Shown here: in pieces, positions 1 to 64,000 of the stretch | Position numbering within the stretch: position 1 is the first letter of the stretch | How the letters are laid out: the number at the start of each line of letters is the position of its first letter | Assembly (NCBI RefSeq): GCF_029278565.1 | Contig: NZ_CP119559.1 | Location: forward strand, 1,674,001-1,738,000 | Origin: Haloarcula halophila | Lineage (GTDB): Archaea > Halobacteriota > Halobacteria > Halobacteriales > Haloarculaceae | Length of the DNA: 64,000 bases | Reading direction: 5' to 3' | Position numbers and translations under genes: made by a program | Notes under the pieces: model-generated | What the model was told of the DNA's origin: nothing | Seen by the model: the letters and a program-made list of their open reading frames with translations, nothing else | Database searches by the model: none

Positions 1-136
1 CATATACTCTCAGAGCACGCACGAAATAAAGGCCCTTGTGTTCGCTGAAACTCGTGTTGCAGCGTCGTGTGTCCCCGTCTCGTGGGCCTAAGCGAACCGT
101 CACCCTTTTGAGTACCACCACCGTCCTCTCATACGA
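1..136. other. left-edge non-coding stretch
   Basis: I see no convincing gene here. The window opens with a CAT that could be a reverse-strand start codon of a gene lying outside, but nothing can be tested. The segment just before the tRNA has the short run CCCTTTTGAG, which may belong to the tRNA promoter. Confidence 0.4.
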
Positions 137-209
137 GTCCGGGTAGGGTAGTGGACTATCCTCTTGGCTTGCGGAGCCAGGGACCGGAGTTCAAATCTCC
201 GTCCGGACG
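137..209 (+). tRNA. tRNA-Arg (GCG)
   Basis: The 7-bp acceptor stem pairs GTCCGGG at 137-143 with TCCGGAC at 202-208, with one G-T pair, followed by discriminator G209. The anticodon stem TTGGC/GCCAG encloses the loop TTGCGGA, giving anticodon GCG for arginine codon CGC. The T stem CGGAG/CTCCG holds the loop TTCAAAT. CCA is not encoded, as usual in haloarchaea. A 15-of-17 copy of the 3' end occurs about 56 bases downstream. Confidence 0.93.
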
Positions 210-371
210 TTCATTGCGTTCACGACCGGCCGTGCTCCACGCTCGCGTGGAACTCCGGCCGGACGTTTCTGTCGACATCACACCACGAGCGACAGCGAGC
301 GGTCCGTGAGGTCGGTGTCGACCGATCGAACGCCACGGTGTATCGCTGCTAACGGAGCTTTTTATTCCGGC

Positions 372-390
372 ATAAATATATAGGTATTAT
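372..390 (+). promoter_or_regulatory. TATA box for the lipoprotein gene
   Basis: AT-rich AAATATATA in GC-rich surroundings lies about 40-47 bases before the ATG at 421. This fits an archaeal TATA box with a short leader. No strong Shine-Dalgarno sequence is visible. Confidence 0.55.
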
Positions 391-420
391 ACCCACAGTA
401 GTCGTAGCACCCGAAAGAGC

Positions 421-1170
421 ATGAAACGACGTGACGCGCTGACGGCTGTTTCGGCCGGTATCGCGGCGGCGAGTGGCTGCCTGGGGGGCGGAACCGCGTG
501 CAATCCCGGCGCGGACGAGATCGCCAGTCTCCCGAGCGACTTCGGAACACCACAGGACGGTGGCTGGCGGATCGGTGAGACGAGCTATGCCGTCCGGGGA
601 ACCGTCGTGAAACATCTGGGACTGGGCGTCCTCGTCAGCGACGGGAGCGGCCAGAAGCTGGAGTTGATCGCCCGCTATGCCGACGAGCAGATCAATCAGG
701 ACGTGATCGAGATCGGTGATTGTGTCGAAGCGGAGGCCCCCCTGGCGCTCAACTCGTCGGCCCGGAACCGGATGCCCGTGATGGCCGTCACAGCCGACTC
801 CTTCTCGAAGATCGGCGAGACGGACGGCGACGTTCAGGAGGTTCCGGACGCTCCCTACGTCAACGGCGAACCGGTCTCGTACAACTCGTACGACGAGTCG
901 AATCCGGTAGCCGAAGGGACAGTCGGCGTGCGATACGAGGGGAGTGACGAGCGTGCGCCGACAGCGCGGAACCTCTTCGTATTGCACGGCGAGCGAGCGG
1001 ACCCCTGGCACGAACTCGCCGACGAGGTGTCGGCCGACCAGTCCGTTCCGGACGGCTCGTTGGCGACGTTTCCGCGGCCGGCCGACAACGAAGCGGGGCT
1101 CCTCTGGAAGGCGCCGGACCGAACCTGGGCTCGACAGTTCGGCGGCGTCGGATTCGCCGAGCGGCGCTGA
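421..1170 (+). CDS. predicted Tat lipoprotein, function unknown
   Basis: A 249-residue protein begins MKRRDAL, with twin arginines at residues 3-4 and a short hydrophobic stretch. A lipobox-like ASGC follows with Cys20, which suggests Tat export and lipid anchoring on the outer face of the membrane. The mature part is acidic and has no motif I recognise. The middle (about 55-125) reads like a small beta-rich domain (GDCVEAEAPLAL), so an OB-like fold is possible, but this is inference. It is transcribed alone between tRNA-Arg and the DUF309 gene. Confidence 0.75.
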   Translation: MKRRDALTAVSAGIAAASGCLGGGTACNPGADEIASLPSDFGTPQDGGWRIGETSYAVRGTVVKHLGLGVLVSDGSGQKLELIARYADEQINQDVIEIGDCVEAEAPLALNSSARNRMPVMAVTADSFSKIGETDGDVQEVPDAPYVNGEPVSYNSYDESNPVAEGTVGVRYEGSDERAPTARNLFVLHGERADPWHELADEVSADQSVPDGSLATFPRPADNEAGLLWKAPDRTWARQFGGVGFAERR

Positions 1171-1265
1171 CGCTGTCGGCCGTGAGAGGACTGCCGACGT
1201 TCGAGCAGATACATGACAGGCGGAGAGAGCCGGAGCCTTTTGCCCGATGGCCGCCAAAGGCCGCT

Positions 1266-1877
1266 ATGCGTCCCCACCTCCGTGCCGGCATCGCCGTCTA
1301 CAACGCCGGCCGGTACCACGCCGCCCACGACGCCTGGGAGGACCGGTGGCTGGCGCTCCCGGCGGGCGAGGACGAACGATACCTCCACGGACTCATCCAG
1401 TTCACCGCCGTCGTCCACCACGGTCGAACCGAGAACTGGTCGGGCGCGGGTGGCCTCGCCGAGAGCGCCGGCGAGTACTTGGCTGAACTACCGGCCGTCT
1501 ACCGAGGCGTCGATCTGGAACCGGTCCGTCGGTTCCTCGCCCGTGTGGCCGCCGACCCGGAAGCCGTCGACTGGGCCGAGCCACCGCGACTGACTCACGA
1601 AGGCGCCGTCATCGGGTACGACGACCTCGACTTCGAGGCGACGGCGATCGCCGCGACGGTGCTTGCAGCGGCCGACGGCTACGACGAGGGACTCCTCGAA
1701 CAGGCCGTCGAGTACGCACGGGACGAACTCGACGATCGAGAAGACGGCCGGTTCGTCGGACTGGTGTTCTCGTTCGTTCGCGAGCGCGAGCAGCGGCCGG
1801 TGGTCTTCCAGCGGCTTGGTGATCACGTCCGACGGGAGCGACAGAAAGACGACGACGTGGCGGGGCTGTTCGACTGA
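1266..1877 (+). CDS. DUF309 family protein
   Basis: A 203-residue protein. The segment HDAWEDRW near residues 20-27, followed by HGLIQFTAVVHH, matches the DUF309 signature (HexxWExxW then GLIQ and a His-rich helix), a helical family of unknown function. The ATG at 1266 is chosen because the family motif starts soon after it; the frame stays open further upstream. Its TGA touches the end of the convergent azf gene with no spacer. Confidence 0.82.
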   Translation: MRPHLRAGIAVYNAGRYHAAHDAWEDRWLALPAGEDERYLHGLIQFTAVVHHGRTENWSGAGGLAESAGEYLAELPAVYRGVDLEPVRRFLARVAADPEAVDWAEPPRLTHEGAVIGYDDLDFEATAIAATVLAAADGYDEGLLEQAVEYARDELDDREDGRFVGLVFSFVREREQRPVVFQRLGDHVRRERQKDDDVAGLFD

Positions 1878-2651
1878 TCAGAGATCGGGTTCGACGACCC
1901 GCTCGCCATCCTCGAAATGTGCGGAGTTGTCCCGTGGCTCGTACCCGAGGACCTCTTTCGCGCGCTCGATGGAGTAGTACTTGCGGTCGTTGTCGGAGAT
2001 GCCGTAGACGATCTCGTAGTCGTAGTCGGCCCGCAGCGCACAGTCGTGGATGTGCGCACAGTCACGGTAGGAGAGCCACATCGCCTGGCCGCGCTCGTAA
2101 TCGATCGGCGGATGGCCACGCGTGAGGTTGCCGATCCGGATGTTACAGACGTCGAGGCCGTACTCGTCGTGGTAGTACCGACCGAGCACTTCGCCGGTGG
2201 CCTTCGAGACGCCGTAGAGGTTCCCCGGGCGGGGGAGTTCCGTCCCGTCGAGCAGGAAGTCGTCCTCCGGACGGTACATCTCCGGGGTGCGGCGGTCGGT
2301 CTCGAACGCGCCGACGGCGTGGTTCGAGGACGCGAAGACGAACCGTTCGACCCCTTCGGCGACGGCTGCCTCGTACATCTTCTGGGTCCCGTCGATGTTG
2401 TTGGTCAGTACCGACGGCCACGGGGCCTCGGGGCGGGGGTCGCCGGCGAGGTGGATGGCCGCACCGACACCGTCCATCGCCGTTTTTACGTCCGCTTCGT
2501 CGTCGACATCGCCGACAAGGTACTCGTGGTCTGGCTCCTCAGCCGGGGGGTTGTGAAACAGCAGTCGCCAGTCGTAGGCGTCCCCGATCCCTTCGAGGAT
2601 CGCCTCCCCTACTGCCCCGCCGGCGCCGGTGAGCAGAACCGTCTCGTCCAT
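1878..2651 (-). CDS. azf: NAD-dependent glucose-6-phosphate dehydrogenase (Azf type)
   Basis: A 257-residue extended short-chain dehydrogenase. The nucleotide-binding motif TGAGGAVGE is at residues 8-16, and the catalytic YGVSK pair is at 146-150. Blocks such as HLAGDPRPEAPW, RGQAMWLSYRDCA and YGISDNDRKYYS are those I recall from the experimentally characterised haloarchaeal Azf enzyme. Azf oxidises glucose 6-phosphate with NAD in the oxidative pentose phosphate pathway. The start at 2651 is used because the conserved MDETVLLTG begins there. The family assignment is strong; substrate specificity rests on similarity. Confidence 0.85.
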   Translation of the reverse strand: MDETVLLTGAGGAVGEAILEGIGDAYDWRLLFHNPPAEEPDHEYLVGDVDDEADVKTAMDGVGAAIHLAGDPRPEAPWPSVLTNNIDGTQKMYEAAVAEGVERFVFASSNHAVGAFETDRRTPEMYRPEDDFLLDGTELPRPGNLYGVSKATGEVLGRYYHDEYGLDVCNIRIGNLTRGHPPIDYERGQAMWLSYRDCAHIHDCALRADYDYEIVYGISDNDRKYYSIERAKEVLGYEPRDNSAHFEDGERVVEPDL

Positions 2652-2726
2652 GTTATCAGTGGAATAGGTACCACACAATAGGTAGCTTGCGGTTCGGTTA
2701 TGTGCCGGGCGAATGAAGGGTCAGCC

Positions 2727-3074
2727 ATGGACCCGACGCCGCCACAGGTCGCGTGTTTCGAAGCCGGGATCAAGTTCGGCTCGCTGTATCACCAGTTCGC
2801 GGGGACGCCGGTCAGTCCCGACAGCGCCGGTTCGCTGGCCCGGGCGATGGAGGAAGCCATCGAGAACCAGCCCTACTGTGAGTCGGTCACGGTCTCGGTC
2901 CGAACCGAAGCGCTACAGGCGGCGATCGAGGACGCCGACGCCGAGTACACCGAACTGACCGGCCGCTTCCTGGAGGTCGAGATGGTGATCGAATACGACG
3001 GCGTCACCGTCGAGACGAGCATGTCGATGGACGGCGACTACCCGCTGATGGAAGTCGACGATCTCAGGGACTGA
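2727..3074 (+). CDS. mptD: archaeal dihydroneopterin aldolase
   Basis: A 115-residue protein with the blocks CFEAGIKFGSLYHQF, GTPVSP and YTELTGRFLEVEM, matching the archaeal MptD (former DUF372) family. MptD cleaves 7,8-dihydroneopterin to 6-hydroxymethyl-dihydropterin in archaeal folate or methanopterin synthesis. An upstream in-frame ATG at 2700 would add nine residues. I prefer 2727 because MDPTPPQVACFEAG aligns with the usual family start. It is divergent from azf across a short intergenic gap. Confidence 0.85.
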   Translation: MDPTPPQVACFEAGIKFGSLYHQFAGTPVSPDSAGSLARAMEEAIENQPYCESVTVSVRTEALQAAIEDADAEYTELTGRFLEVEMVIEYDGVTVETSMSMDGDYPLMEVDDLRD

Positions 3075-3121
3075 GACAGTTCCAAACGTTTACTGTCCGT
3101 GCTGTCACAACAGCGAACGTT

Positions 3122-4225
3122 ATGACCCTCCACGCGGTTGACGACATCGACGAGGCGATCGACGCCACCAAGTCGTTCCTGTTTCCCTTCGAGTTACGAC
3201 AGTGGCTCCGGATGGCACTCGTCGTCTTCTTCATCGGTGGTGGCAGTGGTACCGGTGGTGTCCAGAACGTCGGCCAACTCAGCAACGTCGGCGGGGACGG
3301 GACCGGGAGCCCATCGGCCGGTGAGTTCTCGCTGACGGCACCACTGGAGTCGCTGCCGGCGGTTCCGAACCCGGCGTTCCAGGTCGGCGCACCGGTGCCC
3401 GCGGAGCCGAGTTCACTCGCGAACGAGATCGGTTCGGCAGTGGTGATCGCGGCGGTCGTCGGATTCCTCGTGGTCGCGCTCCTGTTCGCGTATCTCGGGG
3501 CCGTCATGGAGTTTTCCTTCACCCAGTCGCTGATCAGCCAGGAGATCCACGTCCGCCAGTATCTGGGCCGTCACAAGGGCAACGGCCTGTGGCTGTTCGG
3601 CTTCCGGTTCGTCCTGGGGTTGGTGTTTCTGACGCTGGTGGTCGCGGCCCTCGCCGCGGTGTTCGTCGTCGCCGGCGGGAACCTCCAGAACCCGAGTGCG
3701 TCGGTGCTCATCGGCTCGCTCGGTATCGTCGCCGTCTCGCTGATCGGACTCGTCGTGGTCTACGGACTGATCAACGGCTTTACGAACGTCTTCGTCGTCC
3801 CGATGATGATCCAGCGCGGCGACGGGCTCGTGGCCGGTTGGAGACAGCTCGGCGGATCGCTCCGGGCCGAACCGAAACAGTACCTCGCGTACGTCTTCTT
3901 CTCGGTCGTGCTGGGGATCGGCGTGAGTATCGTCGGGACCATCGCCGCTCTCGTCGCCGCGCTGATCGTCGCGATCCCGTTCGGCATCGTGGGACTGATC
4001 GTCGGATTCGGGCTGTCGACCGTCAGCCAGACCGCCGGGTTCGCCGGCGGTGCCATCGTCTTCCTTCTCTATCTGCTCGTGATGCTCGTCGTCGCGAACA
4101 TGATCAAAGCACCGCTGCAGACGTTCCTGCGGTACTACGCGATGCTCGTACTGGGTGACATCGACGACGCGCTCGATCCGATCCCCGAGGTCCGCCGGGA
4201 ACTCCGCAGCGAGGAGAGCGTCTGA
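3122..4225 (+). CDS. haloarchaeal multi-pass membrane protein (DUF7544-like)
   Basis: A 367-residue protein. The cytoplasmic-looking start (AVDDIDEAIDATKSFLFPF) leads into a first membrane segment, then a Gly/Ser/Pro-rich polar insert at about 40-95. About five or six strongly hydrophobic segments follow (near 100-125, 160-190, 195-225, 255-300, 305-345) and a short acidic tail. This layout matches a conserved haloarchaeal membrane family (I believe DUF7544). No catalytic motif is visible and the function is unknown. Confidence 0.7.
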   Translation: MTLHAVDDIDEAIDATKSFLFPFELRQWLRMALVVFFIGGGSGTGGVQNVGQLSNVGGDGTGSPSAGEFSLTAPLESLPAVPNPAFQVGAPVPAEPSSLANEIGSAVVIAAVVGFLVVALLFAYLGAVMEFSFTQSLISQEIHVRQYLGRHKGNGLWLFGFRFVLGLVFLTLVVAALAAVFVVAGGNLQNPSASVLIGSLGIVAVSLIGLVVVYGLINGFTNVFVVPMMIQRGDGLVAGWRQLGGSLRAEPKQYLAYVFFSVVLGIGVSIVGTIAALVAALIVAIPFGIVGLIVGFGLSTVSQTAGFAGGAIVFLLYLLVMLVVANMIKAPLQTFLRYYAMLVLGDIDDALDPIPEVRRELRSEESV

Positions 4226-4310
4226 GAGCGCCCTCGATCGGTACTAGTTTCGGTTTCGTCAGTAGTGGTCCGACCCCGTCGTGCGGTTACACTTTCACTT
4301 TCAGGCGGGC

Positions 4311-4317
4311 TTTTAAT
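4311..4317 (+). promoter_or_regulatory. TATA box, leaderless promoter
   Basis: TTTTAAT centred about 28 bases before the ATG at 4342, the spacing expected when transcription starts at or next to the start codon. Confidence 0.6.
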
Positions 4318-4341
4318 CCCCCGCCGGTCGAACGGATCGGT

Positions 4342-4788
4342 ATGGGACAGACAAGTCTGGACGACGACGACCTGTTCGGCGAGGCGGCAGACGAGATGCG
4401 CTCGGATGTGGAAGCGTCACTTGCGGACGCCCGCGCGGCGCTCCCCGACGCCGATGCGATCTGGGAGGTCGAAGCGGACAACACGCTCGGTGTCCTCAAC
4501 GCGTTGAAGACGGCCCTGGACGTCGGTGACGCCGAGGACCACCTCCGTGACGCCAAGAAGTGGTACACGATGGGCGAACGCGCCGACGCCTTCGAGGACG
4601 CCGACGACCTCGCGGCGGCCATCGAAGACGTCGAAGCCCTCATCGAGGACGTGGAGGACGCCCGCGAGCAGGTCGGCGACCTCACGGCGACGATCCCACA
4701 GCTCCGTGGGACTCTCGAAGAGTTCGAGGCCGACGAGGACGGTCCCGAGGCCGACGCGGACAGCGACGCCGGAGAGGCCGAAGCCTAA
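4342..4788 (+). CDS. DUF5790 family coiled-coil protein
   Basis: A 148-residue, very acidic protein (MGQTSLDDDDLFGEAADEM at the start). A central block reads DAEDHLRDAKKWYTMG, followed by heptad-like repeats from about 85 to 130 that suggest a coiled coil, then an Asp/Glu/Ala-rich disordered tail. These features match the haloarchaeal family I know as DUF5790. The function is unknown. It is transcribed alone, probably from the leaderless promoter just upstream. Confidence 0.75.
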   Translation: MGQTSLDDDDLFGEAADEMRSDVEASLADARAALPDADAIWEVEADNTLGVLNALKTALDVGDAEDHLRDAKKWYTMGERADAFEDADDLAAAIEDVEALIEDVEDAREQVGDLTATIPQLRGTLEEFEADEDGPEADADSDAGEAEA

Positions 4789-4966
4789 GTACCGATACGC
4801 TTTCGCAGCGCCGCCGGCGCCTCGTTTGCGCCGTTCAGGAGCATCTCGACCGGAATCCACTAGGCATCCCGTTTTCGCTGAGCTCGCCGGTGTCGTCGGC
4901 CGGATCGACGACTCGGCCAAGCCGTCAGACTGGCCAGCACAGCGAGTCAGCCACTGACCGCCGTCC

Positions 4967-5491
4967 CTACACGATCGAGTCCGGCCGGGTCGCGAAGTAG
5001 TCGAAGACCATCCCGAGACCGACGCCGTAGACGACGTGGGCAAGCAGCGTCAGGACAGCGTAGAGTCCCAGTGCGATCCCGCTCTGTCCGGTGTAGAACG
5101 CCAGGACGAAGCCGGTCCACATCGCCCCGCCGAAGAACGTACCGCTGACAGCATCGGAGGACTGGCCGGGGAGATACGCCTTCAACGAGGCAAACAGTAG
5201 CGGCCACGGGAACATCCCCCCGCCCAGGAAGATGATGAATCCGACCAGCACCTCGGGGACGTAGCCGGACAGACCGACCAGCTCGGTCAGGATAGCGAAG
5301 TCGGAGATACTGAACACTCCCAGCGACTGCGCGATGAGGAAGACGACACTCATCATGGCAGTCCCGACCAGCCCGCCAGCGGCGCCGACGACGCCGTCGG
5401 CGACGATCCCGGCGAGGCTATCGAACTCCTCTGCGTCGGTCACCGATTCCTCGGCCATCGGGTCCTCGATGCTCGGTGTGGTATCTCCCAT
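4967..5491 (-). CDS. small membrane protein beside the oxidase operon (probably DUF6789)
   Basis: A 174-residue protein with an acidic N-terminus of about 25 residues and then four hydrophobic segments (near 30-58, 75-105, 115-135, 140-163). Small-residue motifs such as AGGLVGTAMMSV and FLGGGMFPWPLLF suggest tight helix packing. Proteins of this kind (probably DUF6789) often sit next to haloarchaeal cytochrome oxidase genes, as here, divergent from coxB. A role in oxidase assembly or function is inference from position only. Confidence 0.65.
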   Translation of the reverse strand: MGDTTPSIEDPMAEESVTDAEEFDSLAGIVADGVVGAAGGLVGTAMMSVVFLIAQSLGVFSISDFAILTELVGLSGYVPEVLVGFIIFLGGGMFPWPLLFASLKAYLPGQSSDAVSGTFFGGAMWTGFVLAFYTGQSGIALGLYAVLTLLAHVVYGVGLGMVFDYFATRPDSIV

Positions 5492-5511
5492 GGTATGGAA
5501 TAACGTACCAG

Positions 5512-5523
5512 CGAATAAAAAGG
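5512..5523 (-). promoter_or_regulatory. TATA box for the 4967-5491 gene
   Basis: On the minus strand CCTTTTTATTCG lies about 27 bases before the start codon at 5491, giving a near-leaderless promoter. It shares the divergent region with coxB. Confidence 0.55.
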
Positions 5524-5609
5524 TTCCCGCACATATACAGTGAACGGCCCAATTATGTAACTTAGCTGTCCATAATACCTATTACACGGTGTGAAATATC
5601 ATCAACGAA

Positions 5610-6425
5610 ATGGAGGGATATGTGCTACCACGCATCGTGGTTGGGAGTCCGTTACACGGTGGGAGCGTCAGGGCGCCCAGCGACGTGTTCAACAGCATCT
5701 TCGAGGTGTTCCTCGGCCTGGGAACGCTGGTCGGTATCGTCGTGATCGCCTACACGATGTACCACGCGCTCAAGTACCGGGAGTCCGCGAGCGACGAGGA
5801 CCCCTACGCCGAGAAGGTCGAACGGCCCTCGATGGGGGAGTTGCCGACGGGCGGGTCGGGCGGCCGGAAAGTGTTCTACTCCTTCGGCATCAGCGCGATC
5901 ATCGTCGTCTCGCTGATCGCCTGGACCTACACGACGTTGCTGTACGTCGAGACCGCGCCGGAGGGCGACAACATCGACGCCATGGAGATCGACGTCGAGG
6001 GATACCGGTTCGGCTGGACGTTCCGGTACCCCAACGGGCACGAGTCCGCGACGCTGCGAGTCCCGAAGGACCGGGTGGTCAAGTTGAACGTCACCTCGCG
6101 GGACGTGTTCCACAACTTCGGCATCCCGGAGTTACGGGTCAAGACCGACGCCGTCCCCGGCCAGACGACCACGGCGTGGTTCACCGCGCCAGAGACCGGG
6201 ACCTACGAGGCCAAGTGTTACGAACTCTGTGGGAGCGGCCACTCCGTCATGACCGCCCCCGTTCACGTGATGCCCGGTGACGAGTACGACGCCTGGTACG
6301 CGAACACGTCTGCAGCCAACGAGACGACCAGTATTGAGGCGGGCCAGTCCGCGAGCGTGGCCCCGGTCGCACCCGCAGGGGCGGCGTCCGCAACTGTGAT
6401 TCCACCCCAGGAGGTGCCGGCATGA
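5610..6425 (+). CDS. coxB: cytochrome c oxidase subunit II
   Basis: A 271-residue protein with two N-terminal membrane helices (about 29-52 and 88-113) and an external cupredoxin domain. The complete CuA ligand set is present: His168, Cys203, Glu205, Cys207, His211 and Met214, the last five within CYELCGSGHSVM. This subunit accepts electrons at CuA and passes them to haem a in subunit I. The Ala/Thr-rich tail from about 230 looks flexible. Its stop overlaps the next start as ATGA, so translation is probably coupled to the subunit I gene. Confidence 0.95.
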   Translation: MEGYVLPRIVVGSPLHGGSVRAPSDVFNSIFEVFLGLGTLVGIVVIAYTMYHALKYRESASDEDPYAEKVERPSMGELPTGGSGGRKVFYSFGISAIIVVSLIAWTYTTLLYVETAPEGDNIDAMEIDVEGYRFGWTFRYPNGHESATLRVPKDRVVKLNVTSRDVFHNFGIPELRVKTDAVPGQTTTAWFTAPETGTYEAKCYELCGSGHSVMTAPVHVMPGDEYDAWYANTSAANETTSIEAGQSASVAPVAPAGAASATVIPPQEVPA

Positions 6426-8965
6426 GCCACGACCACGAACACGGCCTCCCGCCGAAATCCTCCGTCAGTCGGTGGTTCCTGACGACCAACCACAAGGACA
6501 TCGGTATCCTCTATCTCATCACCGCGCTCTTCTTCCTCGTCTTCGGGGGCATGCTGGCGCTTCTCTTTCGCCTGGAACTGATCAGCCCCGGTGCCGATCT
6601 GTTGGGTCAGATCGGATACAACCAGGCGGTCTCGACACACGGCCTGTTGATGGTGTTCTGGTTCATCTCTCCCTTCGCCTTCGGCTTCGCCAACTACATC
6701 GTCCCGCTCCAGATCGGGGCCGACGACCTCGCGTTCCCCCGGCTGAACGCGCTGTCGTACTGGCTCTATCTCTTCTCGGGAATCCTGATGGGCGTCTCCT
6801 TCTTCCAGGGGACGACCTTCGCCGGCGGGTGGACGATGTACGCGCCCTTGAACACGCCCGCGTACATCCCCGGCGAGGGCCTGGGGGCCACGTCGGTCGT
6901 GCTGGCGCTGATCATGTTCACGGCCGCGGTGACGCTGGGATCGGTGAACTTCCTGACGACGATGTACCGGATGCGCGCCGAGGGCCTGCGGATGCGGGAC
7001 ATCCCCATCTTCTCGCTGACGATCAACCTCACCGTCTGGATGATGCTCTTCGCCTTCGCCGCGTTGCTCGCGGCGCTGATGATCCTCGCCTCCGATCACA
7101 TCATCGGGACGACCTACTTCCAGTTCGCCAACGACGGCTCGACGATGGCGACCAGCGCCGAGAACCCCGGTGCCTCGCTGTTGTGGGCACACCTGTTCTG
7201 GTTCTTCGGCCATCCGGAGGTGTACATCGTCTTCTTCCCGGCACTGGGCGTGATGGCCGAGTGTTTCCAGACCTTTACCGGCCGCCGGCTGGTGGGGCGC
7301 AAGTGGTTCATCATCTCGATGGTGCTGGTGGCGATCCAGAGTTTCGTTGTCTGGATGCACCACATGTTCCTGACCGGGATCAACCTCCCCATCAAGACCG
7401 TCTTCATGGCGACGACCATCGGTATCTCCTTACCCTTTGACCTGATGGTCTTCTCGCTGATCTACACGATGGCGAAGGGGCGGGTCAGGTTCAAGACGCC
7501 GTTCCTGTTCTCGCTGGGCGCGCTGATCCTCTTTATCGTCGGCGGCATCACCGGCGTCTTCCTCGGCGCGATCGTGTTGGACTATCAGTTCCGGGGGACC
7601 TACTGGGTCGTCGCGCACTTCCACTACGTGATGGTCGCGGGCGCGACGGCACTCTTCGGCGGGCTCTACTACTGGTACCCGAAGATCACCGGGAAGATGT
7701 ACGACGAGTTCCTCGGGAAACTCCACTTCGCGGTGTACTTCGTTGGGTTCAATCTGCTGTACTTCCCGATGTTCGTCGCCTGGGAGACCCCCCGGCGCGT
7801 CTTCGAGTACTCCCAGGACCTCCAGATCTGGCACTCGATGGCTACCGTCGGCGGGTTCATCCTCGGCGCGAGTTTCCTCATCATGTTCTACAACCTGTTC
7901 GTCTCGCTGTGGCGGGGGGCCGACGCCGACGACAACCCCTGGGAGTACGCCACCTCCGCCGAGTGGGCGGTCTCCTCGCCGCCGCCCCTGGAGAACTTCC
8001 CGGGGCTGCCCAGTTACGCCGACGGCTCGCTCTCCTTCCTCTCGGACGAGGAAGTCGCGGAGCGCACCGGATCGGTCGCCGCCGACGGCGGGACAGCAAC
8101 CGACGGCGGGACGGCCACGCCCGTGACCGCGACGGGGGCGACCGTGTTAGGGACCACCCAGGAGACTGCCGGCGAGGACCACGCGAGCCACGCGAGTTTC
8201 TGGCCGTTCCTGATCAGCCTGGGCGGGTTCGTCATGTTCCTCGGACTCTCCGGCGTCCGGACCGGCAGCGTCGTCTACCTCGGGATGGCGGTCGCCGGCG
8301 GCCTGGCGACCTTTGGCTCGCTGTTCGGGATGACCCGCGAACCGTTCCACGCCCCCGAGATGGCCATCGCCGAGCGCTGGCCCTTCGAAGGCGTCGAGAA
8401 GGTGAAACTCGGGATGTGGACGTTCCTCGCGAGTGATATCGTCCTCTTTGGCGCGTTCATCGGTTCGTATGCCTTCGTCCGAGTCGCCTACGGCTGGACG
8501 GACTGGCACCACGACCTGATCCCGGCCGCACACGTCACGATGCCGGGGCTGATCAACACCTACCTGTTGCTCACGTCGAGTTTCCTCGTCGTCATCGCGA
8601 TGGTCGCCGCAGAGCGGGAGAACCGTCGCGGTACCGTCGCCGCGCTGGTCGGGACCTTCGCGCTCGGTGTCGGGTTCCTCATCAACAAGGGGATCGAGTG
8701 GCAGCACCTATTCCACATCCACAGCGAGGCGTTCCCCAACGGCTGGACCCTCTCGACGAACATCGGGTCCTCGACGTTCTACCTGACGACGGGGCTCCAC
8801 GGCGCTCACGTCATCATCGGCCTGATAATCTGTGCGTACATGGCTGTCAGGGCCTGGAACGGGGCCTACCAGGGCGACGACAAGCCCATCGAGTACTTCG
8901 GGTTGTACTGGCACTTCGTGGACATCGTCTGGCTGTTCCTGTTCCCGCTGTTTTACATCCTCTAG
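6422..8965 (+). CDS. coxAC: cytochrome c oxidase subunit I fused to subunit III
   Basis: An 847-residue fusion. Residues 1 to about 500 are subunit I, with haem a ligand His73, the cross-linked pair His264/Tyr268 in GHPEVY, CuB ligands His313 and His314, and haem ligands His399 and His401. The Glu in GHPEVY points to an A1-type proton-pumping oxidase. A polar, Thr/Gly-rich linker at about 500-590 joins a subunit III-like part (about 590-847) with the block WPFEGVEKVKLGMW. Such I/III fusions are known in haloarchaea. The gene starts inside the coxB stop codon and is followed four bases later by the subunit IV gene. Confidence 0.95.
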   Translation: MSHDHEHGLPPKSSVSRWFLTTNHKDIGILYLITALFFLVFGGMLALLFRLELISPGADLLGQIGYNQAVSTHGLLMVFWFISPFAFGFANYIVPLQIGADDLAFPRLNALSYWLYLFSGILMGVSFFQGTTFAGGWTMYAPLNTPAYIPGEGLGATSVVLALIMFTAAVTLGSVNFLTTMYRMRAEGLRMRDIPIFSLTINLTVWMMLFAFAALLAALMILASDHIIGTTYFQFANDGSTMATSAENPGASLLWAHLFWFFGHPEVYIVFFPALGVMAECFQTFTGRRLVGRKWFIISMVLVAIQSFVVWMHHMFLTGINLPIKTVFMATTIGISLPFDLMVFSLIYTMAKGRVRFKTPFLFSLGALILFIVGGITGVFLGAIVLDYQFRGTYWVVAHFHYVMVAGATALFGGLYYWYPKITGKMYDEFLGKLHFAVYFVGFNLLYFPMFVAWETPRRVFEYSQDLQIWHSMATVGGFILGASFLIMFYNLFVSLWRGADADDNPWEYATSAEWAVSSPPPLENFPGLPSYADGSLSFLSDEEVAERTGSVAADGGTATDGGTATPVTATGATVLGTTQETAGEDHASHASFWPFLISLGGFVMFLGLSGVRTGSVVYLGMAVAGGLATFGSLFGMTREPFHAPEMAIAERWPFEGVEKVKLGMWTFLASDIVLFGAFIGSYAFVRVAYGWTDWHHDLIPAAHVTMPGLINTYLLLTSSFLVVIAMVAAERENRRGTVAALVGTFALGVGFLINKGIEWQHLFHIHSEAFPNGWTLSTNIGSSTFYLTTGLHGAHVIIGLIICAYMAVRAWNGAYQGDDKPIEYFGLYWHFVDIVWLFLFPLFYIL

Positions 8966-8969
8966 AACA

Positions 8970-9236
8970 ATGGACTGGAAAGGATACACCCTGATATACG
9001 TCGTACTGTTCGTCTTCGCGACTGCCCAGGCCGTCGTCGAGTTCACCGGCCTCGTCGACAGCGCCTACTGGCTGGCCTTCGCGGTCATCATGGTGCTGTC
9101 GGTCGTCAAGGCCGTCGGCGTCGCCGCCTACTACCAGCATCTGCGCTGGGAGCCACGTGCGGTGACGTACCTGGTCCTCGGCGGCACGACCGCCGCGCTG
9201 GCACTGACCGCCGCGGCGGCCTACTCGATCGTCTGA
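8970..9236 (+). CDS. cytochrome c oxidase subunit IV-like protein
   Basis: An 88-residue protein with three hydrophobic segments (about 6-26, 33-52, 66-86) and the motif VKAVGVAAYYQHLRWEP between the second and third. This resembles the prokaryotic subunit IV family (as in COX4/CyoD), which lines haem-copper oxidases. The ATG at 8970 is four bases after the coxAC stop, so it is the last gene of the oxidase operon. Confidence 0.85.
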   Translation: MDWKGYTLIYVVLFVFATAQAVVEFTGLVDSAYWLAFAVIMVLSVVKAVGVAAYYQHLRWEPRAVTYLVLGGTTAALALTAAAAYSIV

Positions 9237-9421
9237 CCGGGAGCGGTTCGACCGGCCGGACCCCGCCCTACCTCGTGAGCGAGAACGGACCGGCAGGCAT
9301 CGGGGCCGAGTAGTGGTGCGCCGCCCAGCAGGGCGCTCTCGCTCGGTGTCCAAGCGGCCGGAGAGCCGCGGGGCAACACCGGGCGACCCGTACCCGGACG
9401 GGAGTCGATCGTCGTCGGTCG

Positions 9422-9613
9422 TCACACGTGGGGAGGTTGCTCACCGAGTATCTCCGTGACGGCCTCGCGGAACAGCTCGATGTTCTCCTCCGAGTCGGGG
9501 GCGGTCGACGCTTTCGTCCCCGGAAGGTTCGTTTTCTTCGCGAGTTCCATCTTTCCCGAGAGTCCCTGTTCGTCTTCGACGATCGCGTAGTACTCCATGA
9601 GTTGCTCTCCCAT
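9422..9613 (-). CDS. 63-residue protein coupled to a V4R sensor
   Basis: I do not recognise this protein. It is 63 residues, mixed charge, with the block ELAKKTNLPGTKASTAPDSE and an amphipathic C-terminal helix (ENIELFREAVTEILGE). No Cys, no membrane segment. Its start is well defined: the minus strand shows a strong Shine-Dalgarno GGAGGTG eight bases before the ATG, lying in the last codons of the upstream V4R gene, whose stop is three bases away. The two are clearly one transcription and translation unit. Confidence 0.75.
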   Translation of the reverse strand: MGEQLMEYYAIVEDEQGLSGKMELAKKTNLPGTKASTAPDSEENIELFREAVTEILGEQPPHV

Positions 9614-9616
9614 CGG

Positions 9617-10225
9617 TCACACCTCCGCGTAGAGATCTTCTAGCGCCGCGATGTACGGTTCTGCGTCCGGACCCCACTCGTCGATCGGTTTGATAACCCA
9701 CTCACAGACGTCGTCACCCATTCCGACACAGCGTGTCTCCAGTTCCAGAACCGGTTCGCCCATGAACCCGCTACACCACGCCGAGCCGTACCCCATGAGG
9801 CTCCAGCAGACAGGGTGGTCGCTCTCACCGTTGTGTATGACGTGTTGTTCCGCCTCGTATGAGTTGTGCCAGAGGCCGTTGAAATAGAAGTGGCCCTCGG
9901 CTCGATCGTACTCCATCTCGACCGGCTCGACCGCGACGATCCCCTCCTGGGTGTGTAACGCCGGACCGACCTCCAGAAGGTCGTCTGGGGTCTCGAAATC
10001 GTAGGCGGTTTTCATCTGGAGGAAATCGGCGAGTCCAGATTGAAAACCGAACCGCAGGAGCAGGTCACGCGCGGTATCGACACCGACGGCGTCGATGAGC
10101 TGTTGTCGCAACAGCCCGATCGCGTCGGCGTTGAACGTCACCATCCGGTTGTTTTTGAATGCGTTGACCCCGTCTCTGGTACCGTATTCGAGGTCCGCCT
10201 CCAGTTGAAAGTCTGATGCTTGCAT
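9617..10225 (-). CDS. stand-alone XylR_N / V4R ligand-sensing protein
   Basis: A 202-residue protein. Residues about 25-120 match the XylR N-terminal sensor domain (LLLRFGFQSGLADF, GPALHTQEGIV, GLWHNSYEAEQH). Residues about 120-185 match the V4R (4-vinyl reductase) domain, with four Cys in VCWSLMGYGSAWC, RCVG and VCEW that bind zinc in relatives. In bacteria this pair senses aromatic compounds and sits at the front of sigma-54 activators such as XylR, DmpR and PoxR. Here there is no AAA or DNA-binding domain, so the output must be indirect, perhaps through the 63-residue partner encoded next. The ligand is unknown. Confidence 0.85.
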   Translation of the reverse strand: MQASDFQLEADLEYGTRDGVNAFKNNRMVTFNADAIGLLRQQLIDAVGVDTARDLLLRFGFQSGLADFLQMKTAYDFETPDDLLEVGPALHTQEGIVAVEPVEMEYDRAEGHFYFNGLWHNSYEAEQHVIHNGESDHPVCWSLMGYGSAWCSGFMGEPVLELETRCVGMGDDVCEWVIKPIDEWGPDAEPYIAALEDLYAEV

Positions 10226-10400
10226 CCGGAGGAAGGAAACGCCTGTCGGTAAAAATTACTACTGGCCCGAATATCAACAGCGAAAACAGACGGCACTGCC
10301 GTACTCCCACGTTGTCGGCCGCAGCGGAGATCACACCGGTGTGCTCGGTGTCGCAACCGGGGCGGCCACCCGGATCGCGGACCGTGCCGTCGGGTCTGTC

Positions 10401-10850
10401 TTACATCACCAGGCGGGCGACGATGGCGACCAGGAAGAGCACGCCAGCGACCGTCGCGGACTCGGCGACGGCCAGTGAACGAGGATGTCCCCGACCACTA
10501 GCAGCGACGTAGACCCCGTAGAGGAGATAGCCCACGACCAGGGCACCACCGCCGCCGGCGATGGCCGTTCCGACCATCGGCTGACTTCCACTGGGTGCGG
10601 AAATGTAGACGATCGGGACGACCAACACGGCGACGACGAGCGTGACGAAGCCGGCGAGTTGAACCGCCGGCTGACTCGCCAGTCGCCCGATCGGGCCACC
10701 GCTCTCGGCATCGACCGGCTCCGGCAACCCTGCGGCACCCTGTGCCGGCGGCGAGTAGTGGTACCACGTCCGCCCGTTCATCAGCCATGCCACCACCGCG
10801 ACCGCGAGCACCGCCATCAACGCCGTACTCACGAGGTATGCGGTCGCCAT
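10401..10850 (-). CDS. small membrane protein, unknown function
   Basis: A 149-residue protein with about four hydrophobic segments (3-23, 63-83, 92-113, 128-148). A short polar loop (about 25-60) contains NGRTWYHYSPP and a Gly/Pro-rich stretch. No family recognised. It is transcribed leftward and separated from the V4R pair by about 175 bases, so it is probably not in the same unit. Confidence 0.6.
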   Translation of the reverse strand: MATAYLVSTALMAVLAVAVVAWLMNGRTWYHYSPPAQGAAGLPEPVDAESGGPIGRLASQPAVQLAGFVTLVVAVLVVPIVYISAPSGSQPMVGTAIAGGGGALVVGYLLYGVYVAASGRGHPRSLAVAESATVAGVLFLVAIVARLVM

Positions 10851-11281
10851 GCTACGTTGTTACATGACAGGGCGTAATAACAGTTTACCCACTCGACCGA
10901 TCCTGTTCGGAGAAACTGAGCCCATATGGAGCGAAACGCTCTGAGCCGGTTTCCGATTGTTTGTATCTAAAAGTGACCACCGTCAACGAAGCACAGTATA
11001 TAACAGTTTGTTATATCGACGAGGACCAGCGCGTCATCAAGCGATGGTAAAATTTTTGATATTCAGACCGTACTGCCGTCGTGCGATCGGGTGTACAGTG
11101 ATTTTCGACGGCTACGATATCTAACGCGACCACTTGGAGGGGCATAGGTCAAGAGACCGACCCGGCCGAGAAGGCTACGCTCCAAGTGAGAGTAACGTCT
11201 CGGGATTGCACAGTTGTGCCAGCATAAATGTTTCCGGTACAAAAGTATTATTTAGGCAGACATAACTAAACACGTGCAAAA
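10851..11281. other. 431-base AT-richer intergenic region with a perfect palindrome
   Basis: No gene seen. The composition drops towards AT compared with flanking genes, as in the secreted-protein gene that follows. It holds the palindrome at 10998-11016, the AT run at 11048-11066, and a TATA-like AAAGTATTATTTA at 11242-11254 about 30 bases before the ATG at 11282. Confidence 0.6.
10998..11016. promoter_or_regulatory. 19-base perfect inverted repeat
   Basis: ATATAACA and TGTTATAT form exact 8-base arms around GTT. It lies about 150 bases before the leftward gene at 10850 and about 265 bases before the rightward gene at 11282. It looks like a dimer-binding operator, or a hairpin; no regulator is adjacent. 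Confidence 0.45.
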
Positions 11282-13495
11282 ATGAAGACGGAAACTCGGT
11301 TTGCGTCGCTCAAGCGTAGTGTGGTAGTTGGACTGACAATAGCGTTGACCGTTTCAGCGGTTGGGGGTGCGTTCGTCATGTCCGCTGGCACGGTAACAGC
11401 GACAGAACCTACAGAAGGACTCTCTGAAACCGGAGAGGCCCATACGTCAGAAACGATCGAAAGTGGGAGTCTGACCGTTGGTGATGGACAGGAATCGTAT
11501 GGTTTCGTATCCGGCCAAGTAGTAGACACCAGTAACGATCCTCTCTCGGATATCCTGGTTGAGGTTATCGACCCGTCGACAGGCGAGACGGTAGCGACCA
11601 AGCGGACGGACAGTACTGGGCGCTATACGATGGAAGTCACACCGGGAAGTTACTCGATCGTAGCCGGATCCGCTTCATCCGCATACGAAACCGGGACCGC
11701 CCGCTCGATTACAGTCGAATCTCAGTTGACTTCTGAGGCCGATATCGTTCTATCGTCTATTCAAGAATACGGATTTTTATCCGGGAGAGTTACAGATAGG
11801 TATAACAACAATATCACTGATGCGACGGTCAAAGTAAGAGATCCCGCCACTGGCGAGATCGTGTCACAAGTCCAGACAGACGAGCGTGGCGATTACACCG
11901 TGGAATTACCGACTGGAAGTTACGAAGTGATCGCAGAGAAGTCGGGATATATGAACAGCGGGTCTCAAGCTGTGACAATCGAGGCGGAACGAACAACCAC
12001 CCAAGATTTGTTACTAGGTCAACTGCTGTTACCGGATGAGATCATCGTTATCTCGTCCGATAACACTGTCCCTGCGGATGGGTCGACAGATGCAACGTAC
12101 ACGGTCTTAGTTCGCGATCAAAACGGAGATCCGCTCGAGGGAACCACCGTCAGAGCTGAAACACCCAGCACGGTAGACGGCAGTACTGTCGAGTCGACCG
12201 GACCGGACGGACAGGCACAGTTCGAATTCAGGTCGTCCACCGCACAGGACGCTGGGGTCAAGTTCACGGCCGGTCAGGTTGCACCTGTCTCAACGGAGGA
12301 CACGATCACATTTTCACCGGTGTCCGACGAGCCCGCAGTGGTTAGTGGAATCGTAACTAACGAGAACAACGAACGGCTTCCGAACGCAAACGTCAGAATA
12401 CGACCCGAGGGATCGGGTGAGATAATCGCGAGCACGACGGCCGATAACGACGGGACGTACGAAACTGCGATCGACATCGGCTCCGGAGAGAGGGTTGTCG
12501 TGGAAGCAACATATAGCGGTGAGTCGGGCCAGACAGTACCGACAGTGGTGGAGTCTGGCCGAACGTCCACTGCAAACGTCGAAATTACCGGCGTTTCGCC
12601 TTCACAGCCCCCGATTGCTCCACCAAGTCCCGAGGTGTCGGTAGTCGCCTCTGACAACCTAGAGAGGGTCGTCCCTGGTGACCGGTTCGAAATAACGTAT
12701 GAGGTCTCGAACACCGGTGGAGAAGCATCAACGGGAGCCATCGAACTCACTGTTCCGTCAGGAGTGGACCCAGTCTCGATTACCGGAGATGAGGAAACTA
12801 GAGCCGTGTTCTTCAGTGACCCAATCGAGCCTGGAGAGTCCCGCACTACGACCGTTTCGTTTGAGGCTAGTGACAACATCGCGGTCGGAGAAAAAGAGAT
12901 ATTCGCGAGAGCCCACCTCGGCACGCCCGAGACGGATACAGTTACTAGCACTGTCGATATTCTCGAAGACTCGTCCGATCCACCAGCGACCCCCGGAGAC
13001 AATATTAATTTCACCGCAGAAGATAGTGTCAGCGTGCGTGCCGGGGGAGACGTTAGTGTAACGTATTCGTTAGATAATACTGGAGACACTGATCTCGATT
13101 CCGCTGGAATCGATTTCAACACACCAGACGGCGTCTCGATCAGCAAGTTCGAGGGAGACGGGCGCGGGGTGAAATCCAGTGAAGCAGTCTACTTCCTGAA
13201 TGGAGTTCCGACAGTGGTACGCCAAGAAGTAACGGTCACATACGCAGTTTCGGACGAGATCTCATCTGAAGCGGTCCATGTCGAAGCCACTGCTACCGGG
13301 GCAGAGCAAATAGGCACACGCAACACTACCCTCGAGATCGAAGACTCAGGTAGCTTACCGACCGAGCCTGGTGAGCCGGAATTCACGGAAGTGCTGCAAG
13401 TAATTGAAGCATTCAACAGCGATTCGGAGTTCAATGGTAGAGATGTTAGCTTTATAGAGGTCCTCGAAGTGGTCGAGGCTTACAACACCAGATAG
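11282..13495 (+). CDS. large secreted protein with Cna/CarboxypepD-type repeats and a dockerin-like end
   Basis: A 737-residue protein with a Sec-type signal peptide (about 1-40; Lys/Arg then VVVGLTIALTVSAVGGA). The order is: beta-sandwich carboxypeptidase-regulatory-like domains at about 74-158 and 162-243, a Big-1-like domain at 253-347 (PADGSTDATYTVLVRDQNG), a third regulatory-like domain at 350-437, and two CARDB/DUF11-like domains at 450-560 and 573-687. The C-terminal segment (699-735) duplicates EVLQVIEAFN and EVLEVVEAYN, resembling a dockerin pair of helices. It has neither a catalytic domain nor a PGF-CTERM anchor, so an adhesive or scaffolding role outside the cell is likely. Codon use and GC are clearly lower than in neighbours, which suggests transfer. 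Confidence 0.82.
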   Translation: MKTETRFASLKRSVVVGLTIALTVSAVGGAFVMSAGTVTATEPTEGLSETGEAHTSETIESGSLTVGDGQESYGFVSGQVVDTSNDPLSDILVEVIDPSTGETVATKRTDSTGRYTMEVTPGSYSIVAGSASSAYETGTARSITVESQLTSEADIVLSSIQEYGFLSGRVTDRYNNNITDATVKVRDPATGEIVSQVQTDERGDYTVELPTGSYEVIAEKSGYMNSGSQAVTIEAERTTTQDLLLGQLLLPDEIIVISSDNTVPADGSTDATYTVLVRDQNGDPLEGTTVRAETPSTVDGSTVESTGPDGQAQFEFRSSTAQDAGVKFTAGQVAPVSTEDTITFSPVSDEPAVVSGIVTNENNERLPNANVRIRPEGSGEIIASTTADNDGTYETAIDIGSGERVVVEATYSGESGQTVPTVVESGRTSTANVEITGVSPSQPPIAPPSPEVSVVASDNLERVVPGDRFEITYEVSNTGGEASTGAIELTVPSGVDPVSITGDEETRAVFFSDPIEPGESRTTTVSFEASDNIAVGEKEIFARAHLGTPETDTVTSTVDILEDSSDPPATPGDNINFTAEDSVSVRAGGDVSVTYSLDNTGDTDLDSAGIDFNTPDGVSISKFEGDGRGVKSSEAVYFLNGVPTVVRQEVTVTYAVSDEISSEAVHVEATATGAEQIGTRNTTLEIEDSGSLPTEPGEPEFTEVLQVIEAFNSDSEFNGRDVSFIEVLEVVEAYNTR

Positions 13496-13751
13496 TCCCG
13501 AGCAGTTAGTTCGTGTCGAACTGTCCACTCGTCGCTTCCTTACTTTCACACACACACTGACCGTCAGCAGGATGACCAGCGGACCTTCCGTAATCATCGA
13601 GTAGAGGCCGTCCTCGGGTCGTCGAACACGAGGATGGAAAGCGTAGATCGTCTGGATACCACACGTTTCGCGACGGAAGAGGGACGTGGAATCGCCTCTG
13701 AGCACTCTTGCCAGGGATCTGCCGGACTCCGATAGTTGGCGATCCAGGCGA
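13496..13751. other. intergenic region between convergent genes
   Basis: 256 bases between the ends of the secreted-protein gene and the ABC exporter gene. I see no gene. A CA repeat (CACACACACA) near 13548 and short T-runs are the only features. Confidence 0.4.
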
Positions 13752-15674
13752 TCAGTCGTCGGCGTCGGTCTGTGCGCGACGGCGGACCGCGCGCTGGACG
13801 AACTCCTCGGGTAGCTCGTCGATCTCGCCGGCCTGGACCGCCCAGAGGTTGGCGTACAGGCCGTCGGCGGCCAGCAGGTCGTCGTGGGTCCCACGCTCGA
13901 CGATCTCCCCGTCTTCGAAGACGACGATGATGTCGGCGTCTTTGATAGTGGAGAGTCGGTGCGCGATAGCGAAGGTCGTCCGGTCGGCAGTGAGTTCGTC
14001 CAGGGAGCGCTGGATGAGCATCTCCGTCTCCGTGTCCACGTCGCTGGTGGCCTCGTCCAACACGAGGATCTCCGGGTCTTTCAGCATCGCGCGGGCGATG
14101 GCGATCCGCTGGCGCTGGCCGCCCGAGAGTTTGACCCCGCGTTCGCCGACCATCGTGTCGTAACCGTCGGGGAGGTTCCGGATGAACTGGTGGGCCTCGG
14201 CGGCCTCGGCGGCCTCCCGGATCGCCTCGTCGCTGGCGTCGAAGGTGCCGTAGGCGATGTTGTCACGCACCGTCCCGTAGAAGAGGAACGTCTCCTGGCT
14301 GACGTAGCCGATCGACTGCCGGATACTCGGGATCTGGACCTCGCGGAGGTCCTGGTCGTCGATGCGGATCGCGCCCTCGTCGACGTCGTACATCCGGAGG
14401 AGCAGTTTCATCACCGTCGACTTCCCCGCGCCGGTCGGGCCGACGAGCGCGACCGTCTCACCGCCCTCGACCGAAAAAGAGACATCCGAGAGGACGGGTT
14501 CGTCTTCCCCGTAGCCAAAGGAGACGTCGTCGTACTCGACGGCCCCCTCGGTCACCGACAGCGGCGGTGCGTCGGTCCGCTCTTCGAGTCGTCCGGGCGT
14601 CTCCATCAGGCCGAAGACCCGCTCGGCGGAGGCGTAGGCCCGCTGGTACATGTTGATGATCTGTCCGAACTGCGCCATCGGCCAGACGAACCGCTGGGTG
14701 TAGATGATGAAGGCGACGAACTCACCCGGGGACAGCGACGCCGTCAGCGGCCCCGGCGGCTGGCCGATGACCATCAGCCCGCCGACGATGAACGTGGCGA
14801 CGAAGCCCAGTCCCGAGACCAGTCGCAGCCCCGGGAAGAAGGTGATCCGCGTCTCGATGGCGTCCCAGTTGGCGTCCAGGTACTCCTGTGAGCTGTCCTC
14901 GACGCGGTCGGACTCGTACTCCTCGGTGTTCGCCGTCTTGATGATCTGGATGCCGCTGAGGTTGTTCTCCAGCCGGGAGTTGAGCTTCCCGACCGAGGAG
15001 CGGACGTCGGCGTACTTCGGCTGGATGGTCTCGATGAACCGCTTGGTGAACACGGCGATGATCGGGACCGGTAGCAGGGCGACCAGCGCGAGCTGCCAGT
15101 TCATGTAGAAGAGGTAGGCGGCGATGCCGACGACCATGATGATCAGCCGCGAGGAGGAGTTGAGCCCGTCGTTGAGGAACTTCTGCAGTCGGTTGACGTC
15201 GTTCGAGAGCACCGACATCATCTCGCCGGTCTGCTTGTCGGCGAAGAAGTCCATGTTCAGCCGCTGCATCGTCTCGTAGGTGTCTGTCCGGACGGCGTGT
15301 TGGACGTGCTGGGCGAACTTATTCCACCCCCAGTTCCGTGAATAGTGGAAAACGGCACCCAGGCCGAAGGAAGCCGCGATCAACCCCGCGGTCAGCCACA
15401 GCTTGGCGGCCTCGCCGGGCGGAATCCAGGCGTCGGGGACCAGCAGGAGGCCGTAGGTGCTGTCGGTCTGCTGGATGACGGTATCGAGCGCGAGCGCGAG
15501 CAACAACGGGGGCAACAGATCGAGCATCCGGGCGGCGATCGAACTGATGAGTCCGGCGACGAACGCCAGGCGCTGCCCGCGACCGTACTCGGTGAACAGC
15601 CGCCACATCGGGCGTTCGACTCGCTCGCGGGCGTCTTCGAAGGCGTCGTCGTCCGACGCCGAGTCGATGTCCAT
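13752..15674 (-). CDS. ABC exporter, fused membrane and ATPase domains
   Basis: A 640-residue type IV ABC exporter half-transporter. The membrane domain spans about 35-345 with six hydrophobic segments, and the nucleotide-binding domain spans about 375-610. Walker [10 protein letters not shown] is at 412-420, the Q-loop Gln at 460, signature LSGGQ at 516-520, Walker B ILVLDE at 536-541 and the switch His at 572. It should work as a homodimer in lipid or drug export; the substrate cannot be told. The Asp/Glu-rich N-terminus and basic C-terminus are haloarchaeal features. It is transcribed alone. Confidence 0.9.
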
Positions 15675-15714
15675 TGGCCGAGGGAAGGGTCCGGACGCGC
15701 AAAAGACCGTCGGG

Positions 15715-16293
15715 CTACGCGACGCGTTCCGGCAGTTCGGCCCGGTCCCCGACGGAGACGCCGGTCCGGTTGGCCCACCCGCGGTTCACTTCGAGGACGT
15801 ACTTCCCGCGGCCCTCGTACCGGTGGAGCGTCTCGTCGCCGGGTTCGGGTAGCGACGCGTGGTGGATCGTCGTGATGGTGCCGTCGGCGTCGACGAAGAC
15901 GATATCGAGCGGGAACGACATGTTCCGCATGACGTAGGCGTGGGTCCCGACTTCCTCGTGGACGAACAACATCCCCTCGTCGGGCGCCAGCGAGTCGGTC
16001 TCGCTCAGGCCGACGTACCGTTTCGTCCCCGTGTCCGCGATCCGGACTTCGACGGTCGCCAGCGTCGCCCCCGCGTCGTTCTCCCTGACTGCGACAGTCG
16101 TCCCAGTAGTCGCGGTCCCCACCGGCGTCTCCGTGCGGTCGGCCGTGTCTTCGCCCTCCGTGACTGTGACCGTCCCGCGCTCGTACTCGCCGGTCCCGAC
16201 GAGGTCGACCCACAGTCCCGACTGGAGGACTAGCGCTCCACCGACCAACACCCCGACAGTGGCCAGAACCACCATCCCGGCGCGTCGCTCCAT
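15715..16293 (-). CDS. membrane-anchored DUF192 protein
   Basis: A 192-residue protein with an N-terminal hydrophobic anchor (about 5-25), a Thr-rich linker (about 38-75) and a DUF192 domain (about 78-188). The family marks KRYVGLSETDSL, GMLFVHEEVGTHAYVMRNM and PLDIVFVDADGTI are present. DUF192 proteins are small, mostly extracytoplasmic and without a settled function. It is read in the same direction as the ABC exporter gene, 40 bases before it, so the two may be co-transcribed. Confidence 0.85.
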   Translation of the reverse strand: MERRAGMVVLATVGVLVGGALVLQSGLWVDLVGTGEYERGTVTVTEGEDTADRTETPVGTATTGTTVAVRENDAGATLATVEVRIADTGTKRYVGLSETDSLAPDEGMLFVHEEVGTHAYVMRNMSFPLDIVFVDADGTITTIHHASLPEPGDETLHRYEGRGKYVLEVNRGWANRTGVSVGDRAELPERVA

Positions 16294-16376
16294 ACCCAGG
16301 GGTAGGCCAGCGCGGGCCTAAGCGTTCCGACCGAGAGAGAAAGCGTTATTCCTGCCGATGGAAAACTGAGGGATGC

Positions 16377-16450
16377 GGGTCCGTGGTCTAGTTGGTTATG
16401 ACGCGGCCTTTACAAGGCCGAGGCCGGTGGTTCGAATCCGCCCGGACCCA
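16377..16450 (+). tRNA. tRNA-Val (TAC)
   Basis: The acceptor stem pairs GGGTCCG at 16377-16383 with CGGACCC at 16443-16449; the discriminator is A16450. The anticodon stem CGGCC/GGCCG encloses TTTACAA, giving anticodon TAC. The T arm carries GGTTCGAATCC. No CCA is encoded. Parts of its 3' half recur at 16537-16552 and 16598-16611. Confidence 0.95.
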
Positions 16451-16745
16451 CTGTTTCTGTCGCGAGCAGTCCGCGAGTGACTGGACCGAGATGACGGGCG
16501 GATTCGAATCAGGGAACGGAGCAGCGCGGAGTGACCGTGGTTCGAATCCGCCGGGAGAGCGAGGCTCTCCCGATCCCTGCGCACCGTGTGCGCAGGACGC
16601 CCGGACCCACTTCTGACGCCGACTGCGACGAACGTAGTGAGGAGCCAGCGGTGTCTGTGTGGACACCGTAAATTGCAGAACGGGTGCTGTCGCTGTAGCA
16701 ACACGTGCCGAAAACCATTTATTCCGTTCTATGATACCGAGAGTC
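16451..16745. repeat. split copy of the tRNA-Val 3' half with two perfect hairpins
   Basis: GTGGTTCGAATCCGCC of the tRNA (16427-16442) recurs exactly at 16537-16552, and CGCCCGGACCCACT (16439-16452) recurs exactly at 16598-16611. Between these two pieces lie two perfect stems: GGGAGAGC/GCTCTCCC (16553-16560 with 16564-16571) and CCTGCGCAC/GTGCGCAGG (16576-16584 with 16588-16596). Otherwise there is no gene in this stretch. Confidence 0.8.
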
Positions 16746-16865
16746 ATGATCGGCGGATCGACGTGTCCCCAGTGTGATGGCGACGTCTCGACGACAAACG
16801 GCACGGAGTACGAGTGTGACGACTGTGGGGCCAGCTACGACAGTGCGGACCTGTTCCTTCCCTGA
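16746..16865 (+). CDS. 39-residue zinc-ribbon micro-protein
   Basis: A very small protein with two CxxC knuckles (CPQC at residues 7-10 and CDDC at 24-27), the spacing of a compact zinc ribbon. Micro-proteins of this sort are common in haloarchaea; functions are mostly unknown, with regulatory or RNA-binding roles suspected. An in-frame ATG at 16731 would add five residues. The AT-rich ACCATTTATTCC at about 16715-16726 may be its promoter. It sits between tRNA-Val and tRNA-Phe. Confidence 0.75.
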   Translation: MIGGSTCPQCDGDVSTTNGTEYECDDCGASYDSADLFLP

Positions 16866-16923
16866 CTGGGACTACCCGCTTTCGAAATCCTTTTTTATAC
16901 ACTGGCCATCCGTCGAAGTGCGC

Positions 16924-16997
16924 GCCGCCTTAGCTCAGACTGGGAGAGCACTCGACTGAAGATCGAGCTGTCCCCGGTTCAAATCCGGGAGGCGGCA
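16924..16997 (+). tRNA. tRNA-Phe (GAA)
   Basis: A perfect acceptor stem pairs GCCGCCT at 16924-16930 with AGGCGGC at 16990-16996; the discriminator is A16997. The anticodon stem CTCGA/TCGAG holds CTGAAGA, giving anticodon GAA. The T arm carries GGTTCAAATCC. No CCA is encoded. Two further copies of the 3' end lie downstream, at 17133-17157 and 17245-17267. Confidence 0.95.
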
Positions 16998-17365
16998 TGT
17001 TTCTGTGGTCGACTACGCGAACGAGCAGCGCGAGTGAGCCGTCGGCCACGAAACTGCTCCCGAACGGATTTGAACCCGGCGAGTCGCACGCCGGGGAAGC
17101 GAACGCAGTGAGCGACCCGGAACGTCTCGACTCGGTTCACAATCCGGGAGGCGGCATTTTCCTGCGAACGAAGTGAGCAGTGAAAACGCCCCCGACCGCG
17201 ACTTGAAGTAGACCAGAAAGGCGTAGCAAGCAGTTCCGGGCGTAGTTCACGATCAGGGAAGCGGCATCCGCTTACCGTACGATTCTCGTTTCGCTGAGTT
17301 GAGCGGGAAGCCGTGCTGGGCCGGTGAATCCAGCAGCGGAGAAACGACAGCCAGACAGGGCAGAC
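16998..17365. repeat. gene-free stretch with two extra copies of the tRNA-Phe 3' end
   Basis: The tRNA end at 16975-16998 (CGGTTCAAATCCGGGAGG then CGGCAT) recurs at 17133-17157 with a single inserted base. A more worn copy lies at 17245-17267, with three mismatches to the second. The rest is short GC-rich repeats such as GAACGAAGTGAGCAG. No open frame looks real. This is the pattern expected from old integration and loss of tRNA-targeting elements, but no integrase is visible. Confidence 0.75.
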
Positions 17366-18184
17366 TCAGGACGTGTCGGCAACGTCGACGACCTCGTAAC
17401 TGAGGTTCTGGTCCCGAAGCGTGTCGGTGTGTTTCGACAGCGTATCCGTCGAAGCCAACAGCAGTATGTCCAGCCCCTTCGCGGCCGCCTCGCGAACAGC
17501 AGCGGCACTGCCGAACCGAATGTCGGGATCGAGACCGACTGTTTCGGCGGCGGCGACAGCCTCGACGCCACCCACCGCCAACAGGTCGTGGCCAGCGGCC
17601 AACTCCGCGATCCGGTCCGGGTCCACCGCCGAACTCCCGCCGTTTTGGACCGGTGGAATCGAGACGATCGTCACCGAACCAAGCTCGTAGTCGACCACTC
17701 CTTCGAAGTTCGTCACGCCGACGTCCTGGCCGGCCGCCGCGTCAGTCACCGCAACTGCGGTTGCGTCCCCGGTGTTGCCGGCCATCGCACGCAACACGCC
17801 GTCCCGCATCGTCAACGAGACGGTTTCGCCCTCTTCGATCGCCGTCGTCGCGATCGCCGTCTCGATCTCGACCTGGCCGATCACGTCCTCGGAGACGTGT
17901 TGGACGAACCCGCGTAGTTCGTCGGTCTGTGAGATCAGCCAGTCGACGCCCTCCTTCGTCACCTCGTATCGGCCACGGCCGTGCTTGTCGACGTACGACT
18001 GTTCGATCAGGTCCTGGAGGTAGTCGCTGACGGCCTGTGCGGTGATGCCGATGGCGTCCGCGATCTCCTGTTGGTTGACCGCGGGCTGTCGTTCCGCGAT
18101 CTGGACGAGGATCTGGTACCGCGTCGCGTTACGCTTGCTCTGGAGGACACCGAACTCGTCGGCATCGTCCGCGTTCGTCGGCAT
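17366..18184 (-). CDS. winged-helix regulator divergent from the cobalamin operon
   Basis: A 272-residue protein. Residues about 12-75 form a MarR-like winged helix (VNQQEIADAIGITAQAVSDY as the recognition region, then KHGRGRYEVTKEGVDWL as the wing). Residues about 100-270 are an alpha/beta domain without a motif I know, perhaps for ligand binding. It is divergent from cbiT, and both share the intergenic region with the candidate operator at 18290-18303. Control of corrin synthesis is therefore likely by position, but unproven. The effector could be cobalt or a corrinoid. Confidence 0.8.
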   Translation of the reverse strand: MPTNADDADEFGVLQSKRNATRYQILVQIAERQPAVNQQEIADAIGITAQAVSDYLQDLIEQSYVDKHGRGRYEVTKEGVDWLISQTDELRGFVQHVSEDVIGQVEIETAIATTAIEEGETVSLTMRDGVLRAMAGNTGDATAVAVTDAAAGQDVGVTNFEGVVDYELGSVTIVSIPPVQNGGSSAVDPDRIAELAAGHDLLAVGGVEAVAAAETVGLDPDIRFGSAAAVREAAAKGLDILLLASTDTLSKHTDTLRDQNLSYEVVDVADTS

Positions 18185-18278
18185 TGTCGGCTTTCTGCAC
18201 TGCGAACTAAAGTAATTTTGCCTTAGCTCGTCTGAGATTGGCGATCGGAGCGTTTCGTGGCGTATAGAACAACCCCAG

Positions 18279-18305
18279 TATATCTAAAACAACCAAAATT
18301 GTTTT
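18279..18305 (+). promoter_or_regulatory. cbiT promoter with candidate operator
   Basis: The TATA-like TATATCTAAA at 18279-18288 runs directly into AAAACAA-CCAAAA-TTGTTTT, a 7-base inverted repeat (18286-18292 with 18299-18305). The core CAACCAAAATTGT (18290-18302) recurs as CAACCATAGTTGT between chlID and cobN. A half site, AACAACC, is at 18268-18274. Placement over the expected transcription start suggests repression. Confidence 0.6.
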
Positions 18306-18331
18306 ACGCGCTACGACAGTTGTATTGGTCG

Positions 18332-18943
18332 ATGGCACACGTCTCGCTCCCACACGACGCGAAGGCCGGGCCGACCAAACCGGAGGTCAGGGCCGTCCTG
18401 TTGCAGAAACTGGCCCTCGGGCCGACAGATCACTTCGTGGAGGTCGGCTCCTGTACCGGCGCCGTCACGATCGAGGCGGCACGGCGCGCCGATCGGGTGA
18501 CAGCCCTCGAACGAAAGCCCGAACGGCTCGAAACCACCAGGCAGAACCTCGCTGCGAACGACGTCGACGGCGACGTTGACCTCCGACACGCCGAGGCGCC
18601 CGAAGGGCTCCCCGAGGACGCAGACACCCTGTTTCTCGGCGGCAGTCGGAACTACGAGGCGGTCCTCGACCACGCGGTCGAGGCCGGTATCGATCGCGTC
18701 GTCATGAACGTCTCCCGGCTGGAAGTCGCTGGGGCTGCGACCGAGGCGTTTCGCGACCGGGGACTGCTCGAAGCGGTCCTCCAGTTCCAGGTGAGTCACG
18801 GCTACGAACTCGCCGGAGCGACGAGTTTCGATTCGGAGAACCCGGTGTACATGCTTGTCGGTGGGACCGACACGGTCGCGACGGACGGCGGCGAAAAAGC
18901 GACCGGAACCGAACGCGAGGACGCCGACGGGAGCCAGCGATGA
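18332..18943 (+). CDS. cbiT: cobalt-precorrin-6B (C15) methyltransferase/decarboxylase
   Basis: A 203-residue SAM-dependent methyltransferase with a Rossmann motif, VEVGSCTGAVTIEAA, at about 36-50. It matches CbiT, which methylates C15 and removes the C12 acetate carboxyl in the anaerobic corrin pathway. The ATG at 18332 is chosen since MAHVSLPHDAKAGPTKPEVR is the normal CbiT start; the frame is open upstream through the promoter. It is the first gene of a nine- or ten-gene rightward operon and overlaps cbiL by four bases. Confidence 0.9.
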   Translation: MAHVSLPHDAKAGPTKPEVRAVLLQKLALGPTDHFVEVGSCTGAVTIEAARRADRVTALERKPERLETTRQNLAANDVDGDVDLRHAEAPEGLPEDADTLFLGGSRNYEAVLDHAVEAGIDRVVMNVSRLEVAGAATEAFRDRGLLEAVLQFQVSHGYELAGATSFDSENPVYMLVGGTDTVATDGGEKATGTEREDADGSQR

Positions 18944-19773
18944 CCCTCTACGGCGTCGGCCTCGGTCCCGGTGACGCCGACCTCGTGACCGTCCGCGGCC
19001 GTCGCGTCCTCGAATCGGCCGATGTCGTCTACTCGCCCGGCCGGCTCTCCCGGTCGGTCGCGACCGAACACGTCCCCGAAGACCGGATCGGCGATCTCGA
19101 TTTCCCGATGACCCGCGACGAGGACGAACTCCGGCGAGCGTGGAAAGACGCCGCCGAAGAGATCGCACCCCGCGCCCGGAACGGGACAGCGGCGTTCGTC
19201 ACGCTCGGGGATCCGAACGTCTACTCGACGTTCGGCCATCTGCGGCGGACCCTCTCGGCGTTCCATTCGGGCGTCGACGTGGAGGTCGTTCCCGGCGTGA
19301 GTGCCGTGACCGCGTTCACGACGGCGCTTGGTGTCGAGATCGCCGCCGGGGCGAGTATCGCGCTGCACGAAGCCGCTCGGGGTGTGTCCCCGACCGGTCC
19401 GGACCGGATGATCCTGTTCAAAGTCACCGACGTGCCGGCGACCCACGACGGCCTCGTCGAAGCGGGCTACGACGTGGTGTACGGCCGCCGGCTGTACATG
19501 GACCAGGGCGAGACCGTCGTGACCGACGACCCCGACGCCCTCAGCGACCGGGACTACTACACGCTGGCCTACGCCGAGAAACGCGGCCTCGACGCCGAGC
19601 CCGCGACCGCGACCTTCGAAGCGGCGGACCCGAATCCCGACTCCGGCAGCGGCGTCCAAACAGAGACCGACGGCGGGACGCCCGCTCGGGCAGGAGACAG
19701 CCTCGACGCCGCCACACTGGAGCGGGCCGAGGGCGAGGCGTGTGGCGACGCCGTCTCGGGGGAGTCGCGATGA
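18940..19773 (+). CDS. cbiL: cobalt-factor II C20-methyltransferase
   Basis: A 277-residue tetrapyrrole methylase. The class marks are GVGLGPGDADLVTVRG at the N-terminus, LGDPNVYSTF around 88-97 and VPGVSAVTA at about 113. This order and the CbiT/CbiF context point to CbiL, which adds the C20 methyl group to cobalt-factor II. The last 55 residues (from about 222) are an acidic, low-complexity tail absent from bacterial CbiL. Start and stop overlap neighbours by four bases on both sides. Confidence 0.9.
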   Translation: MTLYGVGLGPGDADLVTVRGRRVLESADVVYSPGRLSRSVATEHVPEDRIGDLDFPMTRDEDELRRAWKDAAEEIAPRARNGTAAFVTLGDPNVYSTFGHLRRTLSAFHSGVDVEVVPGVSAVTAFTTALGVEIAAGASIALHEAARGVSPTGPDRMILFKVTDVPATHDGLVEAGYDVVYGRRLYMDQGETVVTDDPDALSDRDYYTLAYAEKRGLDAEPATATFEAADPNPDSGSGVQTETDGGTPARAGDSLDAATLERAEGEACGDAVSGESR

Positions 19774-20636
19774 CTGATCCACAGGAGGCTATCGACGCCG
19801 AGACGGACGCGGCCGGCGTCGAGCGGGACCCACGGGTCGATCAGCGAACGGCCGGCGAGACCCAGCCCGGGATTCCGTTTATCGGTGCCGGCCCCGGCGA
19901 CCCCGGGTTACTTACCGTTACCGGCAAGGAACTGGTCGAGGCCGCCGACCTCGTGGTCCACGCCGGCTCGCTGGTCAACAGCGAACTCCTCGATACCTAC
20001 TGTGACGACGCCGAACAGGTGTCCAGTATCGGCAAGGACCTCGAAGAGCTGGTGCCGCTGATGCGCGATGCCTACGAGGGCGGACGGGATGTCGTTCGGC
20101 TTCACAGCGGCGACCCGGCGATCTACGGCGCGGCCGTCGAGCAGATGGACGCCCTGGAACACGAGGGCGTCCCCACCTACATCGTTCCCGGCGTGACCTC
20201 GGCGTTTGCCGCCAGCGCGACGCTACGGACACAGCTCACGTTGAACGGCGTCGCCAACCACGTCGCGTTCACTCGACCACAGGGCAAGACGCTGGACGCC
20301 GAAGACGACCATATCGGCGAGTTCGTCGAGATGGGCGACGTGACGACCTGCATCTATCTCGGGACCCACGCGGTCGACGAGACGATGGACCGGCTCCTCG
20401 AAGCGGGCCACGACCCCGAGACCCCCGTCGCGGTCGTCTACCACGCGTCCTGGCCCGACGAGGACGTCATCGAGGGGACGATCGAGACCATCGGCGAGCG
20501 CGTGGCGTCGGCCGGCTACCGCGCGTCCGCGATGGTCGTCATCGGCGACGCCGCACGAAAAGCAGGCTACGAGCGCTCCTACCTCTACGACGGCTGGGCG
20601 AACCGGGACGCGACCGACAGCGAGGCGGACGACTAA
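19770..20636 (+). CDS. cbiF: cobalt-precorrin-4 C11-methyltransferase
   Basis: A 288-residue tetrapyrrole methylase with an acidic N-terminal extension of about 35 residues. It then shows [35 protein letters not shown] and [18 protein letters not shown] and SGDPAIYGA are characteristic of CbiF/CobM, which methylates C11 of cobalt-precorrin-4. Its ATG overlaps the cbiL stop, and cbiG follows after three bases. CbiF and CbiG act in consecutive steps. Confidence 0.93.
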
Positions 20637-20639
20637 TCC

Positions 20640-21623
20640 ATGAGCACGGACACGAACGACGACACGACAGACGAGGAATCGGGCGGCCACTGTTCGACCC
20701 CGGATTCGGACGGCGAGGTGGCCGAGGAGATCGCGATAATTTCCTTCGAGCGGAAGCTCGACACCGCCGAAGAGATCGCGTCGGAACTCGCCGACGAGTA
20801 CGAGCGGATCGACGTCGTCGAGTACCACGGCGACGTCTTCGAGGACCACTGGGGCGAGTACGACTGTTTCCTCGGCCTGATGGCCTCGGGCATCGCGATG
20901 CGCAAGACTGCACCGCTCCTGGACGACAAGTGGGACGACCCCGCTATCGTCGTCGTCGACGAACAACTCACGTGGGCGATCCCGATCACCGGCGGCCACC
21001 ACGGTGCGAACCAGGTGGCACACGACCTCTCGCAACTGGGTGCGGTCCCGGCGATGACGACCGCGAGCGAGGCCGCCGGCGAACAGGGCGTCGAGAGCAA
21101 GGCGAAGGCCCTGGACACACACGTCGTCAACGGCGACTCGACGGTCGCGACCAATCTGGCCGTCCTGAACGACGAACTCGGCCCCGTCGCTCGCCTCGAC
21201 GGGCCGCGTGCGGTGCTGGTCGGCGACGACGTGACGGTGCTCAAGCGCAACACCGACGACGGCGTCGTGCTCGGGACCGGCACCGTCTCCGGCGTCGAGA
21301 AGGCGCAGGTCCTCAACGCCTGGGACGCCGCGCTCGCGGATCTCGGGCTGGACACCTCGGACGTGGAGTTCGTCGCGACCGGGACCCGGAAAGAGGGCGA
21401 GGACGGCATCTACGAGGCGGCACAGGAGATCGGGGCGGGCGTGGTCCTCTTCGAGAAGGAGACGCTCGCGGAGTTCGAGGGACCCTCCCCTTCGCGGTCG
21501 AAGGAACTCATCGGCTGGCCGGGGATCGCGGAGGCGTCGGCCATCGCCGGCGGCCGCGAGCACGAACTCCTCCGGGAGAAAGAACGGTTCGACGACGCCG
21601 TGACCGTCGCGGTGGGGCAGTAG
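20640..21623 (+). CDS. cbiG: cobalt-precorrin-5A hydrolase
   Basis: A 327-residue protein with an acidic extension to about residue 30. A central CbiG domain follows ([18 protein letters not shown], then [16 protein letters not shown] near 115-130) and the C-terminal domain ([18 protein letters not shown]). CbiG opens the delta-lactone of cobalt-precorrin-5A with loss of the C20 fragment as acetaldehyde. It is tightly packed between cbiF and the first cbiH. Confidence 0.92.
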
Positions 21624-21624
21624 T

Positions 21625-22530
21625 ATGGCGGGGTCCGACGTATCGGACGGAGCTGACGGGCTGGGAACGCTCTACGTGGTCGGTATCGGCCCCGGCCTGC
21701 CGCATGCGATGACCCAGCGGGCCAAGGACGTGATCGCTACCGCCGACTGCGTCATCGCCTCGACGCTGTACCAGGAGTTCCTCCGGCGGGACGGGACGCT
21801 CCCCCCGGAGGCCGCCGAAGTCGAGGCGGCCCCAGACGGCGGGGCGACGGCCGGAGACGAGGCCGGGACCGTCCTCGAACGGCCGACCGGCGATCGCCAG
21901 ACGCTCGTCCGTTCGACGATGGGTCGGCAGGTCGAACTCGCCCGCGAGGCCTTCGAGCGGGTCCGGGCCGGCGAGGACGTCGCCCACGTCTCCGGCGGCG
22001 ACCCGAACGTCTACGGGAAGAGCGACCTCCTGTACACGATGGCCGAGGAGGACGAGGCGTACGACGTTCCGATCGAGATCGTCCCCGGCGTGACAGCGGC
22101 ACTGGGCGGCGCCGCGAACCTCGGCGCTCCGCTGTCGAACGATTTCTGTACCGTCTCGCTGTCCGACAAGTGGCGTGGCTGGGAGGAGATCGAGGAGAAA
22201 CTCCGCGCAGCGGCGATCAGCGGCTTCGTCATCGTCCTCTACAACTGCTGGCGGGACTACGAGCGGGCCATCGAGGTGGTCCGCGAGGAGCGGGCCGACG
22301 ACGTCCCGGTCGGCATCATCAACGACGCCGGTCGCGGCGACGCGGGCCGGAACCGCGACGACGAGACACAGACGATCACCACGCTGGGTGCGGCGACCGA
22401 CCACGACGAGGAGGTCGGCGGGATGGGCACCTCCATCCTGATCGGCACCCACGAGACGACGGTCTGGGAGAACGACTACGGCAACCACCTCGTCACCCCG
22501 CGCGGCGGGCGTGACGTCGACGATTTCTGA
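21625..22530 (+). CDS. cbiH: precorrin-3B C17-methyltransferase-like protein, copy 1
   Basis: A 301-residue tetrapyrrole methylase: VVGIGPGLPHAMT near 18-30, VSGGDPNVYGKSD near 123-135, VPGVTAALGGAANLGAPLSND near 150-172, and a C-terminal LVTPRGG. It belongs with CbiH/CobJ, which performs ring contraction with C17 methylation. An insert at about 58-90 (acidic, Ala/Gly-rich) interrupts the usual spacing. A second paralogue follows directly; one of the two may have another substrate, possibly covering the C1 methylation step for which no cbiD is seen here. Confidence 0.85.
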   Translation: MAGSDVSDGADGLGTLYVVGIGPGLPHAMTQRAKDVIATADCVIASTLYQEFLRRDGTLPPEAAEVEAAPDGGATAGDEAGTVLERPTGDRQTLVRSTMGRQVELAREAFERVRAGEDVAHVSGGDPNVYGKSDLLYTMAEEDEAYDVPIEIVPGVTAALGGAANLGAPLSNDFCTVSLSDKWRGWEEIEEKLRAAAISGFVIVLYNCWRDYERAIEVVREERADDVPVGIINDAGRGDAGRNRDDETQTITTLGAATDHDEEVGGMGTSILIGTHETTVWENDYGNHLVTPRGGRDVDDF

Positions 22531-22532
22531 CA

Positions 22533-23504
22533 ATGAGCACTGACGACACCACCGAACGGAGTACAGAGACCGAAACGAGTTGCACCGCGAGCGAAACGGC
22601 AGACGCGACGGACGCCGAGACGAGTTCGGCCTGTGGCGCGTCGAGTTCGTCGTCCGAGTCGAGCTGTGGGAGTTCGACGGGGTCAACGACCGACGAGACC
22701 GTCGAGTCCACTGTCGACGACTTCGAGGCCGACCCCGGCCGGCTGACGGCTGTGGGACTCGGACCGGGACAACCCGAGGGGATGACCGCCCGCGCTCGCG
22801 AGGCGCTGTTGTCGACGGACCACATCGTCGGCTACACGACCTACGTCGACCTCCTGCCGGACGAGGTCACGGAGTCGGCCGAGGAGCTGTACGACACGCC
22901 GATGTGTGGGGAGGTCTCACGCACCGAGGAGGCGATCGACCGCGCACTGGCCGGCAACGACGTGGCGATCATCGGCAGCGGTGACCCGAACGTCTACGCG
23001 CTGGCGGGTCTGGCACTGGAGATCCTCGAATCGAAGGGCGCGACCGCGAGCATGGTCGATTTCGAGGTCGTTCCCGGGGTCCCGGCCGCCCAATCCTGTG
23101 GCGCGCGGCTGGGTGCGCCACTCGTCAACGACACCGTCAGCATCTCGCTGTCGGACCACCTCACCGACATGCCGGAGATCGAGTCGCGGCTCCACGCCGC
23201 GGCCGGCGAGGGCTTTACAATCGCCATCTACAACCCCTGGAGCCGCAAGCGCCGGGAGAACTTCCAGACCTGCTGTGAGATCCTGCTGGAACATCGCGCG
23301 CCCGACACGCCGGTGGGCATCGTCCACGGCGCCGGCCGCGAGGACGAGCGTGTCGAGATCATCGAACTCGGCGAACTGGCGGAGCTGGGCGAGACGGAGC
23401 TGATCGACATGACGACGACGATCCTCGTGGGCAACGAGGAGACCTACGTCTGGGACGATCGGATGGTGACTCCGCGGGGGTACGAGTCGAAGTATGACTA
23501 CTGA
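22533..23504 (+). CDS. cbiH: precorrin-3B C17-methyltransferase-like protein, copy 2, with Cys/Ser-rich extension
   Basis: A 323-residue tetrapyrrole methylase. The core (from about 68) has VGLGPGQPEGMTARA, GYTTYVDLLP, IGSGDPNVYALAG and VPGVPAAQSCGARLGAPLVND, closer to classical CbiH/CobJ than copy 1. The first 65 residues are a Ser/Thr/Asp-rich, presumably disordered stretch with three Cys (17, 34, 45), unusual for this family. The downstream ferredoxin gene starts inside its last codons (11-base overlap), which suggests electron transfer or Fe-S supply linked to this step. Confidence 0.88.
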   Translation: MSTDDTTERSTETETSCTASETADATDAETSSACGASSSSSESSCGSSTGSTTDETVESTVDDFEADPGRLTAVGLGPGQPEGMTARAREALLSTDHIVGYTTYVDLLPDEVTESAEELYDTPMCGEVSRTEEAIDRALAGNDVAIIGSGDPNVYALAGLALEILESKGATASMVDFEVVPGVPAAQSCGARLGAPLVNDTVSISLSDHLTDMPEIESRLHAAAGEGFTIAIYNPWSRKRRENFQTCCEILLEHRAPDTPVGIVHGAGREDERVEIIELGELAELGETELIDMTTTILVGNEETYVWDDRMVTPRGYESKYDY

Positions 23505-23751
23505 GTACCAGGTCCGGCTGGATCGGGCCGCCTGTGACGGGATCTTCGCCTGTCTCGTCCGGGACGACCGATTCGTAGAGGCCGAGGACGGACTGGCGGC
23601 GATCGAAGGCGGCGAGGACACGCTCGGGGACCACGACGACGGCAGTCAGCTCGTGACCTTCGACGACGACCGTCTGGAAGCGGCCCAGCAGGCCGCGAGT
23701 GCCTGCCCGGTCGACGCGATCGACGTGGTGCTGGAGGGCGCCGATGAGTGA
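23494..23751 (+). CDS. single-cluster ferredoxin in the cobalamin operon
   Basis: An 85-residue protein with the motif CDGIFAC at 14-20 (CxxxxxC) and a later ACPVDAIDV near 70-78. This is the ligand spacing of a one-cluster ([3Fe-4S] or, with an extra ligand, [4Fe-4S]) bacterial-type ferredoxin. It overlaps cbiH by 11 bases and the next gene by 8 bases. Its place suggests an electron donor for a reductive corrin step (ring contraction or precorrin-6A reduction); that is inference. Confidence 0.85.
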   Translation: MTTEYQVRLDRAACDGIFACLVRDDRFVEAEDGLAAIEGGEDTLGDHDDGSQLVTFDDDRLEAAQQAASACPVDAIDVVLEGADE

Positions 23752-24457
23752 CACGGACCGGCGGTCGACGACGATCGAACCCGTCGGGGACCTCCTGGCG
23801 TCGACCCCCGAGACGGCGTACTTCTGGGGCCGTGTCGCCGGTGACGGTGCCCTCTCCGAGAACTGTGTCACCGTCCGGACGGAAGACGAGACGGCCGCCG
23901 AGGCGCTGGCAGCCGTCGCCGGTGCCGACCGGACCGACCAGGCCCACCGGGTGGCCGCCCGGGAGTCCGCACACGACGCCTCGATCGTCCGGTTCGAGGA
24001 GGAGTTCGAGCTCCAAGTGTTCGGACCGCTGGCCGACCGGGCGAGCGCCGCCCTCGGGTTGCCGATCGACGGTCAGCCGGGCGGCTACCGGTTCGACACC
24101 TTCGCGGAGTACCGCCCGCAACTCCTCCGGGGACTGCTCGAAGCCTGTGGGACCGTCTGTTTCCGCGAGTCGTCCGGGTCGGTCGGGATCTCGTTCGTCC
24201 ACGACGAGGAAGGGTTGCTCCGGACGGTTCGGGCACTCCTGGACGCCGCCGAGCCGCATGTCCCGGCCGACAGCCTCTCGGAAGCGTCCTCCGGCGGACA
24301 CTGGTTCGGGCTGGCCGACGACGCGGACACGGACGCGTTCGCGCAGTGTGTGTACGCCGACAGCGACGAGTCGGGGCTGTACTCGGCCGACCGGCGGCAA
24401 AAGCTCCGCCGGAGCGTCGAACGCGCGACCGACGCCGAGGTGGGTGAGCTGTCGTGA
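23744..24457 (+). CDS. cobalamin-operon protein with two LAGLIDADG-like segments
   Basis: A 237-residue protein of unknown function, conserved in haloarchaeal corrin operons as far as I recall. Two segments, YFWGRVAGDGALSENCVTVR (about 28-47) and LLRGLLEACGTVCFRESSGS (about 125-144), resemble the paired LAGLIDADG helices with following strands in homing endonucleases and WhiA-type relatives. The first keeps the acidic GDG; the second has AC in place of the acidic residue, so nuclease activity seems lost. It is tightly packed between the ferredoxin and cbiX genes. It is a candidate for an unassigned step or for a structural role. Confidence 0.75.
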   Translation: MSDTDRRSTTIEPVGDLLASTPETAYFWGRVAGDGALSENCVTVRTEDETAAEALAAVAGADRTDQAHRVAARESAHDASIVRFEEEFELQVFGPLADRASAALGLPIDGQPGGYRFDTFAEYRPQLLRGLLEACGTVCFRESSGSVGISFVHDEEGLLRTVRALLDAAEPHVPADSLSEASSGGHWFGLADDADTDAFAQCVYADSDESGLYSADRRQKLRRSVERATDAEVGELS

Positions 24458-25677
24458 CCACCACCCAGTCCGCGCCGGCGAGTCTCGACGACGAGGCCGT
24501 CCTGCTGGTCGGCCACGGCTCCCGCCGCGAGAAATCCAACGAACAGGTCCGGACGCTGGCGGCCGACCTAGAGGAGCGGCTGGGTATCCCCGTCGACGCG
24601 GGCTTTCTCGAACTCGCGGAGCCGGCCATCGACGACGCCATCGCCGGCCTGGCCGGGGCCGTCTCGGCCGTGACGACCGTCCAGCTCTCGCTGTTTGCCG
24701 CCAGCCACGTCAAGAACGACGTGCCGTTGGCGGTCCAGCAGGCCCGCGAGACGCACGACGATCTCACCGTCCACAACGGTGCGCATCTCGGGGTCCACCC
24801 GGCGCTGGTGGACCTGCTCGACGACCGTGCGGCGGCCGTCGAGGCGGAACTGGGCGTCGACCGCGAGACCGACGACGTCGCGGTCGTCCTCTGTGCGCGC
24901 GGGTCGAGCGACCCGGACGCGAACAGCGACGCCCACAAGCTCGCCCGCCTGCTGTACGAGGGGCGTGCCTTCGACAGGGTCGAGACGGCCTTCATCGGCG
25001 TCACCGAACCGCTGCTTGACGAACGACTCCACACCGTCGCGAAAGACCGCCCGGACGCCGTGGTCGTCCTCCCGTACATGCTGGGCGACGGCGTCCTCAC
25101 CGGCCGTATCCGCGATGGTGCCGCCGAGTTCGACGAGGAGTACCCCTACGTCGAGGCGGGCGCCGGCGACCCGCTCGGGACCGACGGCCGGCTGCTGGAC
25201 GTGCTGGGCGACCGCTGGCAGGAGGCCCGGACCGACAGCGTCGACATGTCCTGTGACACCTGCAAGTACAAGGTCGAACTCGACGGTTACGAGGAGGACG
25301 TGGGTGGAGCCAAGGCGCTGCTGCGGGCGATGACACACCAGGAGACCCACGCGGACCGGGACGACGTCGACGACCAGCCCCACACCCACGACGCGCCGGA
25401 GTCCCACGTCGCCGTCTGTACGAACCAGACCTGCGCCACCGACGGCGCGCCGGCCGTCCTCGAACGGCTTCGACAGGCCGCCCGGGATTCGGAGGCGTGT
25501 GACGCCCGGATCACCCGATCGTCCTGTCTCGGCCGCTGTGGGGACGGCCCGATGGTCGCCGTCTACCCAGACGGCGTCTGGTACGGCGGCGTCGAGGAGA
25601 GCGACGCGGAACGGATCGTCTCGTCCCACCTCGATCGGGACCGCATCGTCTCGGACCTCGTCGATCAGACACTATGA
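24454..25677 (+). CDS. cbiX: two-domain CbiX cobaltochelatase fused to a [2Fe-2S] domain
   Basis: A 407-residue protein with a GTG start overlapping the previous stop. Residues 12-255 are two tandem CbiX halves: LLVGHGSRR with His21 and FAASHVKND with His85 in the first, VVLCARGSSDP in the second. A linker has Cys267/Cys270 (SCDTCKYK) and a His/Asp-rich patch (295-318), a likely metal store. Residues 318-405 are a thioredoxin-like [2Fe-2S] ferredoxin with Cys322, Cys327, Cys358 and Cys362. CbiX inserts cobalt into sirohydrochlorin; the role of the cluster is unclear. Confidence 0.9.
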   Translation: MTTTQSAPASLDDEAVLLVGHGSRREKSNEQVRTLAADLEERLGIPVDAGFLELAEPAIDDAIAGLAGAVSAVTTVQLSLFAASHVKNDVPLAVQQARETHDDLTVHNGAHLGVHPALVDLLDDRAAAVEAELGVDRETDDVAVVLCARGSSDPDANSDAHKLARLLYEGRAFDRVETAFIGVTEPLLDERLHTVAKDRPDAVVVLPYMLGDGVLTGRIRDGAAEFDEEYPYVEAGAGDPLGTDGRLLDVLGDRWQEARTDSVDMSCDTCKYKVELDGYEEDVGGAKALLRAMTHQETHADRDDVDDQPHTHDAPESHVAVCTNQTCATDGAPAVLERLRQAARDSEACDARITRSSCLGRCGDGPMVAVYPDGVWYGGVEESDAERIVSSHLDRDRIVSDLVDQTL

Positions 25678-26045
25678 GCTGCTACGAACTCGAAGCCCTA
25701 CGACTCGGACTGTTGAACGTGCTCGGCACGGACGACCAGAGCGCACGAGAACACGCGAAAAACGAACTGGAGGGCCACCTCGACGGCCCCATCGAGGCCC
25801 TCGCGAACGCGGAGTCGCTGTCGGCCGTCGAACGCCATCTGGACGCGGCGCTGGTCGATCTCGAATCGGAGATCGCGTCGACCGATCCGGACGACCCGGA
25901 GTACGACTACCTCCGGGGCCGTCTGGTGGCGGTCCGCGACGCCGAGCGGGCCGTCCACCGACTGACCGCACAGGGCGAGAGCGTCCTCGACGGTCTCGGG
26001 GAGGCACACGACGTCCTCCACGAGACGTTCCCCGTCGAAGAGTAA
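25674..26045 (+). CDS. DUF3209 family protein
   Basis: A 123-residue acidic, largely helical protein starting MSCYELEALRLGLLNVLG, the signature of DUF3209, a family that I recall accompanying cbiX in archaeal corrin operons. The conserved Cys3 and Glu/His-rich helices could bind metal. It is the last gene of the rightward operon and overlaps cbiX by ATGA. Its role is unknown; cobalt handling is a reasonable guess from the neighbours. Confidence 0.85.
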   Translation: MSCYELEALRLGLLNVLGTDDQSAREHAKNELEGHLDGPIEALANAESLSAVERHLDAALVDLESEIASTDPDDPEYDYLRGRLVAVRDAERAVHRLTAQGESVLDGLGEAHDVLHETFPVEE

Positions 26046-26068
26046 GCCCGTCACCCACCTACCGCTTC

Positions 26069-26416
26069 TCACCGACTATCGTCGGACCTGCTCCCGAGGT
26101 GTGTCGCGTCGGCACCGAACTCCGCTTCCAGTAGCGCCGGCACGTCTCCGGGGACCACGTCGGAGTACCACCGGCCCCGCGGGTGGATCGCGACCGCGGT
26201 CCCCTCGGCGCTACAGAGACCGAGACAGCTCGTTTCGGCGACGTGGACCCGCGACCAGAAGACCCCACGCTCGCGGAGCCACGACTGGACCGCCTCGTAG
26301 ACTTCGTCACCGTGTGCCGCCCCACAGGCGGCGTGTTCCCCGTCTCTCGCGTTCGTACAGACCAGCACGTGGTCCGTGAAGCCGTTCTCGTTGATCGCCG
26401 CTGTGCGCTCGCGCAT
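26069..26416 (-). CDS. thioredoxin-like [2Fe-2S] ferredoxin
   Basis: A 115-residue protein. VLVCTNARDGEHAACG gives Cys20 and Cys31, and SCLGLC gives Cys64 and Cys68, the ligand pattern of the thioredoxin-like [2Fe-2S] family. GTAVAIHPRGRWYSDV matches the ending of that fold and the C-terminal domain of the neighbouring CbiX. It is the last gene of the leftward chlID-cbtB-cbtA unit, sharing one base with the cbtA stop (TGATG). Likely a redox partner in cobalt insertion or transport. Confidence 0.88.
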   Translation of the reverse strand: MRERTAAINENGFTDHVLVCTNARDGEHAACGAAHGDEVYEAVQSWLRERGVFWSRVHVAETSCLGLCSAEGTAVAIHPRGRWYSDVVPGDVPALLEAEFGADATHLGSRSDDSR

Positions 26417-27207
26417 CAGTCCGCGGCGGGTGGTCCGTCGGGCAGTTCCGTCCCGACATCCCCGACCGGCTGGTCGTCGGATCGACCACTGAGCCAGGCG
26501 TGGGTCCCGGCGAGGGTGAGCCAGAGCAACACCTGGCCGAAGACGATCAGCCCGGTCAGTCCCGTCGCGACCTCGGCGGGCACCGTGTTCGCGACGCCGT
26601 TTGTCGGCACGAGAGCGACCGGGACCGCGAGCAGAGAGTACGGTACCACTGCGACGACGGCGCTACGGGCTCGCGACCGTGTCGCCCGGAGTCGGTCGTA
26701 CGCGACGAACGCCGACAGACTGACCAGCGCAGTTGCGGCCATCATCCCGCCGTAGAGCAGGAGCCGGGTGTCCGTCGGCAGTGACTGTTCGACACCGGGC
26801 GGCTGTGGCGGCAGGACGAGCCACGGCCCGCCGGAGACGGTGAGAAAGCCCGCGGCAGCGAGGAGGACGCTCTTCGTGGCCCCGGTGCCCGGAAGCAGCG
26901 GTTCGAGGAAGTAGTACGCGACCCCGAAGACGACGACGCCCAGGAGGACGCCCCAGAGCACGCCCGACACCACGCTCACGGAGTTCGTCATCGCCATCGA
27001 GACGGCGCTGTCGTGGTGGCTACCCCCAGCGTGGCCCTCGGTTTCGGCTGCGTGCTCGTGCCCGTGTTCGCCGGCCTGGTCACCCCCGTGAGCCAGTTCG
27101 TCCGCGAAGGCGACGAGGGGGTTCGCGACCAGCGCCACGAGAAGGCCAAACACCAGTCCCGCGACGACGCCTGCTTTCACGCCTCGACGGAGATACGCGA
27201 AGAACAT
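26416..27207 (-). CDS. cbtA: cobalt transport membrane protein CbtA
   Basis: A 263-residue protein with about six membrane helices. A His-rich external loop after the first helix (about 40-65: GEHGHEHAAETEGHAGGSHH) is suited to metal binding. GGPWLVLPPQPPGVE near 128 matches the CbtA family, predicted cobalt transporters found with CbtB. In bacteria these genes are usually under B12 riboswitches; no such element is visible here. It lies two bases after cbtB. Confidence 0.9.
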   Translation of the reverse strand: MFFAYLRRGVKAGVVAGLVFGLLVALVANPLVAFADELAHGGDQAGEHGHEHAAETEGHAGGSHHDSAVSMAMTNSVSVVSGVLWGVLLGVVVFGVAYYFLEPLLPGTGATKSVLLAAAGFLTVSGGPWLVLPPQPPGVEQSLPTDTRLLLYGGMMAATALVSLSAFVAYDRLRATRSRARSAVVAVVPYSLLAVPVALVPTNGVANTVPAEVATGLTGLIVFGQVLLWLTLAGTHAWLSGRSDDQPVGDVGTELPDGPPAAD

Positions 27208-27209
27208 CC

Positions 27210-27398
27210 TCAGTGGCAGGTGACGCCCGCGGCGTGTCGGAAGTTGTGCAGCGAGTCGTGGACCATCGGGTCCTGGACGAAAAGCAGTGCGAACCCGAGC
27301 GCGACGACGAGTACTCCCCCGAGCGCCATCTGCATCGGCGTCAGTTCCCCGCGAGCCTGTGCGATTCGACCGTGAACGCTGTCGTTGGCAGTCGCCAT
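27210..27398 (-). CDS. cbtB: cobalt transport subunit CbtB
   Basis: A 62-residue protein with a single membrane helix (about 23-41) and a C-terminal His-rich end, VHDSLHNFRHAAGVTCH, with Cys61, a typical CbtB metal-binding tail. It works with CbtA. It starts 40 bases after the chlID stop, and that gap is AT-rich with a TATA-like ATTTACAA on the minus strand, so it may have its own promoter in addition to read-through. Confidence 0.9.
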   Translation of the reverse strand: MATANDSVHGRIAQARGELTPMQMALGGVLVVALGFALLFVQDPMVHDSLHNFRHAAGVTCH

Positions 27399-27438
27399 TC
27401 TAAACTACAGTTGAACAAAACCAAGCTAGATTGTAAAT

Positions 27439-29568
27439 CTACCGACCGAGCGAAAGCTCGCTTTCACGAGCGGTGCCGACGGCCGCGTCGATCCGTTCGG
27501 CCGACAGCGCCGACAGCGGGACGTGGTCGCCGTCGGTCTCCGCCGCGACGGTCTCGGTCAGGCCGGACCGGCCACCCTCGCCCGCGTCGACGACGACGAC
27601 GTGTGGGCCAGTCTCGCTCAACTGTCTCGCGGCTTCGCGGGTCTCGGCGACCGGACTCCCCGCCGCGACGTTGGCGCGACCGTCGGTGACTACCACCACG
27701 ACGCCGGCGTCCGGATCGGCACGGTCGAGGACGTCCGCGGCGGTCCGGAGGCCGGCGGGCAGCGGTGTCCGGTCCCCGGTCGGGATCTCCTTGAGGTGGC
27801 GAGCGGCGAGGCTGACGCTGTCGGTCGGCGGGAGCAACACGTCCGCCCCGTCGCCGGCGAAGGTGACGAACGCCACCTCGTCGCGCTGCTGGTACGCGTC
27901 TTTCAGCAGTTCGAGGACGGTCCCCTTCGCCGCCCGCATCGCGGGCCGCATCGACGCGCTGGCGTCCACGACGAACACAACCAGCGCCGAGGTGTCACCC
28001 CGACGGACGGACTGTCGGAGGTCCCGTGATTCGACCGTCGACGCGCCGCGGGCCGACGCCGCCCGGACCGAGGCCGCGGCGTCGACGTGCCGGTCCGACT
28101 CCGCCGGTCGACTCCGGACTCTGGCCCCGTCGGTGTCGGCGTGTGGCCGCGTCTCCGACCGGGACCCCCCGTTCGCCCGGCCGTCCTCGACCGCTTCGGG
28201 CGCAGAGAGGTCCGGTGCGCCCCCGGAACCGATGTCGGCCCGGGACTGTCCCGGGACCATGGGTGTCCCGTCGTCGTTGTCCTCCGTCTCGCCCTCGTCG
28301 TCCATCGTCGCTGGTTCGTCGTCGCCGGACTCGCCGTCGCCACCCTGTTCCGGGGACGGGGAGTCGCGCTCGTCGTTCTCACCGCCGTCGGACTGGTCGG
28401 ACTCTGGCGGCGGCGTCTCCGACTCACCGTCGTCCCCGGGATCGGCGTCGCCGTCCGTCGCTTCCTCGCCGTCGGCCGGCTCCTCGCCGTCGTCGTCGGA
28501 CTCGCTCTCACCGTCGCCGGTCGAATCGTCGAACCGGTCGTCAACGAGATCGTCCAAGTCCGGCGTCTCCTCGAACGGTCGGGAGCGGAGCCGATGGGGG
28601 AGCGCCAGTTCCGCCGCCTCTCGTACGTCCGGTTCGATGACCCTCGGGCGGTCGTCGAGCGCGGCGAGCGTCATCGCCGTCCGGGCCGTCGCGATGTCGC
28701 CCCGGTGTCCGTCGATCCCGGCGTCGCGACACAGTTCGGCGATCTCTCTGGTGAACTCGGCCGGAAGCTCGACGTCGGGGAGGCGCTCGCGGGCGCGTCG
28801 TAACTGTTCCTCGAACGCGTCGTCGTCCTCGCCGTCCTCCGCGGCGTCTCCCGAACCCCAGCCGTCCGATCGGCCGATAGCCTGGTCGACGATGCGGACC
28901 CGCTGGTCGAGGTCGTCACAGGCGGTGACCGTCGCCTGGAGCGCGAACCGGTCCCGAAGCTGTGGCCTGAGCTCTCCCTCCTCGGGGTTCATCGTCCCGA
29001 CGAGAGTGAACCGGGCCGGGTGGGTGACGCTGACGCCGTCGCGCTCGACCCTGTTGACCCCGCTCGCCGCCGCATCCAGCAGTACGTCGACGAGGTGGTC
29101 GTCGAGGAGGTTCACCTCGTCGACGTAGAGAATCCCGCGGTTCGCACGGGCCAACAGTCCGGGGTCGAACTCGGCCTGGCCGTCGAGTGCGTCGGCCACC
29201 GAGAGGGTGCCGACGACCCGTTCGCGGGTCGCACCGAGCGGGAGCGTCACCAGCGGGACCGACCGCTCGGTCGTCGGCGGATCGGCCCGCTCGCGACAGT
29301 CCTCACACTGTTGGTCGGGCCTATCCGGGGGACAGCCGTACGGACAGTCCGCGACGACGGTCTGGTCGGGAAGGAGGTCGGCCAGCGCCCGCACCGCCGT
29401 GGATTTGGCCGTCCCCTTCTCGCCCTGGACGAGCAGCCCGTTCAGTTCGTCGTTCGCGCCGACAGCCACCAACGCCCGCTTGAGTTCGGCCTGTCCGACG
29501 ATCTCCGCCAGCGAGAGCGACCCACCCCGGTCCTGCGAAGCTTTTTTGTCCCCAGCATAATCAACCAT
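27439..29568 (-). CDS. ChlID-type chelatase: AAA+ ATPase joined to a VWA domain
   Basis: A 709-residue protein. Residues about 18-360 are a BchI/ChlI-type AAA+ module with Walker A GEKGTAKS (49-56), YVDEVNLL as Walker B, and inserted CPYGCPP and QQCEDC cysteines near 74-90. Residues about 375-505 are an Asp/Glu/Ser/Pro-rich linker. Residues about 528-700 are a von Willebrand A domain with MIDAS DASAS at about 535. It pairs with CobN as the motor of cobalt (or magnesium) chelation. The start at 29568 is favoured, since TATA on the minus strand (29591-29599) is 27 bases away, giving a leaderless mRNA. Confidence 0.92.
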   Translation of the reverse strand: MVDYAGDKKASQDRGGSLSLAEIVGQAELKRALVAVGANDELNGLLVQGEKGTAKSTAVRALADLLPDQTVVADCPYGCPPDRPDQQCEDCRERADPPTTERSVPLVTLPLGATRERVVGTLSVADALDGQAEFDPGLLARANRGILYVDEVNLLDDHLVDVLLDAAASGVNRVERDGVSVTHPARFTLVGTMNPEEGELRPQLRDRFALQATVTACDDLDQRVRIVDQAIGRSDGWGSGDAAEDGEDDDAFEEQLRRARERLPDVELPAEFTREIAELCRDAGIDGHRGDIATARTAMTLAALDDRPRVIEPDVREAAELALPHRLRSRPFEETPDLDDLVDDRFDDSTGDGESESDDDGEEPADGEEATDGDADPGDDGESETPPPESDQSDGGENDERDSPSPEQGGDGESGDDEPATMDDEGETEDNDDGTPMVPGQSRADIGSGGAPDLSAPEAVEDGRANGGSRSETRPHADTDGARVRSRPAESDRHVDAAASVRAASARGASTVESRDLRQSVRRGDTSALVVFVVDASASMRPAMRAAKGTVLELLKDAYQQRDEVAFVTFAGDGADVLLPPTDSVSLAARHLKEIPTGDRTPLPAGLRTAADVLDRADPDAGVVVVVTDGRANVAAGSPVAETREAARQLSETGPHVVVVDAGEGGRSGLTETVAAETDGDHVPLSALSAERIDAAVGTARESELSLGR

Positions 29569-29599
29569 AGTTGTCTTAGCACAACGGAGATTTAATAAC
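29562..29599. promoter_or_regulatory. divergent chlID/cobN promoter with candidate operator
   Basis: CAACCATAGTTGT at 29562-29574 covers the chlID start codon and matches CAACCAAAATTGT before cbiT at 11 of 13 positions. It overlaps a second dyad, GTTGT-CTTAGC-ACAAC (29570-29585). On the minus strand GTTATTAAA (29599-29591) is the likely chlID TATA box; on the plus strand GCATAATC at 29555-29562 may serve cobN. A repressor bound here would block both directions. Confidence 0.6.
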
Positions 29600-29602
29600 G
29601 TT

Positions 29603-32600
29603 ATGCCAACAATCGGCCTATACACAGCGACCGAAAACGAGCTCGGCGCCGTCCAGCGGGCGGCACAACGGACGGACGCCGACCTGGTCGTTCGCTCGGA
29701 GAGCGACCTCGACGACCGGGCGGACGTCGACGCCTTCCTCGACGAACTCGACGACGCGACGGCGGTGATCTGCTGGCTCCACGGTGCCGAGGAGAGCATG
29801 CCGGGCTACGACCACGCCGTCGGTCGGCTGGCCGACGCCGGCGTCCCGCTGGTCGTCAAATCGACCGGTGACGCCTACGCACTCGAAGACACGTCGATCG
29901 CCGCCGAGGATCGCGATCGGGTGTACGAGTACTTAGAGAAGGGCGGAACCGGCAACGTCGCCAACTGCGTCCGTTTTCTCGTCGACGAATACGGCGACGA
30001 GTCCCGCGCGTACGACGACCCCGTATCGCTCCCGACCGAGGGGGTCTACCACCCCGATCACCCGGGAGCGTCCTACGAGGAACTGCGGGCGACGTTCGAT
30101 CCGGAGACGCCGACGGTGGCGATCTGGTTCTACGAGTCCCACTGGACACACGAGAACACACGGTACGTCGACGCGCAGGTCCGGGCCGTCGAGGCACAGG
30201 GTGCGGACGCGCTGCCGATCTTCTGTAACCCGGCGACCGACAGCGACGAGCAGTGGGACGCCGAGCGCGTGACCGACGAGTGGCTCCTCGAAGCGGGGGA
30301 GCCGGTCGTCGACGCCGTCCTCTCGTCGTTCATGTTCTCGCTCTCGATGGACGAGCGGGGGCGGGCAGCCGACGACGAGGGCGACGGCGCGGCCGACGTG
30401 TTCCTCGACCGCCTGGGCGTCCCCGTCGTCCAGACGGTGACGACGATGCGGTCCCGGTCCCGGTACGAGTCCAGTGACACCGGCGTCATGGGCTTCGAAC
30501 TCGCGCTGTCGGTCGCGCTCCCGGAGTTCGACGGCAACGTCGTCACCCACCCGATCAGCGGCAAGGAACGGATCGACGACGAGGCCGACATCGGTACCGC
30601 CCCGAAACAGCACTTCCCGATGGACGACCGGGTCGACCACGCCGCCCGCCTCGCGGTCAACTGGGCGCGGCTCCGACACACCCCGAACCGGGAGAAACAG
30701 GTCGCGGTGGTCCTGCACAACTACCCGCCCAGCGACGACGGCATCGGCACCGCCTTCGGACTCGACAGCCCCGAGAGCACCGTCAACCTCCTCGAAGAGC
30801 TCCGCGAGCGGGGGTACGACCTCGGGAACCGCACACCGGAGAGCGGCCAGGCCCTCGTCGAACGACTGACCGACCAGTTGACCCTCGACGACCGCTGGGT
30901 CGCCCCCGACGACGTCCGCGAGCGCAGCGTCGACGTCGTCCCGACCGAGCAGTACGGCGAGTGGTTCCAGACCCTGGACGAGCGGTTCCAGGCGAACGTC
31001 CGCGAGGAGTGGGGCTCGGTACCCGACCGCCCGTTCGCCATCCCCGGCGTCGAGTTCGGGAACGTCCTCGTCACCGTCCAGCCACCCCGTGGGTTCGGGA
31101 TGGACCCATCGAAGGTGTACCACGACTCGGACCTCCAGCCGCCCCACGACTACGTGGCCTTCTACGGCTGGCTCCGGAACACCTTCGAGGCCGACGCGGT
31201 CGTCCATCTGGGTACCCACGGGAGCCTGGAGTGGCTCCCCGGGAAGACGGTCGGACTCGACGGCGAGAGCGCCCCGGACCAACTGATCGACGACGTCCCG
31301 AACGTCTACCCCTACATCATCAACAACCCCGGCGAGGGGACACAGGCCAAGCGGCGCTCCTACGCCGCCATCGTCGACTACCTGACGCCCGTGATGTCCA
31401 ACGCCGGGACCTACGACGAGTTGGCCGAGCTGGAGGAGCTGGCCGACCAGTACCGCGAGGCGGGCATGGAGGACGCACGGACCGACGACGGCGACCACCT
31501 CGAAGCGCTGCTGCGCGAGACGATCGCGGAGTTGGACCTCGCGGTGGAGTTGGGGATCAGCGGCGAGATCGACGAGACGGTCGACGTCCGTGGCCCGGAG
31601 GCCGCCGGCACCACGCTGGCCGAGGGTTCGGTGTCCGGCGACGAACTCTCGATCGACGAACTCGTCGAACGGGTCCACGAGTATCTCACCGACGTGAAGA
31701 CGACCCAGATCAGGCTGGGGCTGCACACGATGGGCGAACCCCCCGAATCCGACCGCCTCGTCGAGTACCTCGTCGCGCTCACCCGGTTGGAGAACCCCGG
31801 CGGGCCGAGCCTCCGGGAGAGCGTCGCCGGCGTCCTCGGCGTCGACTACGAGCGGATGCTCGACGAACCGGGTGCCTACGACGAGGACCTGGGGATGACG
31901 TTCTCGGAGGCGGCCGACGAGGTCTACGAGACCAGCCTCGACCTCGTCGAGACGCTGGCCGGACACGGCTTCGACCTCCCGGCGTCCGAGGTGGACGCGG
32001 GGCCGGACGACGAACTGAACATGAACCTCCTCGTCGTGGACATCGACCCGATCGGGGACGCCCGCGCGAAGTCCGGTGCCCACGACGACCTCCGGAAGGC
32101 GCTGTCGTTCATCTGTTCGGAGGTCGCGCCACGTGTCCGTGGTGCGACCGACGAGATCCCGCGGACGGCCGAGGCGCTGGCCGGCGAGTACGTCCCGCCC
32201 GGCGGCAGCGGCGCACCCACCCGCGGCGGGGTCGATCTGCTCCCGACGGGGCGGAACTTCTACACGCTCGATCCGCGGAAGGTCCCGGCCAAGAGCGCCT
32301 GGCGCGTCGGCCGGGAGGTCGCCGACGGGATCGCCCAACGGCACGCCGACGAGCACGGCGAGTATCCCGAGGAGATCGGCGTCGTCGCCTGGGGGACCCC
32401 CACGGTTCGGACCCGCGGCGAGACGATCGCGCAGGTGCTCGCACTGATGGGCGTCGAACCCGAGTGGACCGACGCCGGCCGTGTCGACGACGTGACGCCG
32501 ATCCCCCTCGACGAACTGGATCGGCCCCGGATCGACGTCACCACGCGGGTGTCGGGGCTCTTTCGCGACGCCTTCCCGCAGGCAGCGGGCGTGATCCACG

Positions 32601-33481
32601 ACGCCGTCGACGCTGTCGTCGCCCTCGACGAACCCCACGAGATGAACTACGTGAAAAAGCACGTCGAGGAAGAGGCCGACCGGCTCGACGAGCAGGGGAT
32701 CGAGGACCCCGACGCCGCGGCGAAACACCGCGTGTTCACGACCCGGCCGGGCGGCTACGGCGCCGGCACGAACAAGGCTGTCGACGAGGGCAACTGGGAC
32801 GACCGCTCGGACCTCGCGGACGTCTACGTCCAGTGGGGCGGCTACGCGCTCGGGAGTCGCGGCGGCGTGACCGAGGCCCACGACGCCTTCGAGCGGCGGC
32901 TGGGCAGCGTCGACGCCACCGTCAAGATCGAAGACACCGCCGAACAGGACGAGTTCGACAGCTCCGACTGGTACGCCTTCCACGGCGGCTTCATCACCGC
33001 CGTCTCCGAGATCGCGGGCGAGGAACCGGCCTCCTACGTCGGCGACTCCAGCGACCCCGACAACGTCTCGGTCTACACCAACGAGGAGAAAGTCCGGAAG
33101 GCGATGCGGGCCCGCGTGCTCAACCCCGAGTGGCTCGACAGCATGGAGGACCACGACTACAAGGGGGCCGGCGACCTCTCGACGACGGTCGACGTGGTGC
33201 TGGGCTGGGACGCGACCACCGGCGTCGTCAGCGATACCCTCTGGGCGGATCTCGCCGGGAAGTACGCCTTCGACGAGGACCGCCAGGAGTGGCTGCGGGA
33301 CGTGAACCCGTGGGCCTTAGAGAGCATCACCGACACGCTGCTGGAGGCCATCGACCGCGGTCTTTGGGACGCCGACGAGGAGACCGCCGACCGGCTCCGG
33401 GACCTCAACCTCCGGGTCGACGGCGACCTCGAAGCCCGTGCCGGGAGCGACCGGCCGGAGGTGACGAGCGATGACGACTGA
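29603..33481 (+). CDS. cobN: cobaltochelatase large subunit
   Basis: A 1292-residue protein matching the CobN/BchH family over its full usual length. Visible blocks include VICWLHGAEESMPG near the N-terminus, VVQTVTTMRSRSRYESSDTG, VHLGTHGSLEWLPGKTVGL, and ARVLNPEWLDSMEDHDYKGA near the end. CobN binds the corrin or porphyrin substrate and inserts Co(II) using ATP hydrolysis by the CobS/T or ChlI/D partners. The ChlID protein encoded divergently is the obvious partner. Cbi-type ring enzymes beside an aerobic-type chelatase is a known haloarchaeal oddity. Its end overlaps cbiC by 11 bases. Confidence 0.95.
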   Translation: MPTIGLYTATENELGAVQRAAQRTDADLVVRSESDLDDRADVDAFLDELDDATAVICWLHGAEESMPGYDHAVGRLADAGVPLVVKSTGDAYALEDTSIAAEDRDRVYEYLEKGGTGNVANCVRFLVDEYGDESRAYDDPVSLPTEGVYHPDHPGASYEELRATFDPETPTVAIWFYESHWTHENTRYVDAQVRAVEAQGADALPIFCNPATDSDEQWDAERVTDEWLLEAGEPVVDAVLSSFMFSLSMDERGRAADDEGDGAADVFLDRLGVPVVQTVTTMRSRSRYESSDTGVMGFELALSVALPEFDGNVVTHPISGKERIDDEADIGTAPKQHFPMDDRVDHAARLAVNWARLRHTPNREKQVAVVLHNYPPSDDGIGTAFGLDSPESTVNLLEELRERGYDLGNRTPESGQALVERLTDQLTLDDRWVAPDDVRERSVDVVPTEQYGEWFQTLDERFQANVREEWGSVPDRPFAIPGVEFGNVLVTVQPPRGFGMDPSKVYHDSDLQPPHDYVAFYGWLRNTFEADAVVHLGTHGSLEWLPGKTVGLDGESAPDQLIDDVPNVYPYIINNPGEGTQAKRRSYAAIVDYLTPVMSNAGTYDELAELEELADQYREAGMEDARTDDGDHLEALLRETIAELDLAVELGISGEIDETVDVRGPEAAGTTLAEGSVSGDELSIDELVERVHEYLTDVKTTQIRLGLHTMGEPPESDRLVEYLVALTRLENPGGPSLRESVAGVLGVDYERMLDEPGAYDEDLGMTFSEAADEVYETSLDLVETLAGHGFDLPASEVDAGPDDELNMNLLVVDIDPIGDARAKSGAHDDLRKALSFICSEVAPRVRGATDEIPRTAEALAGEYVPPGGSGAPTRGGVDLLPTGRNFYTLDPRKVPAKSAWRVGREVADGIAQRHADEHGEYPEEIGVVAWGTPTVRTRGETIAQVLALMGVEPEWTDAGRVDDVTPIPLDELDRPRIDVTTRVSGLFRDAFPQAAGVIHDAVDAVVALDEPHEMNYVKKHVEEEADRLDEQGIEDPDAAAKHRVFTTRPGGYGAGTNKAVDEGNWDDRSDLADVYVQWGGYALGSRGGVTEAHDAFERRLGSVDATVKIEDTAEQDEFDSSDWYAFHGGFITAVSEIAGEEPASYVGDSSDPDNVSVYTNEEKVRKAMRARVLNPEWLDSMEDHDYKGAGDLSTTVDVVLGWDATTGVVSDTLWADLAGKYAFDEDRQEWLRDVNPWALESITDTLLEAIDRGLWDADEETADRLRDLNLRVDGDLEARAGSDRPEVTSDDD

Positions 33482-34181
33482 GGAGCGAGAGGCGGAGACC
33501 GACGAGTTCGAGGCCTACGCCGACCTCGGTGCGACGACCGAGAACGCGATGGACATCGCCGAGACGAGCATGGATCGGGTGCGGGAGTTGGTCCCGGACG
33601 AGACGCTGGCGGACCGGATTCGCCAGAAGAGCGTCCACGCGACCGGTGACCCGGAGTTCCAGCACCTCGTGCGGTTCACCGGCGCGACCGACGAGGAACC
33701 GGTGGTCGCCGGCGCGCGCGCCGTGCTCGACGAGCGCCCCATCGTCACCGACATCACGATGGTGAAGTCGGGGATCACCGGCCGGGGCCACGACTGTCCC
33801 GTCCGGAAGGCCATCGGCAACGGTGCCGACCTCGCGGCGGAGACGGGGATGACCCGGACGGCGGCGTCGGTCCTCGAACTCGACCGGGAGGGCGTCTACG
33901 ACGGTGCCATCGCCACCGTCGGGAACGCGCCGACCGCGGCGCTCGCGCTGGCGGACTGCATCGATGACGGGACCCGGCCCGCCGTCGTCGTCGCCACGCC
34001 GGTGGGTTTCGTCAAGGCCGCCGAGAGCCGTGACCGCCTCCGGGCGGTCGCCGAGGCACACGGCGTCCCGGCGATCACGACCGTCGGCCGCCGCGGCGGG
34101 AGCGGGCTGGCGGCCGGCCTGACGAACGAACTCGTCCACGTGGCAAGCGACGCTCGAAACGACGAGGTCACGCTGCCGTGA
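33471..34181 (+). CDS. cbiC: cobalt-precorrin-8 methylmutase
   Basis: A 236-residue protein. QKSVHATGDPEF carries the probable catalytic His56, and TDITMVKSGITGR, VGNAPTAALAL and VGFVKAAESRDRL are family blocks of CbiC/CobH. The enzyme moves the methyl group from C11 to C12 to give cobyrinate. The Glu/Asp-rich first 20 residues are an extension. It overlaps cobN upstream and cbiE downstream (GTGA), so the three are one operon. Confidence 0.93.
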   Translation: MTTEEREAETDEFEAYADLGATTENAMDIAETSMDRVRELVPDETLADRIRQKSVHATGDPEFQHLVRFTGATDEEPVVAGARAVLDERPIVTDITMVKSGITGRGHDCPVRKAIGNGADLAAETGMTRTAASVLELDREGVYDGAIATVGNAPTAALALADCIDDGTRPAVVVATPVGFVKAAESRDRLRAVAEAHGVPAITTVGRRGGSGLAAGLTNELVHVASDARNDEVTLP

Positions 34182-34942
34182 GCGACGACTACGACCTGGA
34201 CTCCGGCCCGGACCCCGCCGATCTGGCGGCGGCGGCTTCGGAATCGGCGTCCGATCGGTCCGAAGCGCCAGTGGACGCGGTCGGGATCGGCCCGGGTAAC
34301 CCGGAGTACCTGACCCCGCGCGGCGAGCGGGCGATCCACGAGGCCGAGGTCGTCGTCGGGTTCGAGACCGTCGTCGACTACGTCCGCGAGCGGACCGAGG
34401 CCGACTGTCTCACCTGCGGGTACCGCGACGAGGGCGAGACACTGGCGACCTTCGCCGACCGCGTGGCCGACGGGGCGACCGGAACGGCCGTGTTGATGGG
34501 CGACCCGAACCACTCGGGGTATCAGTTCGTCGGGAAGGTCCAGGCCGCCGTCGACCGGCCGGTCCGGATCGTCCCGGGAATCTCCTCGCTACAGGTGGCT
34601 GCAAGTCGGGCGCGGACCCCGATGGAGGCGACGACCTTCGTCACCCTGCACAAGAGCGGGGAGATCACGCCGGATCTCGACCGGCTCAGAGAGGCGGTCG
34701 GCGAGCGACACCTGCTCGTGCTCCCGCGCCCCTACGACTGGATGCCCGAGGACATCGCCGCCGACGTGCTCGATGCAGGAGCGTCGCCGTCGCTGGAGGC
34801 GCTCGTCTTCGAGCGGCTCACACACGACGACGAAGCGGTGACGACGACGACACTCGGCGAACTCGGGGCACGCACCGCGGACTCGGACGCGTCCACCTCA
34901 CCGTTCTCCGATCTCTCCGTACTGGCCGTCCGGGCCGACTGA
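34178..34942 (+). CDS. cbiE: cobalt-precorrin-7 C5-methyltransferase
   Basis: A 254-residue tetrapyrrole methylase that starts with GTG inside the cbiC stop. An acidic extension of about 30 residues precedes DAVGIGPGNPEYLTPRG, VVVGFETVVDYV, LMGDPNHSGYQFVGKV and VPGISSLQVAASR. The GDPNHSGY form and cbiC linkage indicate CbiE, which methylates C5; its usual partner CbiT starts the other operon in this cluster. Confidence 0.9.
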   Translation: MSDDYDLDSGPDPADLAAAASESASDRSEAPVDAVGIGPGNPEYLTPRGERAIHEAEVVVGFETVVDYVRERTEADCLTCGYRDEGETLATFADRVADGATGTAVLMGDPNHSGYQFVGKVQAAVDRPVRIVPGISSLQVAASRARTPMEATTFVTLHKSGEITPDLDRLREAVGERHLLVLPRPYDWMPEDIAADVLDAGASPSLEALVFERLTHDDEAVTTTTLGELGARTADSDASTSPFSDLSVLAVRAD

Positions 34943-35024
34943 AGACCGGGACGCCGTCGGTCTCTCTCACCTACCGGCCTGTACCGACCACAACTTATTT
35001 GCGAATCCGTCGCAACGCGTAAGA

Positions 35025-35037
35025 CAAGCCGAATTGG
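35025..35037. promoter_or_regulatory. weak copy of the cobalamin box before the second cbiX
   Basis: CAAGCCGAATTGG matches the cbiT box at 9 of 13 positions, keeping the CAA...AATTG arms. It sits 36 bases before the ATG at 35073. The match alone is not significant; it is listed because of the cluster context. Confidence 0.3.
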
Positions 35038-35072
35038 GATAACTAAAATAAGATTTACTGGCCCGACGATCC

Positions 35073-35861
35073 ATGACAACCGAATCCATCCTGCTCATCA
35101 GCCGTGCCACGAGAAACGCCCACGAAGTGCTCGAGACACACGCCGACCGCCTCGCCCGGCGGACCGGCGTCGACGACGTCGACGTCGCGACCTACGATTC
35201 CGAGCCGATCCGCGAACTCACGCCCCAGTTCGAGCGGCTCACTGCCGAGACGGTGTACGCCGTCCCGATGTGTGCCGCCCACGGCCACGACACGACGACC
35301 GGTATCCCCGCCGCACTGTCGGCGCTGCCCGGCGAAGTCCACTACTGTGAACCCCTGGGCCGGAGTCCAGCAGTCACCGAGGTGATCGAAGACCGCGGCA
35401 CACAGCTGGTCCCGGCCGCGGACGACGTCTCGCTCGTTCTCGTCGGCTTCGGCAGTAGCTCGAAACCGTACCATCGACAGACGACCGACTACCACGCCAC
35501 ACGGCTGCGCGAACACTCGGGCTACGGCGAAGTCCTGACCTGCTATCTCCTCCAGAACCCGACGGTCGAGTGTGTCCGGTACAACACCACGACCGACCGG
35601 GCGATCGCCGTTCCACTGTTCCTGACGCGGACCGAGGCCACCGAACAGGAGATCCCCGCCAAACTCGAACTCGACCGGGGTGGTATCGAGTACGCCGATC
35701 CGCTGGGGGCACACCCCCGGATCACCGACGCCGTCCACGCGGAGGTCGAGAAACAGCGCGCGCTCGCTGACGGGGATCGCTCAGCCGAGCGCTCCTTCGA
35801 GGCACAGCTAACCCGGACACAGCGGCGAGTCGCCACCGACGGCGACGGCGGCGAGCGGTAG
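35073..35861 (+). CDS. cbiX: second CbiX-type sirohydrochlorin chelatase
   Basis: A 262-residue protein with two CbiX-like halves: MTTESILLISRATRNAHEVL with VPMCAAHGHDTTTG in the first, and LVLVGFGSSSKPYHRQTT with VPLFLTRTEATEQEIP in the second. It lacks the [2Fe-2S] domain of the other copy. Its N-terminal motif reads ISRATRN rather than GHGSR, so metal preference or the active half may differ. It has its own promoter region, 130 bases after cbiE. It may be a cobalt chelatase or a related small-molecule chelatase. Confidence 0.8.
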   Translation: MTTESILLISRATRNAHEVLETHADRLARRTGVDDVDVATYDSEPIRELTPQFERLTAETVYAVPMCAAHGHDTTTGIPAALSALPGEVHYCEPLGRSPAVTEVIEDRGTQLVPAADDVSLVLVGFGSSSKPYHRQTTDYHATRLREHSGYGEVLTCYLLQNPTVECVRYNTTTDRAIAVPLFLTRTEATEQEIPAKLELDRGGIEYADPLGAHPRITDAVHAEVEKQRALADGDRSAERSFEAQLTRTQRRVATDGDGGER

Positions 35862-35957
35862 CCGGTTCCGGGGGAACGTCGACCGCCCGACTGGACCGTA
35901 CGGGCCGGCCCTACGTGTGACACAAGACCTATTTTCCAGACAGACATCCGTCGGAGT

Positions 35958-36320
35958 ATGACAGCCGTCGACCTCGCGTTCGACGAACAGGAGTATCTCC
36001 CGGCGGTCGCCCAGGACGCCGAGACCGGCGAGGTCCTCATGCTCGCGTACGTCACCGAGGAAGCGCTCGAACGGACCCGCGAGACGGGCTACGCCCACTA
36101 CTACTCGCGCAGCCGCGACGAACTCTGGAAGAAAGGCGGGACGAGCGGCCACACCCAGGAGATCGAGGCGGTCCGCGTCGATTGTGACGGCGACGCCCTG
36201 CTGTACGTCGTCGACCAGGCGGGCGGGGCCTGCCACACGGGCTACGAGTCCTGTTTCTACCGGACCGTCGACGGCGAGGAAGTCGGTGAACAGGTGTTCG
36301 ATCCGGACACAGTCTACTGA
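35958..36320 (+). CDS. hisI: phosphoribosyl-AMP cyclohydrolase
   Basis: A 120-residue protein with the full HisI signature: [45 protein letters not shown] and [14 protein letters not shown]. The Cys and Asp residues of these blocks bind zinc and magnesium. It opens the adenine ring of PR-AMP in histidine synthesis and has no fused HisE domain, as usual in archaea. Its stop shares a base with the next ATG (TGATG), so translation of the following coiled-coil gene is coupled to it. Confidence 0.96.
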
Positions 36321-37444
36321 TGTCCGAGTTCGTCGACCAACTGGAGCAAACCGAACGGGAACGCGAGCGGGCACGGGAACGGGTCGAGGAGATCGGTGCC
36401 GACCGGCTCCGGACCTGCCGGGACGCCTACCGGGATCTGATACGTCTGCTGGAGGACTACGACGGCCGGGCGACCGGCAGCGGTGACTTCCAGGCCTACA
36501 CCCAGTTCGAGGGCGCCGTGGCGACGGTGGTCGGGAACCTCGACGAGGACATCCCCGAGTACGACACCTTCGAAGCCGTCGACGACCACCTCCAGCAGCG
36601 CCGCCTCTCGGAGAGCGACTTCGAGCAAGCGAGGGAGATGCTGGCCCCGGTCAGTGACCTCGTCGACCGCCTGGACGAGTTAGAGAGCGCCCGGGAGGCC
36701 TACGTCCAGGCCCGGCGGGAGGCACGGCGACGTCTCGGGGAACTGGACGAGCAGATCGAGGAGCTGGAGCGTCTCGAACGGCTCGGCGACGCCGACCTCG
36801 ACGCCCCGGTCGAGCACATCCGTGCTCCCATCCGGGCCTACGACGAGGCCGTCAGAGAGGCCTTTGCCGCGTTCCGGAACGACGCCCCCGCCCGCGAGGT
36901 CCTCGGGTTGATCGAGCGGACCGAGGCGTTCCCCCTCGTCGAGTTCCGCGCCCCACCCGAGGAATTGCTGCGGTACGTCCGTGAACACGAGGCCGGGACC
37001 GAACCGCTGCCGACGCTGCTCGAGTACGCCGACTACTCGGGGTCGAAACTGGACCACTACGTCGAGGACCCCGCGGCGCTCCGATCCGCCGTCTCGACCC
37101 GGCGGACGTACCTCCGGAACGTCGACGCCGATCCCCTGACCGTCGGGTGGCCGCCGCCACCGGCCTCGGAACTCCCGTGGCTCTGTCGGGAGTACCGCTC
37201 GATCGTCGCCAGGTTCGCCGACGAGAGCGTCGTGGCACGGCTACGCGAGGTCCGGCAACTGGCCGGTCGGGACGACTACAAGCGGCTCCGGGAGAGCGCG
37301 CTGGCTCGCTCGGAACTCACCGAGGCGGAGCGCGAACGGATCGCCAGCGGGGCCGTCGAGCGGGACCTGGCCGCCGCTCGTGACGAGCGGGACGCTATCG
37401 AGACGGCGCTCTCGACTCTCGGTGAACTGGACGACCCGCCCTGA
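36320..37444 (+). CDS. coiled-coil protein coupled to hisI
   Basis: A 374-residue acidic protein (I believe DUF7118 of haloarchaea). Long charged helices at 1-30 and 105-160 (ARREARRRLGELDEQIEELE) and again near 305-370 suggest coiled coils. The middle (about 215-300) is more globular (FPLVEFRAPPEELLRYVREH, LPWLCREYRSIVARF). No nucleotide-binding or catalytic motif is visible, so it is not an SMC ATPase. It starts on the last base of the hisI stop; a functional link to histidine synthesis is not evident. Confidence 0.7.
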   Translation: MSEFVDQLEQTERERERARERVEEIGADRLRTCRDAYRDLIRLLEDYDGRATGSGDFQAYTQFEGAVATVVGNLDEDIPEYDTFEAVDDHLQQRRLSESDFEQAREMLAPVSDLVDRLDELESAREAYVQARREARRRLGELDEQIEELERLERLGDADLDAPVEHIRAPIRAYDEAVREAFAAFRNDAPAREVLGLIERTEAFPLVEFRAPPEELLRYVREHEAGTEPLPTLLEYADYSGSKLDHYVEDPAALRSAVSTRRTYLRNVDADPLTVGWPPPPASELPWLCREYRSIVARFADESVVARLREVRQLAGRDDYKRLRESALARSELTEAERERIASGAVERDLAAARDERDAIETALSTLGELDDPP

Positions 37445-37445
37445 C

Positions 37446-38798
37446 TCACTCCGCCGCCGAGACCATCGCCTCGGCCAGTTCCGTCGCCCGGTCCAGACTG
37501 CGGGCCTCGGCGTAGACGCGGACGACCGGCTCGGTCCCCGAGGGCCGGGCCAGCACCCACGCGTCGTCGTAGTTCAGCCGCCAGCCGTCGGTCCGGTCGA
37601 CGGCCGCGTCGACCTCCTGTGCGTACGCCTCGACCCCGTCGAGCATCGCCTCGCGCCCGTCGTCGTCGTCGTAGCGGAGGTTCCGGCGGACGTTCGCGTA
37701 GTCGTCGAAGGGAGCGACGAGTTCGCTGACCGGCGTTTCGGCGGCGAGTTCACAGAACCGCGCGGCGGTGTAGGCCCCGTCCCGTGCGATCCGATAGGCG
37801 GGGAAGATGATGCCGCCGTTGCCCTCGCCGGCGACGGGGACGCGGGTCCCCTCGGCCCGGAGTTCGGCGATACGACTGACGATGTACGTCGAGCCGATTG
37901 GGGTCAACGAGAGGTCCGCACCGGCGTCCTCGACGACGTCGACCAACCGTTGTGAGGCGTTGACCGCGGAGACGACCGCGTCGCCGGCGTCGAGTTCCGC
38001 GGCCGCCAGGGCCGCCAGCGCGGCGTCGCCCTCGACGTGGTCGCCGCGTTCGTCGACGAAGATCGCCCGGTCGCCGTCGCCGTCGTGGGCGATGCCCAGG
38101 TCGGCGTCGGTCGCCCGGACGTACGCCCGCAGGTCCGCGAGGTTGGCTTCGACCGGTTCGGGGTCCCGCCCGGGGAAGTGACCGTCGGGCTGGGCGTTGA
38201 TCGTGTGGACGGTACAGCCCAGTTCCCGGAACAGGTCCGGGCTGGTGAGCGAGCCGGCGCCGTGACCGGGGTCGACGACGACGGTGAGATCGGCCGCCGC
38301 GATGCGCTCGCTGTCGACGGCATCCCGGAGCTGTTCCCGGTAGCGCTCGCGAGCGGTCTCGATACACCGATCGGTTCCGACCCGCTCCCAGCCGGCCAAC
38401 GCCGGGTCGTCGGCCCCGACGGCGGCGGCGATCTCGTCGAGCGTCTCCCGGCGCAGTTCGACGCCGTCGGCGCCGACCAGTTTGACGCCGTTGTAGGCAG
38501 GCGGGTTGTGGCTGGCGGTGATCATCACCCCGGGGACGCTCTCGCGCTCGCAGTAGGCCTGCAGTCCGGGTGTCGGGACGATCCCGAGCCGGTCCACGTC
38601 GAACCCCAGCCCGGTCAGCCCGCTCACTGCGGCGTTACCGAAGGTCCGCCCGGTGGTCCGCGTGTCACGTGCGATCGCGACGCGGTCGTGGTCCCCGGTC
38701 CAGACGCTGCCGGCCGCCTGTGCGATCCGCAGGACGTACCGCGGTGTCAGTCCCTCGCCAGCGACATCCCGGACGCCACTCGACCCGAACACTTGCAT
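37446..38798 (-). CDS. glmM: phosphohexomutase (phosphoglucosamine mutase/phosphomannomutase type)
   Basis: A 450-residue four-domain phosphohexomutase. The phosphoserine loop is TASHNPPAYNGVK (Ser96), the metal loop is DGDGDR near 237, the sugar loop is GEGNGG, and the C-terminal phosphate loop is RPSGTEPVVRVY. The N-terminus MQVFGSSGVRD is that of archaeal GlmM-like proteins. It may interconvert glucosamine or mannose phosphates for surface glycan synthesis; exact substrate cannot be read from sequence. It is convergent with the preceding gene with a one-base gap. Confidence 0.88.
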   Translation of the reverse strand: MQVFGSSGVRDVAGEGLTPRYVLRIAQAAGSVWTGDHDRVAIARDTRTTGRTFGNAAVSGLTGLGFDVDRLGIVPTPGLQAYCERESVPGVMITASHNPPAYNGVKLVGADGVELRRETLDEIAAAVGADDPALAGWERVGTDRCIETARERYREQLRDAVDSERIAAADLTVVVDPGHGAGSLTSPDLFRELGCTVHTINAQPDGHFPGRDPEPVEANLADLRAYVRATDADLGIAHDGDGDRAIFVDERGDHVEGDAALAALAAAELDAGDAVVSAVNASQRLVDVVEDAGADLSLTPIGSTYIVSRIAELRAEGTRVPVAGEGNGGIIFPAYRIARDGAYTAARFCELAAETPVSELVAPFDDYANVRRNLRYDDDDGREAMLDGVEAYAQEVDAAVDRTDGWRLNYDDAWVLARPSGTEPVVRVYAEARSLDRATELAEAMVSAAE

Positions 38799-38892
38799 TC
38801 GAACGGGAGTGTGGTACCGAGTGGCTTAGGGATGTCGACGTGGCCGCGAGCGATTCCAACAGCCATTAGCACCCCGACGGCGGAGCAGTCGT

Positions 38893-39426
38893 ATGGCCAA
38901 CCAGGAACTCATCGACGCGCTCCGGGACGCGGTCAAATACGGCGAGTTCGAACTCTCACACGGCGGGACCTCGAACTACTACGTCGACAAGTACGTCTTC
39001 GAGACCGATCCCCGCTGTCTGGAACTGATCGCACGGGCGTTCGCCGAACGGGTCGCGGAGACGAAGCTGGCCGGCGTCGCGCTGGGGGGCGTGCCGATGG
39101 TCGCGGTCACCAGCGTCGAGACCGGGCTCCCCTACGTCATCGCCCGCAAGCAGGCAAAGGAGTACGGCACCGGCAACCGTATCGAGGGCGAACTCGAAGA
39201 CGGCGAGGAGGTCGTCGTCATCGAGGACATCGCGACGACCGGCCAGAGCGCCATCGACGCCGCGGAGGCGCTTCGCGAGGCCGGCGCCGTCGTCGAGCGG
39301 GTCCTCGTCGTCGTCGACCGGGAAGAGGGCGCCCGCGAGAACCTCGCCGACCACGGCCTAGAGCTGGAAGCGCTCGTGACCGCCTCGGACCTGCTGGCGG
39401 ACGCTCCCGGGAACATCGACGACTGA
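38893..39426 (+). CDS. pyrE: orotate phosphoribosyltransferase
   Basis: A 177-residue type I PRTase. The PRPP-binding motif [14 protein letters not shown] is near 115-128, with the flexible-loop segment [13 protein letters not shown] before it and [18 protein letters not shown] at the substrate end. It makes OMP from orotate in pyrimidine synthesis. I start it at 38893, where [17 protein letters not shown] is typical for haloarchaea. A nucleobase permease gene follows in the same direction with its own TATA box. Confidence 0.93.
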
Positions 39427-39488
39427 GCGAGTCCGGGGACGCCACCGGATGTCTCGGTCGGGCTACCAATTTTGGCCGTTCTCGCCAC

Positions 39489-39495
39489 GCTTAAG
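39489..39495 (+). promoter_or_regulatory. TATA box for the NCS2 permease gene
   Basis: GCTTAAG lies about 28 bases before the ATG at 39521, the position expected for a leaderless haloarchaeal transcript. Confidence 0.5.
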
Positions 39496-39520
39496 CCCGT
39501 CTGTCCTGAGAGAGCCATCA

Positions 39521-40951
39521 ATGGGTACGCTGGAGCGGTTATTCGAGTTGGAGGCACACGACACCGACGTCCGAACGGAGTTGGTCGCGGGGTTGACGAC
39601 GTTCCTGACGATGAGTTATATCGTCATCGTGAACCCGGCCATCCTGAGCGCGGCCATCTCCGTCGAGAACCGAACCCCGGGCCAGACCGTCCAGATGCTG
39701 GCCGTCGTCACGATCATCTCCGCGGCCGTGGCGACGCTGATCATGGCCTTCTACGCGAACAGGCCGTTCGCACAGGCACCCGGACTGGGGCTGAACGCCT
39801 TCTTCGCGTTCACCGTCGTCCTCGGGTTGGGGGTCCCCTGGCAGACGGCGCTGTCCGCCGTCGTCGTCGAAGGGCTCCTCTTCATCCTCCTGACCGCCGT
39901 CGGCGCCCGCGAGTACATCATCAAGCTGTTCCCCGAACCGGTCAAGATGGCCGTCGGGGCCGGTATCGGCCTGTTTCTCGCGATCATCGGGCTGGAGGCC
40001 ATGCACGTCGTCGCCGCCGACCCGGCCACGTTCCTGCAGTTCAACCCGTCGTTCGCCAACGACCCCATCGCCATCATCTCCGTCGTCGGTCTCTTTCTCA
40101 CCTTCGCGCTGTACGCCGCCGACGTCCCGGGATCGATCATCCTCGGGATCGTCATCACGACGGCGATCTCCTACGCGGCGAGTGCACTGGGGATCACCCC
40201 CATCGACCCACAGATCGCCGAGGGCGTGTTCCTCTACACGCCGGCGTCGCTGACCGGCCAGACCGCGGTCGTCTACTCGGTCGCCGGCTACAACATCACG
40301 CCGCTGGTCGGCGCGTTCATCGAGGGCTTCTCGAACGTTGACGCGCTGGGCTTCTCGCTCATCGTCTTCACGTTCTTCTTCGTCGACTTCTTCGACACCG
40401 CCGGGACGCTGACCGGCGTCGGACAGATCGCGGGCTTCCTCGACGAGGAGGGGAACCTCCCCGACATCGACCGACCGCTGATGGCCGACGCCGTCGGGAC
40501 CACCGTCGGCGGGATCATCGGCACGTCGACGGTCACCACATACATCGAGTCCGCGACCGGCGTCGAAGAGGGTGGCCGGACGGGCCTGACCGCGCTGGTC
40601 GTCGCGGTGCTGTTTCTCGCGTCGCTGGCGCTCGTGCCCTTGGCTGCGGCCGTCCCGCTGCACGCCTCACACATCGCGCTCGTCGTCGTCGCCGTGTTGA
40701 TGCTCCAGAACATCGTCGACATCGACTGGGACGACCTGAGCCACGCCGTCCCCGCGGGGCTGACGATGTTCATCATGCCGTTTACCTACTCGATCTCGTA
40801 CGGGATCGCCGCCGGGATCATCGCCTACCCGATCGTGAAGGCCGCACAGGGTGAGGCGAGTGAGGTCCATCCGGGTCAGTGGGTGCTTGCGGGCGCGTTC
40901 GTGCTCTACTTCTTCGTCCGGACCAGCGGCCTCCTCGGTGGCGCACTCTGA
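39521..40951 (+). CDS. NCS2-family nucleobase permease (AzgA/PbuG type)
   Basis: A 476-residue protein with 12-14 hydrophobic segments. TELVAGLTTFLTMSYIVIVNP at the N-terminus, APGLGLNAFFAFTVV, and FFFVDFFDTAGTLTGVG in the middle are the marks of the AzgA-like branch, which imports adenine, guanine or hypoxanthine by proton symport. Location after pyrE could hint at a pyrimidine, but the sequence looks purine-type. Start chosen at 39521, which gives the usual MGTLERLFELE beginning. Confidence 0.9.
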   Translation: MGTLERLFELEAHDTDVRTELVAGLTTFLTMSYIVIVNPAILSAAISVENRTPGQTVQMLAVVTIISAAVATLIMAFYANRPFAQAPGLGLNAFFAFTVVLGLGVPWQTALSAVVVEGLLFILLTAVGAREYIIKLFPEPVKMAVGAGIGLFLAIIGLEAMHVVAADPATFLQFNPSFANDPIAIISVVGLFLTFALYAADVPGSIILGIVITTAISYAASALGITPIDPQIAEGVFLYTPASLTGQTAVVYSVAGYNITPLVGAFIEGFSNVDALGFSLIVFTFFFVDFFDTAGTLTGVGQIAGFLDEEGNLPDIDRPLMADAVGTTVGGIIGTSTVTTYIESATGVEEGGRTGLTALVVAVLFLASLALVPLAAAVPLHASHIALVVVAVLMLQNIVDIDWDDLSHAVPAGLTMFIMPFTYSISYGIAAGIIAYPIVKAAQGEASEVHPGQWVLAGAFVLYFFVRTSGLLGGAL

Positions 40952-41027
40952 GACACAGGGCGCATCTGTGTCCGGCGGACACACCACCGGTGTCCTCTTG
41001 TCGCTGGCGTCCGTAGCCGACTCCGTA

Positions 41028-41285
41028 ATGGCCAACCTCGAACTCTACGAGCTGGAAGGCTGTCCGTACTGTGCGAAGGTAATCAAGAAACTCGACGAAC
41101 TCGGCCTGGAGTACAAGTCCCACATGGTCCCGCGCTCGCACGACGAGCGGACCGAAGTGAAGGAGGTCTCGGGCCAGACCGGCGTTCCAGTGCTGATCGA
41201 CCACGACAACGGCATCGACGGGATGCCCGAGTCCGACGACATCGTCGAGTACCTCGAAGAGACCTACGGCAGCGGCGCTGCTTGA
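41028..41285 (+). CDS. glutaredoxin-like thiol protein
   Basis: An 85-residue protein with the redox motif CPYC at about 11-14 and the cis-proline segment TGVPVLIDHDNG, followed by MPESDDIVEYLEETYG. This is the glutaredoxin / glutathione S-transferase N-terminal fold. Haloarchaea use gamma-glutamylcysteine rather than glutathione, so that is its probable thiol partner. Start at 41028 gives MANLELYELEGCPYC. Confidence 0.88.
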   Translation: MANLELYELEGCPYCAKVIKKLDELGLEYKSHMVPRSHDERTEVKEVSGQTGVPVLIDHDNGIDGMPESDDIVEYLEETYGSGAA

Positions 41286-41330
41286 GGGGACTCAGCGCCG
41301 CAGGCGTAGGACGACGAACCAAAACGTAGG

Positions 41331-42299
41331 CTAAGCGGTCTCTTCGTGGTCTTCGCCGCGTTCCATGATGAGATCACGGAGATCGACGGCGTCTTCGATC
41401 TCCTCCATCTCGTCTTCCTCGATGATCGCGGTCCCTTCGACGGACTCGCGTTTGAGTTCGTCGACGACGTACACCGACCGCGTCCGAGTGACCTCGCCGA
41501 CCGAGGACATGATCCGCGCCCGTTTCTCGGCGGCCTCGGTAAACGGCGAGTGCCCGGTCAGGACCTGCTCGCGGCGCCGGCCGTTCTCGTTGACCGCCTT
41601 GAACGGCGCTCGGTCGGTCGGGTGGACCTCGAAGCCGATGCGGGTGAAGACGGTGACGATCGACTCGTCTTCGGGGTTGGCGTCGGGGTCCTCGGGCGTC
41701 GGTTCGTCGTCCCGAACCTCCTCGGCCCCGTCGAGGACGCTGACCGGCGAGGTCAGCGGCGCGTCGAACAGATCTTCGAGTTCGGCTGCCACCTCGACGG
41801 AGGCGTCCATGCCGTCCTCGTACTTCGAGACGGTTCGCCGGGAGACGCCCAGTTCCGTGGCCAAGCGTCCCAGCGACCACTCCCTGTCCTCGCGCGCGTC
41901 GGCCAGCACCTCGGAGTCGATGTTGACGTAGAGCCCACCCGGGGCCGCGTAGATGAGCGGCGGGACCTCCTCGATGAACAGGTCCATGGCGGTGTCGGGC
42001 GACAACACCGGGACGCCGTGCCGGAAGTAGACGACGCCGGGTTTCAGGTCCTCGTCGCGGGTCCGCAACCCGACGACGATCGGCGTCGCGTTCAGATAGG
42101 TTCCCAGACGGCGCATCTCTGCACCCGTGACGCCGTCGAAGGCGTCGATGTTGCCCAGGATCTTCACCAACAGGACGTCCTCTCCGCGCCGGGCCGCGAT
42201 ATCGAAACTCTTGGGCCTGATCGCACAGCGGTCGCTGACGAGAAACCCCGCGTCCTCTAGCATCGCCGTGACGTTGCCGACCAGTGCCGACCGTGACAT
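41331..42299 (-). CDS. archaeal HTH regulator with endonuclease-like N-terminal domain (COG1395)
   Basis: A 322-residue protein. Residues 1-120 form an alpha/beta domain ([20 protein letters not shown]) like a nuclease-fold sensor without obvious catalysis. Residues about 128-195 are a Cro/C1-type helix-turn-helix ([20 protein letters not shown]). The C-terminal half after an acidic linker ([17 protein letters not shown]) repeats an alpha/beta unit. This matches the conserved archaeal putative regulator family COG1395; targets are unknown. The start at 42299 begins the conserved MSRSALVGN. Confidence 0.85.
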
Positions 42300-42474
42300 A
42301 GTCCTCCGTACCTCTACCAAAGGTAACCAATCGTCGTATATATGATTTGTGGCGGCATCCGGGACGATTCGCGTGACGAAACCGGGTCGGACGGAACGGG
42401 TAACCACGAGTCGCAGTTACAGTCCAGGGGTCTGAGAGGAAAAAATAACCGTCTGCGCCGAGAACCAAGCGTCC

Positions 42475-42828
42475 ATGTCCGTCGTAGAGGCAGGTGAGGA
42501 CTCCCCCTGGACAAAGCGAGCGGGCCTGACAGCGGTCGCCGCCGCCGTCGCGCTCTTTCAGTTCTCCCTGACTTACCAGGCGTACCAGCGCGGTGGTCCC
42601 GGTGCGATCACTGACCAGGTCATCTACACGTATCTCGCGGTCGCGTTGCTGATCGGGAGTGCTACGGGGACGATCCGATCGAGACGGTTCAACACGGCGT
42701 TTTCAGGAGTGGGCGGGCTGCTCGTCGCGGGGCTGGTGGCGCTCGACCCACGAGTCGTCTACGTCCTCGGTCTCGGACTGTTTGCCGCTGGGTTCGTCTA
42801 CTACGGTAACGTGGCTCGTTCGGACTGA
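42475..42828 (+). CDS. small membrane protein, unknown function
   Basis: A 117-residue protein with about four hydrophobic segments (16-36, 48-63, 74-88, 91-108) and short charged ends. No family recognised. It is divergent from the COG1395 regulator, and tiaS follows in the same direction after about 120 bases. Confidence 0.6.
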   Translation: MSVVEAGEDSPWTKRAGLTAVAAAVALFQFSLTYQAYQRGGPGAITDQVIYTYLAVALLIGSATGTIRSRRFNTAFSGVGGLLVAGLVALDPRVVYVLGLGLFAAGFVYYGNVARSD

Positions 42829-42949
42829 ACAGCGACGACGGGTCGGGATACGGGCTGGAGAAGTGACCGCCGCGGGTCCGATCGATTCGACACCGTCGGA
42901 TACGCGTCGGTACGAAACGCCGAAGACAGTCGGGATACTACCACCGTCA

Positions 42950-44215
42950 GTGACTATCGTCGGTCTCGACGACACCGATTCCCGGGAAGGCGGGATGTGT
43001 ACGACCTACGCGGCCAGCGAACTCGCCGACGACATCCGTGCGGCCGGCGGGACCGTCGAGCGACTGCTCCTGGTCCGGCTGAACCCCGCCGTCGAGCACA
43101 AGACCCGCGGGAACGCGGCGCTCGCGGTCCACACCGATCTCGACGCCGGCCGGGCGACCGAGCTCGCCGAGTCGACCCTCGATCTGGCAGAGATCGACGA
43201 CCCCCGGACGAACCCCGGCGCGGTCGTCGCTGACTGTGCTCCCGAGGCGGTCCCATCGGCGCTCGCGGAGTTCACCACGGACGCCGTTCGATCGATCCAG
43301 GACCGCGTGACGGCGACGACGTTAGCCGATCACGCCGGCTTCGCGCGCCTGGAACGCGGGAACGGCCGCGGGCTGATCGGCGCGCTCGCCGCCGTCGGCG
43401 CGTGGGCATCCTTCGACGAGTGGACCTACGAGCACATCGCCTACCGCGGGCGAGAGCGGTGGGGAACCGAGCGCGACGTCGATACGGAAAGTGTCTTCGC
43501 CGCCGCCGAGTCCCACTACCCCGCCGTCTGGGACACCGTCGATCGGAGCTCGAACTATCCGGTCTGTGTGCCGCGGACCCCCTGTCCGGTGCTGTACGGC
43601 ATCCGCGGCGACGACCCGGCGGCCTGCCGGGCCGTCGCCGACGCCATCGAGGGCGAACCGGTCGCCGAGCGGGCGACGTTTCTGACGAACCAGGGGACCG
43701 ACGTGCATCTCCAGACGGCCCCGCTGGCAGCGGTCGAGGACGACAGCGCCTACCGAGTGTCCGGCGAGGTAGTCGATCCGCCCGAGACCCGCGCCGGCGG
43801 CCACGTGTTCCTGACGATCGCCGACGACGGCGGGACACTCCCGTGTGCAGCCTTCGAGCCAACCAAGGGGTTCCGTGACCGGGTCCGATCGCTCCGTGTC
43901 GGCGACTGCGTGACCGTCTGTGGGGAAGTCAGCGGTGGGACCCTCAAACTGGAGAAGTTCCGCGTCGATGCGGTAGTCGAGACCGAGCGAGTGACTCCGA
44001 ACTGTCCCGACTGCGACCGATCGATGTCCTCGGCCGGCCGCGACCAGGGGTATCGCTGTCGGGACTGTGGGACCAGTGCCCCCGGGAAGGTCGAGCGCCC
44101 GATCGACCGGGAGATCGAACCGGGCTGGTACGAGGTCCCGCCGGTGGCGCGCCGACACGTGGCGAAGCCGCTGGTCCGGGGTGGGTTCGGCGGGGCGACG
44201 CATCCGGAGCGGTAG
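42950..44215 (+). CDS. tiaS: tRNA(Ile2) 2-agmatinylcytidine synthetase
   Basis: A 421-residue protein. It starts with GTG at 42950, giving the conserved TIVGLDDTDSREGGMCTTY; the frame is open further upstream but without this homology. It has ATP-grasp-like blocks (VRLNPAVEHKTRGNAALAV), an OB-fold near 325-380 (YRVSGEVVDPPETRAGGHVF), and a C-terminal zinc ribbon (CPDCDRSM and CRDCG). TiaS attaches agmatine to C34 of tRNA-Ile(CAU) so that it reads AUA; it is universal in archaea. A worn copy of its last 16 or so codons lies about 140 bases downstream. Confidence 0.95.
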   Translation: MTIVGLDDTDSREGGMCTTYAASELADDIRAAGGTVERLLLVRLNPAVEHKTRGNAALAVHTDLDAGRATELAESTLDLAEIDDPRTNPGAVVADCAPEAVPSALAEFTTDAVRSIQDRVTATTLADHAGFARLERGNGRGLIGALAAVGAWASFDEWTYEHIAYRGRERWGTERDVDTESVFAAAESHYPAVWDTVDRSSNYPVCVPRTPCPVLYGIRGDDPAACRAVADAIEGEPVAERATFLTNQGTDVHLQTAPLAAVEDDSAYRVSGEVVDPPETRAGGHVFLTIADDGGTLPCAAFEPTKGFRDRVRSLRVGDCVTVCGEVSGGTLKLEKFRVDAVVETERVTPNCPDCDRSMSSAGRDQGYRCRDCGTSAPGKVERPIDREIEPGWYEVPPVARRHVAKPLVRGGFGGATHPER

Positions 44216-44351
44216 GCCGGTGGCCACGAGCGCTGTGACCCGGTTTTCGCCCACGTGTTTCCGCGAGCGGCGGCCACGGACCACCCGAGTGCGAGAGCCG
44301 TGGTAGCGGAGCCGCTGGTCCGGTGTGGGTTCGGCGGGTCGACACCCCCGT
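44159..44351 (+). repeat. partial duplication of the tiaS 3' end
   Basis: The gene end at 44159-44207 is repeated at 44303-44351 with most bases kept; the shared core is CCGCTGGTCCGG then GTGGGTTCGGCGGG. Read in frame the tail is VAKPLVRGGFGGATHP and the copy is VAEPLVRCGFGGSTPP. The copy has no start or body, so it is a fragment. The sequence between, about 85 bases after the tiaS stop, shows no gene. Confidence 0.75.
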
Positions 44352-44373
44352 CCCCGTGCTCCTGTGGCGCTGC

Positions 44374-45432
44374 TCAGGCGTTGCGGCCCGTGAGCGGGAC
44401 CACCACGTCGTCGTCCGGAGCGACGACGCCGCGGTCCCTGAACGATCGCAGCGCCGCCGTCGCCGTCGCACAGGTCGGCTCGACGTGGAGCCCCTCGGCA
44501 GCCAGTCGGTCGTGTGCGGCCCGGGTCGCCCGCTCGTCGACCGCGACAGCGTCACCGCCCGTGTCCTCGATGGCCGCCCGGATCTGGTCGGCGCGTGCTG
44601 GCTCGCTGATCTGGATGCCGTCGGCCAGGTCGTTGTGGCTCGCGCTCCCCCCGTGGCGAGCGTCGGCGATGGGGCTGGCACCCGCCGCCTGTGCGCCCAG
44701 CAGTTTCGGGATCTCGTCGATCCAGCCGGCTCCTTCCAGCGCCCGGAACCCCTGATACGCGCCCAGAAACAGCGTCCCGTGACCCAGAGGCGTCACGACG
44801 GCGGCCGGGGCCGACCAGTCGCGCTGAGCGGCCAGTTCGTAGGCGACGGTCGCGGTCCCGGCGAAAAAGGCGGGGTTCCAGGCGTGGCTGGCGTAGTAGC
44901 CGTCCCCGGCCTCGACGGCCTCGAGACAGGCGTCGGTGACGGCCTGCCGGTCGCCCTCGACGGCGACGACCTCGGCGCCGGTGCGTTCGATCCGCCGGCG
45001 CTTCCCCGCTTTCGCGTCGGCGGGAACGTAGATCTCGGCGTCGATACCGGCACGTGCAGCGTAGCTGGCGACGGCAAGCCCGGCGTTCCCGGAAGAATCC
45101 TCCAGGACACGGTCTGCGCCGACAGCCTGTGCCTCGGCGACCACCGTCGCCGCGCCGCGGTCCTTGAAACTCCCCGTCGGGTGGAGGAACTCCAGTTTGA
45201 ACGTCGCGTCCCAGTCGGGGGCGTCGACGAGCGGCGTCCACCCCTCGCCCAGCGTCACCCGTTCGTCCATCGGCAGGAGGTCCTCGAAGGCCCAGATGCC
45301 CGCGTCGCGGTCGAAGTCGGTGGGTTCGCCATCGGAGGCTGGCGGGTCGGCGTAGTCCAGTGCGTGGCCACAGTCACAGCGCCAGGGCCGGTCGCGGGGG
45401 TACTCCCGACCACAGGCCTCGCAGTGTCGCAT
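44374..45432 (-). CDS. threonine synthase-like PLP enzyme
   Basis: A 352-residue fold-type II PLP enzyme. An N-terminal zinc-ribbon-like start (CEAC at 4-7 and RCDCG at 18-22) precedes TLGEGWTPLV, and the PLP lysine is in PTGSFKDRGA (Lys90). SSGNAGLAVASYAARAG and LGHGTLFLGAYQGF follow. This layout is that of archaeal threonine synthase paralogues. It makes threonine from O-phosphohomoserine if it is the true ThrC; a second genomic copy cannot be excluded. Start at 45432 removes an unlikely 43-codon extension. Confidence 0.85.
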   Translation of the reverse strand: MRHCEACGREYPRDRPWRCDCGHALDYADPPASDGEPTDFDRDAGIWAFEDLLPMDERVTLGEGWTPLVDAPDWDATFKLEFLHPTGSFKDRGAATVVAEAQAVGADRVLEDSSGNAGLAVASYAARAGIDAEIYVPADAKAGKRRRIERTGAEVVAVEGDRQAVTDACLEAVEAGDGYYASHAWNPAFFAGTATVAYELAAQRDWSAPAAVVTPLGHGTLFLGAYQGFRALEGAGWIDEIPKLLGAQAAGASPIADARHGGSASHNDLADGIQISEPARADQIRAAIEDTGGDAVAVDERATRAAHDRLAAEGLHVEPTCATATAALRSFRDRGVVAPDDDVVVPLTGRNA

Positions 45433-45681
45433 AGCGGCAGTGGGGCGGCGAGTCATCAAAAGGTGGTGGTCACGACGGCGCTCCCGTGGCCGTGAGCGAG
45501 TGGCGCGACGACAGTCGCGCCCGAGCGAAGGCGAAGAAGGCCAGGGATGAATCGGGAGCATACCGCGAGCGGTTTCACGCGAATCGCGCCGCGATTCGCG
45601 CCTTTTTCCCCACGTTTTCGCAATGGGGGGTGCCCGCAGCGAGCAGCGCGAGCGAGGACACCCCCCGAAGGAAAAAGTGGG
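45433..45681. other. intergenic region with two strong hairpins
   Basis: GCGAATCGCG (45579-45588) and CGCGATTCGC (45590-45599) form an exact dyad, followed on the plus strand by CCTTTTTCC. A second dyad pairs GGGGGGTG near 45625 with CACCCCCC near 45659. On the minus strand CTTTTTCC (about 45672-45677) lies soon after the stop of the upstream desuccinylase-like gene and can serve as an oligo-T terminator. Confidence 0.55.
45579..45607 (+). terminator. hairpin followed by T-run
   Basis: A 10-base dyad with a one-base centre, then TTTTT, resembles an intrinsic terminator on the plus strand, although both flanking genes are on the minus strand. It may instead insulate against antisense transcription or be a repeat-family member. 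Confidence 0.35.
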
Positions 45682-46638
45682 TCAGTAAGTATCGATGTCG
45701 GTCCCGACCGAACAGACGTACTCCCCGGTCGCGACCTGTGGGAGGCGGCGCGACCGCCAGAAGATCCCCGAGGAGTCGGCGGTGATCGTCGCCTTCTCCT
45801 GGCCGAAGACGTCGGTGATCTCGAACAGCGGCTCGCCACGGGAGACACGCTCGCCCAGGTCGGCCTGGAAGTCGACGAGGCCGCCGGAGGGGGCACCGTA
45901 CTGTTCGAAGCCGCTGGCGCGGGTCTGTGGCGTGGGGCTGTAGTGGCCGTCCAGGAAGTCGTAGTAGGTGAGGACGTTGAAGACGCCGTCGACGCCTTTC
46001 CGGATCGAGTCCTCGTCCCAGCCGACACAGCCGCCCAGTTCCGGATCGATCGTCGGGACGCCCTCGTCGGGGGCCGCGCGAGCGAGTTGGCCGTCGGGTC
46101 CTTTCTGGTCGAGGATGTGGCCACAGCCGAATACTTTCGCGAGTTCGAGACACTCGCTGTGGAGCCGATGGCGGGTGCCACACCGGACGCGACATTCCTC
46201 GATCATCCGCGAGGTCGATCCCTGATGGAGGTCGACCACGTAATCGGCGCTGATCGCGGCGTCGAAGGTCGCGGCGGCGATTCGCTCGCTGGAGGTGCCG
46301 GTGTCGTCACCGGGGTAGGCCCGGTTCATCTTCGTGTCGTCGATAGGGTTGCGGTGCTCGGCGACCTGGAAGGCGTGGTAGTTGACGATGCCACAGACCA
46401 GGATCGTGCCGGCGATCTCCGAGGGGTCCAGCCGGGGGAGCACCCGCTGGACGACGCCGACGCCGTTGAGTTCGTCGCCGTCGCTCGCAGCCTGGATGTA
46501 GAGTGTCTTCCCGCCGGCGGCGCCGTTGACCACGGCGACCGGGAGTCCGACGGAACTCCCGTCGCGAGTCTCGCCCACCTCCAGCCGTCCCGTATCCATC
46601 TCACCGGGGACGGCACTCGCCGTACCGAAACGTACCAT
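45682..46638 (-). CDS. succinylglutamate desuccinylase / aspartoacylase family protein
   Basis: A 318-residue zinc carboxypeptidase-like protein. Probable metal and active-site blocks are VNYHAFQVAEHRNPIDDTKMNRAYPG, ADYVVDLHQGS and PTIDPELGG (Glu as general base). The C-terminal half adds a lipoyl/barrel-sandwich-like end (GLVDFQADLGERVSRGEPLF) common in the AstE/AspA family. Substrate is unknown; deacylation of an N-acyl amino acid is the family reaction. Transcribed leftward, probably alone. Confidence 0.85.
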   Translation of the reverse strand: MVRFGTASAVPGEMDTGRLEVGETRDGSSVGLPVAVVNGAAGGKTLYIQAASDGDELNGVGVVQRVLPRLDPSEIAGTILVCGIVNYHAFQVAEHRNPIDDTKMNRAYPGDDTGTSSERIAAATFDAAISADYVVDLHQGSTSRMIEECRVRCGTRHRLHSECLELAKVFGCGHILDQKGPDGQLARAAPDEGVPTIDPELGGCVGWDEDSIRKGVDGVFNVLTYYDFLDGHYSPTPQTRASGFEQYGAPSGGLVDFQADLGERVSRGEPLFEITDVFGQEKATITADSSGIFWRSRRLPQVATGEYVCSVGTDIDTY

Positions 46639-46732
46639 TGTCCGATTCGTTCGGCCTGTGTGCCTTTACTGGTTCGGATTCCGGCCGGCTCGGACCGACG
46701 CCGTCTTGAACGGAGCGACCCTACCGGCGGGC

Positions 46733-46996
46733 GTGGCAGACCGCGAGCAACCCAGCGGCCGGGCCGCGATGGTACAGGCGCTGAACGTCCCGCGGAACGC
46801 GAAACTCGGGTTCGGGTTCGCACTCGTGGTGACCGGGCTCGTCTTCGCGACGTTCGTCCTGCCGGGGACCGGTCGGCCGGCGTACCTCTATCTCGCCCTG
46901 GCGTTCGTCCTGGCGATGTCGCTGGGCGGGCTGACGACGGCCGTGCTCACGATCGGTTCGGCGGTCCGGTTGGCACGGCGGGACAGTCCGGAGTAA
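46733..46996 (+). CDS. small two- or three-helix membrane protein
   Basis: An 87-residue protein if the GTG at 46733 is used (ADREQPSGRAAM), or 75 residues from the ATG at 46769. I prefer the GTG because the following residues look coding and the usual haloarchaeal relatives have a short polar lead before ALNVPRNAKLG. It has three hydrophobic segments and a basic end (RLARRDSPE). The function is unknown. Confidence 0.6.
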   Translation: MADREQPSGRAAMVQALNVPRNAKLGFGFALVVTGLVFATFVLPGTGRPAYLYLALAFVLAMSLGGLTTAVLTIGSAVRLARRDSPE

Positions 46997-47053
46997 ACGG
47001 TGGAGCCGGCGATCGACCCGGGATTTTACTCCCCAGCGCCGACAGCACGCGGT

Positions 47054-47428
47054 ATGGACAGAGCCCTCCCGCTCGCGGTCCTCGTCGGCCTCGCAGTCGG
47101 TACCGTCGTCACACAGGTACTCGACGCCGGATGGTACCTCGCCCTCGGGACGATCCCGTTGTACGTCGGATGGAGTTACTTCGCGGTCAGCTACCCCGAC
47201 ACGCTCCGTGCGAGCGTGTTCTCGTTCGACCGGCGTGCCGACAGTCTCGGCTACGCGGCGGGCGTCTTCGGGCTCAGTATCACGGCACTGGCGATCGGCC
47301 ACGCGGCCGGCGGGAGCGGGCAGATCGCACCCGAAGTGGTCGTCGCCGTCTTCGGTATCATCGGGTTCATGTACACGCTCGCAGCCGTCCTGGCCGTCGA
47401 ACCCGGCGTAGTGAACGTCGACCGCTGA
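47054..47428 (+). CDS. four-helix membrane protein, unknown function
   Basis: A 124-residue protein with hydrophobic segments at about 4-22, 27-47, 66-84 and 92-114 and the polar loop SFDRRADSLG. The ATG at 47054 is preferred; ATTTTAC about 22 bases upstream can be its TATA box. It follows the previous small membrane gene in the same direction and ends three bases before the convergent TrkA_C gene. Confidence 0.6.
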   Translation: MDRALPLAVLVGLAVGTVVTQVLDAGWYLALGTIPLYVGWSYFAVSYPDTLRASVFSFDRRADSLGYAAGVFGLSITALAIGHAAGGSGQIAPEVVVAVFGIIGFMYTLAAVLAVEPGVVNVDR

Positions 47429-47431
47429 GTC

Positions 47432-48652
47432 CTAGCCGCCGGCTAACTCCGCGAACCGCTCGGCGCCGGTACGGGTCCCCTTCGCGATGACGACATCGCC
47501 GGCCTGGAGCGGCGTCTCCGGGCCGGGCGAGACGACCCAGTCGCCGCCCTCGCGGCCGGTCCGGTCGCTCTGGTTGCTCGGCCGTCGAATGGCGATGATC
47601 CGCATCCCCGTCGCCGTCTTGATCGCCTGCTCGCCGATAGTGTCGCCGGCGAAGTCGCTCGATGCGGCGATGGTCGCCTGCGTGATGATCTCGTCGGATT
47701 CCTGGACCGCCTCGGCGACGACCGGATGGGTCGAGAGCCCCCGGAGGACGCCTTCGCTCATCTCCAAGGCGGCGTCGGAGATGACCTCCGTCGAGCGGGC
47801 CAGGTGGACCAGCCCGCGTAGCGAGACCGGGTCGTCGCTGTCCCCTGCTGCCCGGAGGACCCAGGCTTCGAACCGGGACTGGAGGGCGTCGACCTCGGCT
47901 TCGAGTTCGACGACCTCCTCGGCGACGGCCTCGCTGTCGAACAGCACCGCCCCGTAGGCCAGATCGACCGCCAGTTCCGCCATGTCTTTCATCAGGACGA
48001 TCGAGGAGACAGCCCGGTCGAGATCCTGGGCCGCCCGCTCCGGTGGCTCGGGCGGTTCGTACTCCTCGCCCGTGGCGTCCCGGTACACCTCGGTGACGCC
48101 GGACTCGGGACCGCGGAACAACACGACATCACCGGCCTCGATCGCCGTCTCTCGATCGGGGTTGAGGAGCCAGTCGCCCTGTCGGCGGATCGCCAGCGCG
48201 CGGACGCCGGTCTCGGTCTCTAAGTTCAACGTACCCAGCGTCTCGCCGGCCAGCGGGGAGTCGGCCGCGACCGTCGCACGGACGAGCGTTTCTAAGGCCT
48301 CGGGGAGCGCCGCCCGCATCGTGTCGGGGAGGCCGATATCTTCGAGGACGATCTTCGCGATGTCGCCGGCGGCGTCGCTGATCTTCTCGGCGGCACCGAC
48401 CATCCCCAGAACCGGCGCCAGTGCCTCCGCGTCCTCGGTCGACCGACAGGCCATCAGAAGGCTCATCCGCGCCCGCAACTGGAGGACGTCCATCTTCTCT
48501 TCGAGTTCCAAGACCTCCGCGGCGACGTCGTCGCTGCCCAGCAGCACCGCCGAGTACGAGAGGTCGATGAGCAACTCCGCGGTGTCTTTCATCTCGGACA
48601 GCACCGACTTGACGCTGACCGGCTCGTACTCGACCGACACTGTCGGGTCCAT
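47432..48652 (-). CDS. tandem PhoU-like / TrkA_C regulatory protein
   Basis: A 406-residue soluble protein built from two similar halves. Each has a PhoU-like helical part (MKDTAELLIDLSYSAVLLGS at about 20 and MKDMAELAVDLAYGAVLFDS at about 227) followed by a TrkA_C/RCK_C domain ending in a GDVVLFRG or GDVVIAKG turn. Such proteins gate potassium or other cation transporters on binding a small ligand such as cyclic di-AMP or a nucleotide. No membrane part is encoded next to it; the partner is probably elsewhere. Start at 48652 removes a 59-codon open extension. Confidence 0.85.
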   Translation of the reverse strand: MDPTVSVEYEPVSVKSVLSEMKDTAELLIDLSYSAVLLGSDDVAAEVLELEEKMDVLQLRARMSLLMACRSTEDAEALAPVLGMVGAAEKISDAAGDIAKIVLEDIGLPDTMRAALPEALETLVRATVAADSPLAGETLGTLNLETETGVRALAIRRQGDWLLNPDRETAIEAGDVVLFRGPESGVTEVYRDATGEEYEPPEPPERAAQDLDRAVSSIVLMKDMAELAVDLAYGAVLFDSEAVAEEVVELEAEVDALQSRFEAWVLRAAGDSDDPVSLRGLVHLARSTEVISDAALEMSEGVLRGLSTHPVVAEAVQESDEIITQATIAASSDFAGDTIGEQAIKTATGMRIIAIRRPSNQSDRTGREGGDWVVSPGPETPLQAGDVVIAKGTRTGAERFAELAGG

Positions 48653-48898
48653 GCCCGGCGGTTCGGCACCACCGGCTAAAAGCGTTGACCACACCGATAC
48701 CGAGCGGTGAACAGCCGGTCCTGTGAGGCGCTGTCGCCCACCGCTGTGGCCGGTCGGACAATTACTGGCCGGAAGAGTTGTGGTGTTCAATATATCACCG
48801 AGTATCCTGGACGTTCTCCAACTCACCAACAGTCAGATGTGTGACATTGGCGGCTAGAAAGAAAATGTTTTTCCCGGCAGGTCGGGAACCCACAGCGT

Positions 48899-50044
48899 AT
48901 GTCTGACGACCTCAAGAAGGGGCTCGAAGGTGTCCTTGTCGCCGAGTCCAGTCTCAGCATGATCGACGGCGATGCTGGCAGACTGGTCTACCGGGGCTAC
49001 ACCATCGAGGATCTCGCGAACGGCGCCAGCTACGAAGAGGTGCTGTACCTGCTCTGGCACGGTCACCTCCCGAACGCCGAGCAACTCGCGGCCTTCGAGG
49101 ACGCGATGGCCGAGGAACGCGAGGTCGACGACGACGTACTCGATACCGTCCGCCAGTTGGCCGAAGCGGACGAGAACCCGATGGCCGCGCTGCGAACCGC
49201 CGTCTCGATGCTGTCCGGGTACGACCCCGCGCCCGAGGACGCCGAGCCGACCGACGAGGAAGTCAACCTCGCCAAGGGCCGTCGCATCACCGCGAAGATG
49301 CCGACGATCGTCGCGGCGTTTACCCGTATCCGGGACGGCGAAGAGCCGGTCGAACCCCGCGAGGACCTGGATCACGCAGCGAACTTCCTCTACATGCTCA
49401 ACGGCGAGGAACCCGACGACGTGCTGGCCGACGTTTTCGACCAGGCGCTCGTCCTCCACGCCGACCACGGATTCAACGCCTCGACGTTCTCGGCGATCGT
49501 CACGGCGTCGACGCTGTCGGACGTCCACAGCGCCGTCACGTCGGCCATCGGCACCCTGAAAGGCCCGCTCCACGGCGGCGCCAACCAGGACGTCATGGAG
49601 ATGCTCAAGGAGGTCGACGACGCCGACTCCGACCCGCTGGACTGGGTCAAGAACGCCCTCGACGAAGGTCGTCGCGTCTCCGGGTTCGGCCACCGCGTCT
49701 ACAACGTCAAGGACCCGCGTGCGAAGATCCTCGGCGAGCGCTCGAAGGAACTCGGCGAGGCCGCCGGCTCCCTGAACTGGTACGAGATGTCCACGACCAT
49801 CGAGGACTACCTCATGGAAGAGAAGGGGCTGGCCCCGAACGTCGACTTCTACTCGGCGTCGACGTACTACCAGATGGGGATCCCCATCGACATCTACACC
49901 CCTATCTTCGCGATGTCCCGCGTCGGTGGCTGGGTCGCCCACGTCCTAGAATACATCGAAGACAACCGCCTCATCCGGCCCCGTGCCCGCTACACCGGCG
50001 CCGACCCCGACGAGACCGAGTTCGTCCCGATCGGCGAGCGGTAG
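48899..50044 (+). CDS. citZ: citrate synthase
   Basis: A 381-residue type I citrate synthase with all catalytic residues: His225 in GPLHGGAN, His265 in FGHRVYN and Asp316 in PNVDFYS. ALVLHADHGFNAS and SLSMIDGDAGRLVYRGY are further family blocks. It condenses acetyl-CoA and oxaloacetate at the entry of the citric acid cycle. Haloarchaeal enzymes of this short form are homodimers. The 246-base upstream region has CAATATATC near 48789 and AAAGAAAATGTTTTT near 48860 as possible promoter parts. Confidence 0.96.
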   Translation: MSDDLKKGLEGVLVAESSLSMIDGDAGRLVYRGYTIEDLANGASYEEVLYLLWHGHLPNAEQLAAFEDAMAEEREVDDDVLDTVRQLAEADENPMAALRTAVSMLSGYDPAPEDAEPTDEEVNLAKGRRITAKMPTIVAAFTRIRDGEEPVEPREDLDHAANFLYMLNGEEPDDVLADVFDQALVLHADHGFNASTFSAIVTASTLSDVHSAVTSAIGTLKGPLHGGANQDVMEMLKEVDDADSDPLDWVKNALDEGRRVSGFGHRVYNVKDPRAKILGERSKELGEAAGSLNWYEMSTTIEDYLMEEKGLAPNVDFYSASTYYQMGIPIDIYTPIFAMSRVGGWVAHVLEYIEDNRLIRPRARYTGADPDETEFVPIGER

Positions 50045-50209
50045 ACGGCTTCGGTTGTTACGGTTTTCAGCTAGTCGGTAGCTCCTGGTTCGGTATCTCG
50101 GAGAAGAGAGCGAGGGGCACCTGCGGGCGTTTCCCGGCGGTACTGTGGCCGTGAGCAGCGAGTGGTTCCCATAGCGCCGCAGGCCCGAGGCAACCCCGCT
50201 TAAAAGTGA
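50045..50209. other. intergenic region between convergent genes
   Basis: 165 bases between the citrate synthase stop and the end of the potassium channel gene. No gene seen. GGTTTTC near 50071 and TTAAAA near 50199 are possible termination tracts. Confidence 0.4.
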
Positions 50210-51871
50210 TCACGAGAACAACTCGCGGAACCGCGTCACCCCGGCGTCAGTGCCGGCGACGACGAGTTCGTCGCCCCGGCGGATGTCCACGTCCGGCCCC
50301 AGATCGGTGAGGACGTCTCCGTTGCGTTCGACGGCGATGACCGTACAGCCGGTCCGCGAGCGGATGTCGGCCTCGCCAAGCGTCGTCCCGGCCAGGCCGT
50401 CAGCAGTCGTCCGGACCACCTCGACCTGCTGGTCCATCGAGATGACGTCTTCCTCACGGAGGATCGTCGAGGCGAGCATCCGGCCGCTGACCGTCGCCAG
50501 CGAGAGGACGTAGTCGGCCCCCGCGCGGTAGATCTTCTGGACGTTCTCCGTTCCCTCGGCTCGGGCGATGATCTCCACGTTGGGGTTCAGATCCCGGACG
50601 ACCAGCGTCGCGAACTCGGTGTCGGTGTCGTTCGAGAGCGCGAGGATGACCGTCCGGGCGTCCTCGACGCCGACGGCTCGGAGGTCGTCCGGTTCGGTGG
50701 CGTCACCGACGACATCGACGGACGGTTTCTCCTGGCGGTCAAGGACAGTGTAGGGAACACCCCCCGAGGCGAACTCACGACAGATCGTCTGGCCGACCTC
50801 GCCGTAGCCGACGACGACAGTCTCGCCCGCGCGGTACTGCCGGACGTTCGAGAGGGTCATCGTCTTGAGTTGCTCCAGTTGGGACTCGGTGCCCGAGACG
50901 AGCAGGACAGTGCTCCCGTCGAGTTCGGCGTCGGGGGAGGGGGGACTCTGGAACTGGCCGCGGAACCACGCCCCGATGACGTTGACGCCAGTTTCCTCGC
51001 GGATACCGCTGTCGGCCAGGGTCGTCCCGACGAGGGCGCTCCCGCGGTGGACCGGTAGTTCGGCGATGTCGAAGTCCTCGCCGAGTTCGATCGAGTCCCC
51101 CAGCGTCGTCGAGACGCCGGTCGTCACTTTCCCCGCGAGGCTCCGCCCGAGGATGCCACGCGGCGAGAGGACCACGTCGGCACCGGCGAGTTCGTGGTAG
51201 CGCTCGCGGTCGGGTTCCTCGACGACGCTGATGGTCCGTACCGTCTCGTCGACCTCGCGAGCCGTGAGGACGATGCTGGTGTTGACCTGGTCGGAGTCGT
51301 CGGCCACGAGCGCGCGGGCCGACGGGAGCCCAGCGTGTTCCAGCCCTTCGACGGACTGGGGATCGGCGTGGATAACGTGGTATCCCTCGCCGTGGAGGGT
51401 GTTTGCCGTCTCCCGGTCGGGTTCGACGATCACGTAGTCGACGTCCCAGGACTCCAGTTCCGTGACGAGCGTCTCGCCCCGCGGTGTGAACGTACAGATG
51501 ACGATGTGGCTGCTGAGGTCCTCCTCGACAGCAGTCGGAGCAGTCGTCTCCATGGCCTCCTCGAACAGCGGAAAGAGGAGGACGGGCAACGCGAGGAAGA
51601 TGAGGACCACGCCCGTGACGTCCATCAGGATGACGAACACGCGCATCACGTCGGTGTCCCAGGGCGCGTCGGAACCGTACCCGGTCGTCGTGAACGTCTC
51701 GACGACGACCTGTAGCGAGTGGAGGAACTCGCGAGGCCGGTTCTCGAAGGCCGTCATCCCGTAATCGTAGGCGACTGCGTACGCCAGAATGACGCCGATC
51801 AGTCCAACGACGTACAGCACCGTCCGGCGTTGCCAGGTGTCCATCCACTCCCCGTTACTGGACGGAGCCAT
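50210..51871 (-). CDS. potassium channel with two RCK modules
   Basis: A 553-residue protein. Two membrane helices (about 18-38 and 78-102) flank a pore with the selectivity sequence TTTGYG (61-66). Then come two RCK units, each TrkA_N plus TrkA_C: residues about 118-335 and 345-553. The second keeps the dinucleotide motif VVVGYGEVGQTI; the first reads VICTFTPRGETL and has lost the glycine motif. It resembles MthK-like channels with a doubled gating ring in one chain. It is divergent from ilvA. Confidence 0.9.
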   Translation of the reverse strand: MAPSSNGEWMDTWQRRTVLYVVGLIGVILAYAVAYDYGMTAFENRPREFLHSLQVVVETFTTTGYGSDAPWDTDVMRVFVILMDVTGVVLIFLALPVLLFPLFEEAMETTAPTAVEEDLSSHIVICTFTPRGETLVTELESWDVDYVIVEPDRETANTLHGEGYHVIHADPQSVEGLEHAGLPSARALVADDSDQVNTSIVLTAREVDETVRTISVVEEPDRERYHELAGADVVLSPRGILGRSLAGKVTTGVSTTLGDSIELGEDFDIAELPVHRGSALVGTTLADSGIREETGVNVIGAWFRGQFQSPPSPDAELDGSTVLLVSGTESQLEQLKTMTLSNVRQYRAGETVVVGYGEVGQTICREFASGGVPYTVLDRQEKPSVDVVGDATEPDDLRAVGVEDARTVILALSNDTDTEFATLVVRDLNPNVEIIARAEGTENVQKIYRAGADYVLSLATVSGRMLASTILREEDVISMDQQVEVVRTTADGLAGTTLGEADIRSRTGCTVIAVERNGDVLTDLGPDVDIRRGDELVVAGTDAGVTRFRELFS

Positions 51872-52014
51872 ACCAGTGTTGGTACCGACGATCGACGGGA
51901 CAGATACTCTAAATTTGTGATAGATTGGCAGTCAGACGTGGGGCCGACGCCGGGCAGACACCACAAACACCGCCACCGTGTCTTGCAGTTTCACTTTCAC
52001 TCCGGTTCGACTGG

Positions 52015-52023
52015 TTTTATATC
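52015..52023 (+). promoter_or_regulatory. TATA box upstream of ilvA
   Basis: TTTTATATC lies 90 or more bases before the ilvA ATG, implying an unusually long leader of about 65 bases for a haloarchaeon. The leader holds the 20-codon open frame at 52044-52103. Confidence 0.5.
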
Positions 52024-52043
52024 ATCGGGTGTTCATACCTCGG

Positions 52044-52103
52044 ATGCAGTCACACGCTCTCCCCCTACGTTTTCCCGCAGGTCTAACACCCCACAGCGAG
52101 TAG
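52044..52103 (+). other. possible 19-residue leader ORF before ilvA
   Basis: ATG at 52044 opens a frame MQSHALPLRFPAGLTPHSE that stops eight bases before the ilvA start. It has three Leu and one Thr codon. No ribosome-binding site is visible and it could be chance. It is listed since leader peptides can control branched-chain amino acid genes. Confidence 0.2.
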
Positions 52104-52111
52104 CCCGTGCC

Positions 52112-53323
52112 ATGCTCTCCGTAGACGACGTGCTGGCGGCGCGTGACCGGGTCGCCGAGACCGCCCGGCACACGCCGCTGGACTACTCACACACGTTCTC
52201 GTCGATGACCGGCGCCGACGTGCATCTCAAACTCGAACTGTTCCAGCGTACCGGTGCGTTCAAGATCCGGGGAGCGACCAACCGTATCGCGACGCTCTCG
52301 GAGGCGGAGCGAGCGGCCGGCGTCGTGACCGCGAGCGCGGGCAACCACGCCCAGGGGGTCGCACTGGCGGCGACGCGGGCCGGCGTCGACTCGAAGATCG
52401 TGATGCCCGAACACGCCCCCATCTCGAAAGTCAAGGCCACACGGAACTACGGCGGCGAGGTCGTCCTCGCCGGCCAGGACTACGACGAGGCCGCCGAGCG
52501 CGCCCACGAGATCGAACGCGAGGAGGATCGGACCTACATCCACGCGTTCGACGACGAGACGGTGATGGCCGGCCAGGGCACCGTCGGACTGGAGATCTAC
52601 GAGGACCTCCCCGGCGTCGAGACGGTGGTGGTCCCCATCGGCGGCGGCGGACTCATCAGCGGTATCGCCACCGCGTTGAAAGGGAAGGACCCGGAGATCC
52701 GCGTCGTCGGCGTCCAGGCCGAGGGCGCAGCGAGCGTCCCCGAGTCGCTGGAACGTGGCGAGCGGGTCGTCCGGGACGAGGTCCGGACCATCGCGGACGG
52801 GATCGCCACGCGGACGGTAGGCGAGAAGACCTTCGAGATCATCGAGGAACGCGTCGACGAGGTGGTGACCGTCGACGACTCGGAGATCGCCGTCGCGCTG
52901 ACGACACTGCTCGAACGGTCGAAGATCATGGTCGAGGGTGCCGGCGCGGTCGCGCTGGCGGCGGTCCTCGAAGAGCGGTTCGACTACGCCGAGGACGAGA
53001 CGATCGTCCCGGCGCTGTGTGGGGGCAACATCGACCTGAACACGCTGACGAACGTCATCGTGCGCGGCCTGGTCGAGACGGGGCGGTACATCAAGATCAG
53101 GACGGTGCTAACCGACCATCCCGGCGCGCTCGAACACCTGGTCTCGGTACTCTCGGCCCAAGAGGTCAACATCTACGCCATCGAGCACGACCGGACCAGC
53201 CGCGACGTGGCGATGGACGACGCCGAGGTCGAACTGGACTTAGAGACCCGTGGTCCCGATCACGTCGAGGCCGTCCTCGCGGCGCTACGCGAGGAGGGCT
53301 ACCCCGTCGAAGTTCTCGTCTGA
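52112..53323 (+). CDS. ilvA: threonine ammonia-lyase
   Basis: A 403-residue fold-type II PLP enzyme. PLP Lys51 lies in RTGAFKIRGATN; TASAGNHAQGVALAA, IGGGGLISGIA and ALCGGNIDLN are further cofactor blocks. A C-terminal ACT domain (about 325-400, RTVLTDHPGALEHLVSVLS) suggests allosteric control. It deaminates threonine (or serine) to 2-oxobutyrate, releasing reactive enamine and imine intermediates. A decayed gene for RidA, the enzyme that clears those intermediates, follows directly. Confidence 0.93.
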   Translation: MLSVDDVLAARDRVAETARHTPLDYSHTFSSMTGADVHLKLELFQRTGAFKIRGATNRIATLSEAERAAGVVTASAGNHAQGVALAATRAGVDSKIVMPEHAPISKVKATRNYGGEVVLAGQDYDEAAERAHEIEREEDRTYIHAFDDETVMAGQGTVGLEIYEDLPGVETVVVPIGGGGLISGIATALKGKDPEIRVVGVQAEGAASVPESLERGERVVRDEVRTIADGIATRTVGEKTFEIIEERVDEVVTVDDSEIAVALTTLLERSKIMVEGAGAVALAAVLEERFDYAEDETIVPALCGGNIDLNTLTNVIVRGLVETGRYIKIRTVLTDHPGALEHLVSVLSAQEVNIYAIEHDRTSRDVAMDDAEVELDLETRGPDHVEAVLAALREEGYPVEVLV

Positions 53324-53362
53324 GCGGCGGTTTTTAAGCCGCTGGCGGTCACCGACTCCGGT

Positions 53363-53530
53363 ATGAGAGAGACGCTCCACACCGACGGGGCTCCCGCGGC
53401 CGTCGGCGCGTACAACCAGGCGACGACCACCGACGAGTTGGTGTGTACTGCCGGCCAGCTCCCGCCGACACGCGACGGCGACCTGCTCGGCGGCGCTGCC
53501 GTCGGGATCGAGGCGGTCGCCGCAAACTGA
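53363..53530 (+). pseudogene. truncated RidA (N-terminal fragment)
   Basis: A 55-codon frame: RETLHTDGAPAAVGAYNQAT and then ELVCTAGQLPPTRDGDLL match the first 40 or so residues of RidA (YjgF/UK114), normally about 125 residues. After DLLGG homology ends and a TGA follows; the C-terminal half with the catalytic Arg and substrate-binding residues is missing. GGTTTTTAAGCC upstream looks like a live promoter. The next gene's ATG overlaps its stop (TGATG). Deletion of the C-terminal half is the simplest history. Confidence 0.7.
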
Positions 53531-53733
53531 TGGATCGGACGACGAAATCCAGCCTCCTGTGGGGCGTCGTCGGCGCACTGAGCTTCCTCGTACTCGTCCA
53601 GGGGTACGAACTGCTCGCGGCCCGCCCCATCGCCGCGACGATCAAGGTCGGCGTGGCACTGGCTGTCGGTGTCGGCGCCACCGCCCTCACGCATACCGCC
53701 CGCGGACGACTGCTCGGAAACGAAAGCCCTTAA
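53530..53733 (+). CDS. 67-residue membrane protein
   Basis: A small protein with two hydrophobic segments (about 7-27 and 34-55). It starts MDRTTKSSLLWGVVGALSFL on the last base of the ridA-fragment stop and ends in a short basic tail. Similar small membrane proteins occur in other haloarchaea as far as I recall; function unknown. Its end is 28 bases before tRNA-Ser. Confidence 0.65.
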   Translation: MDRTTKSSLLWGVVGALSFLVLVQGYELLAARPIAATIKVGVALAVGVGATALTHTARGRLLGNESP

Positions 53734-53761
53734 TCGGCGGCCGCCACACAGTCGGTTGCGA

Positions 53762-53844
53762 GCCAGAGTGGCCGAACCTGGTAAGGCGCACGCCTGGAAA
53801 GCGTGTTCCCTTTGGGATTCTGGGTTCAAATCCCAGCTCTGGCG
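53762..53844 (+). tRNA. tRNA-Ser (GGA)
   Basis: A perfect acceptor stem pairs GCCAGAG at 53762-53768 with CTCTGGC at 53837-53843; discriminator G53844. The anticodon stem CACGC/GCGTG encloses CTGGAAA, giving anticodon GGA. A long variable arm with TCCC/GGGA marks a serine tRNA, and the T arm reads GGGTTCAAATCCC. No CCA is encoded, and no 3'-end copy is seen downstream. Confidence 0.95.
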
Positions 53845-53900
53845 TGCTTCTCACGGAAACTCCCCGGAGAGCCGTGGTTCCCGCCGATCGCCAACGGTTG

Positions 53901-54926
53901 TCAATCGGTCGTCCCGGAGTGTTCGTCGGCGAACTCAACGTCGTGGAGTTCGATCCGAGCGCCGCCGTCGCGTCCGGTCGTCGCCGTGACCCGCCAGTCG
54001 TGTGACGCCGCGAGTTCCCAGACGATGGCGAGTCCGAGCCCCGTCCCGGATTCCGCGGTGGTGTAGCCGCTCTCGAACACCCGGTCCACGTCGTCGAAGC
54101 CGGGACCGTCGTCCTCGACGTAGATCCCGGTTCCCGAATCGAGGGCGCCGACGGTGACCGCCTCGCCGCCGTGTTCGGCGGCGTTCCGAAAGAGGTTCTC
54201 CAGCAACTGCTGGAGGCGGTCGGGGTCGGCCAGGACCGTGGCGTCGGTCTCGGTTCGGAGCGTGGCGGTGTCGGTCTCGACGGTCCGCCAGGCCCGGTCG
54301 ACGACAGCCGGGAGTGCGACCGATTCGACCCGCAGGTCGGGGTCGCGCTCCCGGGCTAGCGTCAGGACGTCGTCGATCAGCGACTCCATCCGGTCGTGGG
54401 ACTCGGCGACGGCGTCGAGGTGTTCGCTCTCGTGGTCGCGGCGGGCGAGTTCGAGCTGACCGGACGCGACGTTTAGCGGGTTCCGCAGGTCGTGACTGAC
54501 CATGTTGGTGAACTGTTCCATCCGCTCGCGTTGCCGGACGAGCTGGTCGTTGGTCCGTTGGAGCCGTGCGGAGTAGACGCCGACGACCGCGCCGAGCGTG
54601 GCCCCGAACCCCAGCGAGGCGACCACCGCGAGGAGAAACGAGGTGTCGAACCGTCTGCTGATCTGACCGAAGAACGCACCGATACCGAAGAAGACCACCA
54701 CACCCAGCGCGGTCCAGCGGACGACGGTCCACCCGTGTCCGTCGAGTGCGCCGCCGTCCAGCCACCAGCCGTACACGACCAGTCCGAGACCGAGCACGAC
54801 CGGGAGACTGCTCTGGATCGCGAGCACGTGGAGGGGAGCGCCCCCGGGTGCCGCAGCCGCCGCTGTTCCCAACAGGATGCAGCAACCGAGCAACCCGACC
54901 AGGTTCCAGCGAACTATGTCCGACAT
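53901..54926 (-). CDS. membrane sensor histidine kinase
   Basis: A 341-residue kinase. Four hydrophobic segments fill about 8-120, with no PAS domain. The dimerisation/phosphoacceptor helix has SHDLRNPLN near 145, and the ATPase domain has the N box NLFRNAAEHGG, G1 DDGPGF and G2 GTGLGLAIV. The input is presumably within the membrane part. No response regulator is encoded nearby. The start at 54926 is used because it precedes the first membrane helix; the frame upstream runs through the neighbouring gene. Confidence 0.85.
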   Translation of the reverse strand: MSDIVRWNLVGLLGCCILLGTAAAAAPGGAPLHVLAIQSSLPVVLGLGLVVYGWWLDGGALDGHGWTVVRWTALGVVVFFGIGAFFGQISRRFDTSFLLAVVASLGFGATLGAVVGVYSARLQRTNDQLVRQRERMEQFTNMVSHDLRNPLNVASGQLELARRDHESEHLDAVAESHDRMESLIDDVLTLARERDPDLRVESVALPAVVDRAWRTVETDTATLRTETDATVLADPDRLQQLLENLFRNAAEHGGEAVTVGALDSGTGIYVEDDGPGFDDVDRVFESGYTTAESGTGLGLAIVWELAASHDWRVTATTGRDGGARIELHDVEFADEHSGTTD

Positions 54927-55020
54927 GTCCGTCGGCCATCGACGTATACGTGGTTTTCGGCATTTATTTCCGGTGTTTCGTCGGTTCCAGCGTCGGCGTG
55001 GAACCGGGCGCTGTGCCGGA

Positions 55021-55395
55021 TCAGTCCCACTGGAACAGTTCGAGCGTGTACCCTTCGGGATCCTCGACGAAGGCCGCGTAGGCGTCGGCTTCGGGGATCG
55101 TCGTCGGTTCCAGGACCGCCACACCGCCGGCCTCGATGGCCGTCTCGAACTGTTCGTCCACGTCGTCGACGGTAAAGGCGACGTGGTCGGTGTCGGCACG
55201 GCTCGGTGCGATCGGGGTCGTCCGGTCGGGGTCGTAGCGGAGCTGGATGTCGCCGTCCGAGCCCGGCCGTCCCAGGTAGACGTTCTCGACGCCGTTGAGC
55301 GTGAATCGGTTCGTCTCCTCGAACCCCAACGCCTCGTAGAACGCCATCGAGCGGTCGAGATCCGAGACACAGAGCGCGACGTGTGCCAAGTCCAT
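55021..55395 (-). CDS. glyoxalase-type (VOC superfamily) protein
   Basis: A 124-residue VOC protein with paired beta-alpha-beta-beta-beta units: LAHVALCVSDLDRSMAFYEA at the start and DHVAFTVDDVDEQFETAIEAG from about 70. Likely metal ligands are His5, Gln51 (DIQLRY), His71 and Glu119 (LELFQ), the pattern of lactoylglutathione lyase relatives. Haloarchaea lack glutathione, so the natural substrate may be another thiol adduct. Confidence 0.85.
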   Translation of the reverse strand: MDLAHVALCVSDLDRSMAFYEALGFEETNRFTLNGVENVYLGRPGSDGDIQLRYDPDRTTPIAPSRADTDHVAFTVDDVDEQFETAIEAGGVAVLEPTTIPEADAYAAFVEDPEGYTLELFQWD

Positions 55396-55484
55396 GCCCG
55401 GTTGGTTCGAGAGCCCCGGAGATGACTGTACCGATGTGGGACCGCCATCGGTGTTTTCAGGCTACAGACACAACGTCGGGCCGC

Positions 55485-56888
55485 ATGAGTGATTCGGGTC
55501 CCTCGACGCTCCTGCTTGAGTACACGCAAGACAAGATCGCAGTACTGGACGAGTCGGGGACCTACACATACGTCAACGCGGCCGCGGAGCCGATCCTCGG
55601 CTACGAACCCGCGGCGCTGGTCGGGACGAACGCCTTCGAGTACATCCATCCCGAGGAACGGGAGACAGTACAGGACGCCTTCGGCTCCGTCGTCGAGTCC
55701 GAGGCGTTCCAGGCGACAACGTCGACGTACCGCCACCGTGCCAGCGACGGGTCGTGGGTCTGGCTCGAAAGCCGGATGTCGAACGTGACCGACACCGAGC
55801 TAGAGGGGTACGTCGTCAGTTCCCGGGTCGTCACCGACCGCGTCGAGGCCGAACGGGAGCGTATCGAGAGCCAGGAGCGGCTCGCCGAACTGGCCGATAC
55901 CACCGACGATGTCCTGTGGGTGTTTGACGGGGACTGGGAGGAACTACTGTTCTGCAACCCGGCCTACGAGGCGGTGTACGGCAGGTCTGTCGAGGAACTC
56001 GAAGCGGACCCACAGAACTTCTTCGAGTGTATCTATCCACCGGATCGGGAGAGCGTCAGAGAGGCCTTAGAACAGCTTTCGGCCGGTGATCAGGTCGATA
56101 TGGAGTACCGCGTGAACCCCACGACGGGATATAACCGGTGGGTCTGGGTCCAGGGCGAACCCATCGTCAGGGACGGCGAGGTCGTCCGTATCGCGGGGTT
56201 CAGCCGCGATGTCACGTACCGTCGCCGCCGGGAGCGCCAGCTTTCGGTGCTCGATAACTTCCTGCGGCACAACATCCGCAACCAGTTGACCGTGGTCATC
56301 GGCAGCGCCGATACCCTGGAGTCCGACCCGACTGCGGACGTCAAGACCCACGCAGCGATGATCCGCCGTGCCGGCGAGGGACTCCTAGAGACTGCGGAGA
56401 AGCAACGCGACATCGTCGAGATGCTCACCGAGAAACCCCGGACCGCGACGACCGACATGGTCGGGGCGATCCAGACGGTCACCGGACGCCTCCGCGACCA
56501 GTACCCAGAGGCGGACATCGAGACGAGACTCCCCGAGACGGCAGTCGTCGACGGCCCCGGGGAACTGGAGTGTGCGATAGCGGAACTCGTCGAGAACGCC
56601 ATCCGCCACAACGATCGGGGGACGCCGTGGGTCCGGATCGCCGTCGAATCGGTCGGAGACCACGTCGAGATCACCGTCGACGACACCGCGGCCCCGATCC
56701 CGGAGTACGACCGGAACGTCCTGCTGGGCGACCACGAGATGTCGGCAGTCAACCACAGCCGCGGCTGTGGGCTCTGGCTCGTCTACTGGACCGTCGACCT
56801 GGCAGGGGGCGCTATCGAGCACACAACGGGCGAGCGGGGGAACACGGTGACGCTGTCCCTGCCCCGGGCATCGGGGTCCGGAGGGTGA
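55485..56888 (+). CDS. soluble PAS-PAS sensor histidine kinase
   Basis: A 467-residue kinase without membrane segments. Two PAS domains (about 10-125: YTYVNAAAEPILGYEPAALVG; about 135-255: NPAYEAVYGRSVEELEADP) precede a haloarchaeal-type phosphoacceptor helix with FLRHNIRNQLTVVIG near 267-281. The ATPase domain has ELVENAIRHND and GCGLWLVYWTVDLAGG. Cytoplasmic sensing through PAS domains, perhaps of redox or light, is the family norm; the signal is unknown. The partner regulator is not in the window. Confidence 0.88.
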   Translation: MSDSGPSTLLLEYTQDKIAVLDESGTYTYVNAAAEPILGYEPAALVGTNAFEYIHPEERETVQDAFGSVVESEAFQATTSTYRHRASDGSWVWLESRMSNVTDTELEGYVVSSRVVTDRVEAERERIESQERLAELADTTDDVLWVFDGDWEELLFCNPAYEAVYGRSVEELEADPQNFFECIYPPDRESVREALEQLSAGDQVDMEYRVNPTTGYNRWVWVQGEPIVRDGEVVRIAGFSRDVTYRRRRERQLSVLDNFLRHNIRNQLTVVIGSADTLESDPTADVKTHAAMIRRAGEGLLETAEKQRDIVEMLTEKPRTATTDMVGAIQTVTGRLRDQYPEADIETRLPETAVVDGPGELECAIAELVENAIRHNDRGTPWVRIAVESVGDHVEITVDDTAAPIPEYDRNVLLGDHEMSAVNHSRGCGLWLVYWTVDLAGGAIEHTTGERGNTVTLSLPRASGSGG

Positions 56889-56898
56889 CGGCGACGGG

Positions 56899-56907
56899 AA
56901 TTTATTC
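56899..56907 (+). promoter_or_regulatory. TATA box for the aldo/keto reductase gene
   Basis: AATTTATTC lies about 25 bases before the ATG at 56928, consistent with a leaderless transcript. Confidence 0.55.
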
Positions 56908-56927
56908 GCCGCGTCCGACCTCCGGCT

Positions 56928-57902
56928 ATGGAGTACACCACACTCGGTTCGACCGGGATGGAAGTCAGCAAGATCTGTCTGGGCTGTATGAGCTTCGGCA
57001 GCGACCGCGAGTGGATGTTAGACGAAGGGGAGAGTCACGACCTCATCGAGCGGGCGATCGAGCTGGGCGTGAACTTCTTCGACACCGCCAACGTCTACTC
57101 CGCCGGCGAGAGCGAGTCGATCCTGGGCGACGTGCTGGCGGAGTACGACCGCGACGAGCAGGTCGTCGCGACCAAGGTCCGGTTCCCCGGCGCCGACGAC
57201 CACCGGAACGCACGCGGACTCTCGCGGAAGACCGTCGAGCAGGAACTGGCGAACTCCCTGGACCGACTCGGGATGGAGACCGTCGACCTCTACCAGATCC
57301 ACCGCTGGGATTACGACACGCCCATCGAGACGACGCTGCGGGCGCTCGACGACGCCGTCCGGCGCGGGCAGGTCCGACACGTCGGTGCCTCCTCGATGTG
57401 GGCCTACCAGTTCCAGCGTGCCCTGGCGATCAGCGACCGCGAGGGGCTGGCCCGCTTCGAGACGATGCAGAACCTCTATCACCTGACGTACCGCGAGGAG
57501 GAGCGCGAGATGCTGCCCCTCTGTGATCGGGAGGACGTGGGCGTCATCCCGTGGAGTCCGCTGGGAGCGGGCTATCTCGCCCGCCCCCACGAGGAGTTCA
57601 CGTCGACGACCCGGGGCGTCCACGAGAACGAGAACGCGGAGGTCCCCTACGACGAGGGGGCGGGCAGCCAGGAGATCAACGAGCGCGTCCAGGAACTGGC
57701 CGCCGACTACGGCGTGACGATGGCCCAGATCGGGATGGCCTGGCACTTCGAGAACGAGTACACCACCGCGCCGATCCTCGGGACCTCCAGCGTCGAGCAC
57801 TTAGAGGAGGCCGTCGAGGCCCTGGAGATCGACCTCTCGGCGTCTGATATGGCATATCTGGAGGAGCCGTACGAGCCGGTTCCGGTGTACGGGCACGAAT
57901 AG
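56928..57902 (+). CDS. aldo/keto reductase
   Basis: A 324-residue TIM-barrel oxidoreductase. FFDTANVYSAGESE carries Asp52 and Tyr57 of the catalytic tetrad, VVATKVRFPG the Lys, and VDLYQIHRWD the His. The NADP end has IPWSPLGAGYL and GTSSVEHLEEAV. It reduces aldehydes or ketones; the substrate cannot be told. Followed by a repeat-rich gene-free stretch. Confidence 0.92.
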   Translation: MEYTTLGSTGMEVSKICLGCMSFGSDREWMLDEGESHDLIERAIELGVNFFDTANVYSAGESESILGDVLAEYDRDEQVVATKVRFPGADDHRNARGLSRKTVEQELANSLDRLGMETVDLYQIHRWDYDTPIETTLRALDDAVRRGQVRHVGASSMWAYQFQRALAISDREGLARFETMQNLYHLTYREEEREMLPLCDREDVGVIPWSPLGAGYLARPHEEFTSTTRGVHENENAEVPYDEGAGSQEINERVQELAADYGVTMAQIGMAWHFENEYTTAPILGTSSVEHLEEAVEALEIDLSASDMAYLEEPYEPVPVYGHE

Positions 57903-58173
57903 CGAGACTCCGAGCACAGCGAGGAGTCTCGACGGAACGGCGAACGGAGTGAGCCGTGGAGTAGCGAGGGACCGACCGGAGGGAGGTCCCTCGAAGCGGC
58001 GCAGCGGCGACCAGCGGGAGCCGCGAGTAGCGAGACTCCGAACGGAGTGAGGAGTCTCGGCGGAGCGGTGAGCGAAGCGAGCCGCGGAGTAGCGAGGGTC
58101 TGAGCAGAGCGGGACCGAAGCCCCGTATAGCGGGCGGTGAGCGGAGCGAGCCGCGAGCACCGAGATCGAACCG
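57903..58173. repeat. GC-rich tandem repeat with hairpins
   Basis: Two units of about 70 bases, starting TAGCGAGACTCCGA at 57900 and 58028, are 128 bases apart. Each holds the exact stem GAGACTCC/GGAGTCTC (57904-57911 with 57923-57930; 58032-58039 with 58051-58058). Another stem is GAGGGACC/GGTCCCTC (57966-57973 with 57985-57992). GAGCGGAGCGAGCCGCGAG near 58139 is a third, partial unit. No gene is present. Confidence 0.75.
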
Positions 58174-59052
58174 CTACAGCAACTCGCCGCGAGCGACCGG
58201 GACGACACGGCCCCCGACGCGAACGTCGACCGGGTCGCCGCTGGCGTCGGCCGACAGTTCCAGCAGCGACGGCCGTCCCATCTCGAACCCCTGTTCGACC
58301 CGGACGTCAACGGTGTCGCCGCCGAAAAACTCGTGGCGGGCCAGATACGCCGCGAGACAGCCGTTCGAGGAGCCGGTCGCCGGGTCCTCGGGGACGTCGT
58401 AGAAGGGCGCGAACACGCGGTCGGCGACGTCGTTGGCGTCGTCCCGCGGGTCCGGACAGAACGCCAGGACGTTCTTCGCCTCGCGCTCGCCGGTCACGCG
58501 GTCGTAGGCCGCCCGATCGAGGTCGACACTCGTCAGCGCCTCGCGATCGGCGAGCGGAACGACGATGGTCGGAAGCCCGGTCGAGACGACCTGAACCGGC
58601 CAGTCGGTGTCGAGTGCGTCGGTCGGGAGTCCCAAGACCGCCGCGAGATCCTCGTGGGCGAGGCGGTCACCGAACGCGGGGGGCTGTTGGGTCATCCACA
58701 GCGACTCGCCGTCGCCGTCCGCGACCGTCTCGACAGGGACGTCCCCGACCGGGAGATCCAGCACCACCGTCTCCGGCCGGCCGTCCGCGAGGTGCTCACG
58801 GATCACCGCCGCGGTTCCGAGCGTCGGGTGGCCGGCGAAGGGCACCTCCTCGGCGGGCGTGAAGATCCGGACCGGCCACGCGCCGTCCTCGGGCGGGCCG
58901 GTGACGAAGGTCGTCTCCGAGAAGCCCATCTCGGCAGCGATTGCCTGCATCTCCGTCGCGTCGAGACCGCCGGCGTCACAGACGACGGCGAGTTGGTTGC
59001 CGGCGTAGCGCTGGCGGGCGAACACGTCGACGAGGTGGAGCGGGCGGGACAT
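58174..59052 (-). CDS. PhzF-family isomerase-like protein
   Basis: A 292-residue protein with the PhzF/diaminopimelate-epimerase fold: RPLHLVDVFARQRYAGNQLAVV at the start, MGFSETTFV with the conserved Glu near 45, and FTPAEEVPFAGHPTLGTA. The C-terminal half has VPEDPATGSSNGCLAAYL. Family members isomerise small acids; the substrate here is unknown. Start at 59052 (MSRPLHLVDVF) removes an 81-codon open extension that would overlap the divergent DJ-1 gene. Confidence 0.9.
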   Translation of the reverse strand: MSRPLHLVDVFARQRYAGNQLAVVCDAGGLDATEMQAIAAEMGFSETTFVTGPPEDGAWPVRIFTPAEEVPFAGHPTLGTAAVIREHLADGRPETVVLDLPVGDVPVETVADGDGESLWMTQQPPAFGDRLAHEDLAAVLGLPTDALDTDWPVQVVSTGLPTIVVPLADREALTSVDLDRAAYDRVTGEREAKNVLAFCPDPRDDANDVADRVFAPFYDVPEDPATGSSNGCLAAYLARHEFFGGDTVDVRVEQGFEMGRPSLLELSADASGDPVDVRVGGRVVPVARGELL

Positions 59053-59142
59053 ATCCACGGGGTAGACGGCGCCGACAAAGAGCGTGTGGGAGCCGTGGTA
59101 CCACATCGCTATGGCTTTGCCGGTGGCGACGCTGTTCGAGGC

Positions 59143-59763
59143 ATGGACGCTGTCGCAGTGGTCTGTTACGAGGGATTCGACGAACTGGACGCCGTCGGTC
59201 CCTACGAGGTGTTCGAGAACGCTGCCCGCGCCGGTGCCGGGTGGGACGTGACACTCCGATCGGTCCGAGAGACCGAGAGGGTGACCGCCAGCCACGGCCT
59301 CCGCGTCGAACCGGACGGACCGTTAGCTGCCGCCGACGCTGACCTCCTGGTCGTCGCCGGTGGCGAGTGGAACACGCGCGGGGACAAGGGCGCGTGGGCG
59401 GAAGCCGAACGGGGCGAGTTACCCGAAGCGCTGGCCGCGGCCCACGACCGCGGCGCGACCGTCGCCGGCGTCTGTACCGGCGGGATGCTCCTGGCTCGGG
59501 CGGGACTGCTCGACGGGCGGCCGGCCGTCACCCATCGGGGCGCGATCGACGACCTCCGGGCGACTGGTGCCGAGGTGATCGACGCCCGCGTGGTCGACGA
59601 CGGCGACGTGCTGACCGCCGGCGGCGTTACCTCGGGGCTAGATCTCGCCGTCCATCTGGTCGCACGTGAGTGGGGTGAGGACGTGGCTGAACGGGTCGCC
59701 CGCGAGATGGAGTACGAACGCCGCGGGAGCGTCTACCGTGAATCCGGGAGTGGACAGCGGTAG
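59143..59763 (+). CDS. DJ-1/PfpI family protein
   Basis: A 206-residue protein with a class I amidotransferase-like fold. VVCYEGFDELDAVGPYEVFE supplies the conserved Glu, and VAGVCTGGMLLARAGLL the nucleophile Cys at about residue 109. TAGGVTSGLDLAVHLV near the C-terminus resembles the isocyanide hydratase/transcription-regulator branch rather than heat-shock proteases, but no DNA-binding domain is present. Divergent from the PhzF gene. Confidence 0.88.
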   Translation: MDAVAVVCYEGFDELDAVGPYEVFENAARAGAGWDVTLRSVRETERVTASHGLRVEPDGPLAAADADLLVVAGGEWNTRGDKGAWAEAERGELPEALAAAHDRGATVAGVCTGGMLLARAGLLDGRPAVTHRGAIDDLRATGAEVIDARVVDDGDVLTAGGVTSGLDLAVHLVAREWGEDVAERVAREMEYERRGSVYRESGSGQR

Positions 59764-59810
59764 TGGCTCGACTCGTGTGAACCCGTCTTCTCGCCCCCAG
59801 GCCGCCTGAT

Positions 59811-60878
59811 TCAGGCGTTGGCGTGGGCCTCGTTGAGCAGGTCCTGGACGTTGACCACTTCGTCGCGCTTGCTGCTCTCGATGGCCGCGAAGACGATAGC
59901 CATCGATTCGAGAACGGCGTCGACGTTGGTCTCCATCCGGGCGGTCCCGTCGAGCCAGTCACAGAACTGCTCGATGAGCCAGGTGTTCTCCCAGGTGGGG
60001 CGTTCGTCCAGCGGGAGCTGTTCGCCCTCGGGTTTCCGTCCCCAGTTGCCGACGTCGTCAGCGTCGAAGGGGTATCGGGTCAGTTCACGGTGGTCCAGGA
60101 CGATCGTCTCGTCGCGACACTCCGCGCGGAACTGTTCGTGGCTCCAGCCGTTCATCGCCGTAGCGTTGGCGTAACTCCCTTCGTACTGGACGCGGGTGCC
60201 GTCGGCGAAGTACATCGTCACGAAGCCGCTACAGTCCCCCTCGTAGTCGGCGGCGTCGGGGACCCACGTATCAGCATAGACCGTCTCACAGGGCGCGTCG
60301 ACAAGCGACGCCAGGATGTCCAGATGGTGGACCGCGCCGTCGAGCAACAGCAGGTCGTCCATCTCGTGGACGTAGTCGGAGTAGACCCCCCGCTCGCGGA
60401 CGTTGCCGGTGTACCGGGCCGTGAGATAGTCGATCGGGCTCGCCTCCTGAACCGCACGGCGAAACGTCGTCTTGTCCTGATCGAAGCGGTGGCTCATCGT
60501 GATCCCCATCTTCTTGTCGGCCTCCCTGACCTTCTTCGCGATCCGGACCGACCCCTCTAGCGTGTCCGCGATCGGTTTTTCCGAGAGGATGTGACAGTCG
60601 TGGTCGAGGGCGATGTCGACGACCGGTTCGTGGGCGGCCGGTGGGGTTACGATCGAGACGAAATCCGCCTCGCGTTCGCTCAGCGCCGTCTCAAGGTCCG
60701 TATAACACTGCTCTGAACCGAGGTTCAGCTCCGACTGGGCGAGCGTGAGCCGGTCGGCGTCGGTATCGACGGCGGCGACGACCTCGATGCGGTCGGCCGC
60801 GACGTTCGGCGGGATCGACTGTTCGACCCAGTGGCGTCCACGGCCACCGAGACCGACGTGTACCATCCGATAGGTCAT
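59811..60878 (-). CDS. Gfo/Idh/MocA family oxidoreductase
   Basis: A 355-residue protein. The Rossmann start is MVHVGLGGRGRHWVEQ, the catalytic-type Lys lies in LSEKPIADT (EKP motif), and a C-terminal alpha/beta domain reads VHEMDDLLLLDGAVHHLDIL with the conserved His pair. It oxidises or reduces a sugar or cyclitol with NAD(P); substrate unknown. It is transcribed leftward, 34 bases after the RNase Z start and in the opposite order to it, so the two genes are read in the same direction with rnz upstream. Confidence 0.88.
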   Translation of the reverse strand: MTYRMVHVGLGGRGRHWVEQSIPPNVAADRIEVVAAVDTDADRLTLAQSELNLGSEQCYTDLETALSEREADFVSIVTPPAAHEPVVDIALDHDCHILSEKPIADTLEGSVRIAKKVREADKKMGITMSHRFDQDKTTFRRAVQEASPIDYLTARYTGNVRERGVYSDYVHEMDDLLLLDGAVHHLDILASLVDAPCETVYADTWVPDAADYEGDCSGFVTMYFADGTRVQYEGSYANATAMNGWSHEQFRAECRDETIVLDHRELTRYPFDADDVGNWGRKPEGEQLPLDERPTWENTWLIEQFCDWLDGTARMETNVDAVLESMAIVFAAIESSKRDEVVNVQDLLNEAHANA

Positions 60879-60912
60879 ACCGCGGCTACCGCATCCGTCC
60901 GTAAAGGTACCA

Positions 60913-61836
60913 CTATTCGCCGTCGGGGAAGGCGACCTCGCGTTCGCGGCCGTCCTCGGGGACGAACACCTCGCCGTCGAAGACCTCGCCGGCCTCCGCC
61001 GCCAGTCGGTCGGTCTGCCCGGCGTAGCGCGTCGAGATGTGGGTCAGCGCCAGCGCGCGGACGCCGGCGTCGGCCGCGACCTGGCCGGCTTCGCGGGCCG
61101 TCGAGTGGGCCGTCGCCTGCGCGCGGTCGGCCCGGTCCTGTGCGAAGGTCGCGTCGTGGACGAGCAGGTCGGCGTCGGCGCTCGCCTCGACGACGGCGTC
61201 GGTCGGCCGGGTGTCACCGGTGTAGACGAACGTCCGCCCGGGACGAGGGGGGCCGACTACCTCCTCGGGCTGGACGGTCCGCCCGTCGTGTTCGATCGGG
61301 TCGCCCCGGTGGAGCTTCGAGTACTTCGGTCCCGGGGGGATACCCAGTTCTTCCTCTGCTTTCTCGCGGTCGAACCGACCCTTGCGGTCGTCCTCCGCGA
61401 GGACGTAGCCGACCGACGCGCACCGATGGGTCGTCGCGATCGCCCTGACGGTGTACTCCTCGCCGTCCAGCGCGACGTCACCGGCCGACAGTTCGTTGAT
61501 CCGGACCGGAAAGGACGGTTTCGTCCCGTTTGCCTCGATGAGTTGCCGAACGTTCCCGCGGGTTCCGGCGGGCGTGTGGATCGCGATGGGGGCGTCTCGG
61601 TCGTTGAAGTCGAACGTCTGGAGCAGCCCCGGAATCCCCAGGACGTGGTCGCCGTGGAGGTGGGTCACGAACAGGTGATCGACGGAGAACCCGGTTCCGA
61701 AACGCATCATCTGGCGCTGGGTCCCTTCGCCGCAGTCGAACAGGAGGTAATCGCCGTCCTTGTTGACGAACAGTCCGCTCGTGTTTCGCTGTGTCGTCGG
61801 CACGGCCCCACTCGTCCCGAGGAACGTCACGCGCAT
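60913..61836 (-). CDS. rnz: ribonuclease Z
   Basis: A 307-residue metallo-beta-lactamase fold protein. MRVTFLGTSGAVPTTQRNTS is the RNase Z start, HLHGDH at 59-64 is the main zinc motif, and further ligands lie in VLVHDATFAQD and LTHISTRY. The exosite-like insert (about 150-185) is present. It removes 3' trailers from pre-tRNA, which matters here since the tRNA genes lack CCA. The start at 61836 gives the conserved N-terminus. Confidence 0.95.
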   Translation of the reverse strand: MRVTFLGTSGAVPTTQRNTSGLFVNKDGDYLLFDCGEGTQRQMMRFGTGFSVDHLFVTHLHGDHVLGIPGLLQTFDFNDRDAPIAIHTPAGTRGNVRQLIEANGTKPSFPVRINELSAGDVALDGEEYTVRAIATTHRCASVGYVLAEDDRKGRFDREKAEEELGIPPGPKYSKLHRGDPIEHDGRTVQPEEVVGPPRPGRTFVYTGDTRPTDAVVEASADADLLVHDATFAQDRADRAQATAHSTAREAGQVAADAGVRALALTHISTRYAGQTDRLAAEAGEVFDGEVFVPEDGREREVAFPDGE

Positions 61837-61910
61837 CTCGTCGCACCGTCGGCCGCCGACGGGTAAACGCGTGTCGAAAACCACCGACCGCACACCCTGT
61901 CACCCGTTCA

Positions 61911-61920
61911 CATTTATACC
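61911..61920 (+). promoter_or_regulatory. TATA box for the TrkA-like gene
   Basis: CATTTATACC lies about 28 bases before the ATG at 61943, as expected for a leaderless transcript. Confidence 0.55.
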
Positions 61921-61942
61921 GGAGGCTGTCGTATCGGTCCCC

Positions 61943-62608
61943 ATGAAGTTCGTCATCGTCGGCTACGGTCGCGTCGGCTCGCGGACCGCGCGTATCCTCC
62001 AGAGCGAGGGCCACGAAGTCAGCATCGTCGAGAACAATCTCGAGAAGGCCGATCGGGCCCGCGACGCCGGGTTTACCGTCTTCGAGGGCGACGGCACCGA
62101 CGAGAGCGTCCTCGAAGACGCCGGCATCGAGACGGCAGACGCCATCGGCGGGCTGACCGGCGACCTCAACACCAACTTCACCGCCTGTATGATCGGCAAG
62201 GAGTTCGACTGTCGGACCGTCCTGCGGATCGACGCCGACTACCGCGAGGAGATCTACGAGAAGTACGCCGCCGACGTCGACGAGATCATCTACCCCGAAC
62301 GGCTCGGAGCCGCCGGCGCGAAGACGGCACTCCTGGGCGGGGACTTCAACGTCTTCGCGGACCTGACCGAGAAGCTCTCGATCGCCAGCGTCCGGGTCCC
62401 CGAGGGATCGCCGGTGATCGGCACGCGTGTCGTCGAACTGGACCTGCCCGGCGAGGCCCGGGTGTACGCACACGGCCGCGCCCACGAGTCGATGACGATC
62501 CCGCTCCCACAGACGGAGATCGAGGCCGGTGACAGCGTCGCCGTGATGGCTGCGCCCGAGGGGCTCGACGAAGTCCGGGCGGCGTTCGGCGGCGAGGCCT
62601 CTGCCTGA
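61943..62608 (+). CDS. trkA: TrkA-type potassium uptake regulator
   Basis: A 221-residue protein with one RCK unit. A TrkA_N Rossmann domain (MKFVIVGYGRVGSRTARIL, acidic strand end VEN) covers about 1-135, followed by TrkA_C (about 140-218, VPEGSPVIGTRVVELDLP and GDSVAVMAAPEG). Such subunits gate Trk/Ktr potassium transporters by NAD(H) or nucleotide binding. The membrane partner is not adjacent. It is divergent from rnz. Confidence 0.9.
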   Translation: MKFVIVGYGRVGSRTARILQSEGHEVSIVENNLEKADRARDAGFTVFEGDGTDESVLEDAGIETADAIGGLTGDLNTNFTACMIGKEFDCRTVLRIDADYREEIYEKYAADVDEIIYPERLGAAGAKTALLGGDFNVFADLTEKLSIASVRVPEGSPVIGTRVVELDLPGEARVYAHGRAHESMTIPLPQTEIEAGDSVAVMAAPEGLDEVRAAFGGEASA

Positions 62609-62766
62609 GAGCGGCGAAGAGGGGTATCCGGGCGCGCTGTGGGAGGATAGGATAGGATTGGTCGCCGGTGCGCGCCCGGATAAGGCGAGGGTTCCTCGGG
62701 AGATAAACACCCGTCAGACATGCGGCAGACGGTACGGCTTTTGCGCTCCCGTCCGTTCGTTGTTGT

Positions 62767-62862
62767 ATGACCTGGGGCGACCTGTTCGAACGAGCCAGCG
62801 AGTACGGGACGAGCGTCGAGCACGTCCGCGAAACGCTCTCGGAACGCCGCGACGATGGCTGA
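62767..62862 (+). CDS. 31-residue protein overlapping a PIN-like gene
   Basis: ATG at 62767 opens TWGDLFERASEYGTSVEHVR and ends LSERRDDG. It is a compact charged helix-turn-helix-like peptide with no Cys. Its stop lies eight bases inside the next gene (ATG at 62855), so the pair should be translated together. I recall similarly short genes before this family in other haloarchaea, which supports it being real. Function unknown; an antitoxin or cofactor role for the next protein is possible. Confidence 0.6.
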   Translation: MTWGDLFERASEYGTSVEHVRETLSERRDDG

Positions 62863-63328
62863 GTCGTCGCCGGCCCGCGTCGTCGCCGACGCCGACGTGC
62901 TGGCGGCGGACCTCCTGTGTGGCGACGGCCCCGCCCGGGCCGCGCTGGACCACGTGCGGTGCCACGCCTGGATGACCCTCGTCGCCAGCGATCCCCTGCT
63001 GGACGACGCACAGGCGGTGATCGAGCGGCTGAGCGATCCGCCGCTGGCGACCGACTGGCGCGAACGGATCGAGGGCGAACGCGAGCGGGTCGAACACCCG
63101 TCGGGGGACCACCCGGCGCTGGCCTCGGCCTATCGGGGCGGGGCCGCACACCTGCTGTCATTCGACGAGCGGCTTGGCAGCGCACAGACCGGCGCTGCCC
63201 TCCAGTCGCACATGCGGGTGAGCATCAGACCACCGGACGCCTTCGCGGGGCTGTTCGATCCGGAATCGCTGTACGCTGCCGTCGAGGGCGGGGAGTACCC
63301 CGGCCCCGACCGGGACCCGCGTGCCTGA
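62855..63328 (+). CDS. PIN-like domain protein (DUF7384 family)
   Basis: A 157-residue protein. VVADADVLAADLLCGDGPAR near 10-29 resembles the first acidic strand of PIN nucleases, and HLLSFDERLGSAQTGAALQS the later Asp-containing region. The end (FDPESLYAAVEGGEYPGPDRDPRA) is a haloarchaeal family trait. It probably keeps a PIN fold; whether it is an active RNase is unclear, since the usual four acidic residues are not all evident. Coupled to the 31-residue gene upstream. Confidence 0.75.
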   Translation: MAESSPARVVADADVLAADLLCGDGPARAALDHVRCHAWMTLVASDPLLDDAQAVIERLSDPPLATDWRERIEGERERVEHPSGDHPALASAYRGGAAHLLSFDERLGSAQTGAALQSHMRVSIRPPDAFAGLFDPESLYAAVEGGEYPGPDRDPRA

Positions 63329-63383
63329 CCGGTTTCGCCCCGTCGAATTTTTCTCCACGAGCCACGAACGACCGGACATCGAT

Positions 63384-64000
63384 ATGTTGTCCCGTCTCCG
63401 CAACCCCGAGTACACCGGAGCGAACCGCTGTCTTCCCTGTACGGTCGTCAACAGCGCCATCGCCGTCACGCTGGCGGGTGCGGTCGGTGTCGGGGTCGCG
63501 ACGGTCGCGACGCCCGTCGCCGGTGGCGTCGCCGCCCTGCTTGTGCTGGCCGGATCGGCGCTGTCGATCTGGCTCCGGGGATATCTGGTTCCGGGGACTC
63601 CGGAACTGACGAAACGATACATGCCGCCCTGGCTGTTGGCCTGGTTCGGGAAGGGGCCGGCGGCCGAGACGGGCACCAGCCACTTCGAGCAAGAGGACGT
63701 CGAACTGGAGACGATGCTGCTGGAACTCGATGTCCTGGAACCCTGTGACGACGTCGACGACCTCTGTCTGACCGACTCCTTCGACGAGGCCTGGACCCGC
63801 GAACTCCGGCAGGTCCCCGAGGATATCGACCCCCGTCGTGTCGTCGAACTGCTCGGGCTGGAAGCCGCCGAGGTCGGCATCCAGCAGTTCGACGACGCAG
63901 TCACGATCCACCGTGACGGTAGCCGTCTGGGGCAGTGGCCATCGAAGACGGCACTGCGTGTCGACGTCGCAGCCGCCCGGACGCTGGCCGAGTGGACCGA
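63384..64000 (+). CDS. membrane protein with acidic C-terminal domain, cut by the window edge
   Basis: The frame is open from ATG 63384 to the right edge (205 codons visible), with no stop in the window. The N-terminus has NPEYTGANRCLPCTVVN with a CxxC, then two hydrophobic segments (about 28-60, with a short gap), then a soluble acidic region (from about 90) rich in Asp/Glu and Leu. GRLRNP-like starts and CLPC suggest a conserved haloarchaeal membrane family that I cannot name. Function unknown. Confidence 0.75.
   Translation, partial: MLSRLRNPEYTGANRCLPCTVVNSAIAVTLAGAVGVGVATVATPVAGGVAALLVLAGSALSIWLRGYLVPGTPELTKRYMPPWLLAWFGKGPAAETGTSHFEQEDVELETMLLELDVLEPCDDVDDLCLTDSFDEAWTRELRQVPEDIDPRRVVELLGLEAAEVGIQQFDDAVTIHRDGSRLGQWPSKTALRVDVAAARTLAEWT

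Follow-up and report, generated by a model that had tools for sequence, protein, structure and literature searches.

Background

Bacterial B12 riboswitches control corrin synthesis, the uptake of cobalt and B12, and the B12-independent ribonucleotide reductase. For some archaea, a DNA signal named the CBL-box was reportedly predicted upstream of B12 genes in a comparative study of 2003, its regulator being hypothetical, and to our knowledge archaeal B12 control has so far lacked an identified regulator. In Halobacterium salinarum, the cob/cbi genes are controlled by TrmB, and a second, TrmB-dependent activator was inferred from expression (PMC3794607).

The locus described here was analysed within a stretch of 64,000 nucleotides of the Haloarcula halophila genome (the window), and compared with these systems. 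Its regulon resembles those of bacterial cobalamin riboswitches (Rfam cobalamin element) in target set, but the haloarchaeal system consists of a DNA operator near probable leaderless starts; riboswitch control was rejected for the window, in which covariance models yielded no cobalamin riboswitch match and only tRNAs at the gathering threshold. As with the CBL-box, the operator is a predicted DNA signal at archaeal B12 genes; the two signals may be related, or identical in whole or in part, and what is added here is a candidate protein, together with the two-dyad layout and a list of targets across the class. The TrmB system shares with the proposed one a protein-based control of the same cob/cbi genes; a TrmB site was rejected as the operator, the motif TACT-N7-8-GAGTA being absent from the operator promoters and matched once in the window, at 2161-2177. 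MarR/IclR-like one-component regulators have the N-terminal winged helix in common with the candidate protein, whose C-terminal DUF7839 domain, in contrast, is without a characterised relative. A literature search found neither the operator nor a function of DUF7839 described.

Operator architecture

The intergenic region between cbiT and the divergent candidate regulator contains the following features, with mismatches counted against the 14 fixed bases of the operator:

17366-18184, minus strand: candidate regulator, type A; MarR-like winged helix and DUF7839 (PF25211), divergent from cbiT
18209-18240, minus strand: operator in the regulator's own promoter, CAATCTCAGACG-AGC-TA-AGG-CAAAATTACTTT, 3 mismatches
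18270-18301, plus strand: operator at cbiT, CAACCCCAGTAT-ATC-TA-AAA-CAACCAAAATTG, 2 mismatches; contains the box at 18290-18302
18302-18306, plus strand: TATA-like TTTTA, about 28 bp 5' of the cbiT ATG, a probable leaderless promoter
18319-18323, plus strand: third half-site GTTGT, about 20 bp 3' of the box, kept as TT(G) in many genomes
18332-18943, plus strand: cbiT-like methyltransferase gene, heading the cbi operon

The starting point was a box, CAACCAAAATTGT, at 18290-18302, which lies within an exact dyad formed by AAAACAA (18286-18292) and TTGTTTT (18299-18305). Allowing at most one mismatch, the box occurs in only two places of the whole 4.04 Mb genome, 18290-18302 and 29562-29574. With up to three mismatches the window shows no enrichment of the 13-mer alone (12 matches, 7.6 expected), and a longer, 32-bp form is therefore needed. 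This form has the consensus CAA-N6-TTG-N3-TA-N3-CAA-N6-TTG and is composed of two CAA-N6-TTG dyads of 12 bp each, with a centre-to-centre distance of 20 bp, or about two helical turns, and TA in the middle, the box being half of the operator. Five matches with at most three mismatches were obtained in the window, with 0.09 expected, and five were reached in none of 100 shuffles. Without exception, they lie at B12/cobalt promoters, namely those of the regulator, cbiT, cbtBA, chlID/cobN and cbiX2. The features of the last three loci are:

26416-27207, minus strand: cbtA, cobalt transporter subunit (PF09490)
27210-27398, minus strand: cbtB, cobalt transporter subunit (PF09489)
27402-27433: operator directly 5' of cbtB, AAACTACAGTTG-AAC-AA-AAC-CAAGCTAGATTG, 2 mismatches
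27439-29568, minus strand: chlID, TIGR02442-like cobaltochelatase subunit, scoring below the TIGR02442 cutoff
29562-29593: operator between chlID and cobN, CAACCATAGTTG-TCT-TA-GCA-CAACGGAGATTT, 1 mismatch
29603-33481, plus strand: cobN
35025-35056: operator 5' of the second cbiX gene, CAAGCCGAATTG-GGA-TA-ACT-AAAATAAGATTT, 2 mismatches
35073-35861, plus strand: second CbiX-domain gene (cbiX2)

The shared box and its exact dyad (18286-18305) had already been noted in the preliminary description and were recovered at both places. The second copy, CAACCATAGTTGT, carries the two changes reported for it and lies 11.3 kb from the first; the details differ in that the chlID start codon is inside the box, which begins 41 bp 5' of the cobN ATG. 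Placement of the cbiT box over the transcription start was dropped. It spans -42 to -30 relative to the start codon, and because of this spacing and the TATA-like TTTTA it probably lies over BRE/TATA instead.

The chlID start codon (CAT, 29566-29568) falls inside the operator, so that the chlID ATG and the dyad have bases in common. In addition to the plain CbiX at 35073-35861, the window encodes a second cobalt/iron chelatase, at 24454-25677, in which a 2Fe-2S thioredoxin-like ferredoxin domain is joined to CbiX.

Over the whole Haloarcula genome, six places match the operator with at most two mismatches, and five of the six are B12/cobalt loci; the two outside the window are the btuF/btuC intergenic region and one place on contig 3 with no assigned target. 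A GAACCATAGTTGT site that recurs in Haloarcula genomes, flanked by the gene of an ABC transporter ATPase and by an unrelated one, is without operator architecture and was set aside.

Conservation across haloarchaea

For the class-wide comparison, 155 haloarchaeal genomes were scanned with a 12-base operator core, which was present in 137 of them (18 without a match), as compared to 8 for a reversed control pattern. The preliminary description had made its proposal dependent on conservation of the box before cbiT and cobN orthologues, and the comparison favours the proposal. All 61 cbiT promoters compared (about 48 effective sequences) contain the box, which in cbiT-bearing genomes lies about 42 bp 5' of the cbiT ATG. 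In their alignment CAA, the C at position 4 and ATTGTTTT are kept at 96-100%, and AA, TT and TA of the second unit 20 bp upstream at 94-100%; in many of the 61, a third TTG follows at a distance of about 20 bp on the downstream side. Conservation at cobN (37 loci) comes with variation: the box lies 39-42 bp 5' of the cobN start in most, and in certain lineages, in which box and chlID start codon have ceased to overlap, its left half is lost or degraded. The operator, its conservation and its targets can be read directly from the genomes, as can the dyad in the promoter of the regulator itself, and we regard the operator and the existence of a B12 regulon as near certain.

DUF7839 protein as candidate reader

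The product of 17366-18184 matches PF25211 over residues 165-265 with 134.1 bits (cutoff 27), and its N-terminal winged helix matches MarR_2 with 32.8 bits (cutoff 27). The AlphaFold model (pLDDT 82, pTM 0.47) is ordered as winged helix, long helix, beta domain and alpha/beta domain, and a fold search of the PDB returned MarR and IclR folds, matched mainly over the winged helix. DUF7839 is encoded in all 155 haloarchaeal genomes and in 199 of 247 genomes of the phylum. In a tree, the haloarchaeal copies separate into two types, A, which includes the protein of the window, and B.

Across many families type A accompanies cbiT, and occasionally nrdAB; in one genome (G048) it lies 3' of nrdB. It adjoins cbiT at 16 of 60 cob loci, while in a named set it is divergent from cbiT at 41 of 80 loci, with the operator present in 39 of these 41. 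Away from cob, 25 of 26 type A genes have CAA-N6-TTG (at most one mismatch) in their own promoter, about 36 bp before the start, and 70 of 79 type A promoters have the dyad in the named set, some of whose members also belong to the first sample. Type B promoters have the dyad in 1 of 26 cases, against a background of 5%, and contain an unrelated TTTTTACC element. Since the dyad of type A promoters sits at the TATA position, it may be conserved in part as a core promoter element. That the box is nothing but a strong core promoter, BRE plus TATA, is nonetheless highly improbable: such an element would be expected at the position observed, -42 to -26 relative to probable leaderless starts, but in the window the 32-bp two-dyad pattern is restricted to B12/cobalt promoters, the pattern occurs at other start-codon distances and is common to several families, and type B promoters make use of their own element.

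Most cob-containing genomes have type B only, and type B is never at a cob locus. Type A, type B and the homologues of the methanogen side have the recognition helix QAVS(E/D)Y in common, and in genomes without type A the operator could therefore be read by type B; with neither an own-promoter dyad nor a position at cob, its link to the operator rests on this helix and on its universality. The type B locus (L195-L214) is ancient and conserved, with aIF2-alpha, PAC2-like and SbcD-like phosphoesterase genes, and type B may have other targets.

From this distribution we consider a DUF7839 protein the likely reader of the operator. In the alternative, the operator would be a genuine B12 operator read by another, unlinked transcription factor, and the DUF7839 gene a member of the regulon or a chance neighbour. 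This would account for the 44 cob loci at which the box is kept without an adjoining DUF7839 gene, for the type B promoters without dyad and for the persistence of DUF7839 in genomes without cbi genes, and an effect of TrmB on cob/cbi is on record for Halobacterium (PMC3794607). Yet no other HTH family recurs near cbiT across the 60 cob loci, the single TrmB motif of the window, at 2161, is far from the B12 promoters, type A accompanies cbiT and sometimes nrdAB in many families, and btu operators are kept in cob-less genomes, where a retained reader is to be expected. We therefore judge an unlinked reader rather unlikely, and prefer DUF7839. The candidacy of the divergent winged-helix regulator in the preliminary description is supported and extended to the whole class, although its gene adjoins only 16 of the 60 cob loci, at all of which the box is found. 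The accompanying ideas of a shared cobalamin operator and of protein-based control in place of a riboswitch are likewise supported, with no riboswitch match in the window. In Halobacterium salinarum DSM 3754, a type A gene is divergent from cbiT with the operator in between, which makes DUF7839 a candidate for the missing factor of that organism.

Proposed mode of action

In the model that we think fairly probable, DUF7839 dimers on the two-dyad operator would repress the B12 regulon when corrinoid is plentiful. One winged-helix dimer would occupy each dyad and the bound protein would cover the BRE/TATA region; repression would prevail at abundant corrinoid, probably adenosylcobalamin, and scarcity of B12 would switch on synthesis, import and the B12-independent reductase. 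The regulon would comprise corrin synthesis, cobalt and B12 uptake and the regulator itself, and in other haloarchaea also ribonucleotide reductase genes. Binding by DUF7839, repression and corrinoid as the ligand are inferred. Repression would suit the geometry of the sites, because at cbiT the downstream dyad lies over the probable BRE/TATA region, cbtB directly adjoins an operator, and the start of chlID falls within one.

The sign could also be positive, given the second activator inferred in the Halobacterium study (PMC3794607). The regulator would then recruit TFB/TBP from the upstream dyad, as do halophile regulators whose sites immediately precede BRE; the second, downstream dyad, at BRE/TATA distance from the ATG, would partly be BRE/TATA itself. 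We hold such an activator to be unlikely, as both units follow one consensus at 20-bp spacing within a near-palindromic site, the operator serves divergent pairs in both directions, and its distance to the start codon varies from about 4 bp before cbtB to about 100 bp before nrdA in one genome (L223).

DUF7839 proteins might even be the long-missing B12 sensor-repressors of the Halobacteriota, and perhaps of other archaea: a new ligand-binding domain would read corrinoid status, and one conserved two-dyad operator would govern B12 synthesis and import as well as whether a B12-dependent or a B12-independent ribonucleotide reductase is used; we advance this wider proposal tentatively, at somewhat less than even chances. 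With DUF7839 as reader, protein-based B12 control would extend to nearly all salt-loving archaea, and B12 status would be tied to the choice of ribonucleotide reductase in archaea. A candidate protein, a defined operator and a target list make B12 control directly testable in tractable halophiles, and provide hints to the function of an uncharacterised family present in most of the phylum.

Regulon content and signal

Operator sites sampled from other haloarchaea were used to compile the regulon. They lie 5' of cbiM (L119, L134, L170, L172 and L121; L121 assigned by sequence, PF01891 tested on L119), between btuF and btuC in eight genomes (L215-L222; L219 and L221 assigned by operator sequence), some of them without cbiT, and 5' of class I nrdA (L223 and L231 by NCBIfam; L227, L229, L278 and L279 by sequence). 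The nrdA site of L223 adjoins a cobT-like gene. Further sampled targets are cbtB/cbtBA, cbiX2, cobA-like genes, cobN, NikA-like and BtuF-like (Peripla_BP_2) binding proteins, and an internal cbiH-like gene. The btuFCD operator is retained in cob-less genomes. One operator is thus common to genes of corrin synthesis, cobalt uptake and B12 uptake, and in other haloarchaea includes the B12-independent reductase, class I nrdA; no class I ribonucleotide reductase operator site was found in the window's own genome.

Because this target set is like that of bacterial B12 riboswitches, corrinoid is favoured over cobalt alone as the signal. A response to cobalt would fit cbtBA, cbiM, the NikA-like binding proteins and the cobaltochelatase genes, but corrinoid status fits better with btuFCD, cobT, nrdA, nrdJ and nrdR as targets and with the btu site kept in cob-less genomes, so that we consider cobalt as the signal a distinctly unlikely reading and retain corrinoid.

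The operator also occurs 5' of nrdR (L228, L255) and of class II nrdJ (L247), the latter gene containing an intein; through these sites, ribonucleotide reductase may be influenced by B12 status on several levels. At eight operator-core sites (L230, L232, L234, L241, L248, L254, L256 and L280) no B12 gene was evident; two of these, L232 and L241, share the sequence on the downstream side and may point to a target not yet recognised.

Outside the class, in a phylum-wide scan in which AT-rich genomes yield background matches, the operator was found 5' of btuF, cbiS/cbiZ-like, cobB and cobT genes and near thiC in genomes of one family (f25), which also encode DUF7839 with the same QAVSEY helix, and 5' of cbiM in one genome of another (f21). 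ThiC paralogues can make B12 lower ligands. At one f25 locus (L269), operator sites are located on both sides of a thiC-like gene, which scores as ThiC.
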